A DNA stretch of 64,000 bases, taken from the NCBI GenBank assembly GCA_039033415.1, contig JBCCCR010000008.1, positions 124,001 through 188,000 of the forward strand, read 5' to 3'. The notes under the pieces were generated by a model. That model searched no databases and had not been told where the DNA came from. It worked only from the letters and a program-made list of their open reading frames with translations. This DNA is from Pseudomonadota bacterium (lineage in GTDB: Bacteria > Pseudomonadota > Gammaproteobacteria > Xanthomonadales > SZUA-38). The position numbers and the translations under genes were made by a program. Shown here one piece after another: positions 1 to 64,000 of this stretch (positions are counted from its first letter, which is position 1; every line of letters starts with the position of its first letter).

Positions 1-453
1 TTCTACAACCACTACTTCATGCGCAAATGGCGGCGTTCGCTGCGTCGCAAGCAGAGTCTTTTTCCCCACCACGGCATCGACGACGACCTGCTGAGCGGGG
101 ATATGTACGAACTTACTGACCGGCTCGTCAGCCGATATACCGATTATGAGGGGGCGCCTCCATACTTCGAAGGCTACTCGATCGCCGGCACCAGGCTGGC
201 GAGGCTCCAGGTACCGGCCACGCTGCTGACGGCCGAGGATGACCCGGTCATTCCGGTAGAAGATTTTGATCACCTCAGCCTGCCTTCCCATACTGATATC
301 ATGCGCTACCCCCACGGGGGCCACTGCGGATTTATTCACTCGTGGCGGCTGGAGAGCTGGGCCGTGAAATTTCTCGTACAGCGATTCAATAACGTGATCG
401 GCGACAGCGCGATTGTTGTCCCGGACCACGTCAGGACACACACCGAATCATGA
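1..453 (+). CDS. YheT-like alpha/beta-fold hydrolase, C-terminal part
   Basis: This is the 3' part of a gene cut by the left edge; the frame is open from base 1. The visible 150 residues match the end of the YheT/UPF0017 alpha/beta hydrolase family. An arginine- and lysine-rich stretch (FMRKWRRSLRRK) is followed by a segment ending in the usual acid (TAEDDPVIP) and by a His-containing loop (PHGGHCGF) that would carry the catalytic histidine. The nucleophile serine lies upstream of the window. Family members act on small esters or lipids, but the substrate is rarely known. The stop codon overlaps the next start as ATGA, so the two genes are probably co-translated. Confidence 0.8.
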   Translation, partial: FYNHYFMRKWRRSLRRKQSLFPHHGIDDDLLSGDMYELTDRLVSRYTDYEGAPPYFEGYSIAGTRLARLQVPATLLTAEDDPVIPVEDFDHLSLPSHTDIMRYPHGGHCGFIHSWRLESWAVKFLVQRFNNVIGDSAIVVPDHVRTHTES

Positions 454-2534
454 TTGAACAAGCCATCGCGCTGCATAAGGCGGGCGATATTGAAGCGGCG
501 GAAAAAGCTTACCGTGAGCTGCTGGCGGCGGAGCCGGAGAACTTTGAGGCCCTGCATTTTCTGGCGCTGATTCGCCAGAACGCGGGTGCCCTGGACGAAG
601 CGCTTGATCTGACCGAGAAGGCCATTGAGCTTCAGCCTGAGGTGGGTACCTATCACGCGACCCTGGGCGGCATCCGATATGCTCAAGGTGACCTGCCGGC
701 GGCCCGAGCCAACTTCGAACACGCGCTGAGCCTCAATCCGAATCTGCCTGAGGGTCACAACACGCTCGGCTTCCTGCAGCTGCAGCTGGGTGAGCCGGAG
801 ACGGCGAAAAAAACGCTAAACACGGCCCTGCGACTGGATCCCGATTCGGTCCCGGTGCACGCAAACCTGGCTCAGGTAGCCCTCGCCCTCGGGCGCGTCG
901 ACGAGGCGGTAAACCTCTGTCAGCGCGCTCTGTCCATAGATCCGAAAAGCCTGCCGGCCCGGGCGACGCTGGCCGAAGCCCTGCTGGCGCAAGGCGCGTT
1001 TGCGATCGCTGAACAAGCCTTTCGAACCTGCCTGACCGAACGCCCCGGCGTGCCGGCCTGGCAAGCTGGGCTGGCGAACACGCTCGTCGCCCAGCAGCGG
1101 GCCGAGGAAGCGCGCGCGGTGACCCATGAGGGACTGGCGAATCATCCCCGGAACCCCATTCTTCGGGCAGCTGCCGGCCACGCGGCGCTGGCGCTTTCGC
1201 ACTGGCACGATGCCGCCGACCATTTTCAGCAGTCCCTGCTGGTCCGCCCGGGACATCACGCCACGATCGAAGGACTTGGCGATGCGCTGTGGGCCCGAGG
1301 CGAGCTTGATCAGGCGCGGCAGTGTTTCGAAGCCGTGCCGACGCCGGCGAGTCGGGTCAAAGCCCTGTCGGTCGCCGCTGAACTCGGCGATGCTGAAGCG
1401 GCGACGGCTGGCCTGAGCCAGTTGCTGGCAGAAAACCCGGGCGACTCGGGAGTGAGTCTCGCGCTGGCCTCGGTGCAGGCGGCGGGAGACGATTTAAACG
1501 CGGCGCTCGCAACAGCGGAAAGCAGCCTCGGCACTGACGGTGCCGACGGCGCCGAGGTGCCGCGCAATGCGGTGGCCCTGCTGGCGGCCGAATTGGCGCT
1601 GAAGCTCAAACAACCCGAGCGTGCGGTCGGCGCTCTAAGACACTTTGCCGCCAATCGTTCTAGCGATCGCGACGGAGCGCTGGCCCGGGAGTTTGAGGCG
1701 CGCGCTATGGACCAGGCCGGGGACTACGCGGCGGCCGCTACGGCTTTTCAGGGCGTGACGCGGGAAGTCCATATCGCGCCGGTCAGCCTGCCGGCGTCAG
1801 AGCTTCCGCCGGCGCCGGAAAGCCCCATCGACGATGGTCGCGAGCCGCCGGTAGTGGTCACCGGTTCACCCGGCAGCGGCGTCAACCTGCTCGCCAGGAT
1901 GCTGGCCGGCGGGCAGCACTTTGACGTGCTCGAAGACCGATTCATCGAGCCAGGCCAGCGCCGGGATTTTCTGGACTCGAGCGCTGAGCGGCGCCGCGGA
2001 AAACGCTCGCCCGAGGAACAGCACCGGTTAGAGCGCCGGGCGTACTGGAACGCGGCTGAGCGTCGTCGCGACCACATCGAAGGACGCGTGCTTGCCCTGG
2101 ATGTGGTCCCCATGACTCAGGCTCGCATAGGCGCGCTGGCGAGCTATTTCCCCGGCGCAACCGTCATCCTTGCCGTGCGCCATCCCGCAGATCTGCTGCT
2201 TCATGCAAGGACGCTGGGGTGGCGTGAGGGCTTGATCAGCGCCGACACGCTTCTGAATTTTTATCGGAGTGTGCTGGACGTCGAGGGCGTGACGCTGCTG
2301 CCGGTGAACGTCGGCGATCTGCCGGCGGCTGCGGATGGGATGGCGGACGCGCTGGCCGAGCCGCTGGCACCGCTGACCGCCCGCTATGAGATCACCCTGG
2401 CTGGCGTCGGCCGTAGCCTGGACAGCCGCTTCACCGATCATCATCTGCCCAACGGCCAGCATCAGCACTACCGCGAAAACCTTGCCCTGCTGAATCCGTC
2501 CCTGAGCCAGCTGGCGGGCGATCTGGGTTTCTGA
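450..2534 (+). CDS. TPR-repeat protein with C-terminal sulfotransferase-like domain
   Basis: A 694-residue protein. Roughly residues 1-400 are consecutive tetratricopeptide repeats, with recurring A-x-x-x-Y/F-x-x-A-L and P-x-x-x-x-A-x-x-x-L spacing. Around residues 467-480 is a glycine-rich loop, VVVTGSPGSGVNLL, shaped like the PAPS 5'-phosphosulfate loop of sulfotransferases (usually G-x-P-R-S-G-T-T-L-L). Near residue 575, AVRHPADLLL resembles the 3'-phosphate-binding strand with its conserved Arg. This matches the known TPR/sulfotransferase architecture, whose acceptors are generally unknown. The usual Arg in the first loop is Gly here, so activity is not assured. It starts inside the stop of the upstream hydrolase. 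A short GC hairpin (2535-2549) follows its stop. Confidence 0.75.
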   Translation: MIEQAIALHKAGDIEAAEKAYRELLAAEPENFEALHFLALIRQNAGALDEALDLTEKAIELQPEVGTYHATLGGIRYAQGDLPAARANFEHALSLNPNLPEGHNTLGFLQLQLGEPETAKKTLNTALRLDPDSVPVHANLAQVALALGRVDEAVNLCQRALSIDPKSLPARATLAEALLAQGAFAIAEQAFRTCLTERPGVPAWQAGLANTLVAQQRAEEARAVTHEGLANHPRNPILRAAAGHAALALSHWHDAADHFQQSLLVRPGHHATIEGLGDALWARGELDQARQCFEAVPTPASRVKALSVAAELGDAEAATAGLSQLLAENPGDSGVSLALASVQAAGDDLNAALATAESSLGTDGADGAEVPRNAVALLAAELALKLKQPERAVGALRHFAANRSSDRDGALAREFEARAMDQAGDYAAAATAFQGVTREVHIAPVSLPASELPPAPESPIDDGREPPVVVTGSPGSGVNLLARMLAGGQHFDVLEDRFIEPGQRRDFLDSSAERRRGKRSPEEQHRLERRAYWNAAERRRDHIEGRVLALDVVPMTQARIGALASYFPGATVILAVRHPADLLLHARTLGWREGLISADTLLNFYRSVLDVEGVTLLPVNVGDLPAAADGMADALAEPLAPLTARYEITLAGVGRSLDSRFTDHHLPNGQHQHYRENLALLNPSLSQLAGDLGF

Positions 2535-2569
2535 GGCGGCGGGGCCGCCAAACCATTGAGGTAACGACT

Positions 2570-3703
2570 ATGAATTTTCGACTTAAGCCTCTCGGCGGCG
2601 CCGCACTGCTGGCGCTCAGTAGCGTCGGCATCGACGCGGTGGCGCGCGACCTGCCGCTCGACCGCCTGTCCCTGCCTGAGGGGTTTTCCGTAGAACTGTT
2701 TGCGGACGACGTGCCCAACGCGCGTGCCATGACTCGCGGCGATCGGGGAACGCTGTTTGTGGGCTCACGCAAGGCGGGCAAAGTCTACGCTGTGGTCGAC
2801 AAAGATGGTGATCACCGCGCGGATGAGGTCTTTACGATCGCCAGTGGCCTGAAGCTCCCGAGCGGTATCGCGTTTCGCGACGGCGCCCTGTTTGTCGGTG
2901 CGGTGAGCACCGTGTATCGGCTGGACGATATCGAGTCGCGGCTGGACAATCCGCCGACGCCGGTGGTGGTCACCGACCAATTTCCTTCCGAAACGCACCA
3001 CGGCTGGAAATATTTGGGCTTTGGCCCTGATGGCAAACTCTACGTGCCGGTTGGCGCTCCCTGTAACGTCTGCCTCGAAGACGGTTACGCGGAGATCAAG
3101 CGCATGGACCCGGACGGCTCTAACGTTGAGACGGTGGCGCAGGGGGTTCGCAATTCGGTCGGATTTGACTGGCACCCGCAAACCGGAGAGCTGTGGTTCA
3201 CCGACAACGGGCGCGACATGATGGGGGACGACGTGCCGCCCTGTGAGCTCAATCACCTGGCTCAGCCCGGTCAGCATTTTGGCTTTCCGTTCTGCCACGG
3301 TGGAAACGTGGCGGATCCGGAGTTTGGTGAGCAGGCAGCCTGCAGCGAGTTTCGTCCGCCGGCTGCGCGGCTTGGCGCCCACGTGGCGCCGCTGGGCATG
3401 AAGTTTTATGTCGGCAGCCAGTTTCCCGCGGAGTACCGGGAGCAGATCCTGATTGCGGAGCACGGCTCGTGGAACCGGAGCAAGAAAAGCGGTTATCGCC
3501 TGACGTTAGCCCGCCTGGACGGCGACGAGGTGACGAGCTACGAAGTGTTCGCCAGCGGCTGGCTGGGGGACGACGAGAGCGTCTGGGGTCGACCGGCTGA
3601 TCTGCTGGTCTGGGACGATGGGTCGCTCCTGGTGTCGGACGACAGCGCCGGCGTCATCTACCGCATTTATTACGAGGGTTCACAGACACCGATCGCACCC
3701 TAG
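2570..3703 (+). CDS. Secreted PQQ-dependent sorbosone dehydrogenase-like protein
   Basis: A 377-residue protein with a short signal peptide (cleavage probably near A-V-A-R-D, residues 22-26), then a beta-propeller of the glucose/sorbosone dehydrogenase type. Diagnostic stretches are HHGWKYLGFGPDGKLYVPVG, followed by APCNVC, then GVRNSVGFDWHPQTGELWFT and IAEHGSWNRS. Family members oxidise sugars or aldoses with PQQ and calcium in the periplasm; the substrate here is not predictable. A GAGGTAA ribosome site lies 6 bases before the ATG. It follows the TPR gene by 35 bases and may be co-transcribed. A second, distant member of the superfamily lies at 40101-41312. Confidence 0.8.
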   Translation: MNFRLKPLGGAALLALSSVGIDAVARDLPLDRLSLPEGFSVELFADDVPNARAMTRGDRGTLFVGSRKAGKVYAVVDKDGDHRADEVFTIASGLKLPSGIAFRDGALFVGAVSTVYRLDDIESRLDNPPTPVVVTDQFPSETHHGWKYLGFGPDGKLYVPVGAPCNVCLEDGYAEIKRMDPDGSNVETVAQGVRNSVGFDWHPQTGELWFTDNGRDMMGDDVPPCELNHLAQPGQHFGFPFCHGGNVADPEFGEQAACSEFRPPAARLGAHVAPLGMKFYVGSQFPAEYREQILIAEHGSWNRSKKSGYRLTLARLDGDEVTSYEVFASGWLGDDESVWGRPADLLVWDDGSLLVSDDSAGVIYRIYYEGSQTPIAP

Positions 3704-3916
3704 TAGGGTGTTGAATAAGCCATCCATGGCCCATGGTTACGATGATGGCAACGACGCCAAATGGAAAATGCGATTTTCACTTGGCTCACATTTTCGATAG
3801 CTGGCAGTCATCGAAAGTGCCGGCACATCCGTGTGCCGGACGACGGGCGTTGAAAAACACGGTTTTTCAATTGACTGCTAGCATACCGGCCCCCTTTATT
3901 AGAGACCGCTAAGACC
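3704..3916. other. Intergenic region with three hairpins before uppP
   Basis: No gene is seen. Three inverted repeats are present: GAAAAT/ATTTTC (3764-3778), CCGGCACA/TGTGCCGG (3820-3839, 8-bp perfect stem, 4-base loop) and TTGAAAAA/TTTTTCAA (3850-3870, 8-bp stem). The last two could end transcription of the upstream gene or shape the leader of uppP. There is no clean T-run directly after a GC stem, so a standard intrinsic terminator is not assured. Confidence 0.5.
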
Positions 3917-4705
3917 ATGGACGTCTGGCAAATCCTGCTGCTGGCCCTGGTCCAGGGGCTGACCGAGTTTCTGCCCGTTTCCAGCTCGGCCCACCTGATA
4001 CTGGCCAACCGACTGTTCGGCTGGGCCGATCAGGGGCTGGCCATGGACGTGGCGGTTCACGTCGGCTCGCTGCTGGCGGTCGTGGGCTATTTTCGTCGCG
4101 ACCTCCTCGCCATGCTGAGCGGTGGCTCCTCGCCGGCATTCCCGGAGTTTCCGGCGCGGTCGCTGGCGATTTGGCTGGTTCTGGTCACCGTGCCGCTGGT
4201 GGTTCTCGGTGTGCTGTTCGCTGACGTCATCGGCACCGAGCTTCGGCGGATCGAGGTGATCGGCGCTGCGTCGATCGTGTTTGGTCTGGTCCTTTGGCTT
4301 GCTGATCGCTGGGGCCGCCGCAGCGACACCCGGGTTAAGCCCGCGGCGATGATCAGCATGGGTCTGGCGCAAGCGCTGGCCCTTATCCCCGGCACCTCCC
4401 GCTCCGGCATCACCATGAGCGCAGGGCTGGCTGCTGGGCTGGATCGCCAGACCGCCAGCCGCTTCGCTTTTCTGATGGCTATTCCAGCCCTGGGGTCCGC
4501 CGGGGTTTACAGTGCCTGGGACCTGCTGTCTTCCGGCCAGGATCCCCACCTGGGAGAATTTGCCCTGGCGGTGGCGGCCTCGGCCGTCGGCGCGTGGGTT
4601 TGCATCGACGCGTTTCTACGCCTGGTTGGGCGGCTCGGCATGCTGCCGTTTGTCATCTATCGCGTTGCGCTGGGCGTGTTCCTGCTGGTGCTGGCCGCCA
4701 CCTGA
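3917..4705 (+). CDS. uppP: Undecaprenyl-diphosphatase
   Basis: A 262-residue polytopic membrane protein of the BacA/UppP family. It removes the terminal phosphate of undecaprenyl pyrophosphate to recycle the lipid carrier for peptidoglycan and other envelope polymers. Signature segments are present: [13 protein letters not shown] near the N-terminus and PGTSRSG in the middle, both lining the active site at the outer membrane face. Length and hydrophobic pattern are typical. Loss or overexpression is linked to bacitracin sensitivity or resistance. It stands alone between the hairpin region and the glnA promoter. Confidence 0.95.
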
Positions 4706-4771
4706 CACCGAGGCTACCCGGAGTGTTCAGCGGTTCGAACCTCCATCATCTGTCGTCACTTGTCCTGCCGA

Positions 4772-4801
4772 ATTGGTGCGTTCTATGCATTTCGCACCAA
4801 T
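4772..4801. promoter_or_regulatory. Inverted ATTGGTGCG/CGCACCAAT upstream of glnA
   Basis: Two 9-base arms, ATTGGTGCG (4772-4780) and CGCACCAAT (4793-4801), face each other across 12 bases. Each arm contains the GGTGC/GCACC core of an NtrC half-site, and they lie just upstream of the strong NtrC site. They may be weaker, additional enhancer half-sites that help NtrC oligomerise. The spacing is unlike the standard site, so this is an inference. Confidence 0.45.
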
Positions 4802-4805
4802 ATAA

Positions 4806-4822
4806 TGCACAATATTGGTGCA
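4806..4822. promoter_or_regulatory. NtrC enhancer site
   Basis: TGCACAATATTGGTGCA matches the well-known NtrC recognition sequence (GCAC-N7-GTGC dyad, closely like the enterobacterial glnA site). Its centre is about 84 bases before the predicted start point of the sigma-54 promoter, a usual enhancer distance. The NtrC gene itself lies at 8102-9493. Confidence 0.85.
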
Positions 4823-4871
4823 ATCTGAGGTTCTATCGAGCCACAGCGGTGCGTTTACGGGCCTTTTGCCG

Positions 4872-4887
4872 TGGCACGCGCCTTGCT
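4872..4887 (+). promoter_or_regulatory. Sigma-54 promoter of glnA
   Basis: TGGCACGCGCCTTGCT is an exact match to the RpoN consensus TGGCACG-N4-TTGCW. The invariant GG and GC lie at 4873-4874 and 4885-4886, ten bases apart. Transcription would begin near 4897, about 60 bases before the glnA ATG. With the NtrC site upstream, this indicates nitrogen-limitation control of glutamine synthetase. Confidence 0.9.
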
Positions 4888-4959
4888 TCATCTCATCGGA
4901 TACTTCCACAGCACGCCCCCCATCGGGGCCGCCCGATTTCCAAACACGAGGAGAACTTT

Positions 4960-6375
4960 ATGGTCATGGCTGGCGAAGACGTCATTAAAAAAATCAAAGA
5001 TGAAGAGATTGCGTTCGTAGATCTGCGCTTTTGCGACAGCAAAGGTAAAGAGCAGCACGTGACCGTTCCCGCCGGCGTGGTGGACGAAGACCTTTTTGAG
5101 GAAGGCAAGATGTTCGACGGTTCGTCGATCGCCGGCTGGAAGGGCATCAACGAGTCCGACATGATTCTTATGCCCGAGGCCGACACGGCGGTACTGGACC
5201 CGTTTGCTGATGAGCTCACCCTGAATCTCCGCTGCGACGTCCTCGAGCCCGCTACGATGCAGGGCTACACCCGTTGCCCTCGATCCACCGCCAAGCGGGC
5301 CGAAGCTTTTCTGAAGTCGTCCGGTATCGCGGACACGGCCTACTTCGGTCCGGAGCCCGAGTTTTTCGTCTTCGACGACGTGAAATGGAGCAACGAAATG
5401 CACGGGTGTTCCTACCTCATCGACTCTGAGGAAGGTGCCTGGGCGACCAACAAGGACTACCCCGACGGCAACATGGGCCATCGGCCGGGCGTCAAGGGCG
5501 GCTATTTTCCGGTCCCGCCCGTGGATTCGCTCCACGATATGCGTAGCGCTATGTGCCTGACGCTGGAAGCGATGGGTGTGCCGGTTGAGGTCCACCACCA
5601 CGAGGTCGCCACCGGCGGCCAGTGTGAGATTGGCACGGCGTTCAACACGCTGACCACCCGCGCGGATCAGAATATGATTCTCAAGTACGTGGTCCACAAC
5701 GTGGCGCACGGCTTCGGCAAAACCGCCACCTTCATGCCCAAGCCGCTGGTCGACGACAACGGCAGCGGCATGCACGTGCACCAGTCCATCGCCAAAGACG
5801 GTCAGAACCTGATGTCGGGTGAAGGGTACGGCGGCCTGTCTGATACCGCGATTCACTACATCGGCGGAATTTTCAAGCATGCGCGGGCGATCAACGCCTT
5901 TGCGAACGCCTCCACCAACAGCTACAAGCGTCTGGTGCCTGGCTTTGAAGCGCCCGTGCTGCTGGCCTACTCGGCCCGCAACCGCTCCGCTTCGATTCGG
6001 ATCCCGTACGTGTCCAGCCCGAAGGCCCGCCGCATTGAGGTCCGATTCGGCGACTCCTGCGGCAATCCGTACTACACCTTTGCCGCCATGCTGATGGCCG
6101 GCCTCGACGGCATTCGCAATCAGATCCATCCGGGTGAGCCGATGGATAAGGACCTGTACGACCTGCCGCCGGAAGAGGAAGAGTCTATCGCGACGGTCTG
6201 CCATTCGCTGGATCAGGCGCTGGCCTCGCTGGACGCCGACCGCGACTTCCTGAAGGCTGGGGACGTCTTCAGTGACGACCTGATCGACGGCTACATCGAC
6301 CTCAAGATGGAAGAGGTCACGACGCTGCGTAAGAGCACGCATCCGGTCGAAATGGCGCTGTACTACTCGCTTTAA
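4960..6375 (+). CDS. glnA: Glutamine synthetase, type I
   Basis: A 471-residue GS-I enzyme that condenses glutamate and ammonia with ATP; it is the main ammonia-assimilation step. Signature segments include [26 protein letters not shown] and NRSASIRIP. Tyr400 in [10 protein letters not shown] is the expected adenylylation site, so activity should be tuned by GlnE. The ATG at 4960 is chosen because AGGAG lies 6-8 bases upstream and the protein begins like its relatives ([17 protein letters not shown]). A longer open frame upstream runs through the promoter and is not coding. It is driven by the sigma-54 promoter at 4872-4887. Confidence 0.97.
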
Positions 6376-6384
6376 GGTCCTGGC

Positions 6385-6416
6385 GGGCGGATCGGACCTT
6401 AACGTTCGATCCGCCC
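6385..6416 (+). terminator. Hairpin after glnA
   Basis: A 10-bp perfect stem (6385-6394 with 6407-6416, GGGCGGATCG and its complement) lies 10 bases after the glnA stop. There is no T-run, so it may be an attenuator or an mRNA 3'-stabilising structure that lowers read-through into the DUF4124 and ntrBC genes, rather than a full terminator. Confidence 0.5.
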
Positions 6417-6461
6417 TGCGGGCGTTACAATAAAGGGTATCCGATGTGGAGAAGTTGTCCC

Positions 6462-7001
6462 ATGAGAACCTTGATTATGTGTATCGCTGGCACAGTCCTG
6501 CTTTTCGCCCTGAACGCCGCAATGGCTCAGGCCATCTACAAGACGGTGGACGCCGACGGCAACGTGACCTATACCGACCAGCCGCCCAATCCGGAGGCCC
6601 AGCCGATGGATCTTCCGCCGATTACGGTTGCTGATCCTTATGAAGCGCGAGCCAACCGCTCGGCCAAGAACGATGAGCCTGTGGAGGAGCTGGTCCCCTA
6701 CGCCGACTTTCGTCTGCTCAGTCCAACCCAGGAAGAGCACTTCTGGGGCACCGGCGGTACGTTTACCGCTCAGGTCGCCTCGAGCCAGCCTCTGGCGCGT
6801 GGCCACCTCGTCCAGTTTTATCTCGACGGCAGCCTGGCCGGCACCGGTACCGGCAACTTTCTGGAGTTCACCAACATCGACCGCGGCGAACATCGCATCC
6901 GCGCTGAGATCACCACGCCCAGCGGCGAGATCCTGGCCCGCACCGAAGACGTGGTGTTTTTTATGCGCCAGCAGACCGTCATCAACCGGTCCCGCAACTA
7001 G
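6462..7001 (+). CDS. DUF4124-domain exported protein
   Basis: A 179-residue protein with a signal peptide ending near AMAQA, followed directly by the DUF4124 motif (IYKTVDADGNVTYTDQPP, about residues 23-41). That module is common in gammaproteobacterial periplasmic proteins of unknown role. The C-terminal half looks like an immunoglobulin-like beta domain (HLVQFYLDGSLAGTG, REIRAEITT-like strands). The start at 6462 is preferred over an in-frame ATG at 6444 because GGAGAAG (6448-6454) sits 7 bases before it and the signal peptide then begins MRTLIMC. DUF4124 genes often sit between glnA and ntrBC in this group. No function is known. Confidence 0.8.
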   Translation: MRTLIMCIAGTVLLFALNAAMAQAIYKTVDADGNVTYTDQPPNPEAQPMDLPPITVADPYEARANRSAKNDEPVEELVPYADFRLLSPTQEEHFWGTGGTFTAQVASSQPLARGHLVQFYLDGSLAGTGTGNFLEFTNIDRGEHRIRAEITTPSGEILARTEDVVFFMRQQTVINRSRN

Positions 7002-7022
7002 GTTCATATTCTTGGGGAGCTG

Positions 7023-8102
7023 GTGCTGACAGTCCGATCCGCATTGAAGGAGCAGACCGCCTCGGGCCCTGCCGATCCGCCCCCGTCGCTGGATGAACTG
7101 TCGCTCGCGGTCCTGCTCATCGATCAGGACTTGCGGCTGCGCTACCTCAACGAGGCGGCGATTGGCTGTGCCGGCCAGAACCCTGCCCTGGGCACTCCGC
7201 TGGAGAGTATCGGGCCGCTCGGCGAGCTGCTCTTGCCTTCCGCGCGCCGCGCCATGGCCCAACGCGAAATCATCATCCAGGGTTTCAGCCCTGAATCATC
7301 CAGCCACATGAATCAGGCTTACGACGTGGCCTTCACCCCGACCACGTCGCCTGGTCGCGGGTCCGAGCCCGGCGAGGATCGGCTGCGCATCGAAATGATG
7401 CCTCTGGCGGGGCGCGCGGAATACGACCAGAGCCTCAAGGAGCGCTGGCGCCAGGAGGCTCTGGGTCGTTTCACCCGCTCGCTGGCCCACGAAATCAAGA
7501 ACCCGCTGGGCGGGATGCGCGGTGCGGCCCAGCTACTGGAATCTCAGGTCGACCCCGGCCTGCATGAGTACACCAAAATTATCGTGGCTGAGGTGGATAG
7601 GCTGGCCCGGCTGGTCGACAACCTGCAGTCGCGCCGCGGCGGCGGTCAGCACCAGCGGCTGAACATCTACCGACCGCTGGAGCGGGTTTGTCAGCTTCTT
7701 CGCGCCCAGTATCCCGACCTCGACCTGGTGCGCGACTACGACCCCTCAGTCCCGCGCCTGACCGGCGACATGGATATGCTGGTCCAGGGCTTCCTGAATA
7801 TCGCCATCAACGCCGTGCAGGCGGGCGCGAGCTGTATCACCCTTCGCACCCGAGTCAAGCGGGGCGTGGCGTTACCCGACGGGCGCAGCCGCTCGGCCCT
7901 GGCGGTTGAGGTGCAGGACAACGGCCCCGGCGTGCCAGAGGATCTGCAGGCGATGCTTTTTGTCCCGCTGGTTTCCGGCTCTGACGGCTCGGGCATGGGG
8001 CTGACCATCGCGCAGCGCGTGGCCCACCAGCATGGCGGGATCGTGCGGCTGGCCGGCGCCGGCAACCCAACAACCATGCAGTGGCTGTTCCCGCTCCCGT
8101 GA
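7023..8102 (+). CDS. glnL: Nitrogen regulation sensor kinase NtrB
   Basis: A 359-residue cytoplasmic sensor. It has an N-terminal PAS-like region (about 25-130), a HisKA dimerisation helix with the phosphorylated His156 in SLAHEIKNPLGG, and a HATPase domain with the N-box NIAINAVQAG and glycine boxes DNGPGVPEDL and GSGMGLTIA. NtrB phosphorylates NtrC under nitrogen limitation and, bound to PII, dephosphorylates it. Translation starts at a GTG with GGGGAG about 5 bases upstream. The stop TGA overlaps the ntrC ATG by one base (TGATG), which implies translational coupling. Confidence 0.93.
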   Translation: MLTVRSALKEQTASGPADPPPSLDELSLAVLLIDQDLRLRYLNEAAIGCAGQNPALGTPLESIGPLGELLLPSARRAMAQREIIIQGFSPESSSHMNQAYDVAFTPTTSPGRGSEPGEDRLRIEMMPLAGRAEYDQSLKERWRQEALGRFTRSLAHEIKNPLGGMRGAAQLLESQVDPGLHEYTKIIVAEVDRLARLVDNLQSRRGGGQHQRLNIYRPLERVCQLLRAQYPDLDLVRDYDPSVPRLTGDMDMLVQGFLNIAINAVQAGASCITLRTRVKRGVALPDGRSRSALAVEVQDNGPGVPEDLQAMLFVPLVSGSDGSGMGLTIAQRVAHQHGGIVRLAGAGNPTTMQWLFPLP

Positions 8103-9493
8103 TGGCCCCGTCGCATATCTGGGTCGTCGACGACGACGAGTCTATTCGATGGGTTCTGGAGCGTGCGCTCAAACGCGACGACTGGGAAGTACGCAGCTTC
8201 GGCGCCGCGGACGAGATGCTCAAAGCCGCTAGCAGCGGCTGGCCAGACCTGCTGATCACCGACGTCAGAATGCCGGGCATGAACGGCCTGGATCTGGTTT
8301 CCCGGATTACTGTGGACGCGCCCGACCTTCCGGTCATCGTCATGACCGCCTATTCGGACCTCGATACGACGGTCAGCGCGTTCGACCGCGGCGCCCACGA
8401 ATACCTGGCCAAGCCTTTCGACGTCGACGAAGTGGTCGATACGGTCACGCGCGCGCTGGAAGACGCCGCCGCGACGCCAGCCGCCGGCAGTACCACCCAG
8501 CCAGACATGATCGGCGACTCGCCGGCCATGCAGCGGGTCTTTCGTCAGATCGGCCGGCTCTCCCGTTCGCACCTCTCGGTGCTCGTCACTGGCGAAACCG
8601 GCACCGGCAAGGAGCTGATCGCGCAGGCGCTCCATCGCCTCGGTCCTCGCAGCGACGGCCCGTTTGTTGCCATGAACACCGCAGCGGTGCCGCACGAGTT
8701 GCTCGAATCTGAGCTGTTTGGCCACGAGCGGGGTTCTTTCACCGGGGCGACACAGCGCCACTTTGGCCGCTTTGAGCAGGCCAACGGCGGTACGCTGTTT
8801 CTCGATGAGATCGGAGACATGCCCCCTTCCCTGCAGACGCGGCTTCTGCGCGTGCTGGCGGAGGGGCAGTTCTTTCGGGTTGGTGGGCGGCAGCTGATCG
8901 GTGTGGATGTGCGGGTAATCGCCGCCACCCATCAGGACCTGGCGACCCAGGTCGCTGGCGGGTCCTTTCGCGAAGACCTCTATCACCGCCTGAACGTCGT
9001 GCAGATCGGGGTTCCTCCATTGCGGGATCGCAACGGTGATATTCAGCTGCTGGCGGAACACTTCCTGCGCCGCGCAGCCACGGAATCCGGCCTTGAGACC
9101 AAGCAGCTGACGGCCGACGCGCTCGACCTGCTGCACCGCTACCAGTGGCCCGGCAACGTTCGGGAGCTCGAAAACTTGTGCCGCAGCCTGACGGTTATGG
9201 AGCCCGGGCGTCTGCTGCGCGCTGAGCAGCTTCGAGGACGGCTCAAGAGCGATACGCCGAGCCTGCCTCCGGCGAGCCGCAGCTGGGAGCAGCTGTTCTT
9301 AAACTGGTTTGAAGAAAGGCTCAGCGACGGCACCGAAATGCCGATGAGCGCCGCCAGCGATCAGCTCCAGCGGCTCATGATCCGAGCCGCGCTGGCGCGA
9401 ACCCGTGGTCGCAAGGAGGCGGCCGCCCGACTGCTTGGCTGCGGCCGAAACACCCTCACCCGGCGGATGGCAGCCCTCCAGCTCGATCCCTGA
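8102..9493 (+). CDS. glnG: Nitrogen regulation response regulator NtrC
   Basis: A 463-residue bacterial enhancer-binding protein. The receiver domain has Asp54 (LLITDVRMPG). The AAA+ sigma-54 interaction domain has Walker A GETGTGKE, the GAFTGA loop in the form GSFTGA, and Walker B GGTLFLDEIGD. The C-terminal Fis-type helix-turn-helix is RKEAAARLLGCGRNTLTRR. It should activate the glnA promoter at 4872-4887 from the dyad at 4806-4822. ATG 8102 is chosen over upstream GTG codons because the product then aligns with the family (receiver beginning SHIWVVDDD). Confidence 0.95.
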   Translation: MAPSHIWVVDDDESIRWVLERALKRDDWEVRSFGAADEMLKAASSGWPDLLITDVRMPGMNGLDLVSRITVDAPDLPVIVMTAYSDLDTTVSAFDRGAHEYLAKPFDVDEVVDTVTRALEDAAATPAAGSTTQPDMIGDSPAMQRVFRQIGRLSRSHLSVLVTGETGTGKELIAQALHRLGPRSDGPFVAMNTAAVPHELLESELFGHERGSFTGATQRHFGRFEQANGGTLFLDEIGDMPPSLQTRLLRVLAEGQFFRVGGRQLIGVDVRVIAATHQDLATQVAGGSFREDLYHRLNVVQIGVPPLRDRNGDIQLLAEHFLRRAATESGLETKQLTADALDLLHRYQWPGNVRELENLCRSLTVMEPGRLLRAEQLRGRLKSDTPSLPPASRSWEQLFLNWFEERLSDGTEMPMSAASDQLQRLMIRAALARTRGRKEAAARLLGCGRNTLTRRMAALQLDP

Positions 9494-9525
9494 CCGACGA
9501 CGCACACGCCATCTTCCGGTCGGCT

Positions 9526-9541
9526 GTCAGACTTATCTGAC
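9526..9541. promoter_or_regulatory. Small dyad and CTATACTT repeats upstream of the HD-domain gene
   Basis: GTCAGA-CTTA-TCTGAC forms a perfect 6-bp dyad 33 bases after the ntrC stop. Shortly downstream the octamer CTATACTT occurs twice (9552-9559 and 9576-9583), 24 bases apart. Both lie in the 212-base leader of the next gene and could be a promoter and operator. No regulator is recognised. Confidence 0.3.
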
Positions 9542-9705
9542 GTCCCCCCGGCTATACTTTTTTACCTACGCGGTTCTATACTTAGGCGGGAAGAACAATA
9601 ACAGGCAGCGGGGAACTGCCACCGCTTGCTCACCATGACGTCGAATAGCGCCAGGTGTGACGCTGGCAGCTTACCTGTTCAATTGCAGCTGGGAAGCGAT
9701 GCCTC

Positions 9706-10776
9706 ATGACTCAGGTCACTTTTCCGCCGGACGCGGTTGAACAGGAGATTGCAGACTTTCGTATCGCTGAGGAGATGCTCAGCGAGAAAGATCCGTCTTT
9801 TCTGCGCTACGTTCAGCAGCGCCGCGCCGCTTTTGAAAAAAACTTCGGCAAGGAAGCATTTTCCGATTTTCTGGACAAAGCCCAGCGCGCGCTGATTATT
9901 GCATACGCTCGCGTGGCGCTTCGTCACGGCGCCTGGGGTGATGATCTCCACCATTACCACAACGAAGGCCACGCGGTAGAAATTCTCGTCGGGCGAATCA
10001 ACTATCTTTGCGAACGGGCGGGTGCGCAGCGCCTCAAGCCACTGGACTGGGTCATGCTGACGCTGTTTGCCGCGACACACGATTTGCGGCAGCGGGAAAA
10101 GCCTGACATCGAAGCGCTGATCGGTAACAACGAGCGCGCCAGCATCCAGGAGGCCCACCGAATCCTAACGGGCGTTGGCTTTGACTCGGATTCCGACCGA
10201 GAGGTGTTCGACGATCTGGAAATGATGATCGCGGGTAGCACCTTCAACGTACAGCCGAAGCAAAACCCCAACATCTCGCCGGCCGAAGCCGCAAGCTCCT
10301 GCGGCGCACTGGCGCCCATGCTGGTCAAAGAGCTCGACCAGAACAATCCCGAATGGGCTGAGGATTCAGCCCTGAAGCGCCGGGTGCGCCTGACGCTGAT
10401 CGCCTCCGATCTGGATACCGCCAACGTGGCGGAGCCGATCATCAAGTACGCGAAGAGCGCCGTCCGGCTGTGCAAAGAGATCGAGTTCCGCTCCGGCAGA
10501 GATCTGGACAGCCCGGAATCCGCCGGGCCCGTGCTGGGCTTTTTGACCCGCGGCCAGGAAGCCTATTTCTTCGAGCTGCACGAATTTGACTCAAAGATCG
10601 GCAATGAGATTCTCGGTCCGATGAAAGAGGCCAACGCGCCCATGCTGACCGCCCTTTGCGATCACATGCGGAAAGTGTTTCCCGATGCGCCGGGCCCGGA
10701 TGTGACCGGACGCATGATCCTCGACGAGTTCATGCACAAAGCCTCGGAAATCGGCGGCCGCGTCGCGAAAGCCTAG
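9706..10776 (+). CDS. HD/PDEase-like domain protein, function unknown
   Basis: A 356-residue soluble protein. Around residue 83, HHYHNEGHA resembles the metal-binding Y-H-N-x-x-H-A motif of class I cyclic nucleotide phosphodiesterases. This is followed by AATHDLRQ (HD pair) and, further on, LIASDLDTANV, which supplies the expected late aspartate. These are the metal ligands of the HD/PDEase superfamily, so a metal-dependent phosphohydrolase acting on a nucleotide or cyclic nucleotide is likely; the substrate is unknown. There is no sensor, membrane segment or HD-GYP signature. It converges with dtd 18 bases downstream. Confidence 0.6.
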   Translation: MTQVTFPPDAVEQEIADFRIAEEMLSEKDPSFLRYVQQRRAAFEKNFGKEAFSDFLDKAQRALIIAYARVALRHGAWGDDLHHYHNEGHAVEILVGRINYLCERAGAQRLKPLDWVMLTLFAATHDLRQREKPDIEALIGNNERASIQEAHRILTGVGFDSDSDREVFDDLEMMIAGSTFNVQPKQNPNISPAEAASSCGALAPMLVKELDQNNPEWAEDSALKRRVRLTLIASDLDTANVAEPIIKYAKSAVRLCKEIEFRSGRDLDSPESAGPVLGFLTRGQEAYFFELHEFDSKIGNEILGPMKEANAPMLTALCDHMRKVFPDAPGPDVTGRMILDEFMHKASEIGGRVAKA

Positions 10777-10794
10777 CCCCACTAGGCTCGGCTG

Positions 10795-11232
10795 CTAAAC
10801 CTCCAGCCAGAAAGTGACCGGCCCATCGTTGGTCAGGGTGACCTGCATATCCGCACCGAACCGCCCGGCACCGACCGGTGAGTGGCACCGCTCAGCTTTG
10901 GCGAGAACATAGTCGAACAGCTCGCTGCCGAGCGCCGGAGGGGCTGCGGTACTGAAGCCGGGGCGGTTGCCTTGCCGCGTGTCAGCCGCCAGCGTGAACT
11001 GTGGCACCAGCAGCAACCCGCCGCTGATGTCGGTGAGCGAGCGGTTCATGCGGCCCTGCTCGTCCGGAAACACGCGGTAAGCCAGCAGCCGCTGCAGCAG
11101 CCGGTCTGCCTTGACCTCCGTATCCTCAGGCTGAACGCCCAGCAGCACCGCCAACCCTCGATCGATCTGCCCTACCGTTTGCCGGTCGATATCCACCCGC
11201 GCCTGGCTAACCCGCTGCAAGAGTGCAATCAA
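10795..11232 (-). CDS. dtd: D-aminoacyl-tRNA deacylase
   Basis: A 145-residue Dtd family enzyme that hydrolyses D-aminoacyl-tRNA (D-Tyr and others) and so proofreads chirality. The two active-site motifs are present: VPQFTLAADTRQGNRPGF (S/P-Q-F-T-L) and NDGPVTFWLEV (G-P-V-T-F) at the C-terminus. The start is set at a TTG at 11232, giving IALLQRVSQARV at the N-terminus and the exact family length. An upstream in-frame GTG at 11256 would add 8 residues unlike the family. AGGA lies about 12 bases before the TTG. Confidence 0.92.
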   Translation of the reverse strand: MIALLQRVSQARVDIDRQTVGQIDRGLAVLLGVQPEDTEVKADRLLQRLLAYRVFPDEQGRMNRSLTDISGGLLLVPQFTLAADTRQGNRPGFSTAAPPALGSELFDYVLAKAERCHSPVGAGRFGADMQVTLTNDGPVTFWLEV

Positions 11233-11296
11233 TGTGAGAAAAATCCTACAAACCAAGCGTTATTGATCTTACAGCAGCGCGGGATTGCGAGCGCTG

Positions 11297-11432
11297 TTGT
11301 GAGATCCCGCATTTCGGCACTATAGATTCCGACAGCAGGGGAAGCTGGGAAGTGAAAAGGATTTGCCCGATGGTCGGTTTGGTCAGGATCGATCCTCAAG
11401 GGGCGCTGGTGCCAGGGAAGGCACGCTTTTTT
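11297..11432 (+). ncRNA. Possible CsrA/RsmA-binding small RNA with promoter and terminator
   Basis: No protein is evident here. TTGTGA (11297-11302), 18 bases, then TATAGA (11321-11326) look like a sigma-70 promoter. About 80 bases later, a stem GTGCC/GGCAC (11409-11413 with 11420-11424) is followed by six T residues (11427-11432), which makes an intrinsic terminator. The implied transcript of about 100 bases carries five GGA triplets, one in the terminator loop (AGGGAA), as in RsmY/RsmZ-type RNAs that sequester CsrA. A CTTACA half of a GacA-like box lies upstream, but its partner is missing. The call rests on this arrangement only. Confidence 0.3.
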
Positions 11433-11800
11433 CGCTTAAGCGACGCTTAAGAGAAGTCGGAAAGCCGGATGCTTGTTACGGGCCAGGGATTGGCCTACCT
11501 TCTTCAGGCGATGAGCGGAGAAGACCTCTCACAATCAGAGATAAGACGCGGCGGATGTCGGCGTCGGTGCAAGGATAGCGCCGGGGCCGGCAAACGCTTT
11601 CTGGCGTGCCGGTACCCTTTTGAGCCACCCGAGCTAGCCATGGACCTGTTTTCCAGGATGCGCTCGACCGTCGGTCCCGCCGCCCTGAAGGGTTCTTCGC
11701 CTCGCATCATTCTCAAATCTCCTCGTCGTGGCTTATCGCCACTCTCATCAAGACGCGCGCCTGTTGTGCATTTTCGATCACGCCTGGGCGGGTACCGACG
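11433..11800. other. Gene-poor stretch upstream of the lpxL-like gene
   Basis: No convincing gene. Short open frames here have arginine- and serine-rich translations with no recognisable fold. A 10-base palindrome, CGCTTAAGCG, lies immediately after the putative small-RNA terminator. The segment presumably contains the promoter and leader of the acyltransferase gene, but no confident promoter was found. Confidence 0.4.
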
Positions 11801-12685
11801 GTGACCCAGCGCGGCAGGATTTTCCAGTTTCTCCTGGCCTTGCTCGGAAAACTCCCGATGGGCCTGAATCGCAGCCTCGGACGCGGTCTGGGCCGACTGT
11901 TTCGACGCTTGCCCAACCGCACCCGCGACGTGGCTCGCCGCAATATCGAGCAGTGTTTTCCCGACTTATCGAGCAAAAGTCGCGAGGCGCTGGCCCGGGA
12001 GACCATGACGCAGATCGGCTATGGCTTTCTCGAGCTGCCGCTGTTTTGGCGCCGAACGCCCGATCAGACGCTGAGCCTGATCAGCAAGATCCACGGCAAA
12101 CCCGTCTTCGACGCCGCCCTGGCGGAGGGGCACGGCATGTTGCTCGCAGCCCCCCACCTGGGCGCCTGGGAGCTGCTGTGCCAGTATCTGTCGACTCGCG
12201 GGGACTGTTCGTTCCTGTATCGGGAAGCCAAAGACGCGGGAATCTCCGAAGTCATCACGGCCGGGCGTGAACGGCTGGGCGCGGAGATGGTGCTCGCGGG
12301 AGCCAGCGGCGTTCGACGACTGTTTAAGGCGACCAAAGAAGGCCGGATTGTCGGCATCCTGCCCGATCAGCAGCCCAAGGGTGGCCAGGGCGAGTTTGCG
12401 CCGTTTTTTGGGCATCAAACGCTGACCATGGTGCTGTACTCGAAGCTGGCGCAGCGCAGTCCGGCGCCGTTGATCCTGGCTTACGCCGAGCGTCTGGCCG
12501 GTGGCCGCACCTTCGATCTACATTTTGTCGCCGGCGATCCCGCCATCCGGGATCGCGATCTGTCCGTGTCGCTGGGGGCATTAAACGCGCAGATTGAGGG
12601 GATGGTCCGCGCCTGTCCGGCCCAGTATCAGTGGGGCTATAAGCGATTTTCCATCCGTCCCGAGGGCGAGGCTGCTTTCTACTGA
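11801..12685 (+). CDS. LpxL/HtrB-type lipid A acyltransferase
   Basis: A 294-residue inner-membrane acyltransferase that adds a secondary acyl chain (often laurate) to Kdo2-lipid IVA. The H-x4-E catalytic motif is in APHLGAWE. Other family stretches are FLYREAKDAG, GIGILPDQQPK-like (VGILPDQQP), and QYQWGYKRFS near the C-terminus. An N-terminal hydrophobic helix anchors it. Translation starts at a GTG. Whether it is the lauroyl or the myristoyl enzyme cannot be decided from sequence. It converges with the ECF sigma gene 28 bases downstream. Confidence 0.88.
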   Translation: MTQRGRIFQFLLALLGKLPMGLNRSLGRGLGRLFRRLPNRTRDVARRNIEQCFPDLSSKSREALARETMTQIGYGFLELPLFWRRTPDQTLSLISKIHGKPVFDAALAEGHGMLLAAPHLGAWELLCQYLSTRGDCSFLYREAKDAGISEVITAGRERLGAEMVLAGASGVRRLFKATKEGRIVGILPDQQPKGGQGEFAPFFGHQTLTMVLYSKLAQRSPAPLILAYAERLAGGRTFDLHFVAGDPAIRDRDLSVSLGALNAQIEGMVRACPAQYQWGYKRFSIRPEGEAAFY

Positions 12686-12713
12686 GGTGGGCCCCAGGGG
12701 GCCGTGCGGCACG

Positions 12714-13334
12714 CTAAGAAAAACCGCCCGTCGGCGTCAGGCGTGTTCGCAGCCAGGCGCGGGCGAACCGCCAGTGGCGGCCGACCGTCGCGGTGCCGAC
12801 ACCCAGCACCGCTGCGGTGTCTTCGATGCTCAGACCCGCGAGGTAGCGCAGCTCCACCACCTTGGCGGCCGCCTCGTTGATCTCCTGTAGCCGACCCAGC
12901 GCCTCATCGAGCTCCAGCCAGTTGCCAAAGCCGCCGGGTGCCGCCAGCGCCACGTCTTCCAGGTCGAGTCGCTGGGCACGCCCCCCGCGTTTTTCGCTGA
13001 GCCGTTTGCGGGTGTGGTCGACGACGATGCGCCGAATGATTCTGGCGGCAATGGCGTAGAAGTGGCTGCGATTGCGCCAGCTGGCGTTGCGCTGGGAGCT
13101 GAGCTTAAGCCAGGCCTCGTTCACCAGATCGGTCGATTCGAGGGTCGCATGAGGCGGCTGACCACCCAGCGCCCGGGCGGCAATCTTCTTGAGCTCCGGG
13201 TAGAGCCGGGCCATCAGCTGATCGCGCTCCTGCGGGCTGTCGGCCCGCCAGTTCTGCAGCATGCCGGTCAGGCCGCCGACGCCTGTTCCGGTGTTGTTTC
13301 CGAAGGTTCCCGTATCGCCTTGGGCTGTGCTCAT
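12714..13334 (-). CDS. ECF-type sigma factor, TIGR02999-like
   Basis: A 206-residue sigma-70 family factor of the ECF-like type that includes TIGR02999. Region 2 contains ATLESTDLVNEAWLKLS and HFYAIAARIIRRIVVDHTRK; region 4 contains VVELRYLAGLSIEDTAAVLG and a helix-turn-helix GTATVGRHWRFARAWLR. The first 40 residues are low-complexity Gly/Thr-rich. The start at 13334 is chosen because GGGAGA lies 6 bases upstream; the frame remains open to 13388. It is transcribed away from the HlyD/ABC/peptide cassette across about 105 bases, so it may control that cassette. No anti-sigma factor is adjacent. A second factor of this type is at 32729-33295. Confidence 0.85.
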   Translation of the reverse strand: MSTAQGDTGTFGNNTGTGVGGLTGMLQNWRADSPQERDQLMARLYPELKKIAARALGGQPPHATLESTDLVNEAWLKLSSQRNASWRNRSHFYAIAARIIRRIVVDHTRKRLSEKRGGRAQRLDLEDVALAAPGGFGNWLELDEALGRLQEINEAAAKVVELRYLAGLSIEDTAAVLGVGTATVGRHWRFARAWLRTRLTPTGGFS

Positions 13335-13439
13335 AGTGTCTCCCGTGTCGGTTTCCGCCCACGCTGACGCTGACCGTAACCCGATCAACTTAAGCCGCTA
13401 CCCCCGCGTCAGGGTATGTCGATTCTCGGGAGTTTGTCC

Positions 13440-14657
13440 ATGTCGAGCCTGTTTCGCCCGGCGGCGCTGGGCGCCAGACGGCAGCAAAGCTTCGGCGAGG
13501 TGCTGGTGACCACACCGGCTTTCGGCCGCTGGTGCGCGGCTGCCGGTGGTGTGTTGCTCTGCGCTTTGGCGGCGCTGGTGCTGCTGGGCAACTATCGAGC
13601 TCGCGTGACGGTATCGGGCTACCTGACCAGCGAGCTGGGCATGCTGCGGGTGCAGGCCGCAACGCCGGCACGGGTGAGCGTGATCTTGGTCCGCGAAGGC
13701 CAGTGGGTTGAGGCTTCGCAACCGCTTCTCGAGCTGGCGGTGGAGTCGTGGTCGCAGGGCGAGCGCCTCGAGGACGTGCGGCGCCAGAGTGCTGATGCGC
13801 AGGTGGCCGAGCTGAGTGCCGCGATCGCTCGCCATCATGAGCGTGAGCGCGTAGACCGCAAACGACGGGCCGCTGCGCTGGCGGCGGGCCGCCGCGAGCT
13901 GGCGCTGCTGACGGTCCAGGCGGATGACGCAGAGGCTCGCCGGGTACTGGCCGGCGAGCAGTATGCGCTGGCTCGCCGCGCGTTCGAGCGGAACCTGATC
14001 AGCCGCGCGGACTTTCAGCGCGCGTCGCTCGCCCACCTGGAGGCCGGTATGGCCCGCCGCGATATTCAGCTCACGCTCGAACGTCAGGAGCAGGCGGTTT
14101 CCGAGCTTGCCCATCAGCTCACGGTTGCGCCGCTGGGCATGGCCCAGGAGCTTGGCGAGCTGTCACAGCGTCTGGCGCACGCCCGAAGTCAGCAGGCGGA
14201 CGCGCGCTTTGCCGGAGCTTCGGTACTGCGAGCGCCGGCGGCTGGACGCGTTCGAGGCCTGACCGCTCAACCCGGCCAGTGGGTCATGCCGGGTCAGCTT
14301 CTAGCCACCGTGCAGCGCCCTGCGCCGCTGGTTGCCAGGATGCTGCTGCCCACGAGGGCGGCCGGCCAGGTGCAGGTGGGGCAGCCCGCACGCATCCGGC
14401 TTGCCGCGTTTCCGTATCAGAAGCACGGTTTGATCGAAGCACAGGTATCGCTGCTGTCTCAGGCGCTGGTCGAACCGACGGAGCTGCCGTCGGGGCTGTC
14501 GCTCGCGGAGCCCGCCTATTGGGTGACCGCCCGGCTCACCGGCGGACATGCCGGGCTGGCGGTCCGGCCCGGCATGGTGCTCAGCGCGGATCTTCTGCGG
14601 GAAGAGCGGCGCATCTGGGAGTGGCTGGCCGAACCGCTGCTGTCGCTGAAGCGTTGA
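13440..14657 (+). CDS. HlyD-family membrane fusion protein of a peptide exporter
   Basis: A 405-residue periplasmic adaptor. One membrane helix is near residues 32-53 (GGVLLCALAALVLLG). Lipoyl-like halves follow (LRVQAATPARVSVILVREGQ and VLRAPAAGRVRGLTAQPGQW), flanking an arginine- and glutamate-rich alpha-helical hairpin. Such proteins link an inner-membrane ABC exporter to the periplasm or to an outer-membrane channel. No TolC-like gene is in the window. The ATG at 13440 has CGGGAG 7 bases upstream; an in-frame ATG at 13416 is possible. The stop overlaps the next gene's start. Confidence 0.88.
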   Translation: MSSLFRPAALGARRQQSFGEVLVTTPAFGRWCAAAGGVLLCALAALVLLGNYRARVTVSGYLTSELGMLRVQAATPARVSVILVREGQWVEASQPLLELAVESWSQGERLEDVRRQSADAQVAELSAAIARHHERERVDRKRRAAALAAGRRELALLTVQADDAEARRVLAGEQYALARRAFERNLISRADFQRASLAHLEAGMARRDIQLTLERQEQAVSELAHQLTVAPLGMAQELGELSQRLAHARSQQADARFAGASVLRAPAAGRVRGLTAQPGQWVMPGQLLATVQRPAPLVARMLLPTRAAGQVQVGQPARIRLAAFPYQKHGLIEAQVSLLSQALVEPTELPSGLSLAEPAYWVTARLTGGHAGLAVRPGMVLSADLLREERRIWEWLAEPLLSLKR

Positions 14658-16741
14658 ACCCGCCGAGGACGCTGAACCTTCGCCTCTGGCCGCGTCGTCA
14701 GCGTGTGCCGCTGCAGCTGCAGGCTGAGGCGGGCGAGTGCGGTTTGGCGTGCCTGGCGATGGTGGCCGGCTTTCACGGACAAGGTATCACGTTGGCAGAG
14801 CTGCGCCGCCGCGAGTGCTCGTCGCTCCGCGGGTCCACACTCGGGCAGCTGGCGGGGGCGGCGCGGCGCCTGGGTCTCGCCACCCGGCCGCTCCGGCTGG
14901 AGCTGGCTGAGCTCGCCGGCCTGCGACTCCCCTGCGTGCTGCATTGGGACTTCAACCACTTTGTGGTGCTCGAACGGGTAAGCCGCCGGACGCTGCTCCT
15001 GGCTGATCCCGCTCGTGGTCGGCGCCGGGTGGGCCTGACTGAGGCGAGCGACCGCTTTACCGGCGTCGCGCTGGAGCTGGTTCCGGCCGCTAACTTTGAA
15101 CGCCACCGGCCATCGCCGGAGCTGCGGCTGCGTCAGTTTTTTGGGGCCCTGCGCGGTTTGTGGGGCGGCCTGCTGCAGATCCTGACGCTGTCGTTGGTGC
15201 TCCAGCTGCTCGCGCTCGCAGGCCCGTACTACTCCCAGCTGGTTGTCGACGAGGTCATCGTCAGCGCTGATGAAGACCTCCTGCTGATCCTTGCCCTGGG
15301 CTTTGGCGCCCTGGGCCTGTGGCGAATCGTTCTCGGCACCGCGCGTTCCTGGCTGACCCTTTATCTGGGAACGCGCCTTCGCTTCGGCTGGGTGGTGCGA
15401 CTGTTTCGCCAGCTTCTCGGGCTACCCCTGGACTATTTTCAGCGCCGCCACGTGGGCGATATTGTGTCGCGGTTCGGGTCGATCAGCGCAGTGCAGGCGC
15501 TGGTTACCACCGCGAGTATCGAGGCCGTCGTGGACGGTGTCATGGCGCTAACCACGCTGGTGGTGATGCTTGCCTACAGCCCGTCGCTGACGGTTTTGGT
15601 GCTGCTGCTGCTGGCGCTTCAGCTGAGTGTCCAGCTCGCGTTCTATCCCGCCACCCGCCGGGCGCAGGAGGCTTCGCTTGTAAGCCAGGCTGCCGAAGCC
15701 AGCCACTTTATGGAGACGCTGCGCGCCATGCCCACCCTCAAGAGTTTTGCCGCTGAAGGGCTCCGCGAAGGCCGGTGGCTCAATCGGCTTAATGCGAGCA
15801 TCAACGACGAGCTCCGGGTTTCGCGACTGGGGTTGTTCCAGGGTATTGGGCTTCAGCTGTTGACGCTGTTCGACCGCATCGGCGTGCTGTACTTCGCCGC
15901 GCTGCTGGTGATCGACGGCGGCATGACCCTGGGAATGCTGATGGCGTATCTCGCGTACAAGAGTCACTTCACCGGGGCGTCGCAGGCCCTGATCGGCTGC
16001 TGGATGCAGTTTCGTATGGTGTCGCTGCACCTGGAGCGCCTGGCGGATATTGTCCAGGCTGAACCGGAGCCTGCCGGCCAGCTCCCGGTACCGAGGCTGG
16101 CCGGTGCGGTCCAGGTGACGGACCTGAGCTTTTCCTATCACGCGCATGACCGGCCGGTGCTCGATCGACTGAGCCTCAGCATCACCCCCGGCGAATGTGT
16201 AGCGATCGCCGGGCCGTCCGGCTGCGGGAAATCTACGCTGCTGATGCTGCTGCAAGGCCTGCTGAGGCCGACGGCGGGGGTGATCCGGGTGGACGGCTTC
16301 GAGCTAGCGAGGCTGCGACGCGACGGCTATCGAGCGCAGGTTGCGGCCGTGATGCAGGGTGATCAGCTGCTGGCGGGCTCACTGCGTGACAACATCACCC
16401 TGTTCGACCCGCAGCCTGATGAAGACCGCCTGCGCGAAGCGGCGCGCAAGGCGGCCGTGGCCGACACGATCGACGCGATGCCGATGGGGTTTGAAACGCT
16501 GCTGGGCGATCTGGGCAGCAGCCTGTCGGGCGGCGAGCGCCAGCGCGTGCTGCTGGCCCGCGCGCTGTACCGACAGCCTTCGCTGCTGCTGCTTGACGAG
16601 GCGTCGAGCCATCTGGATGCGGCGACGGAGCGAGCGATCAACACCAGCCTGCGGGCGCTGCCGATGACGCGGATTGTGGTGGCCCACCGGCGCGAAACGC
16701 TGGCGATGGCCGATCGAATCATCGAGCTGCCCGGCGCCTGA
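14654..16741 (+). CDS. C39-peptidase-containing ABC exporter
   Basis: A 695-residue bacteriocin-type exporter that removes a double-glycine leader and exports the cargo. The N-terminal C39 cysteine protease is intact: Cys29 in EAGECGLACLAMVAG, His102 in HWDFNHFVVLE, Asp118 in LLADPARG. Next come about six membrane helices (residues about 160-440) and an ATPase with Walker A GPSGCGKST (about 520), signature LSGGERQRVLLA (about 624) and Walker B LLLLDEASSHLD (Asp648, Glu649). A TTG at 14654 overlapping the HlyD stop (TTGA) is the likely start. An ATG at 14279 would overlap the HlyD gene by nearly 380 bases and give an unrelated N-terminus. The obvious substrate is the peptide at 16863-17036. 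Confidence 0.93.
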   Translation: MNPPRTLNLRLWPRRQRVPLQLQAEAGECGLACLAMVAGFHGQGITLAELRRRECSSLRGSTLGQLAGAARRLGLATRPLRLELAELAGLRLPCVLHWDFNHFVVLERVSRRTLLLADPARGRRRVGLTEASDRFTGVALELVPAANFERHRPSPELRLRQFFGALRGLWGGLLQILTLSLVLQLLALAGPYYSQLVVDEVIVSADEDLLLILALGFGALGLWRIVLGTARSWLTLYLGTRLRFGWVVRLFRQLLGLPLDYFQRRHVGDIVSRFGSISAVQALVTTASIEAVVDGVMALTTLVVMLAYSPSLTVLVLLLLALQLSVQLAFYPATRRAQEASLVSQAAEASHFMETLRAMPTLKSFAAEGLREGRWLNRLNASINDELRVSRLGLFQGIGLQLLTLFDRIGVLYFAALLVIDGGMTLGMLMAYLAYKSHFTGASQALIGCWMQFRMVSLHLERLADIVQAEPEPAGQLPVPRLAGAVQVTDLSFSYHAHDRPVLDRLSLSITPGECVAIAGPSGCGKSTLLMLLQGLLRPTAGVIRVDGFELARLRRDGYRAQVAAVMQGDQLLAGSLRDNITLFDPQPDEDRLREAARKAAVADTIDAMPMGFETLLGDLGSSLSGGERQRVLLARALYRQPSLLLLDEASSHLDAATERAINTSLRALPMTRIVVAHRRETLAMADRIIELPGA

Positions 16742-16756
16742 TCGGCTTTGCCGGGC
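16729..16756 (+). other. Hairpin straddling the exporter stop codon
   Basis: GCCCGGC (16729-16735) pairs with GCCGGGC (16750-16756) across a 14-base loop. It spans the end of the ABC exporter gene and precedes the 57-codon peptide gene. It may stabilise or separate the two messages so that the peptide can be made in excess. There is no T-run. Confidence 0.3.
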
Positions 16757-16862
16757 AGACGCGCGTCAATGGTCAGGCGTCACACATGGCTCGCGAAATG
16801 TCGGAATACCATCGCGGCCCGAGCGCCATCTCTCGTTACGCAGTCAAACAAGGAGGTCAACC

Positions 16863-17036
16863 ATGGAACGTCTTCATCCCAATACTCTGCACGAAATCAG
16901 CGGCGGCACGGGGCAGCAAACCGTACCGGTGGACGGCGATAAGCCGGGACCGGATGTCTATCTGGTTCCCGAACCCACCTATCCCCCGCTGCCCTTTCCC
17001 GAGCCGCCTGAGTTCAACGAAAACCCGGACCTTTAG
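16863..17036 (+). CDS. Double-glycine-leader, proline-rich acidic peptide precursor
   Basis: A 57-residue peptide with an unusually strong ribosome site (AAGGAGGT, 6-7 bases upstream). The leader is 15 residues and ends LHPNTLHEISGG, which places Leu at -12, Leu at -7, Ile at -4 and Gly-Gly at -2/-1, the pattern read by C39 exporters. The predicted 42-residue core begins TGQQTVPVDG and ends EFNENPDL. It has 12 prolines, 8 acidic residues, one lysine and no cysteine. That excludes a lanthipeptide or disulfide bacteriocin and does not resemble known class II pediocin-like peptides. It follows the exporter gene by 121 bases and precedes the DUF2441-like gene by 9 bases. It is probably a secreted signal, toxin or modified peptide; which one is unknown. 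Confidence 0.8.
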   Translation: MERLHPNTLHEISGGTGQQTVPVDGDKPGPDVYLVPEPTYPPLPFPEPPEFNENPDL

Positions 17037-17045
17037 GCGGCCGGT

Positions 17046-17600
17046 ATGCAGGACTACTTCTGGGTGTCGTCGCATGATTACTTTATGGGCTCAACCATCA
17101 GCCCGGGTCACTGGGGTCGGGTGCTGTCCAGCTATCTCATCGGCGTGCCGCAGCTGGTGGGCAGGCATGCGGAGCGGCTGCCCAAAGCGCTGCGGGAATA
17201 CATTTTTGAGACCGTTCGCCTGAGTCTGAAGCCCAAACACCCCAGCCGCCTGGAGGCGCTTTTTCTGTGTCCAGATTTGACGCAGGCCTGCCGCCTGATC
17301 CGCGCTTGCCAGCCCCATCGCAACCATGAGTTTGTGTATCGGGTAGAGCTGGTGGACGACCGTCCCGTGGTTCCGGCCAGCATGGATCTGACCCGGATCG
17401 ACCTGGGCGATACCATTCATACGCTGCGCCAAAAAGCCCACCTCTACTGGTCGGGCATGGAAACCGAAACGATGGAGCTGTTGACCCGCAGCCCGATTCG
17501 GATCCGCGAAAAGGTCCCGCTGGAACTGGCCCCGAACGAGCCCACCAAAGAAGCCGCTGCACCGCCGGCACCGCACCTGCAGGCTTCAGCCCGCGCCTGA
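17046..17600 (+). CDS. DUF2441-like protein encoded next to the exported peptide
   Basis: A 184-residue soluble protein. It carries an N-terminal PGHWGR segment after YFWVSSHDYF, then HPSRLEALFLCPDLTQACRLI, then HEFVYRVEL, and a late ELLTRSPIRI strand. This order (PG-x-WGR, PSRL-x-x-LF with A, Y-x-V, E-x-L) resembles DUF2441 and, more loosely, folds of the ADP-ribosyltransferase/RES type. That resemblance is by eye and unproven. The last 25 residues are an Ala/Pro-rich tail. The gene starts 9 bases after the peptide gene, so it is likely co-translated and could modify the peptide or protect against it. A strong terminator follows. Confidence 0.6.
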   Translation: MQDYFWVSSHDYFMGSTISPGHWGRVLSSYLIGVPQLVGRHAERLPKALREYIFETVRLSLKPKHPSRLEALFLCPDLTQACRLIRACQPHRNHEFVYRVELVDDRPVVPASMDLTRIDLGDTIHTLRQKAHLYWSGMETETMELLTRSPIRIREKVPLELAPNEPTKEAAAPPAPHLQASARA

Positions 17601-17609
17601 CGGACACTC

Positions 17610-17651
17610 CCCCTGGCCCCTGCTGCGTCGCTCGCCAGGGGCCCTTTTTTT
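17610..17651 (+). terminator. Rho-independent terminator of the peptide cassette
   Basis: CCCCTGGC (17610-17617) pairs with GCCAGGGG (17634-17641), and seven T residues follow at 17645-17651. It lies just after the DUF2441-like gene and before the convergent membrane-protein gene, so it closes the export operon. Confidence 0.85.
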
Positions 17652-17675
17652 GGGTGGGGGTGGGCTGCGACGCCG

Positions 17676-18686
17676 CTACTCGCCCAGCTGGCAGTATTCC
17701 CAGCAGAGGTTGCGCCCCCAGCGTTCGGCGGTGATCAGAGCGCTGTCGCCGAGCGTTAGACCGCTGCGTTCGAGCATCTCTTCGATCTGGGGATCGCGTC
17801 CGCCGGCCGCGAGGCTGGCGGCGGTGAGGTAGGCGTGGGCGGCGAGCTCGTCCTCTTCGAAAATCACGCCGTCGTTCAGCGCGATGGCAGTCGCAAGAAA
17901 CGCCCGCGGATGCCCGGTCAGCAGCGCCCGGTCGAGGTATTCAAGCGATTTTGCGCGGTGGAGGTCGAGGTAGTGGGGTTCTCGGAATACCCGAGCCTGG
18001 GTCTCCCGCAGCAGTCCCGGCAGCTCCTGGTAAAACCGCACCAGGGCGGGCAGATAGTCCAGATCGGCTGCCAGCATCAGCCAGTCGCTGGCGGTCTTGA
18101 CCAGGTCTTCGTCAGCAAAATCTTCGCAGCGCAGAAAGTCATCCTGCAGCCGGTCCATCGCACGGTCGAGTCGCTGGGAAGAAACCCGCCGGGGTCGGTT
18201 TTCGGCGTACTGGCTGAACTGCTCCAGCCGGAATTCAAACTGCTCGTCGGAGCGGGGCTCGCCGACGCAGCTGCGGGCAAACTCGTAGGCCGCAAAAGCG
18301 GTGGCCGCGTCGATGGTGTCCGGGTTGGCGGTGGCGGTCAGATAGTCTTCCATCCGCCACGACTCCGCCAGCTTCGTCTCGTTAAGCGCCAGATCCGACT
18401 CGGGAACGATTCGCTCGGCCAGCGTCACAGCCGCCTGTGCTCGATCGGGGGGTTGCTCGACCTCCACGTCGTTGCGTGCCGGCCGACTGAGCCGTGCGCC
18501 TACCGCGGGCTTTGGCCGTTCGACCTCAGCCGTCTGATCGACCGCCAGCGGGTCTTCGCCGCCGGGCGATTCAGCAACGGTCGGGCCGGCGGCGTCCTGC
18601 GTTTCTGGCTGATTGATGCTGAGAAAAAGCCCCAGCCCCGTCAGGGCCAGCGCCGCCAGCACAATGATGACTAGACGAACTAACAC
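17676..18686 (-). CDS. Membrane-anchored protein, tandem paralogue A
   Basis: A 336-residue protein of unknown function. One N-terminal membrane helix (residues 1-24, LVRLVIIVLAALALTGLGLF) is followed by a disordered Pro/Glu/Ala-rich linker and, from about residue 95, an all-helical domain with SEL1/TPR-like features (SLEYLDRALLTGHPRAFLAT). It ends in WGRNLCWEYCQLG. The neighbour upstream in transcription (18694-19728) shares the same plan and the same cysteine-bearing C-terminal motif. The two are separated by 7 bases and form an operon that converges on the peptide cassette. The domain should face the periplasm, where the two terminal cysteines could form a disulfide. Confidence 0.7.
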   Translation of the reverse strand: MLVRLVIIVLAALALTGLGLFLSINQPETQDAAGPTVAESPGGEDPLAVDQTAEVERPKPAVGARLSRPARNDVEVEQPPDRAQAAVTLAERIVPESDLALNETKLAESWRMEDYLTATANPDTIDAATAFAAYEFARSCVGEPRSDEQFEFRLEQFSQYAENRPRRVSSQRLDRAMDRLQDDFLRCEDFADEDLVKTASDWLMLAADLDYLPALVRFYQELPGLLRETQARVFREPHYLDLHRAKSLEYLDRALLTGHPRAFLATAIALNDGVIFEEDELAAHAYLTAASLAAGGRDPQIEEMLERSGLTLGDSALITAERWGRNLCWEYCQLGE

Positions 18687-18693
18687 ACGTCCC

Positions 18694-19728
18694 TCAGGCC
18701 GGTCCCAGGCGGCAGTAGGTTTGGCAAAGGTCGCGGCCGCTTTCCCTGGCCTCGCGAAGCTGATCGGGGTTCAGCACGGTATCGAGCAGCGCCATGATCT
18801 CCTGAGCCTCACTGTTGCCGCCGGTGGCCGCCATGTCCGCAGCCGCCGCGTAGGCGTAGGACGCAACGGGGTCTTCATCGAAGATGATGTTCTCTCGCAG
18901 TGCGAGGGAATATTCGTAGAGCGCGTCGTGATGCCCGGATTTCAGGGCCGCCTCAAGGAACGCCGGCGCCAGCTGCTGGTACTCGCGTACCCGCTCCGGG
19001 TAGCGATAAACGCCCCACCGATCCTGACTGAGCAGCCAGCGCGCGCTGCGGTGATAGGCAATCTGTGCCTGCGGAAATCCTCGGTTGGCGGCCAGGGTCA
19101 GCCAATCGAGCATCAGCGGCAGCAGCGCTTGATCATCCGGCAGCGTCTCACAGCGAATGAGCCGCCGGCGGTAATTGTCCACAATCCCTTCGATCTCTTC
19201 CGGCGACATGCGCCGGTTCATTCGCTCGCTGCCTCGGATGCGCTCAACGCGTTGGTCAAGCGAGTCTACCGATCGAGGCTGGCGATGGCAGGCTCGCAGA
19301 TAGGTGTAGAGCTCGTAGATCTCTCGACCCGACAGCTCGTCTGCCCGCGCGGCTTTGGCCTGGTAGGTTTCGACGGTCCAGTCCTCGCTGCGACGCTGGA
19401 ACTGACGATAAATCTGGATTTTGGTGAGGTCGAACTCCTCTTCGGTGAACGCGGAGCCGGGCCAAAAGTCTGCGCTGACCGGCGTCTCGTTCGCAGGCGT
19501 CGCCGCGTCAGCCTGCAGGCCAACCGCCGGCTGCCGAGGTCGGAGCTTCGGCACGCGGGTCTCGGGGTTGGTGCCGGGCCGGGCCGCTTCCGGCTGGCCT
19601 GTCGCCACCGCCGGGTCATCACGCAGCGCTAGCTGCGGTTCGGGCTCAGTCAGGGCGAGCCAGGTCCCCAGGGCTGCGGCGACCAACGCCAATCCCAGCA
19701 GACTCATTTGGGTGCTTCGTGACCTCAC
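18694..19728 (-). CDS. Membrane-anchored protein, tandem paralogue B
   Basis: A 344-residue paralogue of the adjacent downstream gene. It has an N-terminal membrane helix (MSLLGLALVAAALGTWLAL), a low-complexity linker, then a helical domain with SEL1-like repeats (WLTLAANRGFPQAQIAYH; FLEAALKSGHHDALYEYSLA). It ends GRDLCQTYCRLG, nearly the same motif as its sister. Translation may begin at the GTG at 19728 or at the ATG at 19707; neither has an ideal ribosome site. The function is unknown. It is divergent from the secreted subtilase, with about 100 bases between them. Confidence 0.7.
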   Translation of the reverse strand: MRSRSTQMSLLGLALVAAALGTWLALTEPEPQLALRDDPAVATGQPEAARPGTNPETRVPKLRPRQPAVGLQADAATPANETPVSADFWPGSAFTEEEFDLTKIQIYRQFQRRSEDWTVETYQAKAARADELSGREIYELYTYLRACHRQPRSVDSLDQRVERIRGSERMNRRMSPEEIEGIVDNYRRRLIRCETLPDDQALLPLMLDWLTLAANRGFPQAQIAYHRSARWLLSQDRWGVYRYPERVREYQQLAPAFLEAALKSGHHDALYEYSLALRENIIFDEDPVASYAYAAAADMAATGGNSEAQEIMALLDTVLNPDQLREARESGRDLCQTYCRLGPA

Positions 19729-19831
19729 TTAGCTTAAGACCACGGGTTCGCAAAAAAGCTCCGAGCGCCTGTCGAATGGCAACGCGACACCGATCGCGAA
19801 TTGCGGGCACCGCTCGGGCTACACTGTCAGC

Positions 19832-22800
19832 ATGGACTCTGGAGGCAGGCGGCGGCTCAGCGGGAGCGCAAACCCGGACCGGAGCCGGAGACCAAACCGG
19901 CATCTCTGGCTGGTCCTGCTGCTGGCGGCGAATTTGCCAGCGGTTGCGCAAGATCGATCGTCGCAGGCGGCGCTGTCGTCTGGCGTCGTGGCGCTGAATC
20001 CCGTTTCGTCGGCCGACCCGAATTTGCTCTGGCTCGTGCCAGCGGTCGCGCTGCCCGTGAATACCCAGGTCTTGGCGAACGTCGGCCCGCGTCTAAGGCT
20101 GATCCGCGGCACCGGAGCATCGCTCACGCTTGCGGCCCCCCTGCGCCCGGCGCTGAAGCTGGCCCCTGGACTCGTCGCAGATCTCGCGGTGCCCGAGCCG
20201 CTGTCCGCCGTTACGATGACCGTCATCGCCACCCCGGATCGCAGCCCACAGTCCGTGGCGGCTGAACTCCGCCGCCGCCTGCCGGGTATGCCGGTTTCAC
20301 TCGATTACACGGTCACGCCCGCAGCGATTGCCGTAGAGGTGCCCGACCGTCATGCGGCGCGCGTCGACGCCATCACGCGTTTGCCGGGAGTACTGTGGGT
20401 GGAACGCCGGCAGCCGCCCCAGGTGCAAAACAGCGCCAGCGTTGGGCCGATTCAGGCCAACGCAGATTCCGGCGGACTGCCGCCGACGGCCACTCCCATC
20501 TGGGACCAGGATCTGATGGGCAGTGGCCAGGTCATCGCCATCGCCGACTCGGGGCTCGATCGCAACGAGGCCTGGTTTACTCGGCTGAACCAGGGAGTCG
20601 GCGTGCGGACCGCCCTGACCAACGCCGAAATGACCCAGCCGCCGACGCCGGGGGCTTTGTTCCCCGCCAACAAAGTGCTGGGCTATTTTGTGATGCCCGG
20701 TGCCACCGCCTACGACAACAACGCGCTGTGCGGGATCGGGGGCAACGCGTTCCACGGCACCCACGTTACCGGAACCGCGGCTGGCGACAGCGGTACACCG
20801 TCAACCCCGCTCGATCCGAACCACGACGAGGGTGACGGCATGGCGCCCCAGGCGCAGATCCTGTTTCAGGATTTGGGTGACGACATTGGCGGCTGCCTGA
20901 CCGGGGAAGGTGGTGGTCCGATGTGGGCCCAGGCACGGGCCGCGGGCGCGTTTATCCACTCCAACAGCTATGGCAGTCCGTTTAGCGGCAGCTACAACGT
21001 CCAGGATTTTGCGGTTGACGATTTTCTCTGGCGCAACGAGGCCATGCTGCTCCTGTTCGCCGCCGGTAACGCCGGTGGCCAACCCGGTGACCAGCGTATT
21101 TTCCACTTTGGGCACGCGAAGCATGGGCTGACGGTCGGCGCTACGCTCAACGGCAACAACCCGCTGGTCTGGTCTCAGTCGAGTCGGGGGCCCGGGTCGG
21201 ACGGCCGCATCAAGCCCGATATCGTGGCCCCCGGGGTGGTCATCCGCTCGGCCCGCGGCGACACCAACAACACCGGGTTCGAGCCCCCGGAGCTCACCGT
21301 TTTCAGCGGCACGTCCATGGCGACACCTGCCGTGGCCGGTGCGGCCGCCCTGGCGCGGCAGTATTTTGTCGACGGCTTTTACCCCGGCGGCTTGCGTAAT
21401 CCCGAAGACGCCACAGCGCCGAGTGGTGTGCTGCTCAAATCGGTGCTGCTCAACGGTACCCGGAGCAGCACCACCACGCCCGAAGTGGACGCCGGCTGGG
21501 GCCGCGTCTGGCTCGACAGCAATCTCTACTTTGCCGGAGACGCGCGCCAGCTGCGGATATTCGATGTGCCGAACGCGGCGGGCGTCAGCGAAGGCCAGAC
21601 GATGACGTTTCCGCTCACCGTTTCCGCGGGTGAGCCGCTGCGAGCGACGCTGGTCTGGTATGACCCGGCGCCGAGCTTTGTGGCGCCTCAGGCGCTCGTC
21701 AACAATCTGGACCTGTCGCTGGAAGCGGCGGGACAAACCTGGCTCGGCAACCAGCTGGCGGGTGGGGAAAGCGTCACCGGCGGCGCTATTGATGTCCTCA
21801 ATCCTGTCGAGCAGATCCTGCTCCCGTCGCCGGCGGCTGGAGATTACACGGTCCGGGTGACGGCCAACGGCCTCACGGGCAACGGGGAGAGCGCGTCACT
21901 GCGGCAGGGTTTTGCGCTGGCGGTTTCCAGTGCCCAGTGTGATACCGGCGTTGTGGATGCACCGGGGATCACCGTGAGCACCGACGCTGGCGGGGTGCAG
22001 GTCAGCATCAGTGCGGTGACCGGAGCGGCCGGCTATCAGGTTTACCGTCGCCCGGGTGACTGCGGAGATGACGGTGAGCGGCTGGTGGGTGCGGTTGGTG
22101 ATCCGGCTTTTGAAGACCTGACGGCGCAGGGTGGACTGAGCTACGCCTACCGGGTTCGCGGGGTGGACGGCTGTGGTGAGGGGCCGGTCAGCGTGTGTCG
22201 CTCGGTCGTCTCGCAGGGTCCCTGTACCTTGAGCCCGACGCCGGTCAGCGCTGCGCCGGTGCTCACCGTCAGCGACACTTTCTGCGCGGCTGAGCTGACC
22301 TGGGACGTGGCAGGCCCTACCTGTAGTGGCGCAAATATCCGCTACGCCGTCCATCGTTCAACCGACCCGTTCTTTTTACCGTCGGCCGCAACTCTGCTGG
22401 CTGCCAACCTCACCGACACGCGGTACAGCGATTTTGGACCGTCGCCGGACGTGACTCACTATTACCGGGTCGTGGCCGAGGATACGCTGGGCAATCAGGC
22501 GCCGCCTTCCGCACCCGCGGCCTACGCTGCAGTAGCCAAAGACTTAAGTCAGCCGGGCCCCTACGTGGACGGTGCCGAGCTGCTGTCGCTCGCGCTGCTG
22601 GAATCTCCCTGGCAAATCAGCAGCGAAGCGGCTGCGAGCGGCGGGCAGAGTTATGCCAGCGCGGAGCCGGGTCTCGACTATCCCGACAACGTCTGCGCCG
22701 CTCTCACAACCCGACCGATGGTGCTCAGCGCGGGCGCAAGCCTCAGCTACGCGGCGCGTTTTGACCTGGAAAACGATTTCGATGGGGTGGTGACGGAAAT

Positions 22801-23128
22801 CTCTGTGGACGGCGGACCGTGGCAGGATCTGCCGCCAGCCGCAGGCTATCCGGGCAGCTTCGCGCTGACCGGGAGCCCGCCGATCAATGCCTGTGGATAT
22901 CCCAGTACGCAGGGTGCATTCAACGGCAGCAGCGGAGGCATGTTCTTGAGCCGGCAGAGTGATCTCAGTGCGTTTGCGAGCAGTACCGTTCAGCTGCGCT
23001 GGCGCCTTTCGAGCGACAGCTTCCAAACCGAGCGCGGCTTTTTTCTGGACGATATTGAGGTGACGGGCGCCACCCGCCCGGCGGCGTGTGTTGCCGAGGT
23101 GCTGCTGTTTGCTAGCGGGTTCGAATAG
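19832..23128 (+). CDS. Secreted S8 subtilisin-family protease
   Basis: A 1,098-residue exported serine protease. The N-terminal hydrophobic signal (LWLVLLLAANLPAVAQ) ends near residue 40 and a propeptide follows. The catalytic triad is visible: Asp239 in IAIADSGLD, His308 in FHGTHVTGTA, Ser495 in FSGTSMATPAVAG. After the catalytic domain come a P-domain-like beta region and fibronectin type III-like segments (VTGAAGYQVYRRPGDC; HYYRVVAEDTLGN), then a C-terminal beta domain. It ends EVLLFASGFE, a tail resembling those of three other secreted proteins in this window. It is likely an extracellular degradative enzyme. Confidence 0.9.
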   Translation: MDSGGRRRLSGSANPDRSRRPNRHLWLVLLLAANLPAVAQDRSSQAALSSGVVALNPVSSADPNLLWLVPAVALPVNTQVLANVGPRLRLIRGTGASLTLAAPLRPALKLAPGLVADLAVPEPLSAVTMTVIATPDRSPQSVAAELRRRLPGMPVSLDYTVTPAAIAVEVPDRHAARVDAITRLPGVLWVERRQPPQVQNSASVGPIQANADSGGLPPTATPIWDQDLMGSGQVIAIADSGLDRNEAWFTRLNQGVGVRTALTNAEMTQPPTPGALFPANKVLGYFVMPGATAYDNNALCGIGGNAFHGTHVTGTAAGDSGTPSTPLDPNHDEGDGMAPQAQILFQDLGDDIGGCLTGEGGGPMWAQARAAGAFIHSNSYGSPFSGSYNVQDFAVDDFLWRNEAMLLLFAAGNAGGQPGDQRIFHFGHAKHGLTVGATLNGNNPLVWSQSSRGPGSDGRIKPDIVAPGVVIRSARGDTNNTGFEPPELTVFSGTSMATPAVAGAAALARQYFVDGFYPGGLRNPEDATAPSGVLLKSVLLNGTRSSTTTPEVDAGWGRVWLDSNLYFAGDARQLRIFDVPNAAGVSEGQTMTFPLTVSAGEPLRATLVWYDPAPSFVAPQALVNNLDLSLEAAGQTWLGNQLAGGESVTGGAIDVLNPVEQILLPSPAAGDYTVRVTANGLTGNGESASLRQGFALAVSSAQCDTGVVDAPGITVSTDAGGVQVSISAVTGAAGYQVYRRPGDCGDDGERLVGAVGDPAFEDLTAQGGLSYAYRVRGVDGCGEGPVSVCRSVVSQGPCTLSPTPVSAAPVLTVSDTFCAAELTWDVAGPTCSGANIRYAVHRSTDPFFLPSAATLLAANLTDTRYSDFGPSPDVTHYYRVVAEDTLGNQAPPSAPAAYAAVAKDLSQPGPYVDGAELLSLALLESPWQISSEAAASGGQSYASAEPGLDYPDNVCAALTTRPMVLSAGASLSYAARFDLENDFDGVVTEISVDGGPWQDLPPAAGYPGSFALTGSPPINACGYPSTQGAFNGSSGGMFLSRQSDLSAFASSTVQLRWRLSSDSFQTERGFFLDDIEVTGATRPAACVAEVLLFASGFE

Positions 23129-23160
23129 TCGTTGCAGGCACCCCTTCGCGCCCATCCCCC

Positions 23161-23907
23161 TTACGACTCCGCGCTACGGCTCAGCGGTCGATAAGCTCCC
23201 AGCAGGTTCCGTTCCATGCCGTTGCCCCAGCCCTGGCCATGGTCGCTTGTGTTGCTGGCAACGTGCCGATTGCTGATGTGGTGGGGCGGAAAGGTCAGCA
23301 GCTGCAGCACCTTGCCCGGGCGAAGATGCCAGCTTGCCCAGCTCAGCGGCGTGTCGCCGTGTGCGTCTTTGAGCGTGACGTCGGCACCGTGTTCCAACAG
23401 CAGGGTGATGGTTGCAGCGTCGGCAAAGGCTGCCGCTCGGTGCAGTGGCGTTTCGCCGCGCGTGCGCACGTCGCGCATAAACGCCTCACTCTCAGCGCCC
23501 GGCTGAGTGTAGGCGTTGGGGTCGGCCCCACGTTCCAGCAGGAGCCGCACCGTATAGCCATAGTGCGGCCGCCCCGCTTTGCACAGCGCGCTGTGCAAAG
23601 CGGTTTCTTGGGTTTTTGGCAGGCAGTAAGTTGGGTCCGCCCCACACTCGATCAGAAAGTCGCAGACTTTCCAGTGGCCGAAAAAAGCGGCGCTGTTCAG
23701 CTCGAGGTTGAGGTCCAGGCCGGGCAGCGCGCGGGCGTTGGCTCGCACGGCGCGCAGCGCCGTCGTGTCTCCGTAGTAAACCAGCCAAGACAGTGGGCTG
23801 ATCGATTCCTGACTCACCTCCTGCTCCCAGCGGTCTCGCTTCAGCAGCTCAAAAACCAGATCGGTTCGGCCATCACTGATATGGCGCAGCAACGTTTCCA
23901 GCTCCAT
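23161..23907 (-). CDS. Ankyrin-repeat protein
   Basis: A 248-residue soluble protein made of about five ankyrin repeats. Clear copies are LNSAAFFGHWKVCDFLIECG, ETALHSALCKAGRPH followed by TVRLLLERGADPNA, and ETPLHRAAAFADAATITLLL followed by EHGADVTLKDAHGDTPLSWA. There is no signal peptide. Ankyrin proteins bind other proteins; no partner can be named. It converges with the subtilase gene and precedes the two-component genes on the same strand by more than 100 bases. Confidence 0.85.
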   Translation of the reverse strand: MELETLLRHISDGRTDLVFELLKRDRWEQEVSQESISPLSWLVYYGDTTALRAVRANARALPGLDLNLELNSAAFFGHWKVCDFLIECGADPTYCLPKTQETALHSALCKAGRPHYGYTVRLLLERGADPNAYTQPGAESEAFMRDVRTRGETPLHRAAAFADAATITLLLEHGADVTLKDAHGDTPLSWASWHLRPGKVLQLLTFPPHHISNRHVASNTSDHGQGWGNGMERNLLGAYRPLSRSAES

Positions 23908-24029
23908 AAGGCCTCCGTTTGCGTTTCCCAGGATGCTTCCATTGTGGTCAATCCGTCGGGGTCAAGCAAAAGACGCTGCGGTCGCGAGGCGGTGGACCGA
24001 ACCTGCTCTTGACCGCCGAACCAGATGGT

Positions 24030-25979
24030 TTAGCCGGGGTCAGAGCGAAGCCTCGCGGGCGTCAGGCTCAGGGTGACCCGGGTCCCCTGACCTGGCTGAC
24101 TGACCAGCTCCAGGTTTCCCCCGAGCAAGTCAGCCCGACGTTTGAGGTTTCTGAGTCCTCGACCCGGCTCGACGACGTCGAGATCAAATCCCTGGCCGTC
24201 ATCTTCGATTCGCAGCATGACGTCCGATCCTTCAGCTGTCAGGGAGAGAGTGAGGTGAGCCGGGTTGCCGTGCTTCACGGCGTTTTGGACACACTCCTGC
24301 ACCAGACGCAGCACGCTGACGGTGGAAGCGGGCGGCAAAGGAATGGCGTCGAGGGAGGCGTCGACCGACCACGTGAGAGCAATCCCGGTTGGCGCCAGCA
24401 GCTTCTCCAGTCGCTCGCGTAGTCTGGCCAGCGCGAGGATCAGGTCATCACCCGCAGGACTGAGAACGTCCAGCACCAGCCTCAGGTCCGCGAAGATACT
24501 GGTTAACTCAACATCCATGGTGTCAGCGGACAGCCGGCCCGACCGGTTGGCGGCGAGCAGGCTGACCAGCTGCCCACCGACACCGTCATGCATATCAGCC
24601 ATGATGCGCTCGCGTTCCCGAGCTAGGGCAAGCCGCTTTTCCTGATTCAGGCGAGCCTCCGCTTCGCGCTCTAGCTCCTCGCTTCTGAGCGCAAGCTCCC
24701 GATTCAGCACCTCGTTCAGGTCCCTGCTATCCAGCAACGCGCGGGCCAGCTGGTGCAGCACAACGGCCCCAGCTCCCACGCAGGAAAAGATGATGGCGTA
24801 GTGTGAAACGTAGAAGTCCACCACCAGCGGGTGTTGAAGGTCGGACAGAACAAGCACGTCGTAGATTCCGAGCAGCACCCCCATCACGGCGCCGACCGAC
24901 AGCCAGTGCAGGTAGACATGACCTGTTCTTTTTAGCTGCTGGAGAAATAGCACCGCCAGATACACGATGAGTAGGAGCACCAGCGGCAAGCTCGAGAACA
25001 GGGTAAGCCGCATCAGCCCGGCGTAATCGCCGCTGAGTGCCGGATAGAGCCCCGCGGCAAATACGGCGGCGAAAAGCACCACCACCACAAGCTCCAGCCG
25101 GCGGCGAGAAAGCTGCAGGAAGCGGTGCGTGAAGGCGACAAACCCGACAATAAAAACCGCTCGTGCGAGGAGGAAAGACCAGGTCCAAAGCGCATAGCTG
25201 GCCGGCTCGCGATAGCTGATCAGGCTGTCCAGGTAGTAGGAAAACGCGAGAAAAGCCAGGCCGAGCCAACCGTACTCGGCGAGGCGTCGGCGCTGGGCCC
25301 ACATGATGAGCATAGCGCTGCCCAGCAGCAGCGTGATCCCTAAAGCAATTCGCGGAAACTCCTGCCGAAATAACACAAAGTGCTGAAAGACGGGTTCGAG
25401 CTGACTTCGCGGACCGAGGTAAAGCTGGCTCAGCACCATGACACCGTTGTAGCCGACGAGCATCAGCTCAAGCTGGTTGTCGCTTCCGTCGTGCAGTCGG
25501 TCTGGCGGTATGTCGATGAGCAGCGGCCGATAGTCGTTCCGTTCGCGGGTGGTGGCGTTGCTGGATCGGACCACCGAACCGTTGACCGTGACGGAAAGGT
25601 CGGAGCTGGAGCGCGGCACCAGGAGCACGAGCGTGTCATCCGGTGCGGCCGCCGCGCTTGCGGTATCGTCGATTCGGGTGCTCAGCCTGACGCTCGTTAG
25701 ACCCTCGGGAGCCATCCGCAGTAGCCGGCTCAGCGTTGGGCTGCTGTTCCCGCCCGCTATGCCGGGCGCCCCGATCTCCGTCAGGCCCTTGAGTTTCCAG
25801 CGTTCAATACCGTGGAACGATACCCCCAGCAACGCCAGGGCGCTGAGGTACGCCAGCGCTAGAACCCAGGGCAGGGCTGTCCACACGCCGCGCGAGCGGT
25901 GAGCGAAACGAGATTCGGTTGTGGCCACCAGCTCCGTTGGGTCCAGGGCCGAAGGGGCCGGGGTGGGCGGGGTAGCCAC
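24030..25979 (-). CDS. Membrane sensor histidine kinase, 7TMR-DISM/HisKA_3 type
   Basis: A 649-residue kinase. A first membrane helix (about residues 35-55, ALPWVLALAYLSALALLG) precedes an extracytoplasmic beta domain. About seven membrane helices follow (residues 210-400). The cytoplasmic part has a coiled segment rich in Arg/Glu, a HisKA_3 phosphoacceptor His464 in IMADMHDGVGGQLVSLL, and a HATPase with LVQECVQNAVKHGNPAHL and IEDDGQGFDLD. This is the NarX/DegS subclass, which signals to LuxR-type regulators. Its partner is the gene just upstream in transcription (25989-26642). The ligand is unknown. Confidence 0.9.
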   Translation of the reverse strand: MATPPTPAPSALDPTELVATTESRFAHRSRGVWTALPWVLALAYLSALALLGVSFHGIERWKLKGLTEIGAPGIAGGNSSPTLSRLLRMAPEGLTSVRLSTRIDDTASAAAAPDDTLVLLVPRSSSDLSVTVNGSVVRSSNATTRERNDYRPLLIDIPPDRLHDGSDNQLELMLVGYNGVMVLSQLYLGPRSQLEPVFQHFVLFRQEFPRIALGITLLLGSAMLIMWAQRRRLAEYGWLGLAFLAFSYYLDSLISYREPASYALWTWSFLLARAVFIVGFVAFTHRFLQLSRRRLELVVVVLFAAVFAAGLYPALSGDYAGLMRLTLFSSLPLVLLLIVYLAVLFLQQLKRTGHVYLHWLSVGAVMGVLLGIYDVLVLSDLQHPLVVDFYVSHYAIIFSCVGAGAVVLHQLARALLDSRDLNEVLNRELALRSEELEREAEARLNQEKRLALARERERIMADMHDGVGGQLVSLLAANRSGRLSADTMDVELTSIFADLRLVLDVLSPAGDDLILALARLRERLEKLLAPTGIALTWSVDASLDAIPLPPASTVSVLRLVQECVQNAVKHGNPAHLTLSLTAEGSDVMLRIEDDGQGFDLDVVEPGRGLRNLKRRADLLGGNLELVSQPGQGTRVTLSLTPARLRSDPG

Positions 25980-25988
25980 GGAGTGCGC

Positions 25989-26642
25989 CTACAAGAGCCC
26001 CATTTCGCGCGCGAGGAAGACGGCTTCGGACCGGGACCGCGCCGCCAGCTTGCTGTAGATCTCCTGGGCATAAGCTGAGACGGTGTGAAAACTGATTTCC
26101 ATCTGCTCGGCGATCTCCTGGTAGGTGAGCCCGCGGGCAAGCAGCGAGAGCGTCTGCTGCTGTCTCGGCGGCAGGCTGGGGCCTGTCGCAGGCGTTCCTG
26201 GCTCGCGCGACGCTTCCCGGAGGTGCGCCATGATGCACTGAGCCACCGCGGGACTAAGCGGTGGTCGCCCAGCGAGTACGTCGAACAACGCGTCAGCGAT
26301 TCCGGTACCCACATCCTGTTTCAGCAGATAGCCTTCGGCGCCTAGCCGGATTCCCTGCACGATGGTGGCTTCGTCGTTCAGCGCGGAAAGCACGAGGCAC
26401 CGGGCGGGTGTCGCTTTCTCACGCGCTTCCGGGATCAGCAGCAGCCCGCTGCCATCCGGCAAATCGATGTCGAGTACCAGGACCTCCGCCTCACCGCGGC
26501 TAAGCCATGCTCGGGCCTCGGCCAGGGATGCTGCGGTCGCAACGGACTCAATACGTGCATCTGCTTCCAGCTCTAGTCGCAGGGCTTCCCGGGTTGCCGG
26601 GTCATCCTCAACGACCAGCAGCTGGTGTAACCGCTCGCTCAC
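25989..26642 (-). CDS. NarL/LuxR-family response regulator
   Basis: A two-domain regulator: receiver (HQLLVVEDDPATREAL, with phosphoacceptor Asp in VLVLDIDLPDGSG and Lys in YLLKQDVG) and a C-terminal LuxR helix-turn-helix (LARGLTYQEIAEQMEISFHT). The open frame extends to an ATG at 26765, but that would add 41 residues with no homology-like features. A GTG at 26642 yields a product of 217 residues, the normal family length, so it is preferred although no clear ribosome site is seen. The gene ends 9 bases before the kinase gene begins, so the pair forms one operon. Confidence 0.88.
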   Translation of the reverse strand: MSERLHQLLVVEDDPATREALRLELEADARIESVATAASLAEARAWLSRGEAEVLVLDIDLPDGSGLLLIPEAREKATPARCLVLSALNDEATIVQGIRLGAEGYLLKQDVGTGIADALFDVLAGRPPLSPAVAQCIMAHLREASREPGTPATGPSLPPRQQQTLSLLARGLTYQEIAEQMEISFHTVSAYAQEIYSKLAARSRSEAVFLAREMGLL

Positions 26643-26821
26643 GGCGGCACAGCGTCCGGCTGCCGCCGGCGGTCGAAACGACCGTTCGACGGCCCGCGCT
26701 GCGCCTTCAAATGACTGGCAATTAACGTTGGATGGCCCGCCATAGGATGGTGTCCCGGCATTCATCGCTGGGGTTCAGCATAGCACCGGCGATGCGATCC
26801 GCCGGGCGGATCGGCCTTGGG

Positions 26822-28237
26822 TCAGGCCTTCTTGTCGATGGTCCGGCGGGTGATGAAATTCAGGACCTTGCCGTATGGCGGCGTGAGGATGCCGGCGAGT
26901 GCTTTCCACCGAGGGAAGACCAGCACGGACCGCTCGTGGCTGAATTCGCGAAATCCGCGCTCGCCGTGGTAAGCGCCGTAGCCGGATTTTCCGACCCCAC
27001 CAAAAGGCAGATGCTCGACGGCCACGTGGACGATGGTGCCGTTGATCACCGCGCCGCCGGAGGTGGTCCGTTCGAGAACCCGCTCTGCGGCGGCGACGTC
27101 CTGACCAAAAACGTAGAGGGCCAGCGGGTGATCCCGGTTGGTGATAAACGTGATTGCCTCGTCGAGCGTGTCATATTCCAAAATGGGCAAGACAGGCCCG
27201 AAGATTTCTTCGTGCATGATGGTGCTGTCGGGCGCCGGATTGATCACCACCGTCGGCGCCAGGTAGCGGGGATGGCTCGCCCCGGAAATCCCCACGGATC
27301 GGATTTCCGCCCCTTGCTTTTCCGCCTCGGCGACCAGGTTGGTCAGCCGCCTGTGATGGCCTTCAGAGATGACCGTCGTGTAGGACTCAGGCGCGGCAGG
27401 GTCGGCGTAGAACGACTGTGCGTGGCGCAAGATGGCGCTGCCGTATGCCGACGCCTGCCCTTTAGGCACCAGCAGGTAGTCTGGCGCAACGCAGGTCTGT
27501 CCAGCGTTATAAAGCTTTCCGAACGCCACCAGCTTGCTGTCTTCCTCCGGATTAGCGTCCGCCATCATCAGGCAGGGGCTTTTGCCGCCCAGCTCGAGCG
27601 TGACCGGGGTCAGGTTGCTGGCTGCCGCCATGGCCACAAGCCGCCCAACGCGGGTCGAACCGGTATAGAACAGGTGATCGAACGGCAGCGCGGAGAACGC
27701 TTCGCCGACCTGGGCGTCTCCGGTCACCACCGCAACCTGGGTTTCCTTGAACACCGAGCCGACGAGCTGGCTGAGAACCTCGTTGGTTGCCGGCGTTAGC
27801 TCCGAGGGCTTCAGCATGACGTGGTTGCCGGCGGACAGGGCCGTAATCAGCGGGACCAGCGAGAGCTGAATCGGGTAATTCCAGGGTGAGATGATGCCGA
27901 CGACCCCTTTCGCCTCGGCCCGGGTGTAGGTTTTGCCCGGAATGTTATTGCCGACGTTGGCGTAGCGTTTTGGCGCGGCCCAGCGCTTTAGATGCTTGAT
28001 CGAATGATTGGCGGCGGCCACCGATACGGCAATTTCCGCTGACCGGGTCTCCAGAGCGCTACGGCAGCCAAAATCTTGATCGACGGCATCCACCAGGGCC
28101 TGCTCATGCTCGCGGATGGCGCCGGCGAGCTTTCGCAGCTGGGCCTGACGTTCGGCCACGGACGGCACGCGCTCAAAAGAGAAGCTGGCCTTCTGATGAA
28201 CAAAAAGGTTTTGCAGGTGGCTGATAGGTGCTGACAT
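26822..28237 (-). CDS. Coniferyl-aldehyde-type aldehyde dehydrogenase
   Basis: A 471-residue NAD(P)-dependent aldehyde dehydrogenase. Active-site features are the catalytic Cys in NAGQTCVAPDYLL, the general-base Glu in TLELGGKSPCLM, and the cofactor loop FYTGSTRVGR. The substrate-binding Trp-Asn motif is ISPWNYP. The C-terminus with HERSVLVFPRW and a hydrophobic tail is typical of the coniferyl aldehyde/fatty-aldehyde branch. It oxidises aromatic or long-chain aldehydes to acids. It is divergent from the ATPase gene, with a perfect palindrome (28311-28338) between them. Confidence 0.92.
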   Translation of the reverse strand: MSAPISHLQNLFVHQKASFSFERVPSVAERQAQLRKLAGAIREHEQALVDAVDQDFGCRSALETRSAEIAVSVAAANHSIKHLKRWAAPKRYANVGNNIPGKTYTRAEAKGVVGIISPWNYPIQLSLVPLITALSAGNHVMLKPSELTPATNEVLSQLVGSVFKETQVAVVTGDAQVGEAFSALPFDHLFYTGSTRVGRLVAMAAASNLTPVTLELGGKSPCLMMADANPEEDSKLVAFGKLYNAGQTCVAPDYLLVPKGQASAYGSAILRHAQSFYADPAAPESYTTVISEGHHRRLTNLVAEAEKQGAEIRSVGISGASHPRYLAPTVVINPAPDSTIMHEEIFGPVLPILEYDTLDEAITFITNRDHPLALYVFGQDVAAAERVLERTTSGGAVINGTIVHVAVEHLPFGGVGKSGYGAYHGERGFREFSHERSVLVFPRWKALAGILTPPYGKVLNFITRRTIDKKA

Positions 28238-28310
28238 TCGTCGAGAATAACAGACCCGGCCTCAACTTCCACACGGCTAACCGTTTGTGGCCTTCGATAG
28301 ATCTATAAAC

Positions 28311-28338
28311 TTATGTTCCATAGTTTATTGGAACATAA
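28311..28338. promoter_or_regulatory. Perfect 10-bp palindrome in AT-rich divergent promoter region
   Basis: TTATGTTCCA (28311-28320) and its exact complement TGGAACATAA (28329-28338) flank an 8-base spacer. It lies between the divergent aldehyde dehydrogenase and ATPase genes, in a short AT-rich patch within GC-rich DNA. A TTTATTG heptamer is repeated at 28324-28330 and 28339-28345. The size and symmetry fit an operator for a dimeric repressor or activator, but no known regulator is recognised. Confidence 0.6.
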
Positions 28339-28382
28339 TTTATTGAATCAGACTGAGCGGGCGCATACACTCAGGCGTCGAC

Positions 28383-29561
28383 ATCAAGAGTAGCCAGACG
28401 CTGCACAAGGTAACCCTCAAAGATCTTTTTCCCCTCGGTATCGCGACGGGTGTTGCTCATTGCAACCGCGAGCTTGAGCGCGAACATCTGCGGAAAAGTC
28501 TGCGCAGTGGCCGTCACTGCTGGCTTTGGGCGAGGCGCCGGATGGGCAAAACCAGCTTGATTGAGCAGGTACTCGGTGAGCTCAGTCGCGGCCGGCCGGT
28601 GGTGCCGTCCGTCAAGCTGGATCTGAACGTTGTCCACGACGCCGAATCGCTAGAAGAGCGTATCCGCGACGGCGCTGCGCGCCTGGGAGTTGCGCTGATG
28701 CCGCAGGGCAGGAAACATCGCGCGGCCCTGGTGTCGGCCTTCCGACAATTTGCGCCGGAGCTCAGCGTCGGTGCGCCCGGACTGTCGCTCCGCCTCCGCG
28801 CACCGGAGGCGGTAGCTCCGGGTATCAGCGATGTGCTGCTGGCGCTGGACGAGGTTGCCGGTAGCTATGGTCGGCGCGGGGTGATGGTGCTGGATGAGTT
28901 CCAGCAGATCACGAGCCTCACCTACGGCGCTTCAAAGTTCACGTTGGAGGGCGCGATTCGGCATGCTGTGGAGCGGGCCCGGCACATCACCTACGTTTTC
29001 TCCGGCAGCGAGCGGCGTCTGCTGCAGGAAATGTTCGAGCAGCCCGATCGCCCGCTCTATCGTCACTGCGAAAAGATGACTCTCAAGCGGATCGATCAGC
29101 CTCACTACCAGGCGTTTCTGGATCGAGCCAGCCAGGTGCGCTGGAATCGGTCTTTCCCGGCCGTCTTGACCGAACTGATCATGGCGCTGACCTTCCGCCA
29201 CCCCTACTACGTCAACGCGCTGTGTTCGCGGCTTTGGGACCTGGCGCGCCAGCCAAGCGAGGACGACGTCCGCACAACCTGGCAGAACATCACGGAGCAG
29301 GACGAGGCGCTGGTCTCCTATCTGGTGCGGAACCTGAGCGCCACCCAGCGGGCGATGCTGGTGGGTATCGCCCTTGCCGGCAGCATCGAACACCCGACCG
29401 GGCGGAGCTTTCTGGCGTCACTGCGCCTGTCGACCTCCACCGGGAATGTCGCTAAGGACGTGCTCGAAGACCATGATCTGATTCGCTATACCGAGGACGG
29501 CCGCTGGGAGCTGGTGGACCCGATCATGCAGGCCTACATCCGCCGGGTGCATGCGCGATAA
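28383..29561 (+). CDS. AAA-type ATPase lacking a normal start codon
   Basis: The product is a STAND/archaeal-type ATPase. Walker A-like ARRRMGKTSLIEQVL, Walker B GVMVLDEFQQI, a sensor segment ITYVFSGSERRLL, and a winged-helix-like C-terminus (DLIRYTEDGRWELVDPIM) are visible. The first ATG (28542) lies inside Walker A. Yet the frame is open upstream to 28347 and encodes a family-like N-terminus (KDLFPLGIATGVAHCNREL, then HLRKSL) with no ATG, GTG or TTG. An ATC at 28383, 7 bases after AGG, would give 392 residues and is proposed here. Otherwise the start has been lost. The usual first Gly of the P-loop is Ala. Function unknown; family members often bind DNA or act in stress or defence. Confidence 0.6.
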   Translation: MKSSQTLHKVTLKDLFPLGIATGVAHCNRELEREHLRKSLRSGRHCWLWARRRMGKTSLIEQVLGELSRGRPVVPSVKLDLNVVHDAESLEERIRDGAARLGVALMPQGRKHRAALVSAFRQFAPELSVGAPGLSLRLRAPEAVAPGISDVLLALDEVAGSYGRRGVMVLDEFQQITSLTYGASKFTLEGAIRHAVERARHITYVFSGSERRLLQEMFEQPDRPLYRHCEKMTLKRIDQPHYQAFLDRASQVRWNRSFPAVLTELIMALTFRHPYYVNALCSRLWDLARQPSEDDVRTTWQNITEQDEALVSYLVRNLSATQRAMLVGIALAGSIEHPTGRSFLASLRLSTSTGNVAKDVLEDHDLIRYTEDGRWELVDPIMQAYIRRVHAR

Positions 29562-29591
29562 GAGGACAACCCACCGCATGAGGAATACCCC

Positions 29592-30032
29592 TTGAACATC
29601 TGGGTGGATGCTGACGCCTGCCCGGCGGTGATTAAAGACATCCTTTACAAGGCCGCCAACCGTACCCAAACCCCGACCACGTTTGTGGCAAATCAGGCGC
29701 TGCGCGTCCCGCCGTCCCGGTACCTTGCGACGCTGCGGGTCAGCAGTGGCTTTGACGTCGCCGACAACGAAATCGTCAAGCGTGCCGTTGCTGATGATCT
29801 TGTCATTACCAGCGATATCCCGCTGGCAGCAGAGGTGATGGAAAAGGGTGCCAACGCCCTCAGCCCTCGCGGGGAGCTGTACCAGCCAGACACCATCCGC
29901 CAGCGGCTCAACATGCGCGACTTTATGGATACGCTACGGGCGAGCGGCATCAACACGGGTGGACCGCCCGCGATGGGCCCGCGGGAGCGAAAAGCTTTTG
30001 CCGATCATCTCGATCGGCTGCTGGCAGGCTGA
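29592..30032 (+). CDS. YaiI/YqxD family protein (DUF188)
   Basis: A 146-residue protein matching the UPF0178/YaiI family along its whole length: [10 protein letters not shown] at the N-terminus, [11 protein letters not shown]-like ([12 protein letters not shown]), [10 protein letters not shown], and [10 protein letters not shown]. The fold is PIN-like, and nuclease activity is suspected for the family but not established. Translation starts at TTG 29592, with AGGA 7 bases upstream. It follows the ATPase by 30 bases and may be co-transcribed. Confidence 0.9.
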
Positions 30033-30059
30033 TGGGAGGGTGTGTGCGCCCGGTTCGAA

Positions 30060-32732
30060 TCAGCCGTCCGAGGCGGAGAGTTGTTCTGTCCCCAGGATGG
30101 CTCGCGCGAGCTGAAGCGGGATCGGATATTTGATCTGCGACCGATCGTCGTTGAGGGCCGCCAGGCTCTGGCCGAGCTGGTCTTCGGTGTCCTGCGTTGG
30201 ATCGATTGCATGCTGCGCCAGGCCCTGCAGGAGGAGTGCAATCCAGACAAATTCGTGGTCCTCGCCGTAAACGCGCTTCAGCACCGGTAGCGCCTGACCC
30301 AGCGACGATAGCGCTGCTGAGGGCTGCTGCTGGCTGAGCTGAAACTGCGCAAACAGCAGAAGCCCGCGCGCATACTGCGGGTGTTCGGTACCGGTGGCGG
30401 TCGCAAGCTGCTGAAAGCCATCGTCAAAGCTTTGTCGGGCGGCCCGCAGCTCTCCCTGATCACTGAGTAGCGTTCCATAACGCACCAGCGCGACCCCGAG
30501 TTTGGGATTTCCCGGCGAGGTCTGCGCCCGCACCAGCGGCATCGCCCGGTCAAGCGTCTGACGGGCTTTTTCCAGCTCGCCAAGGCCGTGATAGCTGTGC
30601 CCCAGATTGATGAGCGCCATCACTGTGCGGGGGTCATCGACGCCGATCGAATCTGCGCACGCCTGATGGAATTCCTCGAAGTGCGCCACCGCCTGGGGAT
30701 AACGGCCGCCCTCCAGCAGCACGCGACCGTACTGGTAATCCCCCCAGAGCAGCTGTGGATGCCGCGGCGGATACTTGCTCCTCAAGATCGTCAGCATCCG
30801 GTTCATCGAGTCCTCTGACACGTCCCACTCGCCGAGGAAAAAGCTGGCCGTTGCTCGATAGCCCAGCGCATCAGCGACCCATGGATGATCGGGCCCGAAG
30901 GCTTCGGTCAATTGGGTCATCGCCTGCTCGGCCGCGTCGATCGCCTCCCAATAGCGACCCGTGTTTTCGTAGTTTTCCGCAGCGGTGGCGTAGACGCTGC
31001 CCGCCACCTGCGCAAACTTCGGCTGCTGTTCGATCTTTGGTAGGTCCGTCAGCAGCCCCCGGATCAGCGCGCTCTGCTCTTCATAACGCCCGGTGTGTGA
31101 ATGCAGGCGGGCCAGGTCCATCCGAGCCTTCATGTTGTGTTCGATCATCGACGGATCGGCGCTGGCCTCGATAATCTCATTCAGCAGCGCCTCGACCGGT
31201 TCGAGCTGCAGACTGTCAACCAGCGCGTTGGCCTGGACCAGGCTCAACCGCACGGCGTCTTTGTCCCGTCCCGCCTCCCGGAAAAGATCCGCCGCTTCTG
31301 CGGCAAGCTCAACGGATTGATCGAAGCGCCCCAGCTTTCGCTGAATGTCCGCAAGCGCGGCCAGGACCGAGGCTTTCTGAAGCGGGAATGCGTCCAGGCG
31401 GTCGGGCAGATTTTCCTGGGCTTTGTCCAGCAGCTGATTGGCCGTCAGCGGCTCATTCTGATTGGACCAGGGGTCAGCGCCGTCAAACATCTCTAGCAGA
31501 AAGTCTTGCACCGCCTGGGCCTGCTCGGCATTGGCGTTGGCCTGAACCAGCGCCTGGCGAGCCCGTTGGGCCTGCCAGAGGGTGCTCGCGATTCCAATGG
31601 TGCCGATGGCGGTTGTCAGCAGCACCGCGGTGACGCCAACCTTGTGGCGTCGAACGTACTTGCTCAGACGATACAAGGTGGTATCCGGACTCGCGACGAT
31701 GGGCCGGTTTTGCTGCCACAGGCGCAGGTCCTGGGCTAGCTCAGCGGCCGACGCATAGCGGCGCGACGGCTCAGGACGGGCGGCCATCGCCACGATGTTC
31801 GCCAGATCAGCATCCCGACGGCGCAGTGCCGCCAGCGCGTTAGTCGCCAGCCCACCGTCAGCGTCGAGATGCTGGCTCGGCGCCTGCCCGGTCAGCAGCT
31901 GAAACAGAACGACACCCAGCGCGTAAACGTCCGTGGCGGTGGTAATTTGGCGACCGGCCTTTTGCTCCGGGGCGGCAAAGCCCGGAGTGAATGCTCGGGT
32001 AGTGGTGGCCTCGGCGTCGTTCTCTTCCACCAGTCTGGCAATGCCGAAGTCGAGCAGCCGCACGCTGCCGCGGGAATCCACCATGATGTTGGATGGCTTG
32101 AGGTCCCGATGCACCACCAGATTCTGCTGCGCGAAAGCCACCGCGTCACACACCTGGAGAAACAGTCGCACAATGGCCGTTGGCCCCAGGCTGCGGGTGC
32201 TGACGTGCTCGTCGATGCGCTGGCCGTCGACGAACTCCATGGCGATGAAGGGTGTCCCGTCCTCCGCCAGGCCGGCATCCAGCAGCCCCGCAATGTGGGG
32301 ATGCTGCAGCGCTGCAAGGATCTGCTGTTCGCGATCGAAATGGTCACGAAGCCGGCTGCTGATCAGGCCAACGTTCAGGAGTTTCACCGCCGCGATCTGA
32401 TCAAAACTGTCGGTGTCGCGGCGCGCGCGATAAACGCTCGCCATTCCCCCGCGACCGATCGGGTCTTCCAGCAACCAGTCACCGATCCGTCGCCCGGTCA
32501 GTGCGCTGTTGGCGCCCGAGGTGTTAGGTACCCACTCGGAGACGGTTTGGTCCAAGGGGCTTTGGGTGGTGAGGTGCGCATCGATCAACTGCTTGAGACG
32601 CTGCGCCACCGCCGCTTCCAACGCTTGGCCGGCCAGCCAGCCTTCCGGGTTGTCCGGTTGTTCTTGCAGGTACCGACTAAAGGCCTCGTCAGCCTCCCGC
32701 CACTGGCGCCGCTGCTCCGGTGACAGGCTCAT
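30060..32732 (-). CDS. Serine/threonine protein kinase with C-terminal TPR domain
   Basis: An 890-residue receptor-like kinase. The kinase domain (about residues 85-350) has the glycine loop IGRGGMASVY, Lys in AAVKLLN, catalytic VVHRDLKPSN (Asp near 210), and LLDFGIARL. One membrane helix (about 375-400, VGVTAVLLTTAIGTIGIAS) precedes a long TPR-containing region, which should lie outside the cytoplasm. The stop of the upstream ECF sigma gene overlaps this start as ATGA. Such sigma factor/kinase pairs are a recurring unit in which the kinase is thought to act on the sigma factor. Target unknown. Confidence 0.92.
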   Translation of the reverse strand: MSLSPEQRRQWREADEAFSRYLQEQPDNPEGWLAGQALEAAVAQRLKQLIDAHLTTQSPLDQTVSEWVPNTSGANSALTGRRIGDWLLEDPIGRGGMASVYRARRDTDSFDQIAAVKLLNVGLISSRLRDHFDREQQILAALQHPHIAGLLDAGLAEDGTPFIAMEFVDGQRIDEHVSTRSLGPTAIVRLFLQVCDAVAFAQQNLVVHRDLKPSNIMVDSRGSVRLLDFGIARLVEENDAEATTTRAFTPGFAAPEQKAGRQITTATDVYALGVVLFQLLTGQAPSQHLDADGGLATNALAALRRRDADLANIVAMAARPEPSRRYASAAELAQDLRLWQQNRPIVASPDTTLYRLSKYVRRHKVGVTAVLLTTAIGTIGIASTLWQAQRARQALVQANANAEQAQAVQDFLLEMFDGADPWSNQNEPLTANQLLDKAQENLPDRLDAFPLQKASVLAALADIQRKLGRFDQSVELAAEAADLFREAGRDKDAVRLSLVQANALVDSLQLEPVEALLNEIIEASADPSMIEHNMKARMDLARLHSHTGRYEEQSALIRGLLTDLPKIEQQPKFAQVAGSVYATAAENYENTGRYWEAIDAAEQAMTQLTEAFGPDHPWVADALGYRATASFFLGEWDVSEDSMNRMLTILRSKYPPRHPQLLWGDYQYGRVLLEGGRYPQAVAHFEEFHQACADSIGVDDPRTVMALINLGHSYHGLGELEKARQTLDRAMPLVRAQTSPGNPKLGVALVRYGTLLSDQGELRAARQSFDDGFQQLATATGTEHPQYARGLLLFAQFQLSQQQPSAALSSLGQALPVLKRVYGEDHEFVWIALLLQGLAQHAIDPTQDTEDQLGQSLAALNDDRSQIKYPIPLQLARAILGTEQLSASDG

Positions 32733-33295
32733 GGCGGCGCCGCCGACTGCCCGAGCTGCGCATGAAGAAACGCCCGTGCCCGGCTCCAGTCGCGTTTGAC
32801 CGACCGGGCGGATCGCTCGGTGAGGTCCGCAATCTCGTCCACCGTCAGGCCGCCAAAGAATTTCAGTTCCACCAGATCGTGGAGCTGGGCGTCCAGCTCG
32901 CCCAGATCCGCCAGGGCTTCGTTCAAATCCAGCAGCGTGGCGGTGGGCCCCAGCTCACCCGAGATGTTTTCCGTCAGCGTTATTGCCGCCTGGTCGCCAC
33001 CGCGGCGCTGGGCGTTGGCTTTCCGGGCGTGGTCGATGAGGATCTGACGCATGGCTTTGGAAGCGCACACGAAAAAGTGCCGCCGATCGACGAGATCCAG
33101 CCGACGTGCGCCGGAGAGCTTTAGATAGGTTTCATTGACGAGCACCGTCGGCGTAATCGTATGCCCGGCCCGAACGCCGGCAAGCCGCGCAGACGCGAGG
33201 CGCTTCAGCTCCGGGTAGATATCCTCAAACACCTGCTTCAAGGCTTCGCCGTCTCCATCGCGGGCGGCGGCCAGCAGCTGGGTGATTTCCGTCAT
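32729..33295 (-). CDS. ECF sigma factor coupled to the Ser/Thr kinase
   Basis: A 188-residue TIGR02999-type ECF factor. Region 2 contains ITPTVLVNETYLKLS and HFFVCASKAMRQILIDHARK; region 4 contains VELKFFGGLTVDEIADLTER and RSVKRDWSRARAFL. The ATG at 33295 follows AAGGA by 7 bases and is preferred over an in-frame start at 33313. It overlaps the kinase start by 4 bases, so the two are translationally coupled. It is divergent from the secreted beta-helix protein at 33487, which may be one of its targets. Confidence 0.9.
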   Translation of the reverse strand: MTEITQLLAAARDGDGEALKQVFEDIYPELKRLASARLAGVRAGHTITPTVLVNETYLKLSGARRLDLVDRRHFFVCASKAMRQILIDHARKANAQRRGGDQAAITLTENISGELGPTATLLDLNEALADLGELDAQLHDLVELKFFGGLTVDEIADLTERSARSVKRDWSRARAFLHAQLGQSAAPP

Positions 33296-33486
33296 GAGCA
33301 ATCCTTGCAGCACACATTATCCAGTGTAGACCAAAACCGAGACCGCCTTAATCCGGCGGTGGGAGAGGAGCGGGCTGCCCGAATGACCTGCTTAAGGCCT
33401 ACCCACAGACCCCCAAAAATTTGGGTAAACGCTGCACAGAGGCTCGCGAATACTAAAGATGAATACCGTTGTTTCGGAGGCCTCCT

Positions 33487-35328
33487 ATGTTTTGTCGATC
33501 CTTTTTTGTGGCATTCGCCCTGTTGCTAAGTCTCGCGGCCCAAGCCGCTACCGTCGAGGTTGATCGTATCGACGACGCAGCAGCAGCCACGGGTTGTAGC
33601 GCCGCACCCATCGACTGCAGCCTGCGCGGCGCAATCATTTTTGCGGAACTCAATCCCGGTCCAGACACCATCTTGCTCCCCGCCGATACGATCACCCTGA
33701 CCTCCGAAGGCAGCGGCGCAGCCACGGAGGGAGATTTCGATATCGCGTCCACCATCACTATCGAAGGCGCCGGCATGGGCCGGAGCGTCATTGCGCAGGG
33801 GCCCGCGGCCTCATTTCTCCGGGCCTTCGACGTGCACGAGGGCGGCAGCCTTACCTTGCTGGACCTGACCGTGACCGGCTTTGGCACCACCAGCTTCGCT
33901 CATGGCGGCGGCGCTATTCGGATGGACGCTGATTCAACAGCGTCGATGACCTTGCGCCGTGTTCATCTGCTGGACAACCGGGCACCCTTCGGCGGCGCCA
34001 TTTTTGCCGACCCGGATGATGATCCCGCGGTCGAGCCCCAGGTGCAGATCTTCGATTCGGTGATCGAAGCCAACGTTTCCAGCGTCACTACGACCAGCGC
34101 CTGTACCGGTGGCGGGCTGTTTCTGCGGGCGCGCACAGTTATCGAATCCACCGACATCATCGATAACAGCGCGTTGCGCGGTGGGGGGATCTGTGTACAG
34201 GATACCGACCTTGAGCTGCGGACGGTCACCCTGTCGGGCAACACCTTTAACGTCAGTCAGTCCGGCGGCGCCCTTTACACCGTGGCCGCCGACGTTGTGA
34301 TCAGCGGCTCACGGATCATCAATAACGGCGCGATCACTGGTGTCGGCGGCGCCGTTAGGGCTTCCGGGGGGATGCTTTCGGTCTCGAACAGCCGGATCAG
34401 TGACAACGAATCGCGCGGCGCCGCTCTGTTTCTAGAGGACAGCGTGAACGCGGATTTCTCGGACTGCCGGATCGCGGATAACGCGACCTTCCCGCTGGCT
34501 GCGTTCGACGCACAGCTCAACTTTGATCGCACAAGCGTCACGGCGAGCGTCGGGCCCGGCTTCGAACTTTTCGATACCTTCGTTACCGGCGAGGGGCTCA
34601 CCATGAGCGGCTTCTCTCGCCGCATCGGTGGCGCCATCTTCGGCGACAACAGCGCGCTGAGTCTTGAGGGGTGTGTGTTCCGGAACAATCGGGCCGTGAA
34701 CGTCGACGGTGAGTTTTCCGGAGCCGGCGGGGCGATCTATCTGGAGGGCGGCGCACTCGATTTTCGAGCGTGCACGCTGGCCGACAATCAGGCGGATGCT
34801 GTCGGCGGCGCCATTGTGATGTCCGGCGGGCTCGTGCTGGCGCTGGAGAATTCGACCTTCAGCAATAACGTTGCGGTGGGCCCGAGCGCTATCCAGGCGG
34901 CCAACCTGATGACCTTGCTTGACCTGGACCACGTCACCATCACCTCAACCCATTCGGGCGCCAGCGTCCAGGCACTGAACGCGGATTCCCGTTTCAGCAA
35001 CAGTGCCATCGATGGCGCCTGCGAGCTGTTTTTCGGCGGAGGTTTGCCCATCTCGCTCGGCGGCAACGTGGTCACCGACGCGACCTGCCAGGTGGATCCG
35101 CTGACCGATACGCTAGCGCTGGACCTTGAGCTGCAGTCGTTGGGTGACTTCGGCGGGCCAACGCCGGTGATTCTGCCGGCTGCCACCAGCCCGGTGCTCG
35201 GTGCGGTGTCGGACTGTGTGCTAACGGTCGATCAGCGTGGAGAACCGCGCGCGAGCCCGTGCGACGCCGGTGCGGTGGAGGTCCAGCCGACCGATGATGC
35301 GGTGTTTGCCGATGGCTTTGAGCTATAG
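33487..35328 (+). CDS. Secreted right-handed beta-helix protein
   Basis: A 613-residue exported protein. The signal peptide FCRSFFVAFALLLSLAAQAA is followed by the CSLRGAI segment typical of polymorphic outer-membrane-like/CSLREA repeat proteins. Many parallel-beta-helix turns follow, rich in GGAI, NN and S-x-x-D-N (for example SGGALYTVAADVVISGS and RIINNGAITGVGGAV). It ends AVFADGFEL, the C-terminal tail shared with other secreted proteins here. The start at 33487 is chosen for GGAGG 6 bases upstream. It is likely a cell-surface or extracellular adhesin-like protein, perhaps carbohydrate-binding; no catalytic motif is seen. Confidence 0.8.
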   Translation: MFCRSFFVAFALLLSLAAQAATVEVDRIDDAAAATGCSAAPIDCSLRGAIIFAELNPGPDTILLPADTITLTSEGSGAATEGDFDIASTITIEGAGMGRSVIAQGPAASFLRAFDVHEGGSLTLLDLTVTGFGTTSFAHGGGAIRMDADSTASMTLRRVHLLDNRAPFGGAIFADPDDDPAVEPQVQIFDSVIEANVSSVTTTSACTGGGLFLRARTVIESTDIIDNSALRGGGICVQDTDLELRTVTLSGNTFNVSQSGGALYTVAADVVISGSRIINNGAITGVGGAVRASGGMLSVSNSRISDNESRGAALFLEDSVNADFSDCRIADNATFPLAAFDAQLNFDRTSVTASVGPGFELFDTFVTGEGLTMSGFSRRIGGAIFGDNSALSLEGCVFRNNRAVNVDGEFSGAGGAIYLEGGALDFRACTLADNQADAVGGAIVMSGGLVLALENSTFSNNVAVGPSAIQAANLMTLLDLDHVTITSTHSGASVQALNADSRFSNSAIDGACELFFGGGLPISLGGNVVTDATCQVDPLTDTLALDLELQSLGDFGGPTPVILPAATSPVLGAVSDCVLTVDQRGEPRASPCDAGAVEVQPTDDAVFADGFEL

Positions 35329-35369
35329 CCAGCAACAACGTTGTGTTTGCCAGCTTTGGCCGGGGGTTG

Positions 35370-36608
35370 TCAGGCCGATTTGGCGGCGGCTTCGGGGCTC
35401 GCGTTGGCGCTGGAAACCAGGCCGGAGACGATATCGTCAGCCCATACCATGCTGTTCAAATAGGCGCTACGGATAGCCTCGAAGGGTAAACCTTGCATTT
35501 GGGCTTGGCTGACGTCGGTCTGCTCGTACGCCCGGCAGCACCCCAGCGCTTCCCCACAGGGGCCTACGCCGTTCTGGAGGGCGGCACGAAAATCTTCGGT
35601 GAGCGGCAGAGACTCCAGTACTTCGTCCATCGGCACCTGCAGCATGACGTCCAGGTGAGAGAACAGGCCAATCGTAAAAAACCGCGCGCCATCCGCATCG
35701 CCGATGGCTTCCCCAAGCAGCTCACACATGCGGGCCCGCTGGAGGGCAACCCGCAGCAGCTCAGGTGGATGTGACCGGACGCCAGCCAGCGTGAGGAGCG
35801 ACGCCCAGCGGCGTACCTCCACCAGGCCCATCATGACGAGTGCCTGGCGGATCGAGCCGATCTTATTCGCGCGGGCAAAAAAGCTGGAGTTGATGTAACG
35901 CAGCAAGCGGTAGGACAGGCCCACGTCCTGCTGAATCAGCTTTTCGATTTCGTCGAGCTCCGCGTCAGGCTGACTCAGCTCGTTGAGGAGCTGCAGGCCG
36001 GTCGCCAGCCCCGCTGGCACGCTTCGTCCTGCCACCATCTGGGGTCGGGAAAGGAAATAGCCCTGGTAATAGTCAAAGCCCATGGTTTGGCACATTTCGA
36101 AGTGGGCCATGGTCTCCACCTTTTCAGCCAGCAGCGCTTTGCCCAGACCTCGTAGGTGGACGACGTGCGCCTCCAGCTGCTCGGCAGACAGGTTCATCAC
36201 GTCGAGCTTGACGGTTTGGGCGTAGGGCAGCAGTTGCTCGGTGGACAGGCCCAGCTCAAAGTCATCGAGCGCAATGTGGAAGCCCTCGCGAGACAGCCGC
36301 TTGACGCCGTCGATGACCGCATCGTCCACCTCAACCGTTTCGAGCACCTCCAGGATTACCTGGTCTTTGTTCAGCGGCAGGGTGTACTCGCCGGTGAGGA
36401 AGGGACGGGTCATGTTGATCAGCACCGGTCGGCCGGCGCTGACCGCCTCAAAATCCAGGTCCACCAAAGCGCTCATCATGACCCGGGCGGTGGCCCGGTC
36501 TTCCTCAAACTGATCGTCATCGTCCATGGGCCGAAACAAAAGCTCAGAGGCCACCACCAGACGGTTGGTGTCGTAGATGGGCTGACGGGCGACAAAAATA
36601 TTGCTCAC
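35370..36608 (-). CDS. EAL and HDOD domain signalling protein
   Basis: A 412-residue cytoplasmic protein of the YuxH type. The N-terminal EAL-like domain begins NIFVARQPIYDTNRLVVASE and keeps ALDDFELG, KLDVMNLS and GYFLSRP; the E-A-L motif itself is altered (ASELLFRP), so cyclic-di-GMP hydrolysis is doubtful. The C-terminal HDOD domain (from about residue 200) has LIQQDVGLSYRLLRYINSSFF. Family members control motility or virulence by protein-protein contacts. It converges with the beta-helix gene. Confidence 0.9.
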   Translation of the reverse strand: MSNIFVARQPIYDTNRLVVASELLFRPMDDDDQFEEDRATARVMMSALVDLDFEAVSAGRPVLINMTRPFLTGEYTLPLNKDQVILEVLETVEVDDAVIDGVKRLSREGFHIALDDFELGLSTEQLLPYAQTVKLDVMNLSAEQLEAHVVHLRGLGKALLAEKVETMAHFEMCQTMGFDYYQGYFLSRPQMVAGRSVPAGLATGLQLLNELSQPDAELDEIEKLIQQDVGLSYRLLRYINSSFFARANKIGSIRQALVMMGLVEVRRWASLLTLAGVRSHPPELLRVALQRARMCELLGEAIGDADGARFFTIGLFSHLDVMLQVPMDEVLESLPLTEDFRAALQNGVGPCGEALGCCRAYEQTDVSQAQMQGLPFEAIRSAYLNSMVWADDIVSGLVSSANASPEAAAKSA

Positions 36609-36766
36609 GGGTGGGTCTCGGCTGCCATGTGACTCGTCAGAAATAGATCGGCGGCTTAACGCCAGTCTTTAGCGTTTTTCCGTGATTGTGCGGCATCCAT
36701 CCGCTCGCGCTGGCCCCGCCTGGCCCGGTTCCACGTACGCCTTTATGAGCCAGGAGGGAATTGGCC

Positions 36767-39058
36767 ATGAAAAGACACACCAGCCTGCCGCCTTGGACGC
36801 CCGCGGTAGTCACGCTCTGCGCAGTTGCGATCCCCTTGCTGCCGATCGATCCAGCCGAAGCCCAAGGGCTGATTGACCTCACCGGAGCGAGCGGGGCGAA
36901 CAGCGTCCAGCTCAGTAATACCAGCACCAGCGCCGACCGCCTGGGGCAGTCGGTCAGCGGCACCGGCGACGTCAATGGCGACGGGTTCGACGACGTGATT
37001 TTTGGCGCACCGCAGGCGGACGGTGGGCTGGGCGAGGTTTATGTCATGTTCGGGAGCGCAGCGCCTACTGCCGCGCTCGCCACGGCGGATCTCGACGGCA
37101 GCAACGGCTTTCGCATATCCAACGGGACGCTGGAGTTCAGTCTGGAGCTGGGTCTTGCTGTGACCGGTGGCGCTGACCTCACCGGCGACGGTCGCGACGA
37201 TCTGGCGTTCACCACCGACAACAGCACGAACGGTCGAGTCTACGTTTTGCCGGGGCAGATCGGCGCATTCCCGGCCAGCGTGACGCTCGGGCCGTCGCTG
37301 CCGATCGGCATTCGCCAGCTGGTCACGCCCTTTACCGGCGAACGCGTCAGCGCGCTGGCGATTGTCGGCGACGTCAACGACGACACCCCGGGCGACCTGC
37401 TGATCGGTAGCCAGGACGCTAGCGGAGGCAACAGCTCAGGCCAGGGCTATGTGGCCTTCGGCCCGGTGGCCAGCTCCGTGAGCCTTGGCTCGTTGAGCGG
37501 ACTGAACGGCTTTGAGATTCCCGGATTCCGGGTTGGGGACCTTCTCGGCACAACGGTTGCGGCCGCTGGCAACTTCAACAACGACAGTTTCGACGACCTG
37601 ATCCTCGGTGCACCCGGGGACGCCACGACCTCCGAGGACGCGGCCTATCTGCTGTACGGGTTCAGCGACAGTACGGTGAGCTCCCGCGGCCTCAACTTCT
37701 CCTTTGGGGACGAAGGCGGCTTTGCGATGCGGGCGAACGCCGCGGATGAGGCGAACGTGGGTGTTGTCGGCACCGCCGGGGACCTTAACGGCGACGGCTT
37801 CGACGATCTTTTTGTGGGCGCGCCGGGCGCCACCACCGCGGGGGTCTACGTCGTGTTTGGCCAGGCGGCGGACTATCCGCCGGCGCTTGACCTCGCCAGC
37901 CTGGATGGCAGCAACGGCTTTCGCATTAACGATGTCGCCATCCTCGGGCAGCTGGGTGAAGCGGTCAGCGCGATCGGGGACATCAATGGTGACGGATTCG
38001 ACGACCTCGCAATTGGTGACCCAAACCGGGGTCCTGGTGACCTGTCGATCCCGGGAGTGGTCTATGTCGTCTTCGGGGCAGCCACTTTCCCAGCGGAGCT
38101 CGAACTCTCCGACCTGAGCGGGAGTAACGGTTTTGTGGTCGAAGGGCCGGCGGGAAACCAGCGGCTCGGCGCCGCGCTGGCTGGTGCCGGGGACTTCAAT
38201 AACGACGGGCTGGATGATCTGGTGATCGGCGCGCCGCAAGACGGCGGCGGTCGGGGGTATGTGCTGCTCGGCAATTCCGCGCCGCGCAGCCTCGAGCCCG
38301 CGCTGGCCCTGGCGCCCACGCTCGAGGATTCCACGTCGGACGAGGTCTTGCTGAGTGATCTGCTGGGCCCGGTCTATGTCGACGCAGAGCCGCTGGCCGG
38401 CGTTGCGGTGATCGACAATCCGTTTGGTCCGTTCCAGGGCAGCTGGCAATTCAACAACGGCGGCCCGTGGTTTCCGCTGTCGACCGGTCAAACCGAAAGC
38501 AGCGCAACCGTTCTCACGGCGGCCACCCGGCTGCGCTACGTGCCCGTGCCCGACTTTGCCGGCGGTCCAATCCGCCTGCAGCTCAGACTCTGGGACGGAA
38601 ACTGGGGCATGGGCGGGGACAATCGCGATATTCGCGATGCGATCAACGCCCTCGGCGGCTTTGGCGACGTGGTCAGTGTCGAAATCATCGTCACGCCCGT
38701 CAACGACCGGCCGACGCTGCTGGTGTCCGACCCACCCCGCGTTCTGGCCGGCGCCGGCCCTCAGCTTCTGCCTGGCTTTGCGTCACTTAATCCGGGCGGC
38801 GGGGAGACGGCTCAGACCGGTACCTATCAGTTTGTGTCGTTGACCAATCCACAGCTTTTCCTGGACCTGCCCAGCATCGATAGCAACGGCGACCTCACCT
38901 ATACCCCCAACGAGGGTAGCGGCGGCACGTCCGAGGTGCAGTTTGTCGTGCAGGATTCCGGCGGCACAACCAACGGCGGTGAGGACACCTCACAACCGGT
39001 CACCGTGACGTTCACCATTTTGGACACGTTTCTGTTCGCAGACAGCTTTGAAGACTAA
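36767..39058 (+). CDS. Secreted FG-GAP (integrin-like) repeat protein
   Basis: A 763-residue exported protein. The signal region ends near ASA-like PAEAQG (residues 24-29). Next come about seven FG-GAP beta-propeller blades with calcium loops such as GDVNGDGFDDVIFGAP, GDLNGDGFDDLFVGAP, GDINGDGFDDLAIGDP and GDFNNDGLDDLVIGAP. A cadherin/Ig-like C-terminal region follows. It ends TFLFADSFED, the shared C-terminal tail. ATG 36767 is preferred, with AGGAGG 9 bases upstream. Its role is probably a cell-surface or extracellular calcium-dependent propeller. The next gene's start codon region overlaps its end, but the likely real start lies downstream. Confidence 0.88.
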   Translation: MKRHTSLPPWTPAVVTLCAVAIPLLPIDPAEAQGLIDLTGASGANSVQLSNTSTSADRLGQSVSGTGDVNGDGFDDVIFGAPQADGGLGEVYVMFGSAAPTAALATADLDGSNGFRISNGTLEFSLELGLAVTGGADLTGDGRDDLAFTTDNSTNGRVYVLPGQIGAFPASVTLGPSLPIGIRQLVTPFTGERVSALAIVGDVNDDTPGDLLIGSQDASGGNSSGQGYVAFGPVASSVSLGSLSGLNGFEIPGFRVGDLLGTTVAAAGNFNNDSFDDLILGAPGDATTSEDAAYLLYGFSDSTVSSRGLNFSFGDEGGFAMRANAADEANVGVVGTAGDLNGDGFDDLFVGAPGATTAGVYVVFGQAADYPPALDLASLDGSNGFRINDVAILGQLGEAVSAIGDINGDGFDDLAIGDPNRGPGDLSIPGVVYVVFGAATFPAELELSDLSGSNGFVVEGPAGNQRLGAALAGAGDFNNDGLDDLVIGAPQDGGGRGYVLLGNSAPRSLEPALALAPTLEDSTSDEVLLSDLLGPVYVDAEPLAGVAVIDNPFGPFQGSWQFNNGGPWFPLSTGQTESSATVLTAATRLRYVPVPDFAGGPIRLQLRLWDGNWGMGGDNRDIRDAINALGGFGDVVSVEIIVTPVNDRPTLLVSDPPRVLAGAGPQLLPGFASLNPGGGETAQTGTYQFVSLTNPQLFLDLPSIDSNGDLTYTPNEGSGGTSEVQFVVQDSGGTTNGGEDTSQPVTVTFTILDTFLFADSFED

Positions 39059-39110
39059 TAGCGGCGGCGCCGATGATCGCGCCCGCGCTCATTGGAAGGA
39101 AGGAAAGGTC

Positions 39111-40061
39111 ATGACACTACTCAAAGCGCTAGTTTTTATGGGGTGCTTTTCGGCCGGCGTCGTGCAGGCAGCAGAGCTTCGCGACCAGCATTTCAATCCA
39201 CGACCGATGAGCGACGCACCTTTGGCTGAGGGATACAACGTCGGACAATCTTTTACGGTGGGGCTGAGCGGAGACCTGGTCCAGATCGACGTTGCCATGG
39301 ACTGCAAACCGGGCGGTGATGTCACCCTGGCGCTCTACTCCGAAAATCCGCCAGGAAGCGTTGATCGGTGGCGGCTGGTCCACTTAGTGACGCGAGCCTC
39401 TGGCAGCTTTCCGGAAAATGGTGGCGCCTGGCCGGACTATCAGGGCATTCGCGTGCCGGCAACGCCAGTGGTAGCCGGAGATCACATGATGTGGGTGCTT
39501 AAGCACAACGGTGACGGCTGCCGCCACGGTTTTGCGCCGGTGGGTCTCTATCCGGACGGCAAAATGGGGACCTTCGTTGGTGGTGTTCTCCTGGAGTTCG
39601 CCGACGAAGGTTACGACATGGCGTTCGCCACCTACGTGGCCGTACCGGACGACAACACGCTCTGTCGCTTCGACCTTTACGGTAGGCCGAGCGGCCGTAT
39701 CCCCGCATGGGTTCCGGTTTGCGGTTGTCTGAGCGACATCGACGCCAACGCGCTGCAGTGCCGCTTCGATCTGCCTGAGCTGGTGCTGTTTCGCGAGATT
39801 CCACTCTTTGAGAACGTCGGCGAAATCGACTTCACCCTCGTGCCGCTGGTTGAGCTGGAGACGGTCAAGATCGATCAGTGGGCCGGCGACGACCTGTTCG
39901 AATCGCCCGTCGACGCGCCCACTGAACTGTCGCAGCTTGAGGCCCAGTCCTGGACCACGCCATTTAGCTCGGAGTCAGCAGGTCCAATCAACCTGAGAAT
40001 CGACACCGGCGAGGCGGTCTATCAGTTCCAGATCCCGTCGAATTTCCCGGAAGAGCCGTAG
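39111..40061 (+). CDS. Exported protein of unknown function
   Basis: A 316-residue protein with a signal peptide ending VVQAAE (residues 15-20), then a beta-rich domain beginning LRDQHFNPRPMSDAPLAEGY, which resembles choice-of-anchor or carbohydrate-binding beta-sandwiches (GQSFTVGLSGDLVQIDVAMD). A cysteine-containing segment lies in the middle (FDLYGRPSG; VPVCGCLSD). No catalytic motif is recognised. ATG 39111 follows AAGGAAAGG and is preferred over an in-frame ATG at 39048, which lies inside the preceding gene. It is 52 bases after the FG-GAP gene and is likely co-transcribed with it. Confidence 0.7.
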   Translation: MTLLKALVFMGCFSAGVVQAAELRDQHFNPRPMSDAPLAEGYNVGQSFTVGLSGDLVQIDVAMDCKPGGDVTLALYSENPPGSVDRWRLVHLVTRASGSFPENGGAWPDYQGIRVPATPVVAGDHMMWVLKHNGDGCRHGFAPVGLYPDGKMGTFVGGVLLEFADEGYDMAFATYVAVPDDNTLCRFDLYGRPSGRIPAWVPVCGCLSDIDANALQCRFDLPELVLFREIPLFENVGEIDFTLVPLVELETVKIDQWAGDDLFESPVDAPTELSQLEAQSWTTPFSSESAGPINLRIDTGEAVYQFQIPSNFPEEP

Positions 40062-40100
40062 GAGACTGGACGCTGTTGAATCGCTTCGATCGCGGGAATC

Positions 40101-41312
40101 TCAGGGCGCCTCAAAGCCGTCGCGGAACACCGGGTCGGGCAGCACCACCTGACAGCTGCTCGCGCTTTCGAACCGAAGCACGCTGGCTGCCTGGAGGAGA
40201 TAAAGCTCGCCGTCCTCGTCTTCGCCGAAGCCATAGATGCTGCCTGACAAATTGTCGAATTCGCTGGCGCTCCAGTTGCCTGGGCTGTCCTCGGTACCGA
40301 AGAACACTCGCGCCGTGCAGAAGTCACCATAGACATAGGTACCCTGCAGACCTTCGATGCAGCCTCGGTAGCGGTAGCCGCCGGTGATCGAGCAGTTGCC
40401 CGCGACGTGGGGGTAAGTGAGGATCGGTTCGACAAAGCTTCCGGAACAGCCGCCCGGCCCTGGGATGTCACCCTCGCGGCAGTTCCAGCCGTAGTTGGCT
40501 CCGCCGGCGGTGCCCGCCGCCTGGAACGACACCTCTTCGCGGGATCCCGCGCCGACGTCCGCCAGAAACAGGTCACCGGTGTCGCGGTCGAAGCTGAAGC
40601 GATAGGGGTTGCGCAGACCGCTGGCCCAGATCTCGTCGGGCTCAGACGTGCCAACGTTCGGATTTCCCGGCGGAATGGTGTACGGCTCGGTGCAGGTGCC
40701 GACATCACACGGATCGATCCGCAGCACCTTGCCCTGCAGATCCTGTTCGTCCTGGGACGTCGATGAGGTGGCGCCGCCGTCGCCAAACGCAATATAGAGA
40801 AAGCCGTCCGGGCCGAAGTGCAGATCACCGCCGTTGTGGTTACCTGCGGCCTGCGCCTGCGTGAGGATCACCACCCGGCTCGACAGGTCAGCAGCATCCG
40901 GGTCGGAGGGTGACACGCTGAACCGCTCGATCACGGACTCAAGGGGATTCGGGCCAGAGCCGTCGCGCGTGTAGTTAATGTAGAAAAAGCCGTTGCTGGC
41001 GAAGTCGGGATGGAACGCCAGGCCGAGCAACCCCCCTTCAAAAAAGGTGTCTACGTCGCTGGTGATATTGAGAAACGGAGTAGCAGCGAGACCCGCACCT
41101 TCCCGATATATCTGGATGCGTCCTTCACGTTCGACAATAAACAGTCGTCCGGACCCATCACCCGCATGGCGCAGGGCCAAGGGGGTAGAAACGCTGATGT
41201 TGAGTGAGTTCAGCGTGAGATCCGCCGGCGGTGCACCCGCGTGCCCGACGGCGTGGGCTACTATCATCAGTAGGCCAGAACACGTCGCCCCAAGGCTCAA
41301 AGAAAAGCGCAT
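40101..41312 (-). CDS. PQQ-dependent glucose/aldose dehydrogenase-like protein
   Basis: A 403-residue secreted beta-propeller of the soluble glucose dehydrogenase family. After the signal peptide (ending near VGHAGA) come the conserved LLGLAFHPDF, NHNGGDLHFGPDGFLYIAFG with the catalytic His, and WASGLRNPYRFSFD. Cysteines in the C-terminal half suggest periplasmic disulfides. It ends PVFRDGFEAP, again the shared tail. It should oxidise an aldose with PQQ. It is divergent from atpI. Confidence 0.88.
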   Translation of the reverse strand: MRFSLSLGATCSGLLMIVAHAVGHAGAPPADLTLNSLNISVSTPLALRHAGDGSGRLFIVEREGRIQIYREGAGLAATPFLNITSDVDTFFEGGLLGLAFHPDFASNGFFYINYTRDGSGPNPLESVIERFSVSPSDPDAADLSSRVVILTQAQAAGNHNGGDLHFGPDGFLYIAFGDGGATSSTSQDEQDLQGKVLRIDPCDVGTCTEPYTIPPGNPNVGTSEPDEIWASGLRNPYRFSFDRDTGDLFLADVGAGSREEVSFQAAGTAGGANYGWNCREGDIPGPGGCSGSFVEPILTYPHVAGNCSITGGYRYRGCIEGLQGTYVYGDFCTARVFFGTEDSPGNWSASEFDNLSGSIYGFGEDEDGELYLLQAASVLRFESASSCQVVLPDPVFRDGFEAP

Positions 41313-41631
41313 AAGGTGTCTCCCGCATCACCTCGTGGAACTATAACAATCCGGGTATCCATAAACGTGAACTGGTTCAGCGATCTGCGGCGTTGGCCTC
41401 GAGAAGCGCGCGCCGTTAACGGCTCACAGATGAACTCAGCTCAACTGAATGCCATGATTCATACGCCTTGAAGCGGTTGTTTAAGCCCCTGAAAAGCCGC
41501 ATTTTTTAACTGGGCTAGAAACCGGGCGCTGACGGTGGTAAGCGCAAAAACGCCATGTTATGATTGCGCGCCTTTGAGCGCGGCCGCAAGGGAGACTTGC
41601 GGATAGCGCCCGGAGCCAGAGGCTGGATAGC
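41313..41631. other. Intergenic region with probable atp promoter
   Basis: About 320 bases between the divergent aldose-dehydrogenase-like and atpI genes. No gene is seen. TATGAT near 41562 could be a -10 element for the atp operon, but no convincing -35 was found at standard spacing. Confidence 0.4.
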
Positions 41632-43332
<1,701 letters not shown>

Positions 43333-43395
43333 GCAGTTTTGCGGTTCCGGGGTGACTAACGCCCTGGAGGTACCCAAGGTGACAGGAGAAATCCG

Positions 43396-43866
43396 ATGAA
43401 CATGAACCTCACGCTAATCGGTCAGAGCATTGCGATGATCGTGTTCGTGCTGTTCTGCATGAAGTACATCTGGCCGCCGATCGTGAATGCGCTGGAAACC
43501 CGGCGTAAGAACATCGCGGACGGGCTGGCGGCAGCCAGCGAGTCGGGGCTCAAGCTGGAGCAGGCGGAAAAAGAAGCCGCTGAAATGGTGGGCAGCGCCC
43601 GCCAGCAGGCCAGCGAAATTGTTGAGCAGGCCAACCGTCGCGCCGTCCAGATTGTGGAAGAAGCACGCAACGACGCCATCGGTGAGCGAGAGCGGCAGGT
43701 GGCTGCGGCGGCGAGCGACATCGAGCAGGAGGTCAACCGGGCCCGCGAAGAGCTGTCCGGTAAGGTGGCCGCGCTGGCGGTGGCCGGGGCCGAGCAGCTG
43801 CTCGGTCGCGAGATCAACGCTGATGCGCATACCGACCTGCTGGACAAGCTGGCGGCGGAGCTTTAA
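43396..43866 (+). CDS. atpF: ATP synthase F0 subunit b
   Basis: A 156-residue peripheral-stalk subunit with one N-terminal membrane helix (LIGQSIAMIVFVLFCMKYIW) and a long charged coiled coil rich in Ala, Glu and Arg. The length equals the E. coli protein. It follows atpE and precedes atpH by 3 bases. Confidence 0.95.
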   Translation: MNMNLTLIGQSIAMIVFVLFCMKYIWPPIVNALETRRKNIADGLAAASESGLKLEQAEKEAAEMVGSARQQASEIVEQANRRAVQIVEEARNDAIGERERQVAAAASDIEQEVNRAREELSGKVAALAVAGAEQLLGREINADAHTDLLDKLAAEL

Positions 43867-43869
43867 GTC

Positions 43870-44400
43870 ATGGCCGACGCCACCACGCTTGCCCGCCCTT
43901 ACGCCAAAGCTGTTTTCGAGGTAGCACGCAGCGCGGACGCGCTGGGCGCCTGGGCGGACGCGCTGGCGGTGGCGAGCGCCGGCGCCAGCAGCGAAGCCGT
44001 GCTGCAGATGATCGCTGACCCAAACGTGGACAACGACACGCTGCTGCCGATCTTCGCCGCTGCCGGCGACGCGCCGGAAGGTTACGACAACTTTCTGAAC
44101 CTGCTGAACCACAACGATCGACTGCCGGTGCTGCCCGAGATTGCGCGGCTGTACGAGCAGCTTCGCGCTGAAGCGGAGCGCACGCTGAACGTCATGGTGC
44201 GTTCGGCCACCGAGCTGAGCGAAGAGTATCGCCGGCGCCTGAGCGACAGCCTGGCGAAGAAGTACGACAAGAAAATCGCGCTGGAAGCGGTGGTGGACCC
44301 GAACATGATCGGTGGTGCCATCATCCAGGCCGGCGACATGGTGATCGACGGCTCACTCCGACGGAAGCTGAATCTGCTTTCTGAGTCGCTGAAGCCATAA
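43870..44400 (+). CDS. atpH: ATP synthase F1 subunit delta
   Basis: A 176-residue OSCP/delta subunit that joins the peripheral stalk to the F1 head. Conserved segments are LARPYAKAVFEVA at the N-terminus and DPNMIGGAIIQAGDMVIDGS with RRKLNLLSESL at the C-terminus. Confidence 0.95.
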   Translation: MADATTLARPYAKAVFEVARSADALGAWADALAVASAGASSEAVLQMIADPNVDNDTLLPIFAAAGDAPEGYDNFLNLLNHNDRLPVLPEIARLYEQLRAEAERTLNVMVRSATELSEEYRRRLSDSLAKKYDKKIALEAVVDPNMIGGAIIQAGDMVIDGSLRRKLNLLSESLKP

Positions 44401-44491
44401 GACGTCGCCGACGAGATCAAGCCAGGTCAATAAGCAAGATCAAACGTTATAGCTGCCGGTAGAAGAAAACCCGGCAAAGAGGATTGGACCC

Positions 44492-46039
44492 ATGCAAAGC
44501 CAACTGAATCCGTCTGAAATCAGCGAGCTGATCAAGCAGCGCATCGACAAGTTCGAGGTTGCTTCGGAAGCCCGCAACGAAGGCACCGTGGTCAGCCTGA
44601 CCGACGGCATCGCCCGCATCCACGGCCTGGCCGACTGTATGCAGGGTGAGATGATCGAGTTCCCGGAGAACACCTTCGGCCTGGCGCTGAACCTCGAGCG
44701 CGACTCGGTGGGTGTCGTGGTCCTCGGTGACTACGAGCACATCTCGGAAGGCGACAAGGTGCGCACCACTGGCCGGATTCTCGAAGTCCCGGTGGGGCCG
44801 GGTCTGCTGGGCCGGGTCGTAAACGCGCTGGGCGCCCCCATCGACGGTGGCGCACCGATCGAGAACGACGGCTTCTCACCGATCGAGCAGATTGCGCCGG
44901 GCGTGATTGAGCGTCAGTCGGTCGACCAGCCGGTGCAGACCGGTCTGAAGGCCATCGACGCGATGGTCCCGGTTGGACGTGGCCAGCGTGAGCTGATCAT
45001 CGGCGACCGCCAGACGGGTAAGACCGCGGTGGCGATCGACACGATCATCAACCAGGCCGCCTCCGGCATTAAGTGTATCTATGTGGCCATCGGCCAGAAA
45101 CGGTCCTCCGTTGCGGCGGTGGCAGCTAAGCTTGCCGAAGCCGGCGCGCTGGAGCACACGATTATCGTTGCCGCCACGGCGTCCGATTCCGCAGCCATGC
45201 AGTACGTCGCCGCCTACTCCGGCTGCGCCATGGGTGAGTACTTCCGCGATCGCGGCGAAGACGCCCTGATCATCTATGACGACCTGACCAAGCAGGCCTG
45301 GGCTTATCGCCAGGTGTCGCTGCTGCTCCGTCGTCCGCCGGGTCGTGAGGCATATCCGGGTGACGTGTTCTACCTGCACTCGCGCCTGCTGGAGCGGGCC
45401 GCGCGGGTCAACACCGACTATGTCGAGAAGTTCACCGACGGTAAGGTCAAAGGCCGCACCGGCTCCCTGACGGCGCTGCCGATCATCGAGACGCAGGCGG
45501 GCGACGTGTCCGCGTTTGTGCCGACCAACGTGATCTCGATTACGGACGGTCAGATCTTCCTCGAGACCGACCTGTTCAACGCCGGTATTCGCCCAGCCAT
45601 CAACGCGGGTCTCTCGGTATCGCGGGTGGGTGGTTCAGCCCAGACCAAGATCATTAAAAAGCTCGGCGGCGGTGTCCGTCTGGCGCTTGCTCAGTATCGC
45701 GAGCTGGCGGCGTTTGCCCAGTTTGCCTCCGACCTCGACGAGGCAACCCGGAAGCAGCTTGAGCGCGGTCAGCGTGTGACCGAGCTGATGAAGCAGAAGC
45801 AGTATTCACCGCTGTCGGTGTCTGAGATGGCGATCTCGCTGTACTCAGCCAACGAAGGCTACCTGGATGATCTGGAGCTGAACCAGGTCCTGTCGTTCGA
45901 GGCAGGCCTGCACGATCACCTGCGCAGCAACTACGCGGAGCTCGCCAAGAAGATCGACGAGTCCGGCCCCTGGAACGACGAGATCGAGGCGGAGTTCAAG
46001 GCGTGTGTGGAAGGCTTCCGCGAAACCGGAAGCTGGTAA
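44492..46039 (+). CDS. atpA: ATP synthase F1 subunit alpha
   Basis: A 515-residue regulatory F1 subunit. It begins with the beta-barrel domain ([16 protein letters not shown]). The P-loop is GDRQTGKTA, and the [16 protein letters not shown] and [15 protein letters not shown] segments are intact. A 90-base leader with AAAGAGG separates it from atpH. Confidence 0.97.
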
Positions 46040-46080
46040 GCAGACGAGCGACTGACGTAAGGCAAAGATAGGAACAGCTT

Positions 46081-46947
46081 ATGGCCGGTGCCCGCGAAAT
46101 TCGGACCAAGATCAAGAGCGTCAACAACACCAAAAAGGTGACGAAGGCGCTGGAGATGGTGTCCGCCTCAAAGATCCGCAAAGCGCAGGATCAGATGGCA
46201 CGCACGCGCCCGTATACGCAGATGATGAAGCAGGTGGCCGGGCACATCGCCAAGGCGAACCCTGAGTACACCCATCCCTTTATGGTCGAGCGCGACGAGA
46301 TCAAAAACGTCGGGTTTGTCATCGTCTCCACCGACCGCGGACTCTGCGGCGGCCTGAACACCAACCTTTTTAAGCAGGTGCTGGCTCCCATGCGGGAGTA
46401 CGAGGTGGAGAAGGGCGCGAAGGTGTCGCTGGTGACTATCGGCCAGAAGGCCAATCAGTTTTTCCAGCGTCTGGGCGGCAACATTGTGGCCCACAAGTCG
46501 CACTTAGGTGAGACGCCGCAGCTGGCGGACGTGATCGGCGTGGTCAAAACCATGCTCGACGCCTATCGCGAAGGCACGATGGATCGGGTGTACCTGGTAT
46601 ACAACGATTTTGTGAACACCATGACGCAGACGCCCCAGGTGGAGCAGCTGCTGCCGCTGCCGCCGGATCACGATGAGCAGGTGCAGAGCGGCTGGGACTA
46701 CATTTATGAGCCGGACGCCAACGTGGTGCTGGACGACGTGCTGGTTCGCTACATTGAGGTACTGGTTTTCCAAGCAACGGTGGAGAACCTGGCCAGCGAA
46801 CACGCGGCGCGCATGATCGCCATGAAGGCGGCGAGCGACAACGCCAACGAGCTGATCGACGATCTGACGCTCGCCTACAACAAGGCGCGCCAGGCGGCGA
46901 TCACGCAGGAACTTTCAGAGATTGTGGGCGGTGCCGCGGCGGTTTAA
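46081..46947 (+). CDS. atpG: ATP synthase F1 subunit gamma
   Basis: A 288-residue central-shaft subunit. N-terminal helix [20 protein letters not shown], the [11 protein letters not shown] motif, and C-terminal helix [20 protein letters not shown] are all conserved. Confidence 0.97.
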
Positions 46948-46957
46948 GCCGGCATAG

Positions 46958-48391
<1,434 letters not shown>

Positions 48392-48453
48392 AAGGCGAAA
48401 CGCCTCAGGTCCGCTGATCGACAGCTGAAGAAAAGGAATAACCGGAGAAAGCC

Positions 48454-48882
48454 ATGGCCACCCTAACCTGCAATATCGTGAGCGCCCAGGAAGAGCTCTA
48501 TTCGGGCGTGGCCAAAATGGTGGTGGCCTCCGGCGAAATGGGTGAGCTGGGCATCATGCCTCGCCACACCCCGCTGATCACCCGCCTCAAGCCGGGCCAG
48601 GTCCGCGTCGTGCAGGAAGATGACGAAGAGGAGTTCCTCTACATCTCCGGTGGCCTGATGGAAGTACAGCCGCACGTAGTCACCATCCTGGCCGACACGG
48701 CAATCCGCGCCGGCGATCTGGACGAAGCCGCCGCCATGGCCGCCAAAGAAGAAGCCGAGCGCACGCTGGCTGACAAAGAAGTCGGCATGGACTACGCCAA
48801 GGCACAGGCCGAGCTGGCGGAAGCCGTGGCCCAGCTGGCTGCGCTGGAGCGACTGCGCAAAGCGGTCAAGCGTTCCCGCTAA
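48454..48882 (+). CDS. atpC: ATP synthase F1 subunit epsilon
   Basis: A 142-residue subunit with an N-terminal beta sandwich ([34 protein letters not shown]) and a C-terminal helical hairpin that can inhibit ATP hydrolysis. It is the last gene of the operon; a long hairpin begins 4 bases after its stop. Confidence 0.95.
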
Positions 48883-48885
48883 AAA

Positions 48886-48947
48886 TGGGGTCAGGTTCAA
48901 GGGACAGATTAAAGCGAGCTTTACTCTGTCCCTTGAACCTGACCCCA
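48886..48947. repeat. 62-base long inverted repeat, terminator-like
   Basis: A perfect 23-bp inverted repeat (48886-48908 with 48925-48947; arm begins TGGGGTCAGGTTCAAG). The 16-base spacer itself contains TAAAG/CTTTA, so nearly the whole element can fold into one hairpin, with a single mismatch and a 4-base loop. It lies just after atpC and can stop or stabilise its transcript. Sequences starting GGGGTCAG of this kind are often dispersed in proteobacterial genomes, sometimes near REP-associated transposases; no transposase is adjacent. The right arm is also the 3' end of the convergent gene at 48921-49748. Confidence 0.9.
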
Positions 48948-49748
48948 GGCATCGCTGTATCGTTTGATGGCCGAAGTCGCCAGCCGAGTTCCGTGGCTGG
49001 TGGCATCGCGTCTTGCACTTATCTCCAGCATGGCCTGGCCAATCTGCCGCGCTTTGATCGCCACGCCGACAGGTGCAAACACACCATATAGGAACCGCTG
49101 CCCCAAGTGGGCCTCCGCTTCCGTCGGACCGATATAGTCTGGGCGGTAAAACACGGCGGTGATTGCTGTGCCCTTAGTCAGTCCTTCAATCGTCTTCTCC
49201 GCACGAATCTTTTCGCGCACCCACATGGTGTCCGAGTTTTCTGAGATGTCGCTCGAGCTGATGTAGTGGAAACTGACGCGCGGCTTGTCGGTAACCTCAA
49301 GCCACTGGCGAACAAACTGCGCCGGAAAATCCACGTGAATCTTGCCGTACGTCTCCTCATCGACACCCAGCGAACTGGTGCCGAGCGCCCAAAACACGGC
49401 GTCGACGCCCGCCAGCTGGTTGATGACCGCGCTGTAGTCTAGATAGTCCAGGTGCTGCGTCATCACCACCTTGCCCGCAGCAACGCCCGCTTCGATACGG
49501 GGGGACGGCCGACGGGTAACAACATGGATCTGCCTAACGCCGGGATCAGCCAGCGCCGCCTCCAGGATGCCGTCTCCGGCCGTGCCCGTAGCGCCAAAGA
49601 TGGCGATGGTCTCGTGGCCCGCAGGAGGGCCGTCAAACGCCGGCGCTTCGCGAGTATCGGTGGCCACCAGATACACCCCGGTCAGGTAGAACAACGCGAA
49701 CCCTCCGATAAGCACTAGAAAAATCGTTCGCAAACGAGGTCGTTTCAT
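48921..49748 (-). CDS. NAD(P)-binding Rossmann protein, membrane-anchored
   Basis: A 275-residue protein with an N-terminal membrane helix (RTIFLVLIGGFALFYLTGVY) and an atypical short-chain dehydrogenase/NmrA-like Rossmann fold: IAIFGATGTAGDGILEAAL, VVTRRPSP, and the HYISSSDIS segment in place of the active-site serine. It resembles HTATIP2-type oxidoreductases. The substrate is unknown. Its final residues, WGQVQGTE, are encoded by an arm of the inverted repeat, which suggests that the repeat inserted at or replaced the original C-terminus. Confidence 0.75.
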   Translation of the reverse strand: MKRPRLRTIFLVLIGGFALFYLTGVYLVATDTREAPAFDGPPAGHETIAIFGATGTAGDGILEAALADPGVRQIHVVTRRPSPRIEAGVAAGKVVMTQHLDYLDYSAVINQLAGVDAVFWALGTSSLGVDEETYGKIHVDFPAQFVRQWLEVTDKPRVSFHYISSSDISENSDTMWVREKIRAEKTIEGLTKGTAITAVFYRPDYIGPTEAEAHLGQRFLYGVFAPVGVAIKARQIGQAMLEISARRDATSHGTRLATSAIKRYSDAWGQVQGTE

Positions 49749-49970
49749 GCGTAAGCCTTTTAGTTATCCACTAAGGTGTACCGAGATTCGAAATGTCATG
49801 GACCAAGAACCGCCATCTCCAGCCAACACTATGACGAAAAAAAGAGACTATGAAACGTGGCCATAGTCGCAGTGGTTTTCGCCGGCTAGACGAATTCTCG
49901 GGAGGAAGCCCTGATCCATTCACTCTGTGCGTCTCGCGTAACTCAACAACGGTCCTAAAGAGCCACTTTA
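49749..49970. other. Intergenic region before the toxin-antitoxin pair
   Basis: No convincing gene. The DNA is noticeably more AT-rich than the atp operon, and one open frame on the minus strand (49771-50046) has no recognisable features. It presumably carries the promoters of the divergent genes. Confidence 0.4.
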
Positions 49971-49985
49971 CATGTGTAGCACATG
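49971..49985. promoter_or_regulatory. Possible antitoxin operator
   Basis: CATGTG-TAG-CACATG is a perfect 6-bp dyad 17 bases upstream of the antitoxin ATG. FitA-type ribbon-helix-helix antitoxins bind short dyads in their own promoter, so this is a good candidate operator. The assignment is by position and symmetry. Confidence 0.5.
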
Positions 49986-50001
49986 CAACTAGGCTCAAAA
50001 C

Positions 50002-50232
50002 ATGTCTACCATGATCCAAATCCGCCACGTCCCTGACTCCATTCACCGAACGCTGAAGGCTCGAGCCGCGCTGGCCGGCACCTCGCTATCGGAGTATCTG
50101 CTCCACGAATTGGAAGCCATCGCCAGCCGCCCGACGCAGGAGGAGCTGCTCGAATCCCTGGCCGAGCTCGAACCCGTTTCTACTAAGACCTCGCTAGCAA
50201 GGGCGGTACGACAAGAACGCGATCGGCGGTGA
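50002..50232 (+). CDS. FitA-like ribbon-helix-helix antitoxin
   Basis: A 76-residue antitoxin. The N-terminal strand MIQIRHVPDSIHRTLKARA and helix GTSLSEYLLHELE match the FitA/Arc family; the C-terminal half should wrap the toxin. Its stop overlaps the toxin's GTG start (GTGA). It would bind the dyad at 49971-49985 and repress the operon. Confidence 0.9.
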   Translation: MSTMIQIRHVPDSIHRTLKARAALAGTSLSEYLLHELEAIASRPTQEELLESLAELEPVSTKTSLARAVRQERDRR

Positions 50233-50612
50233 TCGTCATCGATGCCTCGGTTGTCCTTGAGTTGCTCTTGAAGGGCCAGAAAGCCGCCGCAGCTCAGAGT
50301 GCAGTTGCTGGGTACAAAAACTGGGCCGCGCCTCACTTACTGGATGTCGAAGTGGTCCAAGTGCTTCGTCGCTTTGTCCTGTCAGGTGAGTGCGATTCAA
50401 AGCGCGCCGAGCAGTCACTCAATTTGCTGAGCCTGATGCCCATCACCCGCTATACGCACCAGCCGTTAGTCCGCCGGGTCTGGGCCTGGCGGGAAAACCT
50501 CACGGCCTACGACGCCTCCTACGTGGCTTTGGCGGAAGCACTTGGATGCCCTCTCGTTACCAGAGACAAAAAGCTCGCCGCGAGCGCCCAACCGATCGCT
50601 CAGCTTATATAG
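50229..50612 (+). CDS. VapC-like PIN-domain toxin
   Basis: A 127-residue PIN nuclease. The four acidic residues that bind Mg are in VIDASVVLE, LDVEVVQVLRR, AYDASYVALAEA and LVTRDKKLA. Such toxins cleave tRNA or other RNA when the antitoxin is lost. Translation starts at a GTG that overlaps the antitoxin stop. Confidence 0.92.
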   Translation: MIVIDASVVLELLLKGQKAAAAQSAVAGYKNWAAPHLLDVEVVQVLRRFVLSGECDSKRAEQSLNLLSLMPITRYTHQPLVRRVWAWRENLTAYDASYVALAEALGCPLVTRDKKLAASAQPIAQLI

Positions 50613-50738
50613 CGTGATGGCAAGGGCGGCACGCCAACACCACGCAACCAAAACTAAAGACCAGAATCCATCGGCATGCTCGGTGTAATTTTCGCCCCTG
50701 GCTTTTACACTGGGACTTTCGAGGCAAGTCGTGCCGCT

Positions 50739-52004
50739 ATGGCATTCAGGCGAATTCCACAACTTCCGAAACTAACCCTGGCCGTTGCCGCAAACTTGCT
50801 CGCGTTCCTACTAAGCCCTATGACATCCAACGCTCAAACTGTCGAAAGCAACCTATCGAATGCTGACCAAATCGATCGCTATCTGGCCGAGCAAATCCGT
50901 TCCACAAAAATCCCTGGCTTAGTCGCACTCGTAGTCAACAAGGACGGCGAACTTTACTCAGCCGCTTTCGGTCACCGAGATGTGGCGAACCAAGCACCGA
51001 TGACCATGGACACCATCTTCCGGATCGCCTCGATGACCAAGCCTCTTGCCGCAACGGCGGTCATGATGCTGGTGGAGGATGGGCAGCTTGACCTCGACGA
51101 CCCGATTGCCGACTACATTCCGGCGTACTCGGAACCAAGAGTACTCGTCGACTTCAACGCTCAAACAAGCAAATACACCACCCGCCCCTCGGCCACTCCA
51201 ATCACGATCCGACATCTGCTATCCCACTCGTCGGGCATGGCGTACGGATTCTCCAACCATATCAATGGGGCCATAAGGCAGGCCAATCCCGAGCTGGACC
51301 AGCAAACGTTGCCGTTGCTCTACGACCCGGGAACCAGCTGGTCATACGGGCAGGGCATCAGCCAGGCGGGAATTGCCCTCGAGCACATTACGGGAATGGG
51401 CCTGGAACGCTTTCTCCAAGAGAGATTGTTTCAGCCCTTGGGAATGTCTGAGACGTCTTATATCGTATCCCGAGCCAACCAGCCCCGAGTCACCACGCTT
51501 CACCGGTTGGACGACTCGGGGCTAATAGAAATTCCCAACCCGATTGATATCCGATCATCTGCGAATGGAGACCGTGGTCTACACAGCACCGCACGAGACT
51601 ACGCCAAATTCATTCAGCTGTTTCTCAATGATGGTGTAGCCCCCAACGGCCAGCGCCTGCTCAGCTCTAAGACCATCGAAGAGATGAGCCGCAATCAGCT
51701 TGGCCCAGTACGTATATCTCTGCAGCAGGGCATCCAGCCAGATTGGTCGCGACCCTTCCCCCTCGGCGCTGATCATGACAGCTTCGGCTTAGGCTTCCAG
51801 ATAACAGGCCCACACAGCGCCGACAACCAACGAGCGCCAGGGAGCCTAAGCTGGGCTGGACTCCTCAACACCCAATTCTGGATCGACCGCGAAAACGGAA
51901 TAGGCGGCATCCTCCTGATGCAATACCTCCCGTTCTACGACGAAGACGCCATAAAGACGCTGCAAGGCTTTGAAGCGTTGGTCTATCGCGGCTTGGGTGA
52001 CTGA
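50739..52004 (+). CDS. Secreted class C beta-lactamase-like serine hydrolase
   Basis: A 421-residue exported enzyme from the ATG at 50739 (the frame is open to 50676). After the signal (LAFLLSPMTSNAQ) comes the penicillin-binding fold: catalytic Ser in FRIASMTKPLAATAVMM (S-x-x-K), a Tyr-containing SYGQGISQAG in the second-motif position, and GLGFQITGP late. Family members are esterases, D-aminopeptidases or beta-lactamases; resistance cannot be claimed. Confidence 0.85.
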   Translation: MAFRRIPQLPKLTLAVAANLLAFLLSPMTSNAQTVESNLSNADQIDRYLAEQIRSTKIPGLVALVVNKDGELYSAAFGHRDVANQAPMTMDTIFRIASMTKPLAATAVMMLVEDGQLDLDDPIADYIPAYSEPRVLVDFNAQTSKYTTRPSATPITIRHLLSHSSGMAYGFSNHINGAIRQANPELDQQTLPLLYDPGTSWSYGQGISQAGIALEHITGMGLERFLQERLFQPLGMSETSYIVSRANQPRVTTLHRLDDSGLIEIPNPIDIRSSANGDRGLHSTARDYAKFIQLFLNDGVAPNGQRLLSSKTIEEMSRNQLGPVRISLQQGIQPDWSRPFPLGADHDSFGLGFQITGPHSADNQRAPGSLSWAGLLNTQFWIDRENGIGGILLMQYLPFYDEDAIKTLQGFEALVYRGLGD

Positions 52005-52052
52005 ATTGACCCCTCATCCACGGGGTTATCCCGCCACGTTAAAACCCGAGAA

Positions 52053-52445
52053 TCAGCCCTGCCGATAAATACCGCAGATCTTGTTGCCGTCCAGATCGCG
52101 AAAGTAGCACAGGTGCATCGGACCCATGGAGCCATTCCGCTGCCCTGGCGGATCTTCGATACTCGTTGCCCCGTTGGCGACAGCAACGTCGTGAAACTCC
52201 TTCACCTGTTCGGGTGAGGCGCAGCTAAAGCCGATGGTTGCCCCGTTGGACACCGTGGCCGGCTCGCCGTCGATGGGCTCAGTGACGCTGAAAATCGATC
52301 CGTCATGAATATAAAACAAGCGGGTTTGACCCGTGTCGTTCTCGTTAACCGCGGGCTCTCTGACTCCGATGACACCGAGTACGGCGTTGTAGAAAGCTTT
52401 GGCCTTCTCGATGTCGCTCGAGCCAACCATCACGTGATGGATCAT
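52053..52445 (-). CDS. VOC-superfamily (glyoxalase-like) protein
   Basis: A 130-residue protein with vicinal-oxygen-chelate paired beta-alpha-beta modules: MIHHVMVGSSDIEKAKAFYN at the start and CYFRDLDGNKICGIYR at the end. Substrate unknown. The ATG at 52445 with GGGAG upstream fits the family start; the frame is open to 52601, but that part is not VOC-like. Confidence 0.9.
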   Translation of the reverse strand: MIHHVMVGSSDIEKAKAFYNAVLGVIGVREPAVNENDTGQTRLFYIHDGSIFSVTEPIDGEPATVSNGATIGFSCASPEQVKEFHDVAVANGATSIEDPPGQRNGSMGPMHLCYFRDLDGNKICGIYRQG

Positions 52446-52655
52446 TGTGCTTAACTCCCAGTGGTTTCTGAAAAAACAATGCCTGACGCGCGTGCCCTGG
52501 CCGCCATCCCGTGTCGTTGCGGTAGAGGGCCTGATTAGGACTGAGAGGGCCTGCATCTGCGTTCTGCGCGTTAGCCTGAAATACTGGGCCACTGTTTGCA
52601 AGCGTTGCGTTGCCGGTGAAAAGCGGCCCCAGCAAAACTGGGGCCGCCGCCTTAG

Positions 52656-54695
52656 CTAGAGGTCTTCGGAAAACTCCTGGCCGCTCACGTGGCGCAGCCA
52701 CCAGTCCTCAGGGCTGACCGGGCTGCCGTCGGCACCGAGCATCGACAGGGACGGGCAGCTTTCGCCTTCACCTAAGATGGTGACGTGGTCGCCGTCGAAC
52801 GACTTGAAAGTGCAGGCCACCGTTTCATTGTAGGTCGGCGCTTGTTCCATCAGTATCCCCACGGCGATTCGCTCACCCATTCGAAGACTGTCGTAGTAGT
52901 CCGAGTAGTAGTGCACGCCGGCCATGTTGCGGCCGATGGAGATGTTGGCCGCAAGCTTGTCGAGTTCACCCTGAATGGTCAGGGCCTTTCGTCCTCCATC
53001 GCCCACCAGGGCTGAGCCGTCGGCGTTCGGCACAAACCGCACGGCAGACCCGCTGGAATCGTACCGGCCATCCGCGTTTACCCGGAGCTCGCGTTCTTTG
53101 AAGCTGTCGCAGTCGTCGTACATCTCGAAAAACGCTTTGAGCATCGTGACGCAGCCACCGGCCACCGTCGCGTGTCCGGCGCCGTATGCTGGATGCATCG
53201 GCGAACCCTCGGGGAACGCCATGGGCAGCAGGAGGTTGCAGGCGTCAAACCGTTTGGCGGTAAGCCCCCGGGGCAGACAGTTGCCGCGGCAGTCGAACGG
53301 CCGATGGGTCAGCGCGTTCTGCTTTCGGTTGTGGTCGGTGATAGCCTTCCGAAGCGCCGCCGGGAACTCAGCCAGCGCGTGATCGAATGCTTCCTCCGAG
53401 CATCCGAGCGCCTGCGCGGTTTTGCCGCCGGCACAGGCGAGGGTGAAGCGTCCGCCCATCGCTTCGGGTCGTGCCCGTCGATGGTAGTTGAACTTCTGCC
53501 GCCGCACTGCCTTCAGGCAGCGCGTCGCCACCTCGCAGACCAGGCTGAGTATGTGCGGTCCGCCAAACGTGGCAAACGGCGTCCGCCGACCTGATGGGCT
53601 CGTTTCCGGAAAGCCCTTGGAGTTTGGTACGCCCATGGCAAGCATGATGAGGCAAGCGTTCAGGTAGGCCTCGTAGAGCGCGTCAAAGTGCACGTAAGTT
53701 GCGAGGTCTCGCGGTGTTGCGATGAAGCGCTTCTTCTTTTCGAACAGGTCGAGGCCGCGCAGGTCGGCGCCGTTTTGTACATCCAGCCACTCACACCAGC
53801 TGGTCATATAGTCCAGGCAGTTCTTCTGGCTCTGCGTGCGCTGATCGATGCACAGCGAGCCGTAGGGCACCAGCCCTTCCTTGAGCGTCCCGCCGGCACC
53901 GATCAGCATGAATTGTGAGATGTAGGGTCCAGCATGGGCGCCTTTGGTTGATCCGCGAAAAGCTGAGGCCGGCGTCAGCTTGCCGTCGAGCGACAGCGTT
54001 CTGCCGAAACGTCGATTGCGCTCAAACCGGTTGAAGCCCGTCTCGTCTACCTGGTGCGGGGTTGAGGACTTGACCCCTTTCCCGGAGTAAAACGGCATGC
54101 TGTTGAGCAGCTTCACGAGCTGCTGAGCGGACAGCTCGGCGTTGCCGGCGCGCGGGTTGGACGCGCAGAATTTGCGGCCCCCACCTTCGGCGATGGTGGT
54201 GAAGGGAACGTCGCGCAGCAGCGCCAGGGCATAGACCTCTGCCATTTCCGCGGCCAGCTCAGACGAAGCGATTCGCGGCGCCGGCGCCATGCCAACGGCT
54301 CCCGCATCTGGACCCTGCAATTCGTACACGTGGCCCGAGCGCGGGCTTTCCCAGCCGCGCCAGTCGAAGGGTTCGCCCTTCTTGGGTTTGCAGTGAAAGT
54401 CGTCAGGCGACGCGGAAACAACCTGCTTTTCAAAGAGCGTCGGATCGGGTGCGTTGATCGCCTCGACGAAGCACCGATAGGCTTCGGGCTCTTCGACCAA
54501 GCCCCAGGCGTTGTGCTTCAGCCCTTTGGTGAAATTCGAGGGATAGGTCGGCGAAAAGTCTGCCTCTTCGTCGTTTGTTCGGGTCAGCGCCTGGGGCGTC
54601 AGACGGGATATTTCTGTCGCCAGGTTGCGCTGCGCGCGAGCCTTTCGCGCTCGCTCGGATCCGGCTGGATCGGGTTCGGAATACGGTAGTTTCAT
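52656..54695 (-). CDS. Vanadium-dependent haloperoxidase-like protein
   Basis: A 679-residue protein of the vanadium bromoperoxidase/PAP2-like family. Active-site segments are present: RRQKFNYHRRARPEAMGG (Lys/Arg ligands), HPAYGAGHATVAGG with the vanadate-facing His, and RNMAGVHYYSDYYDS with the vanadate-binding His. The residue before Gly-His, usually Ser in algal enzymes, is Ala here. If active, it would oxidise bromide or iodide with hydrogen peroxide. No clear signal peptide is seen. ATG 54695 begins MKLPYSEPDPAG. Confidence 0.85.
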   Translation of the reverse strand: MKLPYSEPDPAGSERARKARAQRNLATEISRLTPQALTRTNDEEADFSPTYPSNFTKGLKHNAWGLVEEPEAYRCFVEAINAPDPTLFEKQVVSASPDDFHCKPKKGEPFDWRGWESPRSGHVYELQGPDAGAVGMAPAPRIASSELAAEMAEVYALALLRDVPFTTIAEGGGRKFCASNPRAGNAELSAQQLVKLLNSMPFYSGKGVKSSTPHQVDETGFNRFERNRRFGRTLSLDGKLTPASAFRGSTKGAHAGPYISQFMLIGAGGTLKEGLVPYGSLCIDQRTQSQKNCLDYMTSWCEWLDVQNGADLRGLDLFEKKKRFIATPRDLATYVHFDALYEAYLNACLIMLAMGVPNSKGFPETSPSGRRTPFATFGGPHILSLVCEVATRCLKAVRRQKFNYHRRARPEAMGGRFTLACAGGKTAQALGCSEEAFDHALAEFPAALRKAITDHNRKQNALTHRPFDCRGNCLPRGLTAKRFDACNLLLPMAFPEGSPMHPAYGAGHATVAGGCVTMLKAFFEMYDDCDSFKERELRVNADGRYDSSGSAVRFVPNADGSALVGDGGRKALTIQGELDKLAANISIGRNMAGVHYYSDYYDSLRMGERIAVGILMEQAPTYNETVACTFKSFDGDHVTILGEGESCPSLSMLGADGSPVSPEDWWLRHVSGQEFSEDL

Positions 54696-54919
54696 TCGTG
54701 TCTCCCCACGTTTGGTTGGATAGGTGTTTTTAGTAACGTGCGATTGACCCGAACGTCCTCCCACTGGTTTTTTTGCCTGATAAATCGGTAGGCTGGCGGT
54801 AAGTGCCTAGGGACGCTGCCCGCTTCGCCGTGATTTTGAACCTGGCGCGGCGTCGGCAGTCCTACTTTGGATATAGCCAGTCCGAACGGTTATCGGACCG
54901 GTCCAGCTGGAGGGGATTA

Positions 54920-55531
54920 ATGAGTATCGAGTTTGTGTTGACGTCGCTGGTGGTGATACCGCTACCCGGCACCGGCGTTCTTTATACGCTGGCTGTCGGC
55001 CTAGGTCGGGGATTTTGGGCGAGCGTTGCGGCGGCCTTCGGCTGCACCATCGGGATTGTTCCGGCTGCCGCTGCCAGCTTGGTGGGCCTGGCGGCCGTTT
55101 TCCACACCAGTGCGCTGGCATTCCAGGTCGTGAAATACCTGGGTGTCGCCTACCTGCTCTATATGGCGTACAGCATCCTGCGCAGCGGCGGCACGCTGGA
55201 CGTCGACGAAAATCGCACGGCGGAACCGCATTGGCGAACCGCACTCAACGGCACGCTGATCAACGTCCTGAATCCTAAGCTGTCGTTGTTTTTTCTGGCG
55301 TTTCTCCCACAGTTTGTTGACCCGCAGCGCAGTGGCGCAACGCTGGAAATAGTGCTGCTGGCAGCGGTATTTATGCTGCTGACCTTCGCCGTCTTTATCG
55401 CCTACGGCGCGTGCGCGTCGCTCGCCCGCGACTACGTGATCTCCCGACCGGAGGTTATGAACTGGCTGAAGCGAGGCTTTGCCGCCACCTTTGGGTTTCT
55501 CGGCGTGAAGCTGGCGCTGAGCGAACGCTAG
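54920..55531 (+). CDS. LysE-family amino-acid exporter
   Basis: A 203-residue protein with six membrane helices in the RhtB/LysE pattern: VIPLPGTGVLYTLAVGLGRG at the first helix, LNPKLSLFFLAFLPQF in the middle. It exports an amino acid or derivative. ATG 54920 follows GGAGGGG. The IS3 element is inserted 8 bases after its stop. Confidence 0.88.
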   Translation: MSIEFVLTSLVVIPLPGTGVLYTLAVGLGRGFWASVAAAFGCTIGIVPAAAASLVGLAAVFHTSALAFQVVKYLGVAYLLYMAYSILRSGGTLDVDENRTAEPHWRTALNGTLINVLNPKLSLFFLAFLPQFVDPQRSGATLEIVLLAAVFMLLTFAVFIAYGACASLARDYVISRPEVMNWLKRGFAATFGFLGVKLALSER

Positions 55532-55577
55532 GACACCGTGAACCAACCCGGGTTTTCCGGAGACTGTTTCGTGTGAG

Positions 55578-56477
55578 TCAGACCACTGTGGCCTGACCGT
55601 TTTGTGCCTCGTAGAAGGCCTGTTCAAACTCTATGGGCGGCACGTCACCGATCGGTCCCATCAGCCGCTGGCGGTTGAACCAATCGACGTATTTGAAGGT
55701 TTCGTATTCGACCTCGTCGAGGGTTTTCCAGGGTCGTTCCTTTTCGATCAGCTCGGCTTTGTACAGGCCAATGATGCTTTCAGCCAGGGCATTGTCGTAA
55801 GAGTCTCCCACACTGCCTACAGAGGCCACCACGCCTTCCTCAGCAAGCCGCTCAGTGTAGCGAATGGAAAGGTATTGACTGCCCCTGTCGCTATGATGGA
55901 TCAGTCCGCTGCCGCTTTGTCGCGCATGCAGCGCCTGCTCCAGAGCGTCCATGACCAGGTCTGTTGTCATCGTTCGACTGACGCGCCAGCCCACAATCGT
56001 TCGGCTGAACACGTCAATGATGAAGGCGATGAAGACCACGCCCTGCCAGGTGTAGACGTAAGTAAAGTCGGCCACCCAGAGCTGGTTCGGACCGTCCGCG
56101 ATAAACTGCCGATTCACCAGATCTAATGGCCGGTCAGCGGACTCATCGGCAATGGTGGTCTTTCGTCGCTTACCGCGTACGATGCCCTGGATACCCAGAG
56201 CCCTCATTAACCGCTCGACCGTACACTGGGCCACCACATAGTTTTCGCGATGAAGTTGCTTCCAGATCTTGTGCGCGCCATAGACCCGGCGATTTTCATC
56301 AAACACCCGCTGAATCTCTGGCTTCAGTGCCTCGTCCCGATGCCAGCGGTTGGGCTGGAGGTCGGGATCGGCTTCACGCGCTTTGTAAGCGTAGTAGCTG
56401 GATGATGAGATCGGTAACAGAGCGCAGAGCGGCTCGACTCCGAATCGATCCTTGTGTTGGTCGATATAAGCGATCAT
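55578..56477 (-). CDS. IS3-family transposase OrfB
   Basis: A 299-residue DDE integrase-core protein. Catalytic acids are in [21 protein letters not shown] and [15 protein letters not shown]-terminal helix-turn-helix-like region [19 protein letters not shown]. It overlaps orfA by ATGA; a fusion protein by -1 frameshift is usual for the family. Confidence 0.95.
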
Positions 56478-56800
56478 TTCTTCAACCGGCGGTCGAGCTC
56501 CGCCTGGGCGAAAAAAGCCGATGCCGTCTTCAGGATCTCATTTGCTCGGCGCAGTTCTTTGACCTCCCGTTTCAGGGCTTTCATTTCTTCGCGTTCGCTG
56601 CTGCTCAAACCATCGCGTTTACCCTGGTCGATCTCGGCCTGCTTGACCCAGCGACGCAGCGACTCAGTCGTACAGCCGATCTTTTCTGCTACCGACTTGG
56701 TGGCCGCCCAGCGGGATGAATGGTCTTTCAGGGCTTCCTCAAATAGACGAACCGCTCGCTCGCGGACTTCTGGGGAATAGCGTGGGGATTTCTTGTTCAT
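56474..56800 (-). CDS. IS3-family transposase OrfA
   Basis: A 108-residue protein with a helix-turn-helix ([17 protein letters not shown]) and a leucine-zipper-like coiled coil ([19 protein letters not shown]), typical of OrfA, which binds the element ends. Confidence 0.95.
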
Positions 56801-56970
56801 GACTCCAGTTTCTCAACATTTGGAGTCTCCGGAAAACCCGGGGTGGTTCAAGTGAGGGGCTCAGTGACCATTGTAGATCGGCCTTCATTATACTGCCCCA
56901 TTCTATTTATCTACCGACATACCTAACTTCACGCATATGCGTCTAACGCGGTTAAGCGGCATTCAGAATA

Positions 56971-58125
56971 TCAAACTGTTATTCGTCCCTGATTATGGTC
57001 CAGGATTTTCTTTGCAACCGATTGCGTTAATCCAACTACACCGTACAAATCATCAATCTTCTTAAACCCTTGCTCTTCTCTGTGACTCAAAATTGCTCGA
57101 GCTCTGGTTCTACCGACCATGGTGAGCTTTGTGAGTTCAGTAAACGAGGATGTATTGAGGTTAATGGGTGCGTCCAGCCTTTCAGTCGCTGCGCTTTGAA
57201 CTGATTGTGGCGAAAGCCTAGGAGCCCTAGCAAGTAATTCCGCGAGCTGGTCGATCTGAGCTTTCAGTCGTCCTTCTCTCTTCTTCACCTTTCCTGCAGA
57301 GCGTCTATTCTCAGCGCGAATCTGATCAATTTCTTGCCCAAGCAACCGTTGTATCTCCGCTACGCTTTCCGAGGTGCCTAACAACTCGCGGGTAATTCTG
57401 GAAGCCTCTCGTACGCTGTAATGAGCGTCAGCGGCAGCTTTTTGTGCAACGTTTTTCGAATATTCAGCTGCCATGCGTGCATCTGCGCAACTCTCAGAAA
57501 ACTCCTTGGCATTCTCCGCGTGTAAAACAACCTCCCGTTTTCTTTCCGACACTACCAGTGATCGACGTCGCAGGACATTTCGCACATCTCTGCATTCCTC
57601 AACAAGCATCCCGAGCTCACGTTGACTCTGCAAAATTACCTGTGATCCGTCCTCCATTGTCTTGCGGTGAGATTCGATCTCTCGGCTCATATCGACAACC
57701 GAATTTCGTTCTTCCACTACTTTTTTCACGCTATCCTTTGCAATTTCGTAAGCAGAAAGCCATCTTTCGACCACCGCCTCTGTCCTATCCATTTTTTCAA
57801 CAAAGGCCGTCTTGCTCGATTCCAAATCCTCTTTTGCTTGCTCGAACGATGACAACTCAGAATGTAGATTATCTACTTGCAGCGTGATTTCCTGCTGCGT
57901 GTCTCGTAGGTCATTTAGCAACGACTTGGTTTGCGCATTTAAATCGTTAAGTTCGGATTGTGATTCATAGGTCAACGTTCTGACCTTTGCCATTTTCGAA
58001 GCCATGACACCGCGAACGAATACGATCGACAGCAGTGCGACCAATCCAATAAAAGCAAGAGAAATCAGCAACCAAGTGAGGATTATCTCGTTTCCCACAT
58101 TGGGGTATAAATCGCTTGGGTTCAT
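56971..58125 (-). CDS. Membrane-anchored coiled-coil protein with C-terminal helix-hairpin-helix
   Basis: A 384-residue protein of unknown function. An N-terminal membrane helix (ILTWLLISLAFIGLVALLSI) is followed by a long coiled coil (about residues 40-310, rich in Glu, Ser, Lys, Arg). The C-terminal about 65 residues resemble ComEA-type helix-hairpin-helix: INLNTSSFTELTKLTMVGR, then DLYGVVGLTQSVAKKILD. The helix-hairpin-helix might bind DNA or protein. Start ATG 58125 follows AAAGAG. It sits 20 bases after the membrane-domain fragment in the same strand and operon. Confidence 0.75.
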   Translation of the reverse strand: MNPSDLYPNVGNEIILTWLLISLAFIGLVALLSIVFVRGVMASKMAKVRTLTYESQSELNDLNAQTKSLLNDLRDTQQEITLQVDNLHSELSSFEQAKEDLESSKTAFVEKMDRTEAVVERWLSAYEIAKDSVKKVVEERNSVVDMSREIESHRKTMEDGSQVILQSQRELGMLVEECRDVRNVLRRRSLVVSERKREVVLHAENAKEFSESCADARMAAEYSKNVAQKAAADAHYSVREASRITRELLGTSESVAEIQRLLGQEIDQIRAENRRSAGKVKKREGRLKAQIDQLAELLARAPRLSPQSVQSAATERLDAPINLNTSSFTELTKLTMVGRTRARAILSHREEQGFKKIDDLYGVVGLTQSVAKKILDHNQGRITV

Positions 58126-58145
58126 TTTTTGACTCTTTACGCCTT

Positions 58146-59486
58146 TTATCCAAGCCACCGCAACAGAAATGGCAGTAGTGTCTGCTCGGTCAGTTCGAGC
58201 ATTCCTGGTTGGGAAGAAATGAGTATTCCGACTGACACCAAAATCAGCGGTACAACAAGATAAGTGCTAAGGAAAAAGACGATCCGTTTTGGATTAGACT
58301 CGCCCTGGCAGAACAGTTTACGTATGTTCGGACACTTTTCTAAACTAGCAGCTGATAAGACCGTGACCAGTGCAGCCATGATTTGCAATCCCAGGTACAG
58401 ACCCAGGTGATCCGATTGAAAAGGGATTGGCGTAGCAAAGGTAAGCAATACGCCGGAGAAAGATGCGCCCATCCCCAATATAAGTGCGCCCCGGATTGTC
58501 CTTATCTTATGCGCTACGGCCGTAACGAGCGACGACGGAGCTTGCGGTCGCTGCAAGAGTTGGTCGAGGTCAACCAAGATAGCCGACTTAGGGACTGCAA
58601 GTGGTGTACTCACCTTCTCAGGGATGCTGATTTCGTTTGCAACGGGAGCTAAAACCTGATCCTCCCTGCTTGTTCGCTGAACAAGCGTCCAGGCGAGCCA
58701 GATACCGGAAATTGATGCAAGGCCGACAAGGAGTGGCCCGAGAGAGACAAATACCGTCCATATTGGCTGCGCCGGATGCGAAAAACTCTCTAGCCCCCGA
58801 ATAAATAGCAGAACATATAGGCCTGTAACTAACCCCAGTAGACCACCAACAAAATCAACTCTAAGGCTACTCAAAAACGGAAAGCTCCAAGATTCATACT
58901 GTTCCGGCTTAGCCAAATTTTTGGCCAAGATCGCTTTAGAGTACTGCTTGAAGAATTTTGAATTCTCGTCAAATTGAACCAAGGCTGCAGTGAATATCAA
59001 AGTCAAAAAAAACCCGTAAGGCGCAGCTAAACCGGCCGCAATATCCGGTAGAGAGGTTTCTCTTTCCCAATTTGTTGGTTCAAAATATATCGCTGCAAAG
59101 GACAGCGTGATCCAGGACAACAAGAGAAAAAAAAGCACCAAATCTTTCGCTATCCGGGGCCAAAACCTGGCTACGTCGACCGTCATTACCTGCCAATCAA
59201 GAATTGCTAGGGATCGGAGAGAAAAAACAAATACCAACACTGGCAGCAGCACTACGCCAATCGACGCCCAGGTCAAAGGCAAAGAAAACCAGCGGTGGCA
59301 GAATGCTACTGCGATCAATCCAAGCAGCAGATAGACTAAAGAGATAGCGAGGCGAAGTTTGGGAAACCAGACGACGTTGACGGATCTGTGGTTGCTAAAC
59401 GGCGTCTGTTCAGAATGCTGTCTCACGAACAAACTCAAAACCAGGCCCAGGACTGCAAATGCGGAACCGAAGCCAATACTCGACAT
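58146..59486 (-). CDS. 3' fragment of IS-split gene: polytopic membrane domain
   Basis: A 446-residue reading frame with about ten membrane helices and a cytoplasmic loop (DQVLAPVANEISIPEKVS). No family is recognised. The frame continues upstream of its first ATG for 69 more codons to the IS481 target site at 59695 without a stop, and then joins in frame to the gene on the other side of the element. So this ATG is probably an internal methionine of the ancestral gene. Translation of this fragment may still occur from it. Confidence 0.7.
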   Translation of the reverse strand: MSSIGFGSAFAVLGLVLSLFVRQHSEQTPFSNHRSVNVVWFPKLRLAISLVYLLLGLIAVAFCHRWFSLPLTWASIGVVLLPVLVFVFSLRSLAILDWQVMTVDVARFWPRIAKDLVLFFLLLSWITLSFAAIYFEPTNWERETSLPDIAAGLAAPYGFFLTLIFTAALVQFDENSKFFKQYSKAILAKNLAKPEQYESWSFPFLSSLRVDFVGGLLGLVTGLYVLLFIRGLESFSHPAQPIWTVFVSLGPLLVGLASISGIWLAWTLVQRTSREDQVLAPVANEISIPEKVSTPLAVPKSAILVDLDQLLQRPQAPSSLVTAVAHKIRTIRGALILGMGASFSGVLLTFATPIPFQSDHLGLYLGLQIMAALVTVLSAASLEKCPNIRKLFCQGESNPKRIVFFLSTYLVVPLILVSVGILISSQPGMLELTEQTLLPFLLRWLG

Positions 59487-59694
59487 CCATCGGTGGTTTT
59501 GGGCCTTAAAGTTATAATGCGGAATTTTTCGGAATCCGTCGCGTGAAGCGACAATTGTGTCTATTCGACATGGACGACCCGAATTGGTCGAAATGAAGCG
59601 GCTTTCAAAGCTGTCACCGGAAAGCGCATGCCAACAATGACTACGTCGATCAATGAAGGCAATTGCAGCTTCGTAATAGAGGCCTGCATCATCG

Positions 59695-59698
59695 CTAG
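59695..59698. repeat. Target duplication CTAG, left copy, of IS481 element
   Basis: CTAG within GCTAGC directly abuts the left end of the element; the matching copy is at 60907-60910. IS481-family members are known to prefer and duplicate CTAG. Confidence 0.75.
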
Positions 59699-60906
59699 CT
59701 GTAGTAGTCGCGACCCGATCTGACAGTTACCGGTTCTGACGGAGCACGTCCGGTGTCAGGTCAGTTCAACGCGCTGACCTTCTCGTCCCACAAAGCGCGT
59801 CCATCACGCAACGTCTCCATGGGTGTCCTTCCGCAGCACATCTTACCCTGGTGCGTGCGTTCGTGATTGTAGCGATCCACCCAGGCGTCCAGGTCCGCCT
59901 GCAGGTCTTCGAGTTTCGTGTAGACGCGCTTGCGGAACGCGATCTCGTAGAACTCCTCTTTGACCGTCCGGTGGAACCGTTCGCAGATTCCGTTAGTCTG
60001 CGGACTGTACGCCTTCGTTCTGGTGTGGTCGATGTCGTTGATCGCCAGGAACAGCTGATAGTCGTGGCGCTCAGGTTTGCCGCAATACTCGGTGCCGCGA
60101 TCGGTGAGCACCCGTATTAGGTCCACGCCCTCAGCTTCAAGCAAAGGCAGAACCCGATCGTTCAACAGCTCAGCTGCCGTGATCGGCGTCTTCGTCGTAT
60201 ACAGCTTGCAGGCAGCGACTTTGCTGTAGGTATCCACGAACGTCTGCTGGTAGATCCGGCCGATACCCTTGATGGTGCCGACGTAGTAGGTGTCCTGGGA
60301 TCCCAGATAGCCAGGATGCTCTGTTTCGATCTCACCGTGGGCTTCGTTCAGCGTTTTCTGCCGCTCCAAAGCAATGACTTGTGCTTCGGTTAGCACCAAG
60401 CCTTCCTCAGCCATCTTGGTCTCCAGAGCTCGCAGGCGTAATTTCCGGCTTTGCAGTTGGTGACGAAGCCAAATGCTCCGAACGCCACTGGCTGAGACAA
60501 AGATCCCTTGCTTACGCAGCTCGTTGCTCGCCCTGACCTGGCCGTGCGCGGGAAACTCTAGCGCAAAATCCAAAACCGCCTGTTCGATCTGCGGCTCGAC
60601 GCGATTCTTGGGATTCGGTTTGCGGCGGTTCTTGTCCAGCAGCGCTTCAACGCCGCCATCTTCTTTTGCCGATTTGTAGCGGTAAAACGTATCTCGCGAT
60701 ACGCCCATCATCTGGCAAGCCTTCGATACGTTGCCCAGTTCTTCCGCCAGATTCAGCAATCCGAGTTTGTTTCCAATGATCCTCTGTGTAGACTGACTCA
60801 TGAGGGTTATCTCCTATGGTTTTTGATGAAAATTCGCACTTCCATCAAAACCGATAACCCTCACTTTCTTCAAGCTAGGTGTCAGATCAAGTCGCGACTA
60901 ACTCAG
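59699..60906 (-). mobile_element. IS481-family insertion sequence
   Basis: A 1,208-bp element bounded by CTAG copies. Imperfect terminal repeats (about 27 bases, 5 mismatches; shared core TAGTCGCGAC then GATCTGACA) lie at 59699-59725 and 60880-60906. It carries one intact transposase gene. It has inserted into a large gene, and its end supplies a TGA that stops the 5' part. Confidence 0.85.
59761..60801 (-). CDS. IS481-family transposase
   Basis: A 346-residue transposase with an N-terminal helix-turn-helix (ACQMMGVSRDTFYRYK) and an integrase core with acids in DTYYVGTIKG, VLTDRGTEYCG and NGICERFHRTVKEEFYE. ATG 60801 follows AGGAG. It appears intact and could be mobile. Confidence 0.95.
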   Translation of the reverse strand: MSQSTQRIIGNKLGLLNLAEELGNVSKACQMMGVSRDTFYRYKSAKEDGGVEALLDKNRRKPNPKNRVEPQIEQAVLDFALEFPAHGQVRASNELRKQGIFVSASGVRSIWLRHQLQSRKLRLRALETKMAEEGLVLTEAQVIALERQKTLNEAHGEIETEHPGYLGSQDTYYVGTIKGIGRIYQQTFVDTYSKVAACKLYTTKTPITAAELLNDRVLPLLEAEGVDLIRVLTDRGTEYCGKPERHDYQLFLAINDIDHTRTKAYSPQTNGICERFHRTVKEEFYEIAFRKRVYTKLEDLQADLDAWVDRYNHERTHQGKMCCGRTPMETLRDGRALWDEKVSALN

Positions 60907-63119
60907 CTAGCAAAGTGATATGAGCGTTTTTCAATTTCTGATCGTTTGTTTTCAAAAGCACTGTACTCCCAATCTTGCGTGGTGAGAGATATAAGGCCTC
61001 TAGTTGCGTCCAGATAGTCTGGATGCGTAAGCAGCGAATCAGCTTCAGGCACAACCAATTGACCATTTGGGAATCGGGATCGTATAGATCTCGCCATAAA
61101 TAGTTTGTCGCGCACGTCCGTCGCCAATATTAGGAAGGTTGGAACTCTTGACCTTCTATCATTCACCAACCGTTCGAGCATCGTAAGCTTTTGACCAAGC
61201 ACCAACTCTAAAGAACGGCTTGTCGTTGCGGTGGAATAGCTATTAGGAAACTCAGCGCCTTGATCCCATCCGAGGCTAAGTTCTCGGGTTTTTTTTAGAA
61301 TTGGGGAAAAATCAGGAATCTGAGGTAACGATCCGTTCAGGTCAGACTCTTGAGTTTGAGTCGTAGCGTAGATTTCAAATAGATTTCTAGGAAATGTGAG
61401 CGACGCAAATGGTTCATTCGGCGCACACCTTTTCCCGAGTGCTTGGCTAAATGCGCTTCCCCAGGTCGAATTTTCCGATAGCACATAAAGATCCGAACAA
61501 CTACGTGCCAGTTCATTTCTCTGACCTGAAGTTACCGATCTAACAATTCTTTCAATTCTGTCTTTATCGACACCCGCTAGTTGCCTCAATTGCAAATACG
61601 GTGACTCCGCGGCGAAAAGCCGATTCTTTTCTGCCGTTGTGTGGGGCGCAATAACTGTTAAGCACGGGTGGTCTGCTTGGTTGCACAAGGAAAGTCGTTG
61701 GTTTGCCTTCTGGAATATTTCTCCGACCGGATCTAGGCCGGCTAGTCCTCCAGATGTCGTAGGACCGATGACAATCTGCTCATAAAACTCCAAAGGGGAG
61801 AGTGTTTGATGAGCCTGAGAGTAGGTAATCGCAGAAAGAAGAGCGTTTCCATTTACCCCTGCGCTCGGACGATCTGCCACTAGATAAACCGCTATTACCT
61901 CGTATCTATAATCGCTAGACTCACTTTGGCTTCCGTTTTCACGCCAAAGATCTTTTCTGAAGGTCATAATCCCAAAATCTTTGCTCGGGAGAATTGTTGT
62001 TGTTCTACGATTTTCCGCAATGTCAGGTAAGCATGACGATTCGGTTGGATAGCACAAAAGCTGAGATAGCTTTTGTCGCGTTGTCTGAAGGCGCGTAGCC
62101 CGCCACTCGCATGTCCGATGTTCGTCCTGGCAAGCATTCTGCGGCTCACTTCCTGCTGAACTAGGTGGCTCTGTCCGAGTCTGGTACCGAGTACAAAAGT
62201 CCAACGCCCATTTGTCGAACTCAGACAGCTCTTGACGCGCAAACTGGGTAAGAAGTAACGTCCGAAATTCTGCGCATGCGGCGTGCTGCTCATATTCATC
62301 GACCGAGGGTAATCGGTCCACGAACGGTTCATCTTTCATCCATGGAAAGTAGTATCTGTCTTGCACGTAGTTTCTGTCCGTGTGTGCTCTCGTGATGGCT
62401 TCCACCATAAGATCAAAATTCCTTCGCAATCTGGGAACACGAGGATCAGAAACCAGGGCGACGAACGACAGGTATCTTGTGTTTTTACCGTAAATCTCTG
62501 GAAGTACAGAAAACGGTCCCAGTTGATCTGCCACCCTGCCAGCTGGTTTTGAAAGCGGATCTTCGGCACGTTTTGGTGTATCAGTAGCGGTCCTACCAAC
62601 TAGGTTAAGGCTTGTTCTCAAACCCACGTTTAGCTCTCGAATCTCACTTAACAACGCATCGTGATTTTCTTTTGCGACACCAAAGTCCTTTTCTTTTTCA
62701 AGAATTGCAGCAAACAGTTCTCGTTGCCGCTTCTCAAGTTCAGGGATTAGATCGGATAGTGCTGAAACCAATTCCAAATTGCGATCTTCGAACAGCGAGA
62801 TCAACAATGTCTCGATTTCACCAATCTCATTGAGTTCGCTCTCGAAAGCGTTTTGATTGTTACCTGCAGCTTCGGCTAGGCGCCCGATCTGTAACGCAAG
62901 GGCTTCGCGTTGTTGATGCAGGTTTATCAACTCTGCCAGTAACGCGTCGTCAGCTCGTCTGCTCTGAAGGTCTTGCGCTTCTGCTATCTGTTCAAAAGCA
63001 TTGCGCATGCGTTCAATCGTGAGGCCTTGTTCGATTTCATTAGCTTGCGATTGGCAGGAAAAATCCAATGAAAGTAACAGCGCTAGGAACTTACCTAGTT
63101 TCACTGTGCTCAGTTGCAT
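60903..63119 (-). CDS. 5' fragment of IS-split gene: signal peptide, coiled coil, binding-protein-like region
   Basis: A 738-residue product from the ATG at 63119, which overlaps the upstream stop as TGATG. A signal peptide (LGKFLALLLSLDFSCQSQA) precedes an about 130-residue coiled coil (LAELINLHQQREALALQIGR). Further regions include YEVIAVYLVADRPSAGVNGN and VPTFLILATDVRDKLFMARS then LVVPEADSLLTHPDY, which resemble type I periplasmic-binding/receptor ligand domains. The resemblance is by eye. The last codons, GCT AGC TGA, straddle the CTAG site and the IS end. Confidence 0.7.
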   Translation of the reverse strand: MQLSTVKLGKFLALLLSLDFSCQSQANEIEQGLTIERMRNAFEQIAEAQDLQSRRADDALLAELINLHQQREALALQIGRLAEAAGNNQNAFESELNEIGEIETLLISLFEDRNLELVSALSDLIPELEKRQRELFAAILEKEKDFGVAKENHDALLSEIRELNVGLRTSLNLVGRTATDTPKRAEDPLSKPAGRVADQLGPFSVLPEIYGKNTRYLSFVALVSDPRVPRLRRNFDLMVEAITRAHTDRNYVQDRYYFPWMKDEPFVDRLPSVDEYEQHAACAEFRTLLLTQFARQELSEFDKWALDFCTRYQTRTEPPSSAGSEPQNACQDEHRTCEWRATRLQTTRQKLSQLLCYPTESSCLPDIAENRRTTTILPSKDFGIMTFRKDLWRENGSQSESSDYRYEVIAVYLVADRPSAGVNGNALLSAITYSQAHQTLSPLEFYEQIVIGPTTSGGLAGLDPVGEIFQKANQRLSLCNQADHPCLTVIAPHTTAEKNRLFAAESPYLQLRQLAGVDKDRIERIVRSVTSGQRNELARSCSDLYVLSENSTWGSAFSQALGKRCAPNEPFASLTFPRNLFEIYATTQTQESDLNGSLPQIPDFSPILKKTRELSLGWDQGAEFPNSYSTATTSRSLELVLGQKLTMLERLVNDRRSRVPTFLILATDVRDKLFMARSIRSRFPNGQLVVPEADSLLTHPDYLDATRGLISLTTQDWEYSAFENKRSEIEKRSYHFAS

Positions 63120-64000
63120 CAAAACGTATCCAACAAGCTCTCATCCAAACAGGCCGGCTTTGTTGGTTGTCTGTTTAGGCATTGCTTGTGACAAATACAT
63201 TTCGATAGTTGTGACTGCGACTCAACCCGTGGCCTCAGTAATGGCCCACAATAGGAGCCGCTCTCCGGGCCGGATTGAGATTCTTCAAAGCCACATCTTT
63301 TTCTGCAGATCTCTCCAAGCAATTCACTGTCCGCTCCCGGTGATTCAGCAAACGCTCCATCAAATACCCGTTTACGCCACTGTGGAATCAACAGAAAGTC
63401 GACCGAATCGCAGGAGCTTGGCCTCTGATAACGTGCCTCGAGATAAAACTCCGCTTGGGTACCGGGCTCGCCGACTGAAAGCACATGGCCTGAGTTAGTG
63501 GGGTGGGCTATTTTTTGACAAAAGGCGATCGCAAACTTTGATTTTGCCTGCAAATCAAGATGGAATGCGTCATCTTCCAGCACCTCCCTGGCACTGAGAG
63601 GGTTGTGTCGTCGGCGCTCTGCTCGACCAGGCATGGCTGCAACTGTGCATATTCCATGGGCTTTCGGGCCAAATGATTGGCTGAGAGAAGTCTCCGCCGA
63701 TGTGGCATTCTCTTGTTCGACGTTGCCTGGGCAGCCCCAAACTGACAGATGACGATTTAAGCTGGCGTTTGCCTCCGTGAGCTCTTCAATGAGTGCAAAC
63801 ACATCTCGATCTACCTTGGGAGCGTTCTGCTCTCGACATTCCGAAATCTGTGTTTGTTTCTCGCAACAGCATTCTTGAGCCAAGCTATCTCCGTGTAATT
63901 GCGCATGAGCGACAAGAATGCTTGGCAGTTTGTCCCGCACGGTCAGAGGATTCAGTTCGTTAGCATCTGTGTTTGTTATTGCTCTCCCAACGTCAATAGA
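63119..64000 (-). CDS. Cysteine-rich protein, 5' end beyond window
   Basis: The frame is open from the right edge (SIDVGRAITNTDANELNPLT) to a stop at 63119-63121, giving 293 visible residues. About 17 cysteines (ECCCEK, KCICHKQC) suggest an extracytoplasmic, disulfide-bonded product. The segment LPSILVAHAQLHGDSL faintly recalls the end of CHASE2-type sensor domains; this is weak. A GTG at 63940 is only an internal codon. It overlaps the next gene by one base and heads the visible operon. No function is assigned. Confidence 0.6.
   Translation of the reverse strand, partial: SIDVGRAITNTDANELNPLTVRDKLPSILVAHAQLHGDSLAQECCCEKQTQISECREQNAPKVDRDVFALIEELTEANASLNRHLSVWGCPGNVEQENATSAETSLSQSFGPKAHGICTVAAMPGRAERRRHNPLSAREVLEDDAFHLDLQAKSKFAIAFCQKIAHPTNSGHVLSVGEPGTQAEFYLEARYQRPSSCDSVDFLLIPQWRKRVFDGAFAESPGADSELLGEICRKRCGFEESQSGPESGSYCGPLLRPRVESQSQLSKCICHKQCLNRQPTKPACLDESLLDTF

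What the first reader, a model, noticed from the sequence alone, without database searches (positions are those of the whole stretch)
12714..17651. Compact ECF sigma / HlyD / C39-ABC / peptide / DUF2441-like cassette
A divergent ECF-type sigma factor faces an operon of HlyD adaptor, C39 exporter with all three catalytic residues, a double-glycine peptide and a DUF2441-like protein, ended by a clean terminator. The exporter and peptide match the bacteriocin export scheme. Control by a TIGR02999-like sigma factor without an adjacent kinase, and the partner protein, are unusual. It may be an undescribed peptide signalling or antagonism system.
Basis: partly seen in the sequence, partly recalled or inferred. 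Interest (0 to 1): 0.75.

Follow-up and report, generated by a model that had tools for sequence, protein, structure and literature searches.

The report
Sigma-linked cassette secreting proline-rich peptides
A small gene cluster in an uncultured Lysobacterales bacterium appears to cut and secrete a short, acidic, proline-rich peptide under a dedicated sigma factor, together with an unstudied protein shaped like ADP-ribosyltransferases, a combination not met in the papers that were searched.

Summary
In detail: divergent TIGR02999/PF07638 sigma factor, HlyD adaptor, C39-peptidase ABC exporter, 57-aa double-glycine peptide, DUF2441 protein, terminator. The genes tested are intact and under purifying selection (dN/dS 0.05-0.21). 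The exporter is the only C39-ABC protein found in the genome. The cassette recurs in 3 of the 4 genomes seen of its family.

HlyD/C39 export is common in the order, so the exporter is microcin V-type. Two things are unusual. (1) A divergent PF07638-type sigma factor goes with proline-rich peptides: 4 of 4 sigma-linked C39 loci (two lineages) have them, 0 of 92 others by the same rule (33 with a recognised peptide; the rule dropped two that would be exceptions). In a second family the sigma gene also has a Ser/Thr kinase gene beside it. (2) The DUF2441 protein models as an ADP-ribosyltransferase fold (2AUA Z 12.7, rifampin ADP-ribosyltransferase Arr Z 7.7). Among loci examined it is beside C39 genes only in this family, with Trp where most relatives have His.

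Best reading: sigma-controlled export of an acidic proline-rich peptide, with an ART-fold partner that modifies or binds it. Activity and target are untested. A new variant of a known kind.

The parts
12714..13334 (-). TIGR02999/PF07638 ECF-type sigma factor, 206 aa, divergent; sigma2.2 motif ESTD
13335..13439 (.). divergent intergenic region expected to hold the promoters; no motif established
   Evidence: three-way alignment, inconclusive
13416..14657 (+). HlyD-type membrane fusion protein; true start probably 13440
14654..16741 (+). C39-peptidase ABC exporter, 695 aa, TTG start overlapping the HlyD stop; the only C39-ABC protein found in the genome
16863..17036 (+). double-glycine precursor peptide, 57 aa: 15-aa leader plus 42-aa core, 12 Pro, net -7, calculated pI 4.05
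17046..17600 (+). DUF2441-type protein, predicted ADP-ribosyltransferase fold, 184 aa
17615..17651 (+). intrinsic terminator: stem with a long, partly paired loop, then C and U7

Best explanation
This is a self-contained peptide secretion cassette. A divergent TIGR02999-type sigma factor, related to the kinase-controlled ECF43 group, is inferred to transcribe the HlyD-C39-peptide-DUF2441 operon. The C39 domain is inferred to cut the precursor after the GG of its 15-aa leader, and the ABC/HlyD pair, with an outer-membrane TolC encoded elsewhere, to release the 42-aa acidic proline-rich core. The DUF2441 protein has no signal peptide (by eye) and lies 9 bp behind the peptide gene, so it is inferred to act on the precursor in the cytosol: as an NAD-dependent modifier, or as a non-catalytic ART-fold protein that binds it (chaperone or self-protection). 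Shown by sequence: gene content, intact frames, purifying selection, conserved order, sigma-peptide association, fold prediction. Inferred: sigma control, cleavage, export, any modification, and the biological role.
For: Domains and residues. The only C39-ABC match in the genome: the other 47 matches begin at query residue 149 or later, beyond the C39 domain. One confident match of the peptide family in the genome. Leader hydrophobic at -4, -7 and -12 in the four family peptides aligned (read by eye). Order kept in G001 and G003 beside the same LpxL-type gene. Purifying selection. 4 of 4 sigma-linked C39 loci have a GG peptide with core Pro of 0.18 or more, 0 of 92 others, Fisher 3e-7; among loci with a recognised peptide 4/4 v 0/33, 1.5e-5. 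In G1008 and G1161 the sigma gene is followed by a protein-kinase gene. ART fold.
Against: The four sigma-linked loci are only two lineages, and the 92 others are not independent either. The 0.18 threshold was set after seeing the peptides, and L005 is near it (0.19). Two peptides that pass the threshold at loci without a sigma gene seen were dropped by the stricter leader rule: L082 (core 49% Pro; its contig ends there) and L075 (22-aa core, 4 Pro = 0.18). Counting both against the association gives 4/4 v 2/35, p 1.8e-4, and by lineage 0.009. G1008 shows no DUF2441 match in its whole genome, nor is there one in the G1161 stretch, so it is not part of the core system. No promoter motif, expression or product data.
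Confidence: 0.72

Rival explanations
1. Ordinary class II microcin: the peptide kills competitors and the DUF2441 protein is its immunity protein.
For: Same exporter scheme and a 15-aa leader as microcin V (PMC10231218, passages). The partner gene follows the peptide gene directly. G003 also has a CPBP/Rce1-type protease (PF02517, 4e-18), a family that I recall as including bacteriocin immunity proteins.
Against: The core is acidic (net -7, pI 4.05), unlike cationic proline-rich antimicrobial peptides (recalled). The partner looks soluble by eye, whereas microcin V-type immunity proteins are membrane proteins (recalled).
Confidence: 0.25
2. Signalling: the secreted peptide is a pheromone whose level feeds back on the sigma factor.
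For: Divergent regulator; peptidase-containing exporters are said to export GG peptides for cell-to-cell communication (PMC7018657, start of abstract in the listing).
Against: No receptor gene in the cassette; a kinase gene beside the sigma gene was seen only in the second family.
Confidence: 0.2
3. DUF2441 is a passenger: a mobile defence or phage-type gene that landed behind the peptide gene and does not act on it.
For: Other DUF2441 genes lie in phages and plasmids, and 0 of 11 such or other outside loci have a C39 domain in the stretch fetched. The window protein also matches two phage families of unknown function.
Against: Kept behind the peptide gene(s) in 3 of 3 family genomes with the cassette, at 58% identity across genera, dN/dS 0.088.
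Confidence: 0.2

Closest known systems
Microcin V (CvaA/CvaB/TolC) type I secretion
   Same: C39-ABC plus HlyD-type adaptor, GG precursor with a 15-aa leader (microcin V details: PMC10231218, passages)
   Different: Acidic proline-rich core, own divergent sigma factor, ART-fold partner, no recognisable membrane immunity protein
ECF43 sigma factors (EcfP/PknT, EcfK/PknS)
   Same: TIGR02999/PF07638 family, Thr at the phosphosite position; kinase gene next to the sigma gene in G1008 and G1161
   Different: Here no kinase gene nearby, and both acidic DxxD positions are kept (ESTD, against the QTTA consensus)
DUF2441 / BC2332 (2AUA) within the ADP-ribosyltransferase clan; Arr is the closest characterised fold in the search
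   Same: Predicted fold; shares the ten positions that are invariant across the 14 rows aligned, itself included
   Different: Trp in place of the first-motif His; lies in a peptide secretion operon

Membership tests
C39/GG-peptide type I secretion (microcin V-like) | C39 peptidase domain fused to ABC exporter | tested here: met
   Cys, His and Asp
C39/GG-peptide type I secretion (microcin V-like) | adjacent GG-leader precursor and HlyD adaptor | tested here: met
C39/GG-peptide type I secretion (microcin V-like) | TolC-type outer membrane partner | not tested
   none recognised in the cassette; genome not searched for it
C39/GG-peptide type I secretion (microcin V-like) | antibacterial activity with cognate immunity | not testable with these tools
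   -
ECF43 sigma factors | TIGR02999/PF07638 sequence family (my proxy for ECF43; the ECF43 model itself was not available) | tested here: met
ECF43 sigma factors | Thr at the phosphosite position of sigma2.2 | tested here: met
   (ESTD; 52 of 56 family rows have Thr there); consensus from PMC13147305 passages
ECF43 sigma factors | uncharged residues in place of the acidic DxxD positions | tested here: not met
   E and D kept; both acidic in 4 of 5 cassette rows against 2 of 51 paralogues
ECF43 sigma factors | adjacent Ser/Thr kinase gene | tested here: not met
   (motif scan): the only kinase motif in the window is at 32111; none in L004, L005, L079. Met in G1008 and G1161
DUF2441 (ART clan) | profile similarity to DUF2441 and the fold of 2AUA | tested here: met
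   Pfam alone is below its cut-off
DUF2441 (ART clan) | canonical H-Y-E ART active site | tested here: not met
   first-motif His is Trp here (His in 7 of 11 other relatives); Glu144 is kept; the Tyr is not evident by eye here nor in the relatives, so DUF2441 as a family may not use H-Y-E
DUF2441 (ART clan) | ADP-ribosyltransferase activity | not testable with these tools
   -

The most novel reading that the evidence does not exclude
The DUF2441 protein ADP-ribosylates, or otherwise modifies with NAD, the proline-rich precursor before export, so the cassette makes an ADP-ribosylated secreted peptide; and kinase-type ECF sigma factors have a dedicated branch that controls proline-rich peptide secretion.
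Probability: 0.2. Interest if true: 0.82.

Novelty: new variant of a known kind. Interest (0 to 1): 0.52.

Why it matters
The known outputs of ECF43-type sigma factors that I saw in print are a T6SS against amoebae (EcfK) and polymyxin resistance (EcfP) (PMC8999054, PMC13147305, passages). Peptide secretion would be a new output. A cytosolic ART-fold protein encoded with a GG precursor makes a peptide ADP-ribosylation hypothesis directly testable by mass spectrometry, and gives a concrete substrate candidate for the uncharacterised DUF2441 family.

Tried and rejected
A novel exporter: rejected. HlyD homologues (E up to 1e-10) occur in 70 of 299 genomes of the order, and 79 of the 82 loci scanned have both HlyD and C39.

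A defence system: no PADLOC hit for the DUF2441 protein, the peptide or HlyD; four hits for the exporter, which I take as ATPase-domain matches.

A single origin of the cassette sigma factors: one side of a branch with paralogues of G000 and one L222 row (85/46), but not with paralogues of G003, G1008 and G1161 added (2 changes; 40% of bootstrap trees with 1). Left open. The exporters of the two families lie in different clades (quick tree, SH-aLRT only).

A shared promoter motif: inconclusive. More DUF2441 relatives from viral contigs: 8 scans with 8 queries; 5 found none, 3 found the queried phage or kin of it at 45-100% identity. First structure model, 3 rows: pLDDT 42.5, discarded.

Literature. 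In the listings shown (15 of 44 papers in 101, 12 of 66, 12 of 34, all in the others; searches found none) I saw no paper joining an ECF43-type sigma factor, C39 export and proline-rich peptides, nor ADP-ribosylation of GG peptides. I read passages of five papers only. Most subscription journals are not in that library.

Full report
WHAT IS THERE. The window lies in a 6.4 Mb genome, G000; the order Lysobacterales is read from two close relatives so named. Between an LpxL-type acyltransferase gene (11801-12685) and two convergent genes without a confident Pfam family sits a divergent pair of units: a TIGR02999/PF07638 sigma factor on the minus strand, and on the plus strand HlyD, C39-ABC, a 57-aa peptide and a DUF2441 protein, closed by a terminator. 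The HlyD stop and ABC start overlap, and 9 bp separate the peptide stop from the DUF2441 start, which fits one operon.

IS IT REAL. Against a congener (G001) dN/dS is 0.052 for the sigma factor, 0.130 for the HlyD C-terminal part, 0.123 for the exporter, 0.206 for the peptide (57 codons), 0.088 for DUF2441 and 0.061 for LpxL. Of the four genomes of the family seen, three carry the DUF2441 gene; the fourth, G002 (2.9 Mb, 92% complete), has neither a DUF2441 nor a HlyD match. In G003 the order is LpxL / sigma (divergent) / HlyD / C39-ABC / CPBP protease / two GG peptides / DUF2441. In G001 the cassette is split over two contigs: sigma and HlyD start on one, the rest on the other.

THE EXPORTER IS ORDINARY. 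HlyD relatives occur in 70 of 299 genomes of the order, at 87 places. Of these places 83 were fetched or are in the window; four, two of them repeats in G826, were not. Of 82 loci scanned, 79 have both HlyD and C39-ABC. In G000 it is the only C39-ABC: the other 47 matches begin at query residue 149 or later. A profile of the family peptides finds one confident place in G000; the other match, E 1.4, spans a stop.

THE SIGMA FACTOR GOES WITH PROLINE-RICH PEPTIDES. A second HlyD query, from G1008, gave matches in 64 of 198 genomes of its family; 20 further stretches were fetched from these. Of 101 loci given to (L004 and L079 of G001 were left out because that cassette is split), 96 had a C39-ABC match and 5 were dropped. 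A divergent PF07638-type sigma gene within 1.5 kb occurs in 4: window, G003, G1008 and G1161. All 4 have a GG peptide whose core is at least 18% proline; none of the other 92 does by the same rule, of which 33 had any recognised peptide (Fisher 3e-7 over all; 1.5e-5 among peptide-bearing loci). Against this: the threshold followed the data; L005 is at 0.19; the loci are not independent; and the stricter leader rule dropped two peptides that the looser scan shows at or above the threshold without a sigma gene seen, L082 (G928, 49% proline, contig ends just beyond the peptide) and L075 (22-aa core, 4 Pro). Counting both against the association gives 1.8e-4, and by lineage (2 of 2 against 2 of 35) 0.009. 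The exporters of the two families lie in different clades, which suggests that the association formed, or was kept, with different exporters. Whether the sigma factors share one origin is open.

KINASES. In G1008 and G1161 the gene after the sigma factor encodes a protein kinase with TPR repeats (Pkinase 1e-33 and 9e-34). In the family of the window none was seen nearby: the only kinase motif in the 64 kb window is at 32111, beside another sigma factor of the family. Across four genomes 34 of 51 paralogues taken have a kinase motif within 1.5 kb. ECF43 factors typically lack the acidic DxxD of sigma2.2 and are switched on by phosphorylation of a Thr there (PMC8999054 and PMC13147305, passages; the second also reports that EcfK keeps one acid and works without that Thr). 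The window protein keeps the Thr but also both acids (ESTD). Acids at both positions occur in 4 of 5 cassette rows against 2 of 51 paralogues (p 2e-4 by rows, 0.012 by lineage). It may therefore work without a kinase; this is inference, and against it the two G1008/G1161 factors have both acids and a kinase gene.

THE DUF2441 PROTEIN. Pfam alone is below its cut-off (21.4 of 25 bits), but a seven-row profile matches 2AUA at 4e-26, and two phage families of unknown function match it (1.7e-13 and 4e-5). Pfam places DUF2441 in the ART clan (PMC7955679, passages). The second AlphaFold2 model (7 rows, pLDDT 70.5; residues 24-43 and 162-184 poor) aligns to 2AUA with Z 12.7 over 145 residues, then Arr 7.7, 7.3 and 7.2, and most of the rows listed below are ART-fold enzymes or toxins. 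Z under 8 alone would be weak; the run of ART entries and the clan membership make it credible. Ten positions are invariant across all 14 rows aligned, the 3 cassette proteins included. The first-motif residue is Trp in those 3, His in 7, Tyr in 2 and Thr in 2 of the 11 others. It may be a pseudoenzyme or may work differently. DUF2441 is rare: counting G000 itself, 3 of 398 phylum genomes and 4 of 369 class genomes (of which one, G377, looked false when its frame was read); and 3 of 274 genomes drawn from the class around G1008, one of them weak. None of the 11 loci examined from outside the family has a C39 domain in the stretch fetched (3.2-18 kb).

MECHANISM AND STANDING. See Best explanation and rivals. 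As a system it works like microcin V export, and the exporter-peptide part meets those structural features; activity and immunity are untested. It is not filed as an ECF43 member, because two defining features were tested and not met. Overall: a new variant of a known kind, with one bold untested possibility, peptide ADP-ribosylation.

Noticed in passing
window 30060-33313 (-): Ser/Thr kinase with TPR repeats (890 aa) directly behind a PF07638-family sigma factor: a kinase-paired paralogue about 17 kb from the cassette.
   Followed up: partly
window 17676-18686 and 18694-19728 (-): Two adjacent, similar-looking proteins with N-terminal membrane anchors by eye and no confident Pfam family.
   Followed up: no
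L082 9289-9513 (-): GG peptide with 49% proline core (G928) at the very end of a contig; whether a sigma gene follows is unknown.
   Followed up: partly
L132 (Cronobacter phage phiES15): DUF2441 gene lies between the lysis genes and the terminase small subunit; a kinase and a PP2C phosphatase gene are annotated a few genes upstream.
   Followed up: no
G826:C1 2581282-2630061: Three HlyD copies with identical scores within 50 kb.
   Followed up: no
G000 genome: 43 matches to PF07638 at E 1e-3, 25 of them strong (over 99 bits); 13 of the 24 strong ones besides the cassette one have a kinase motif within 1.5 kb.
   Followed up: partly
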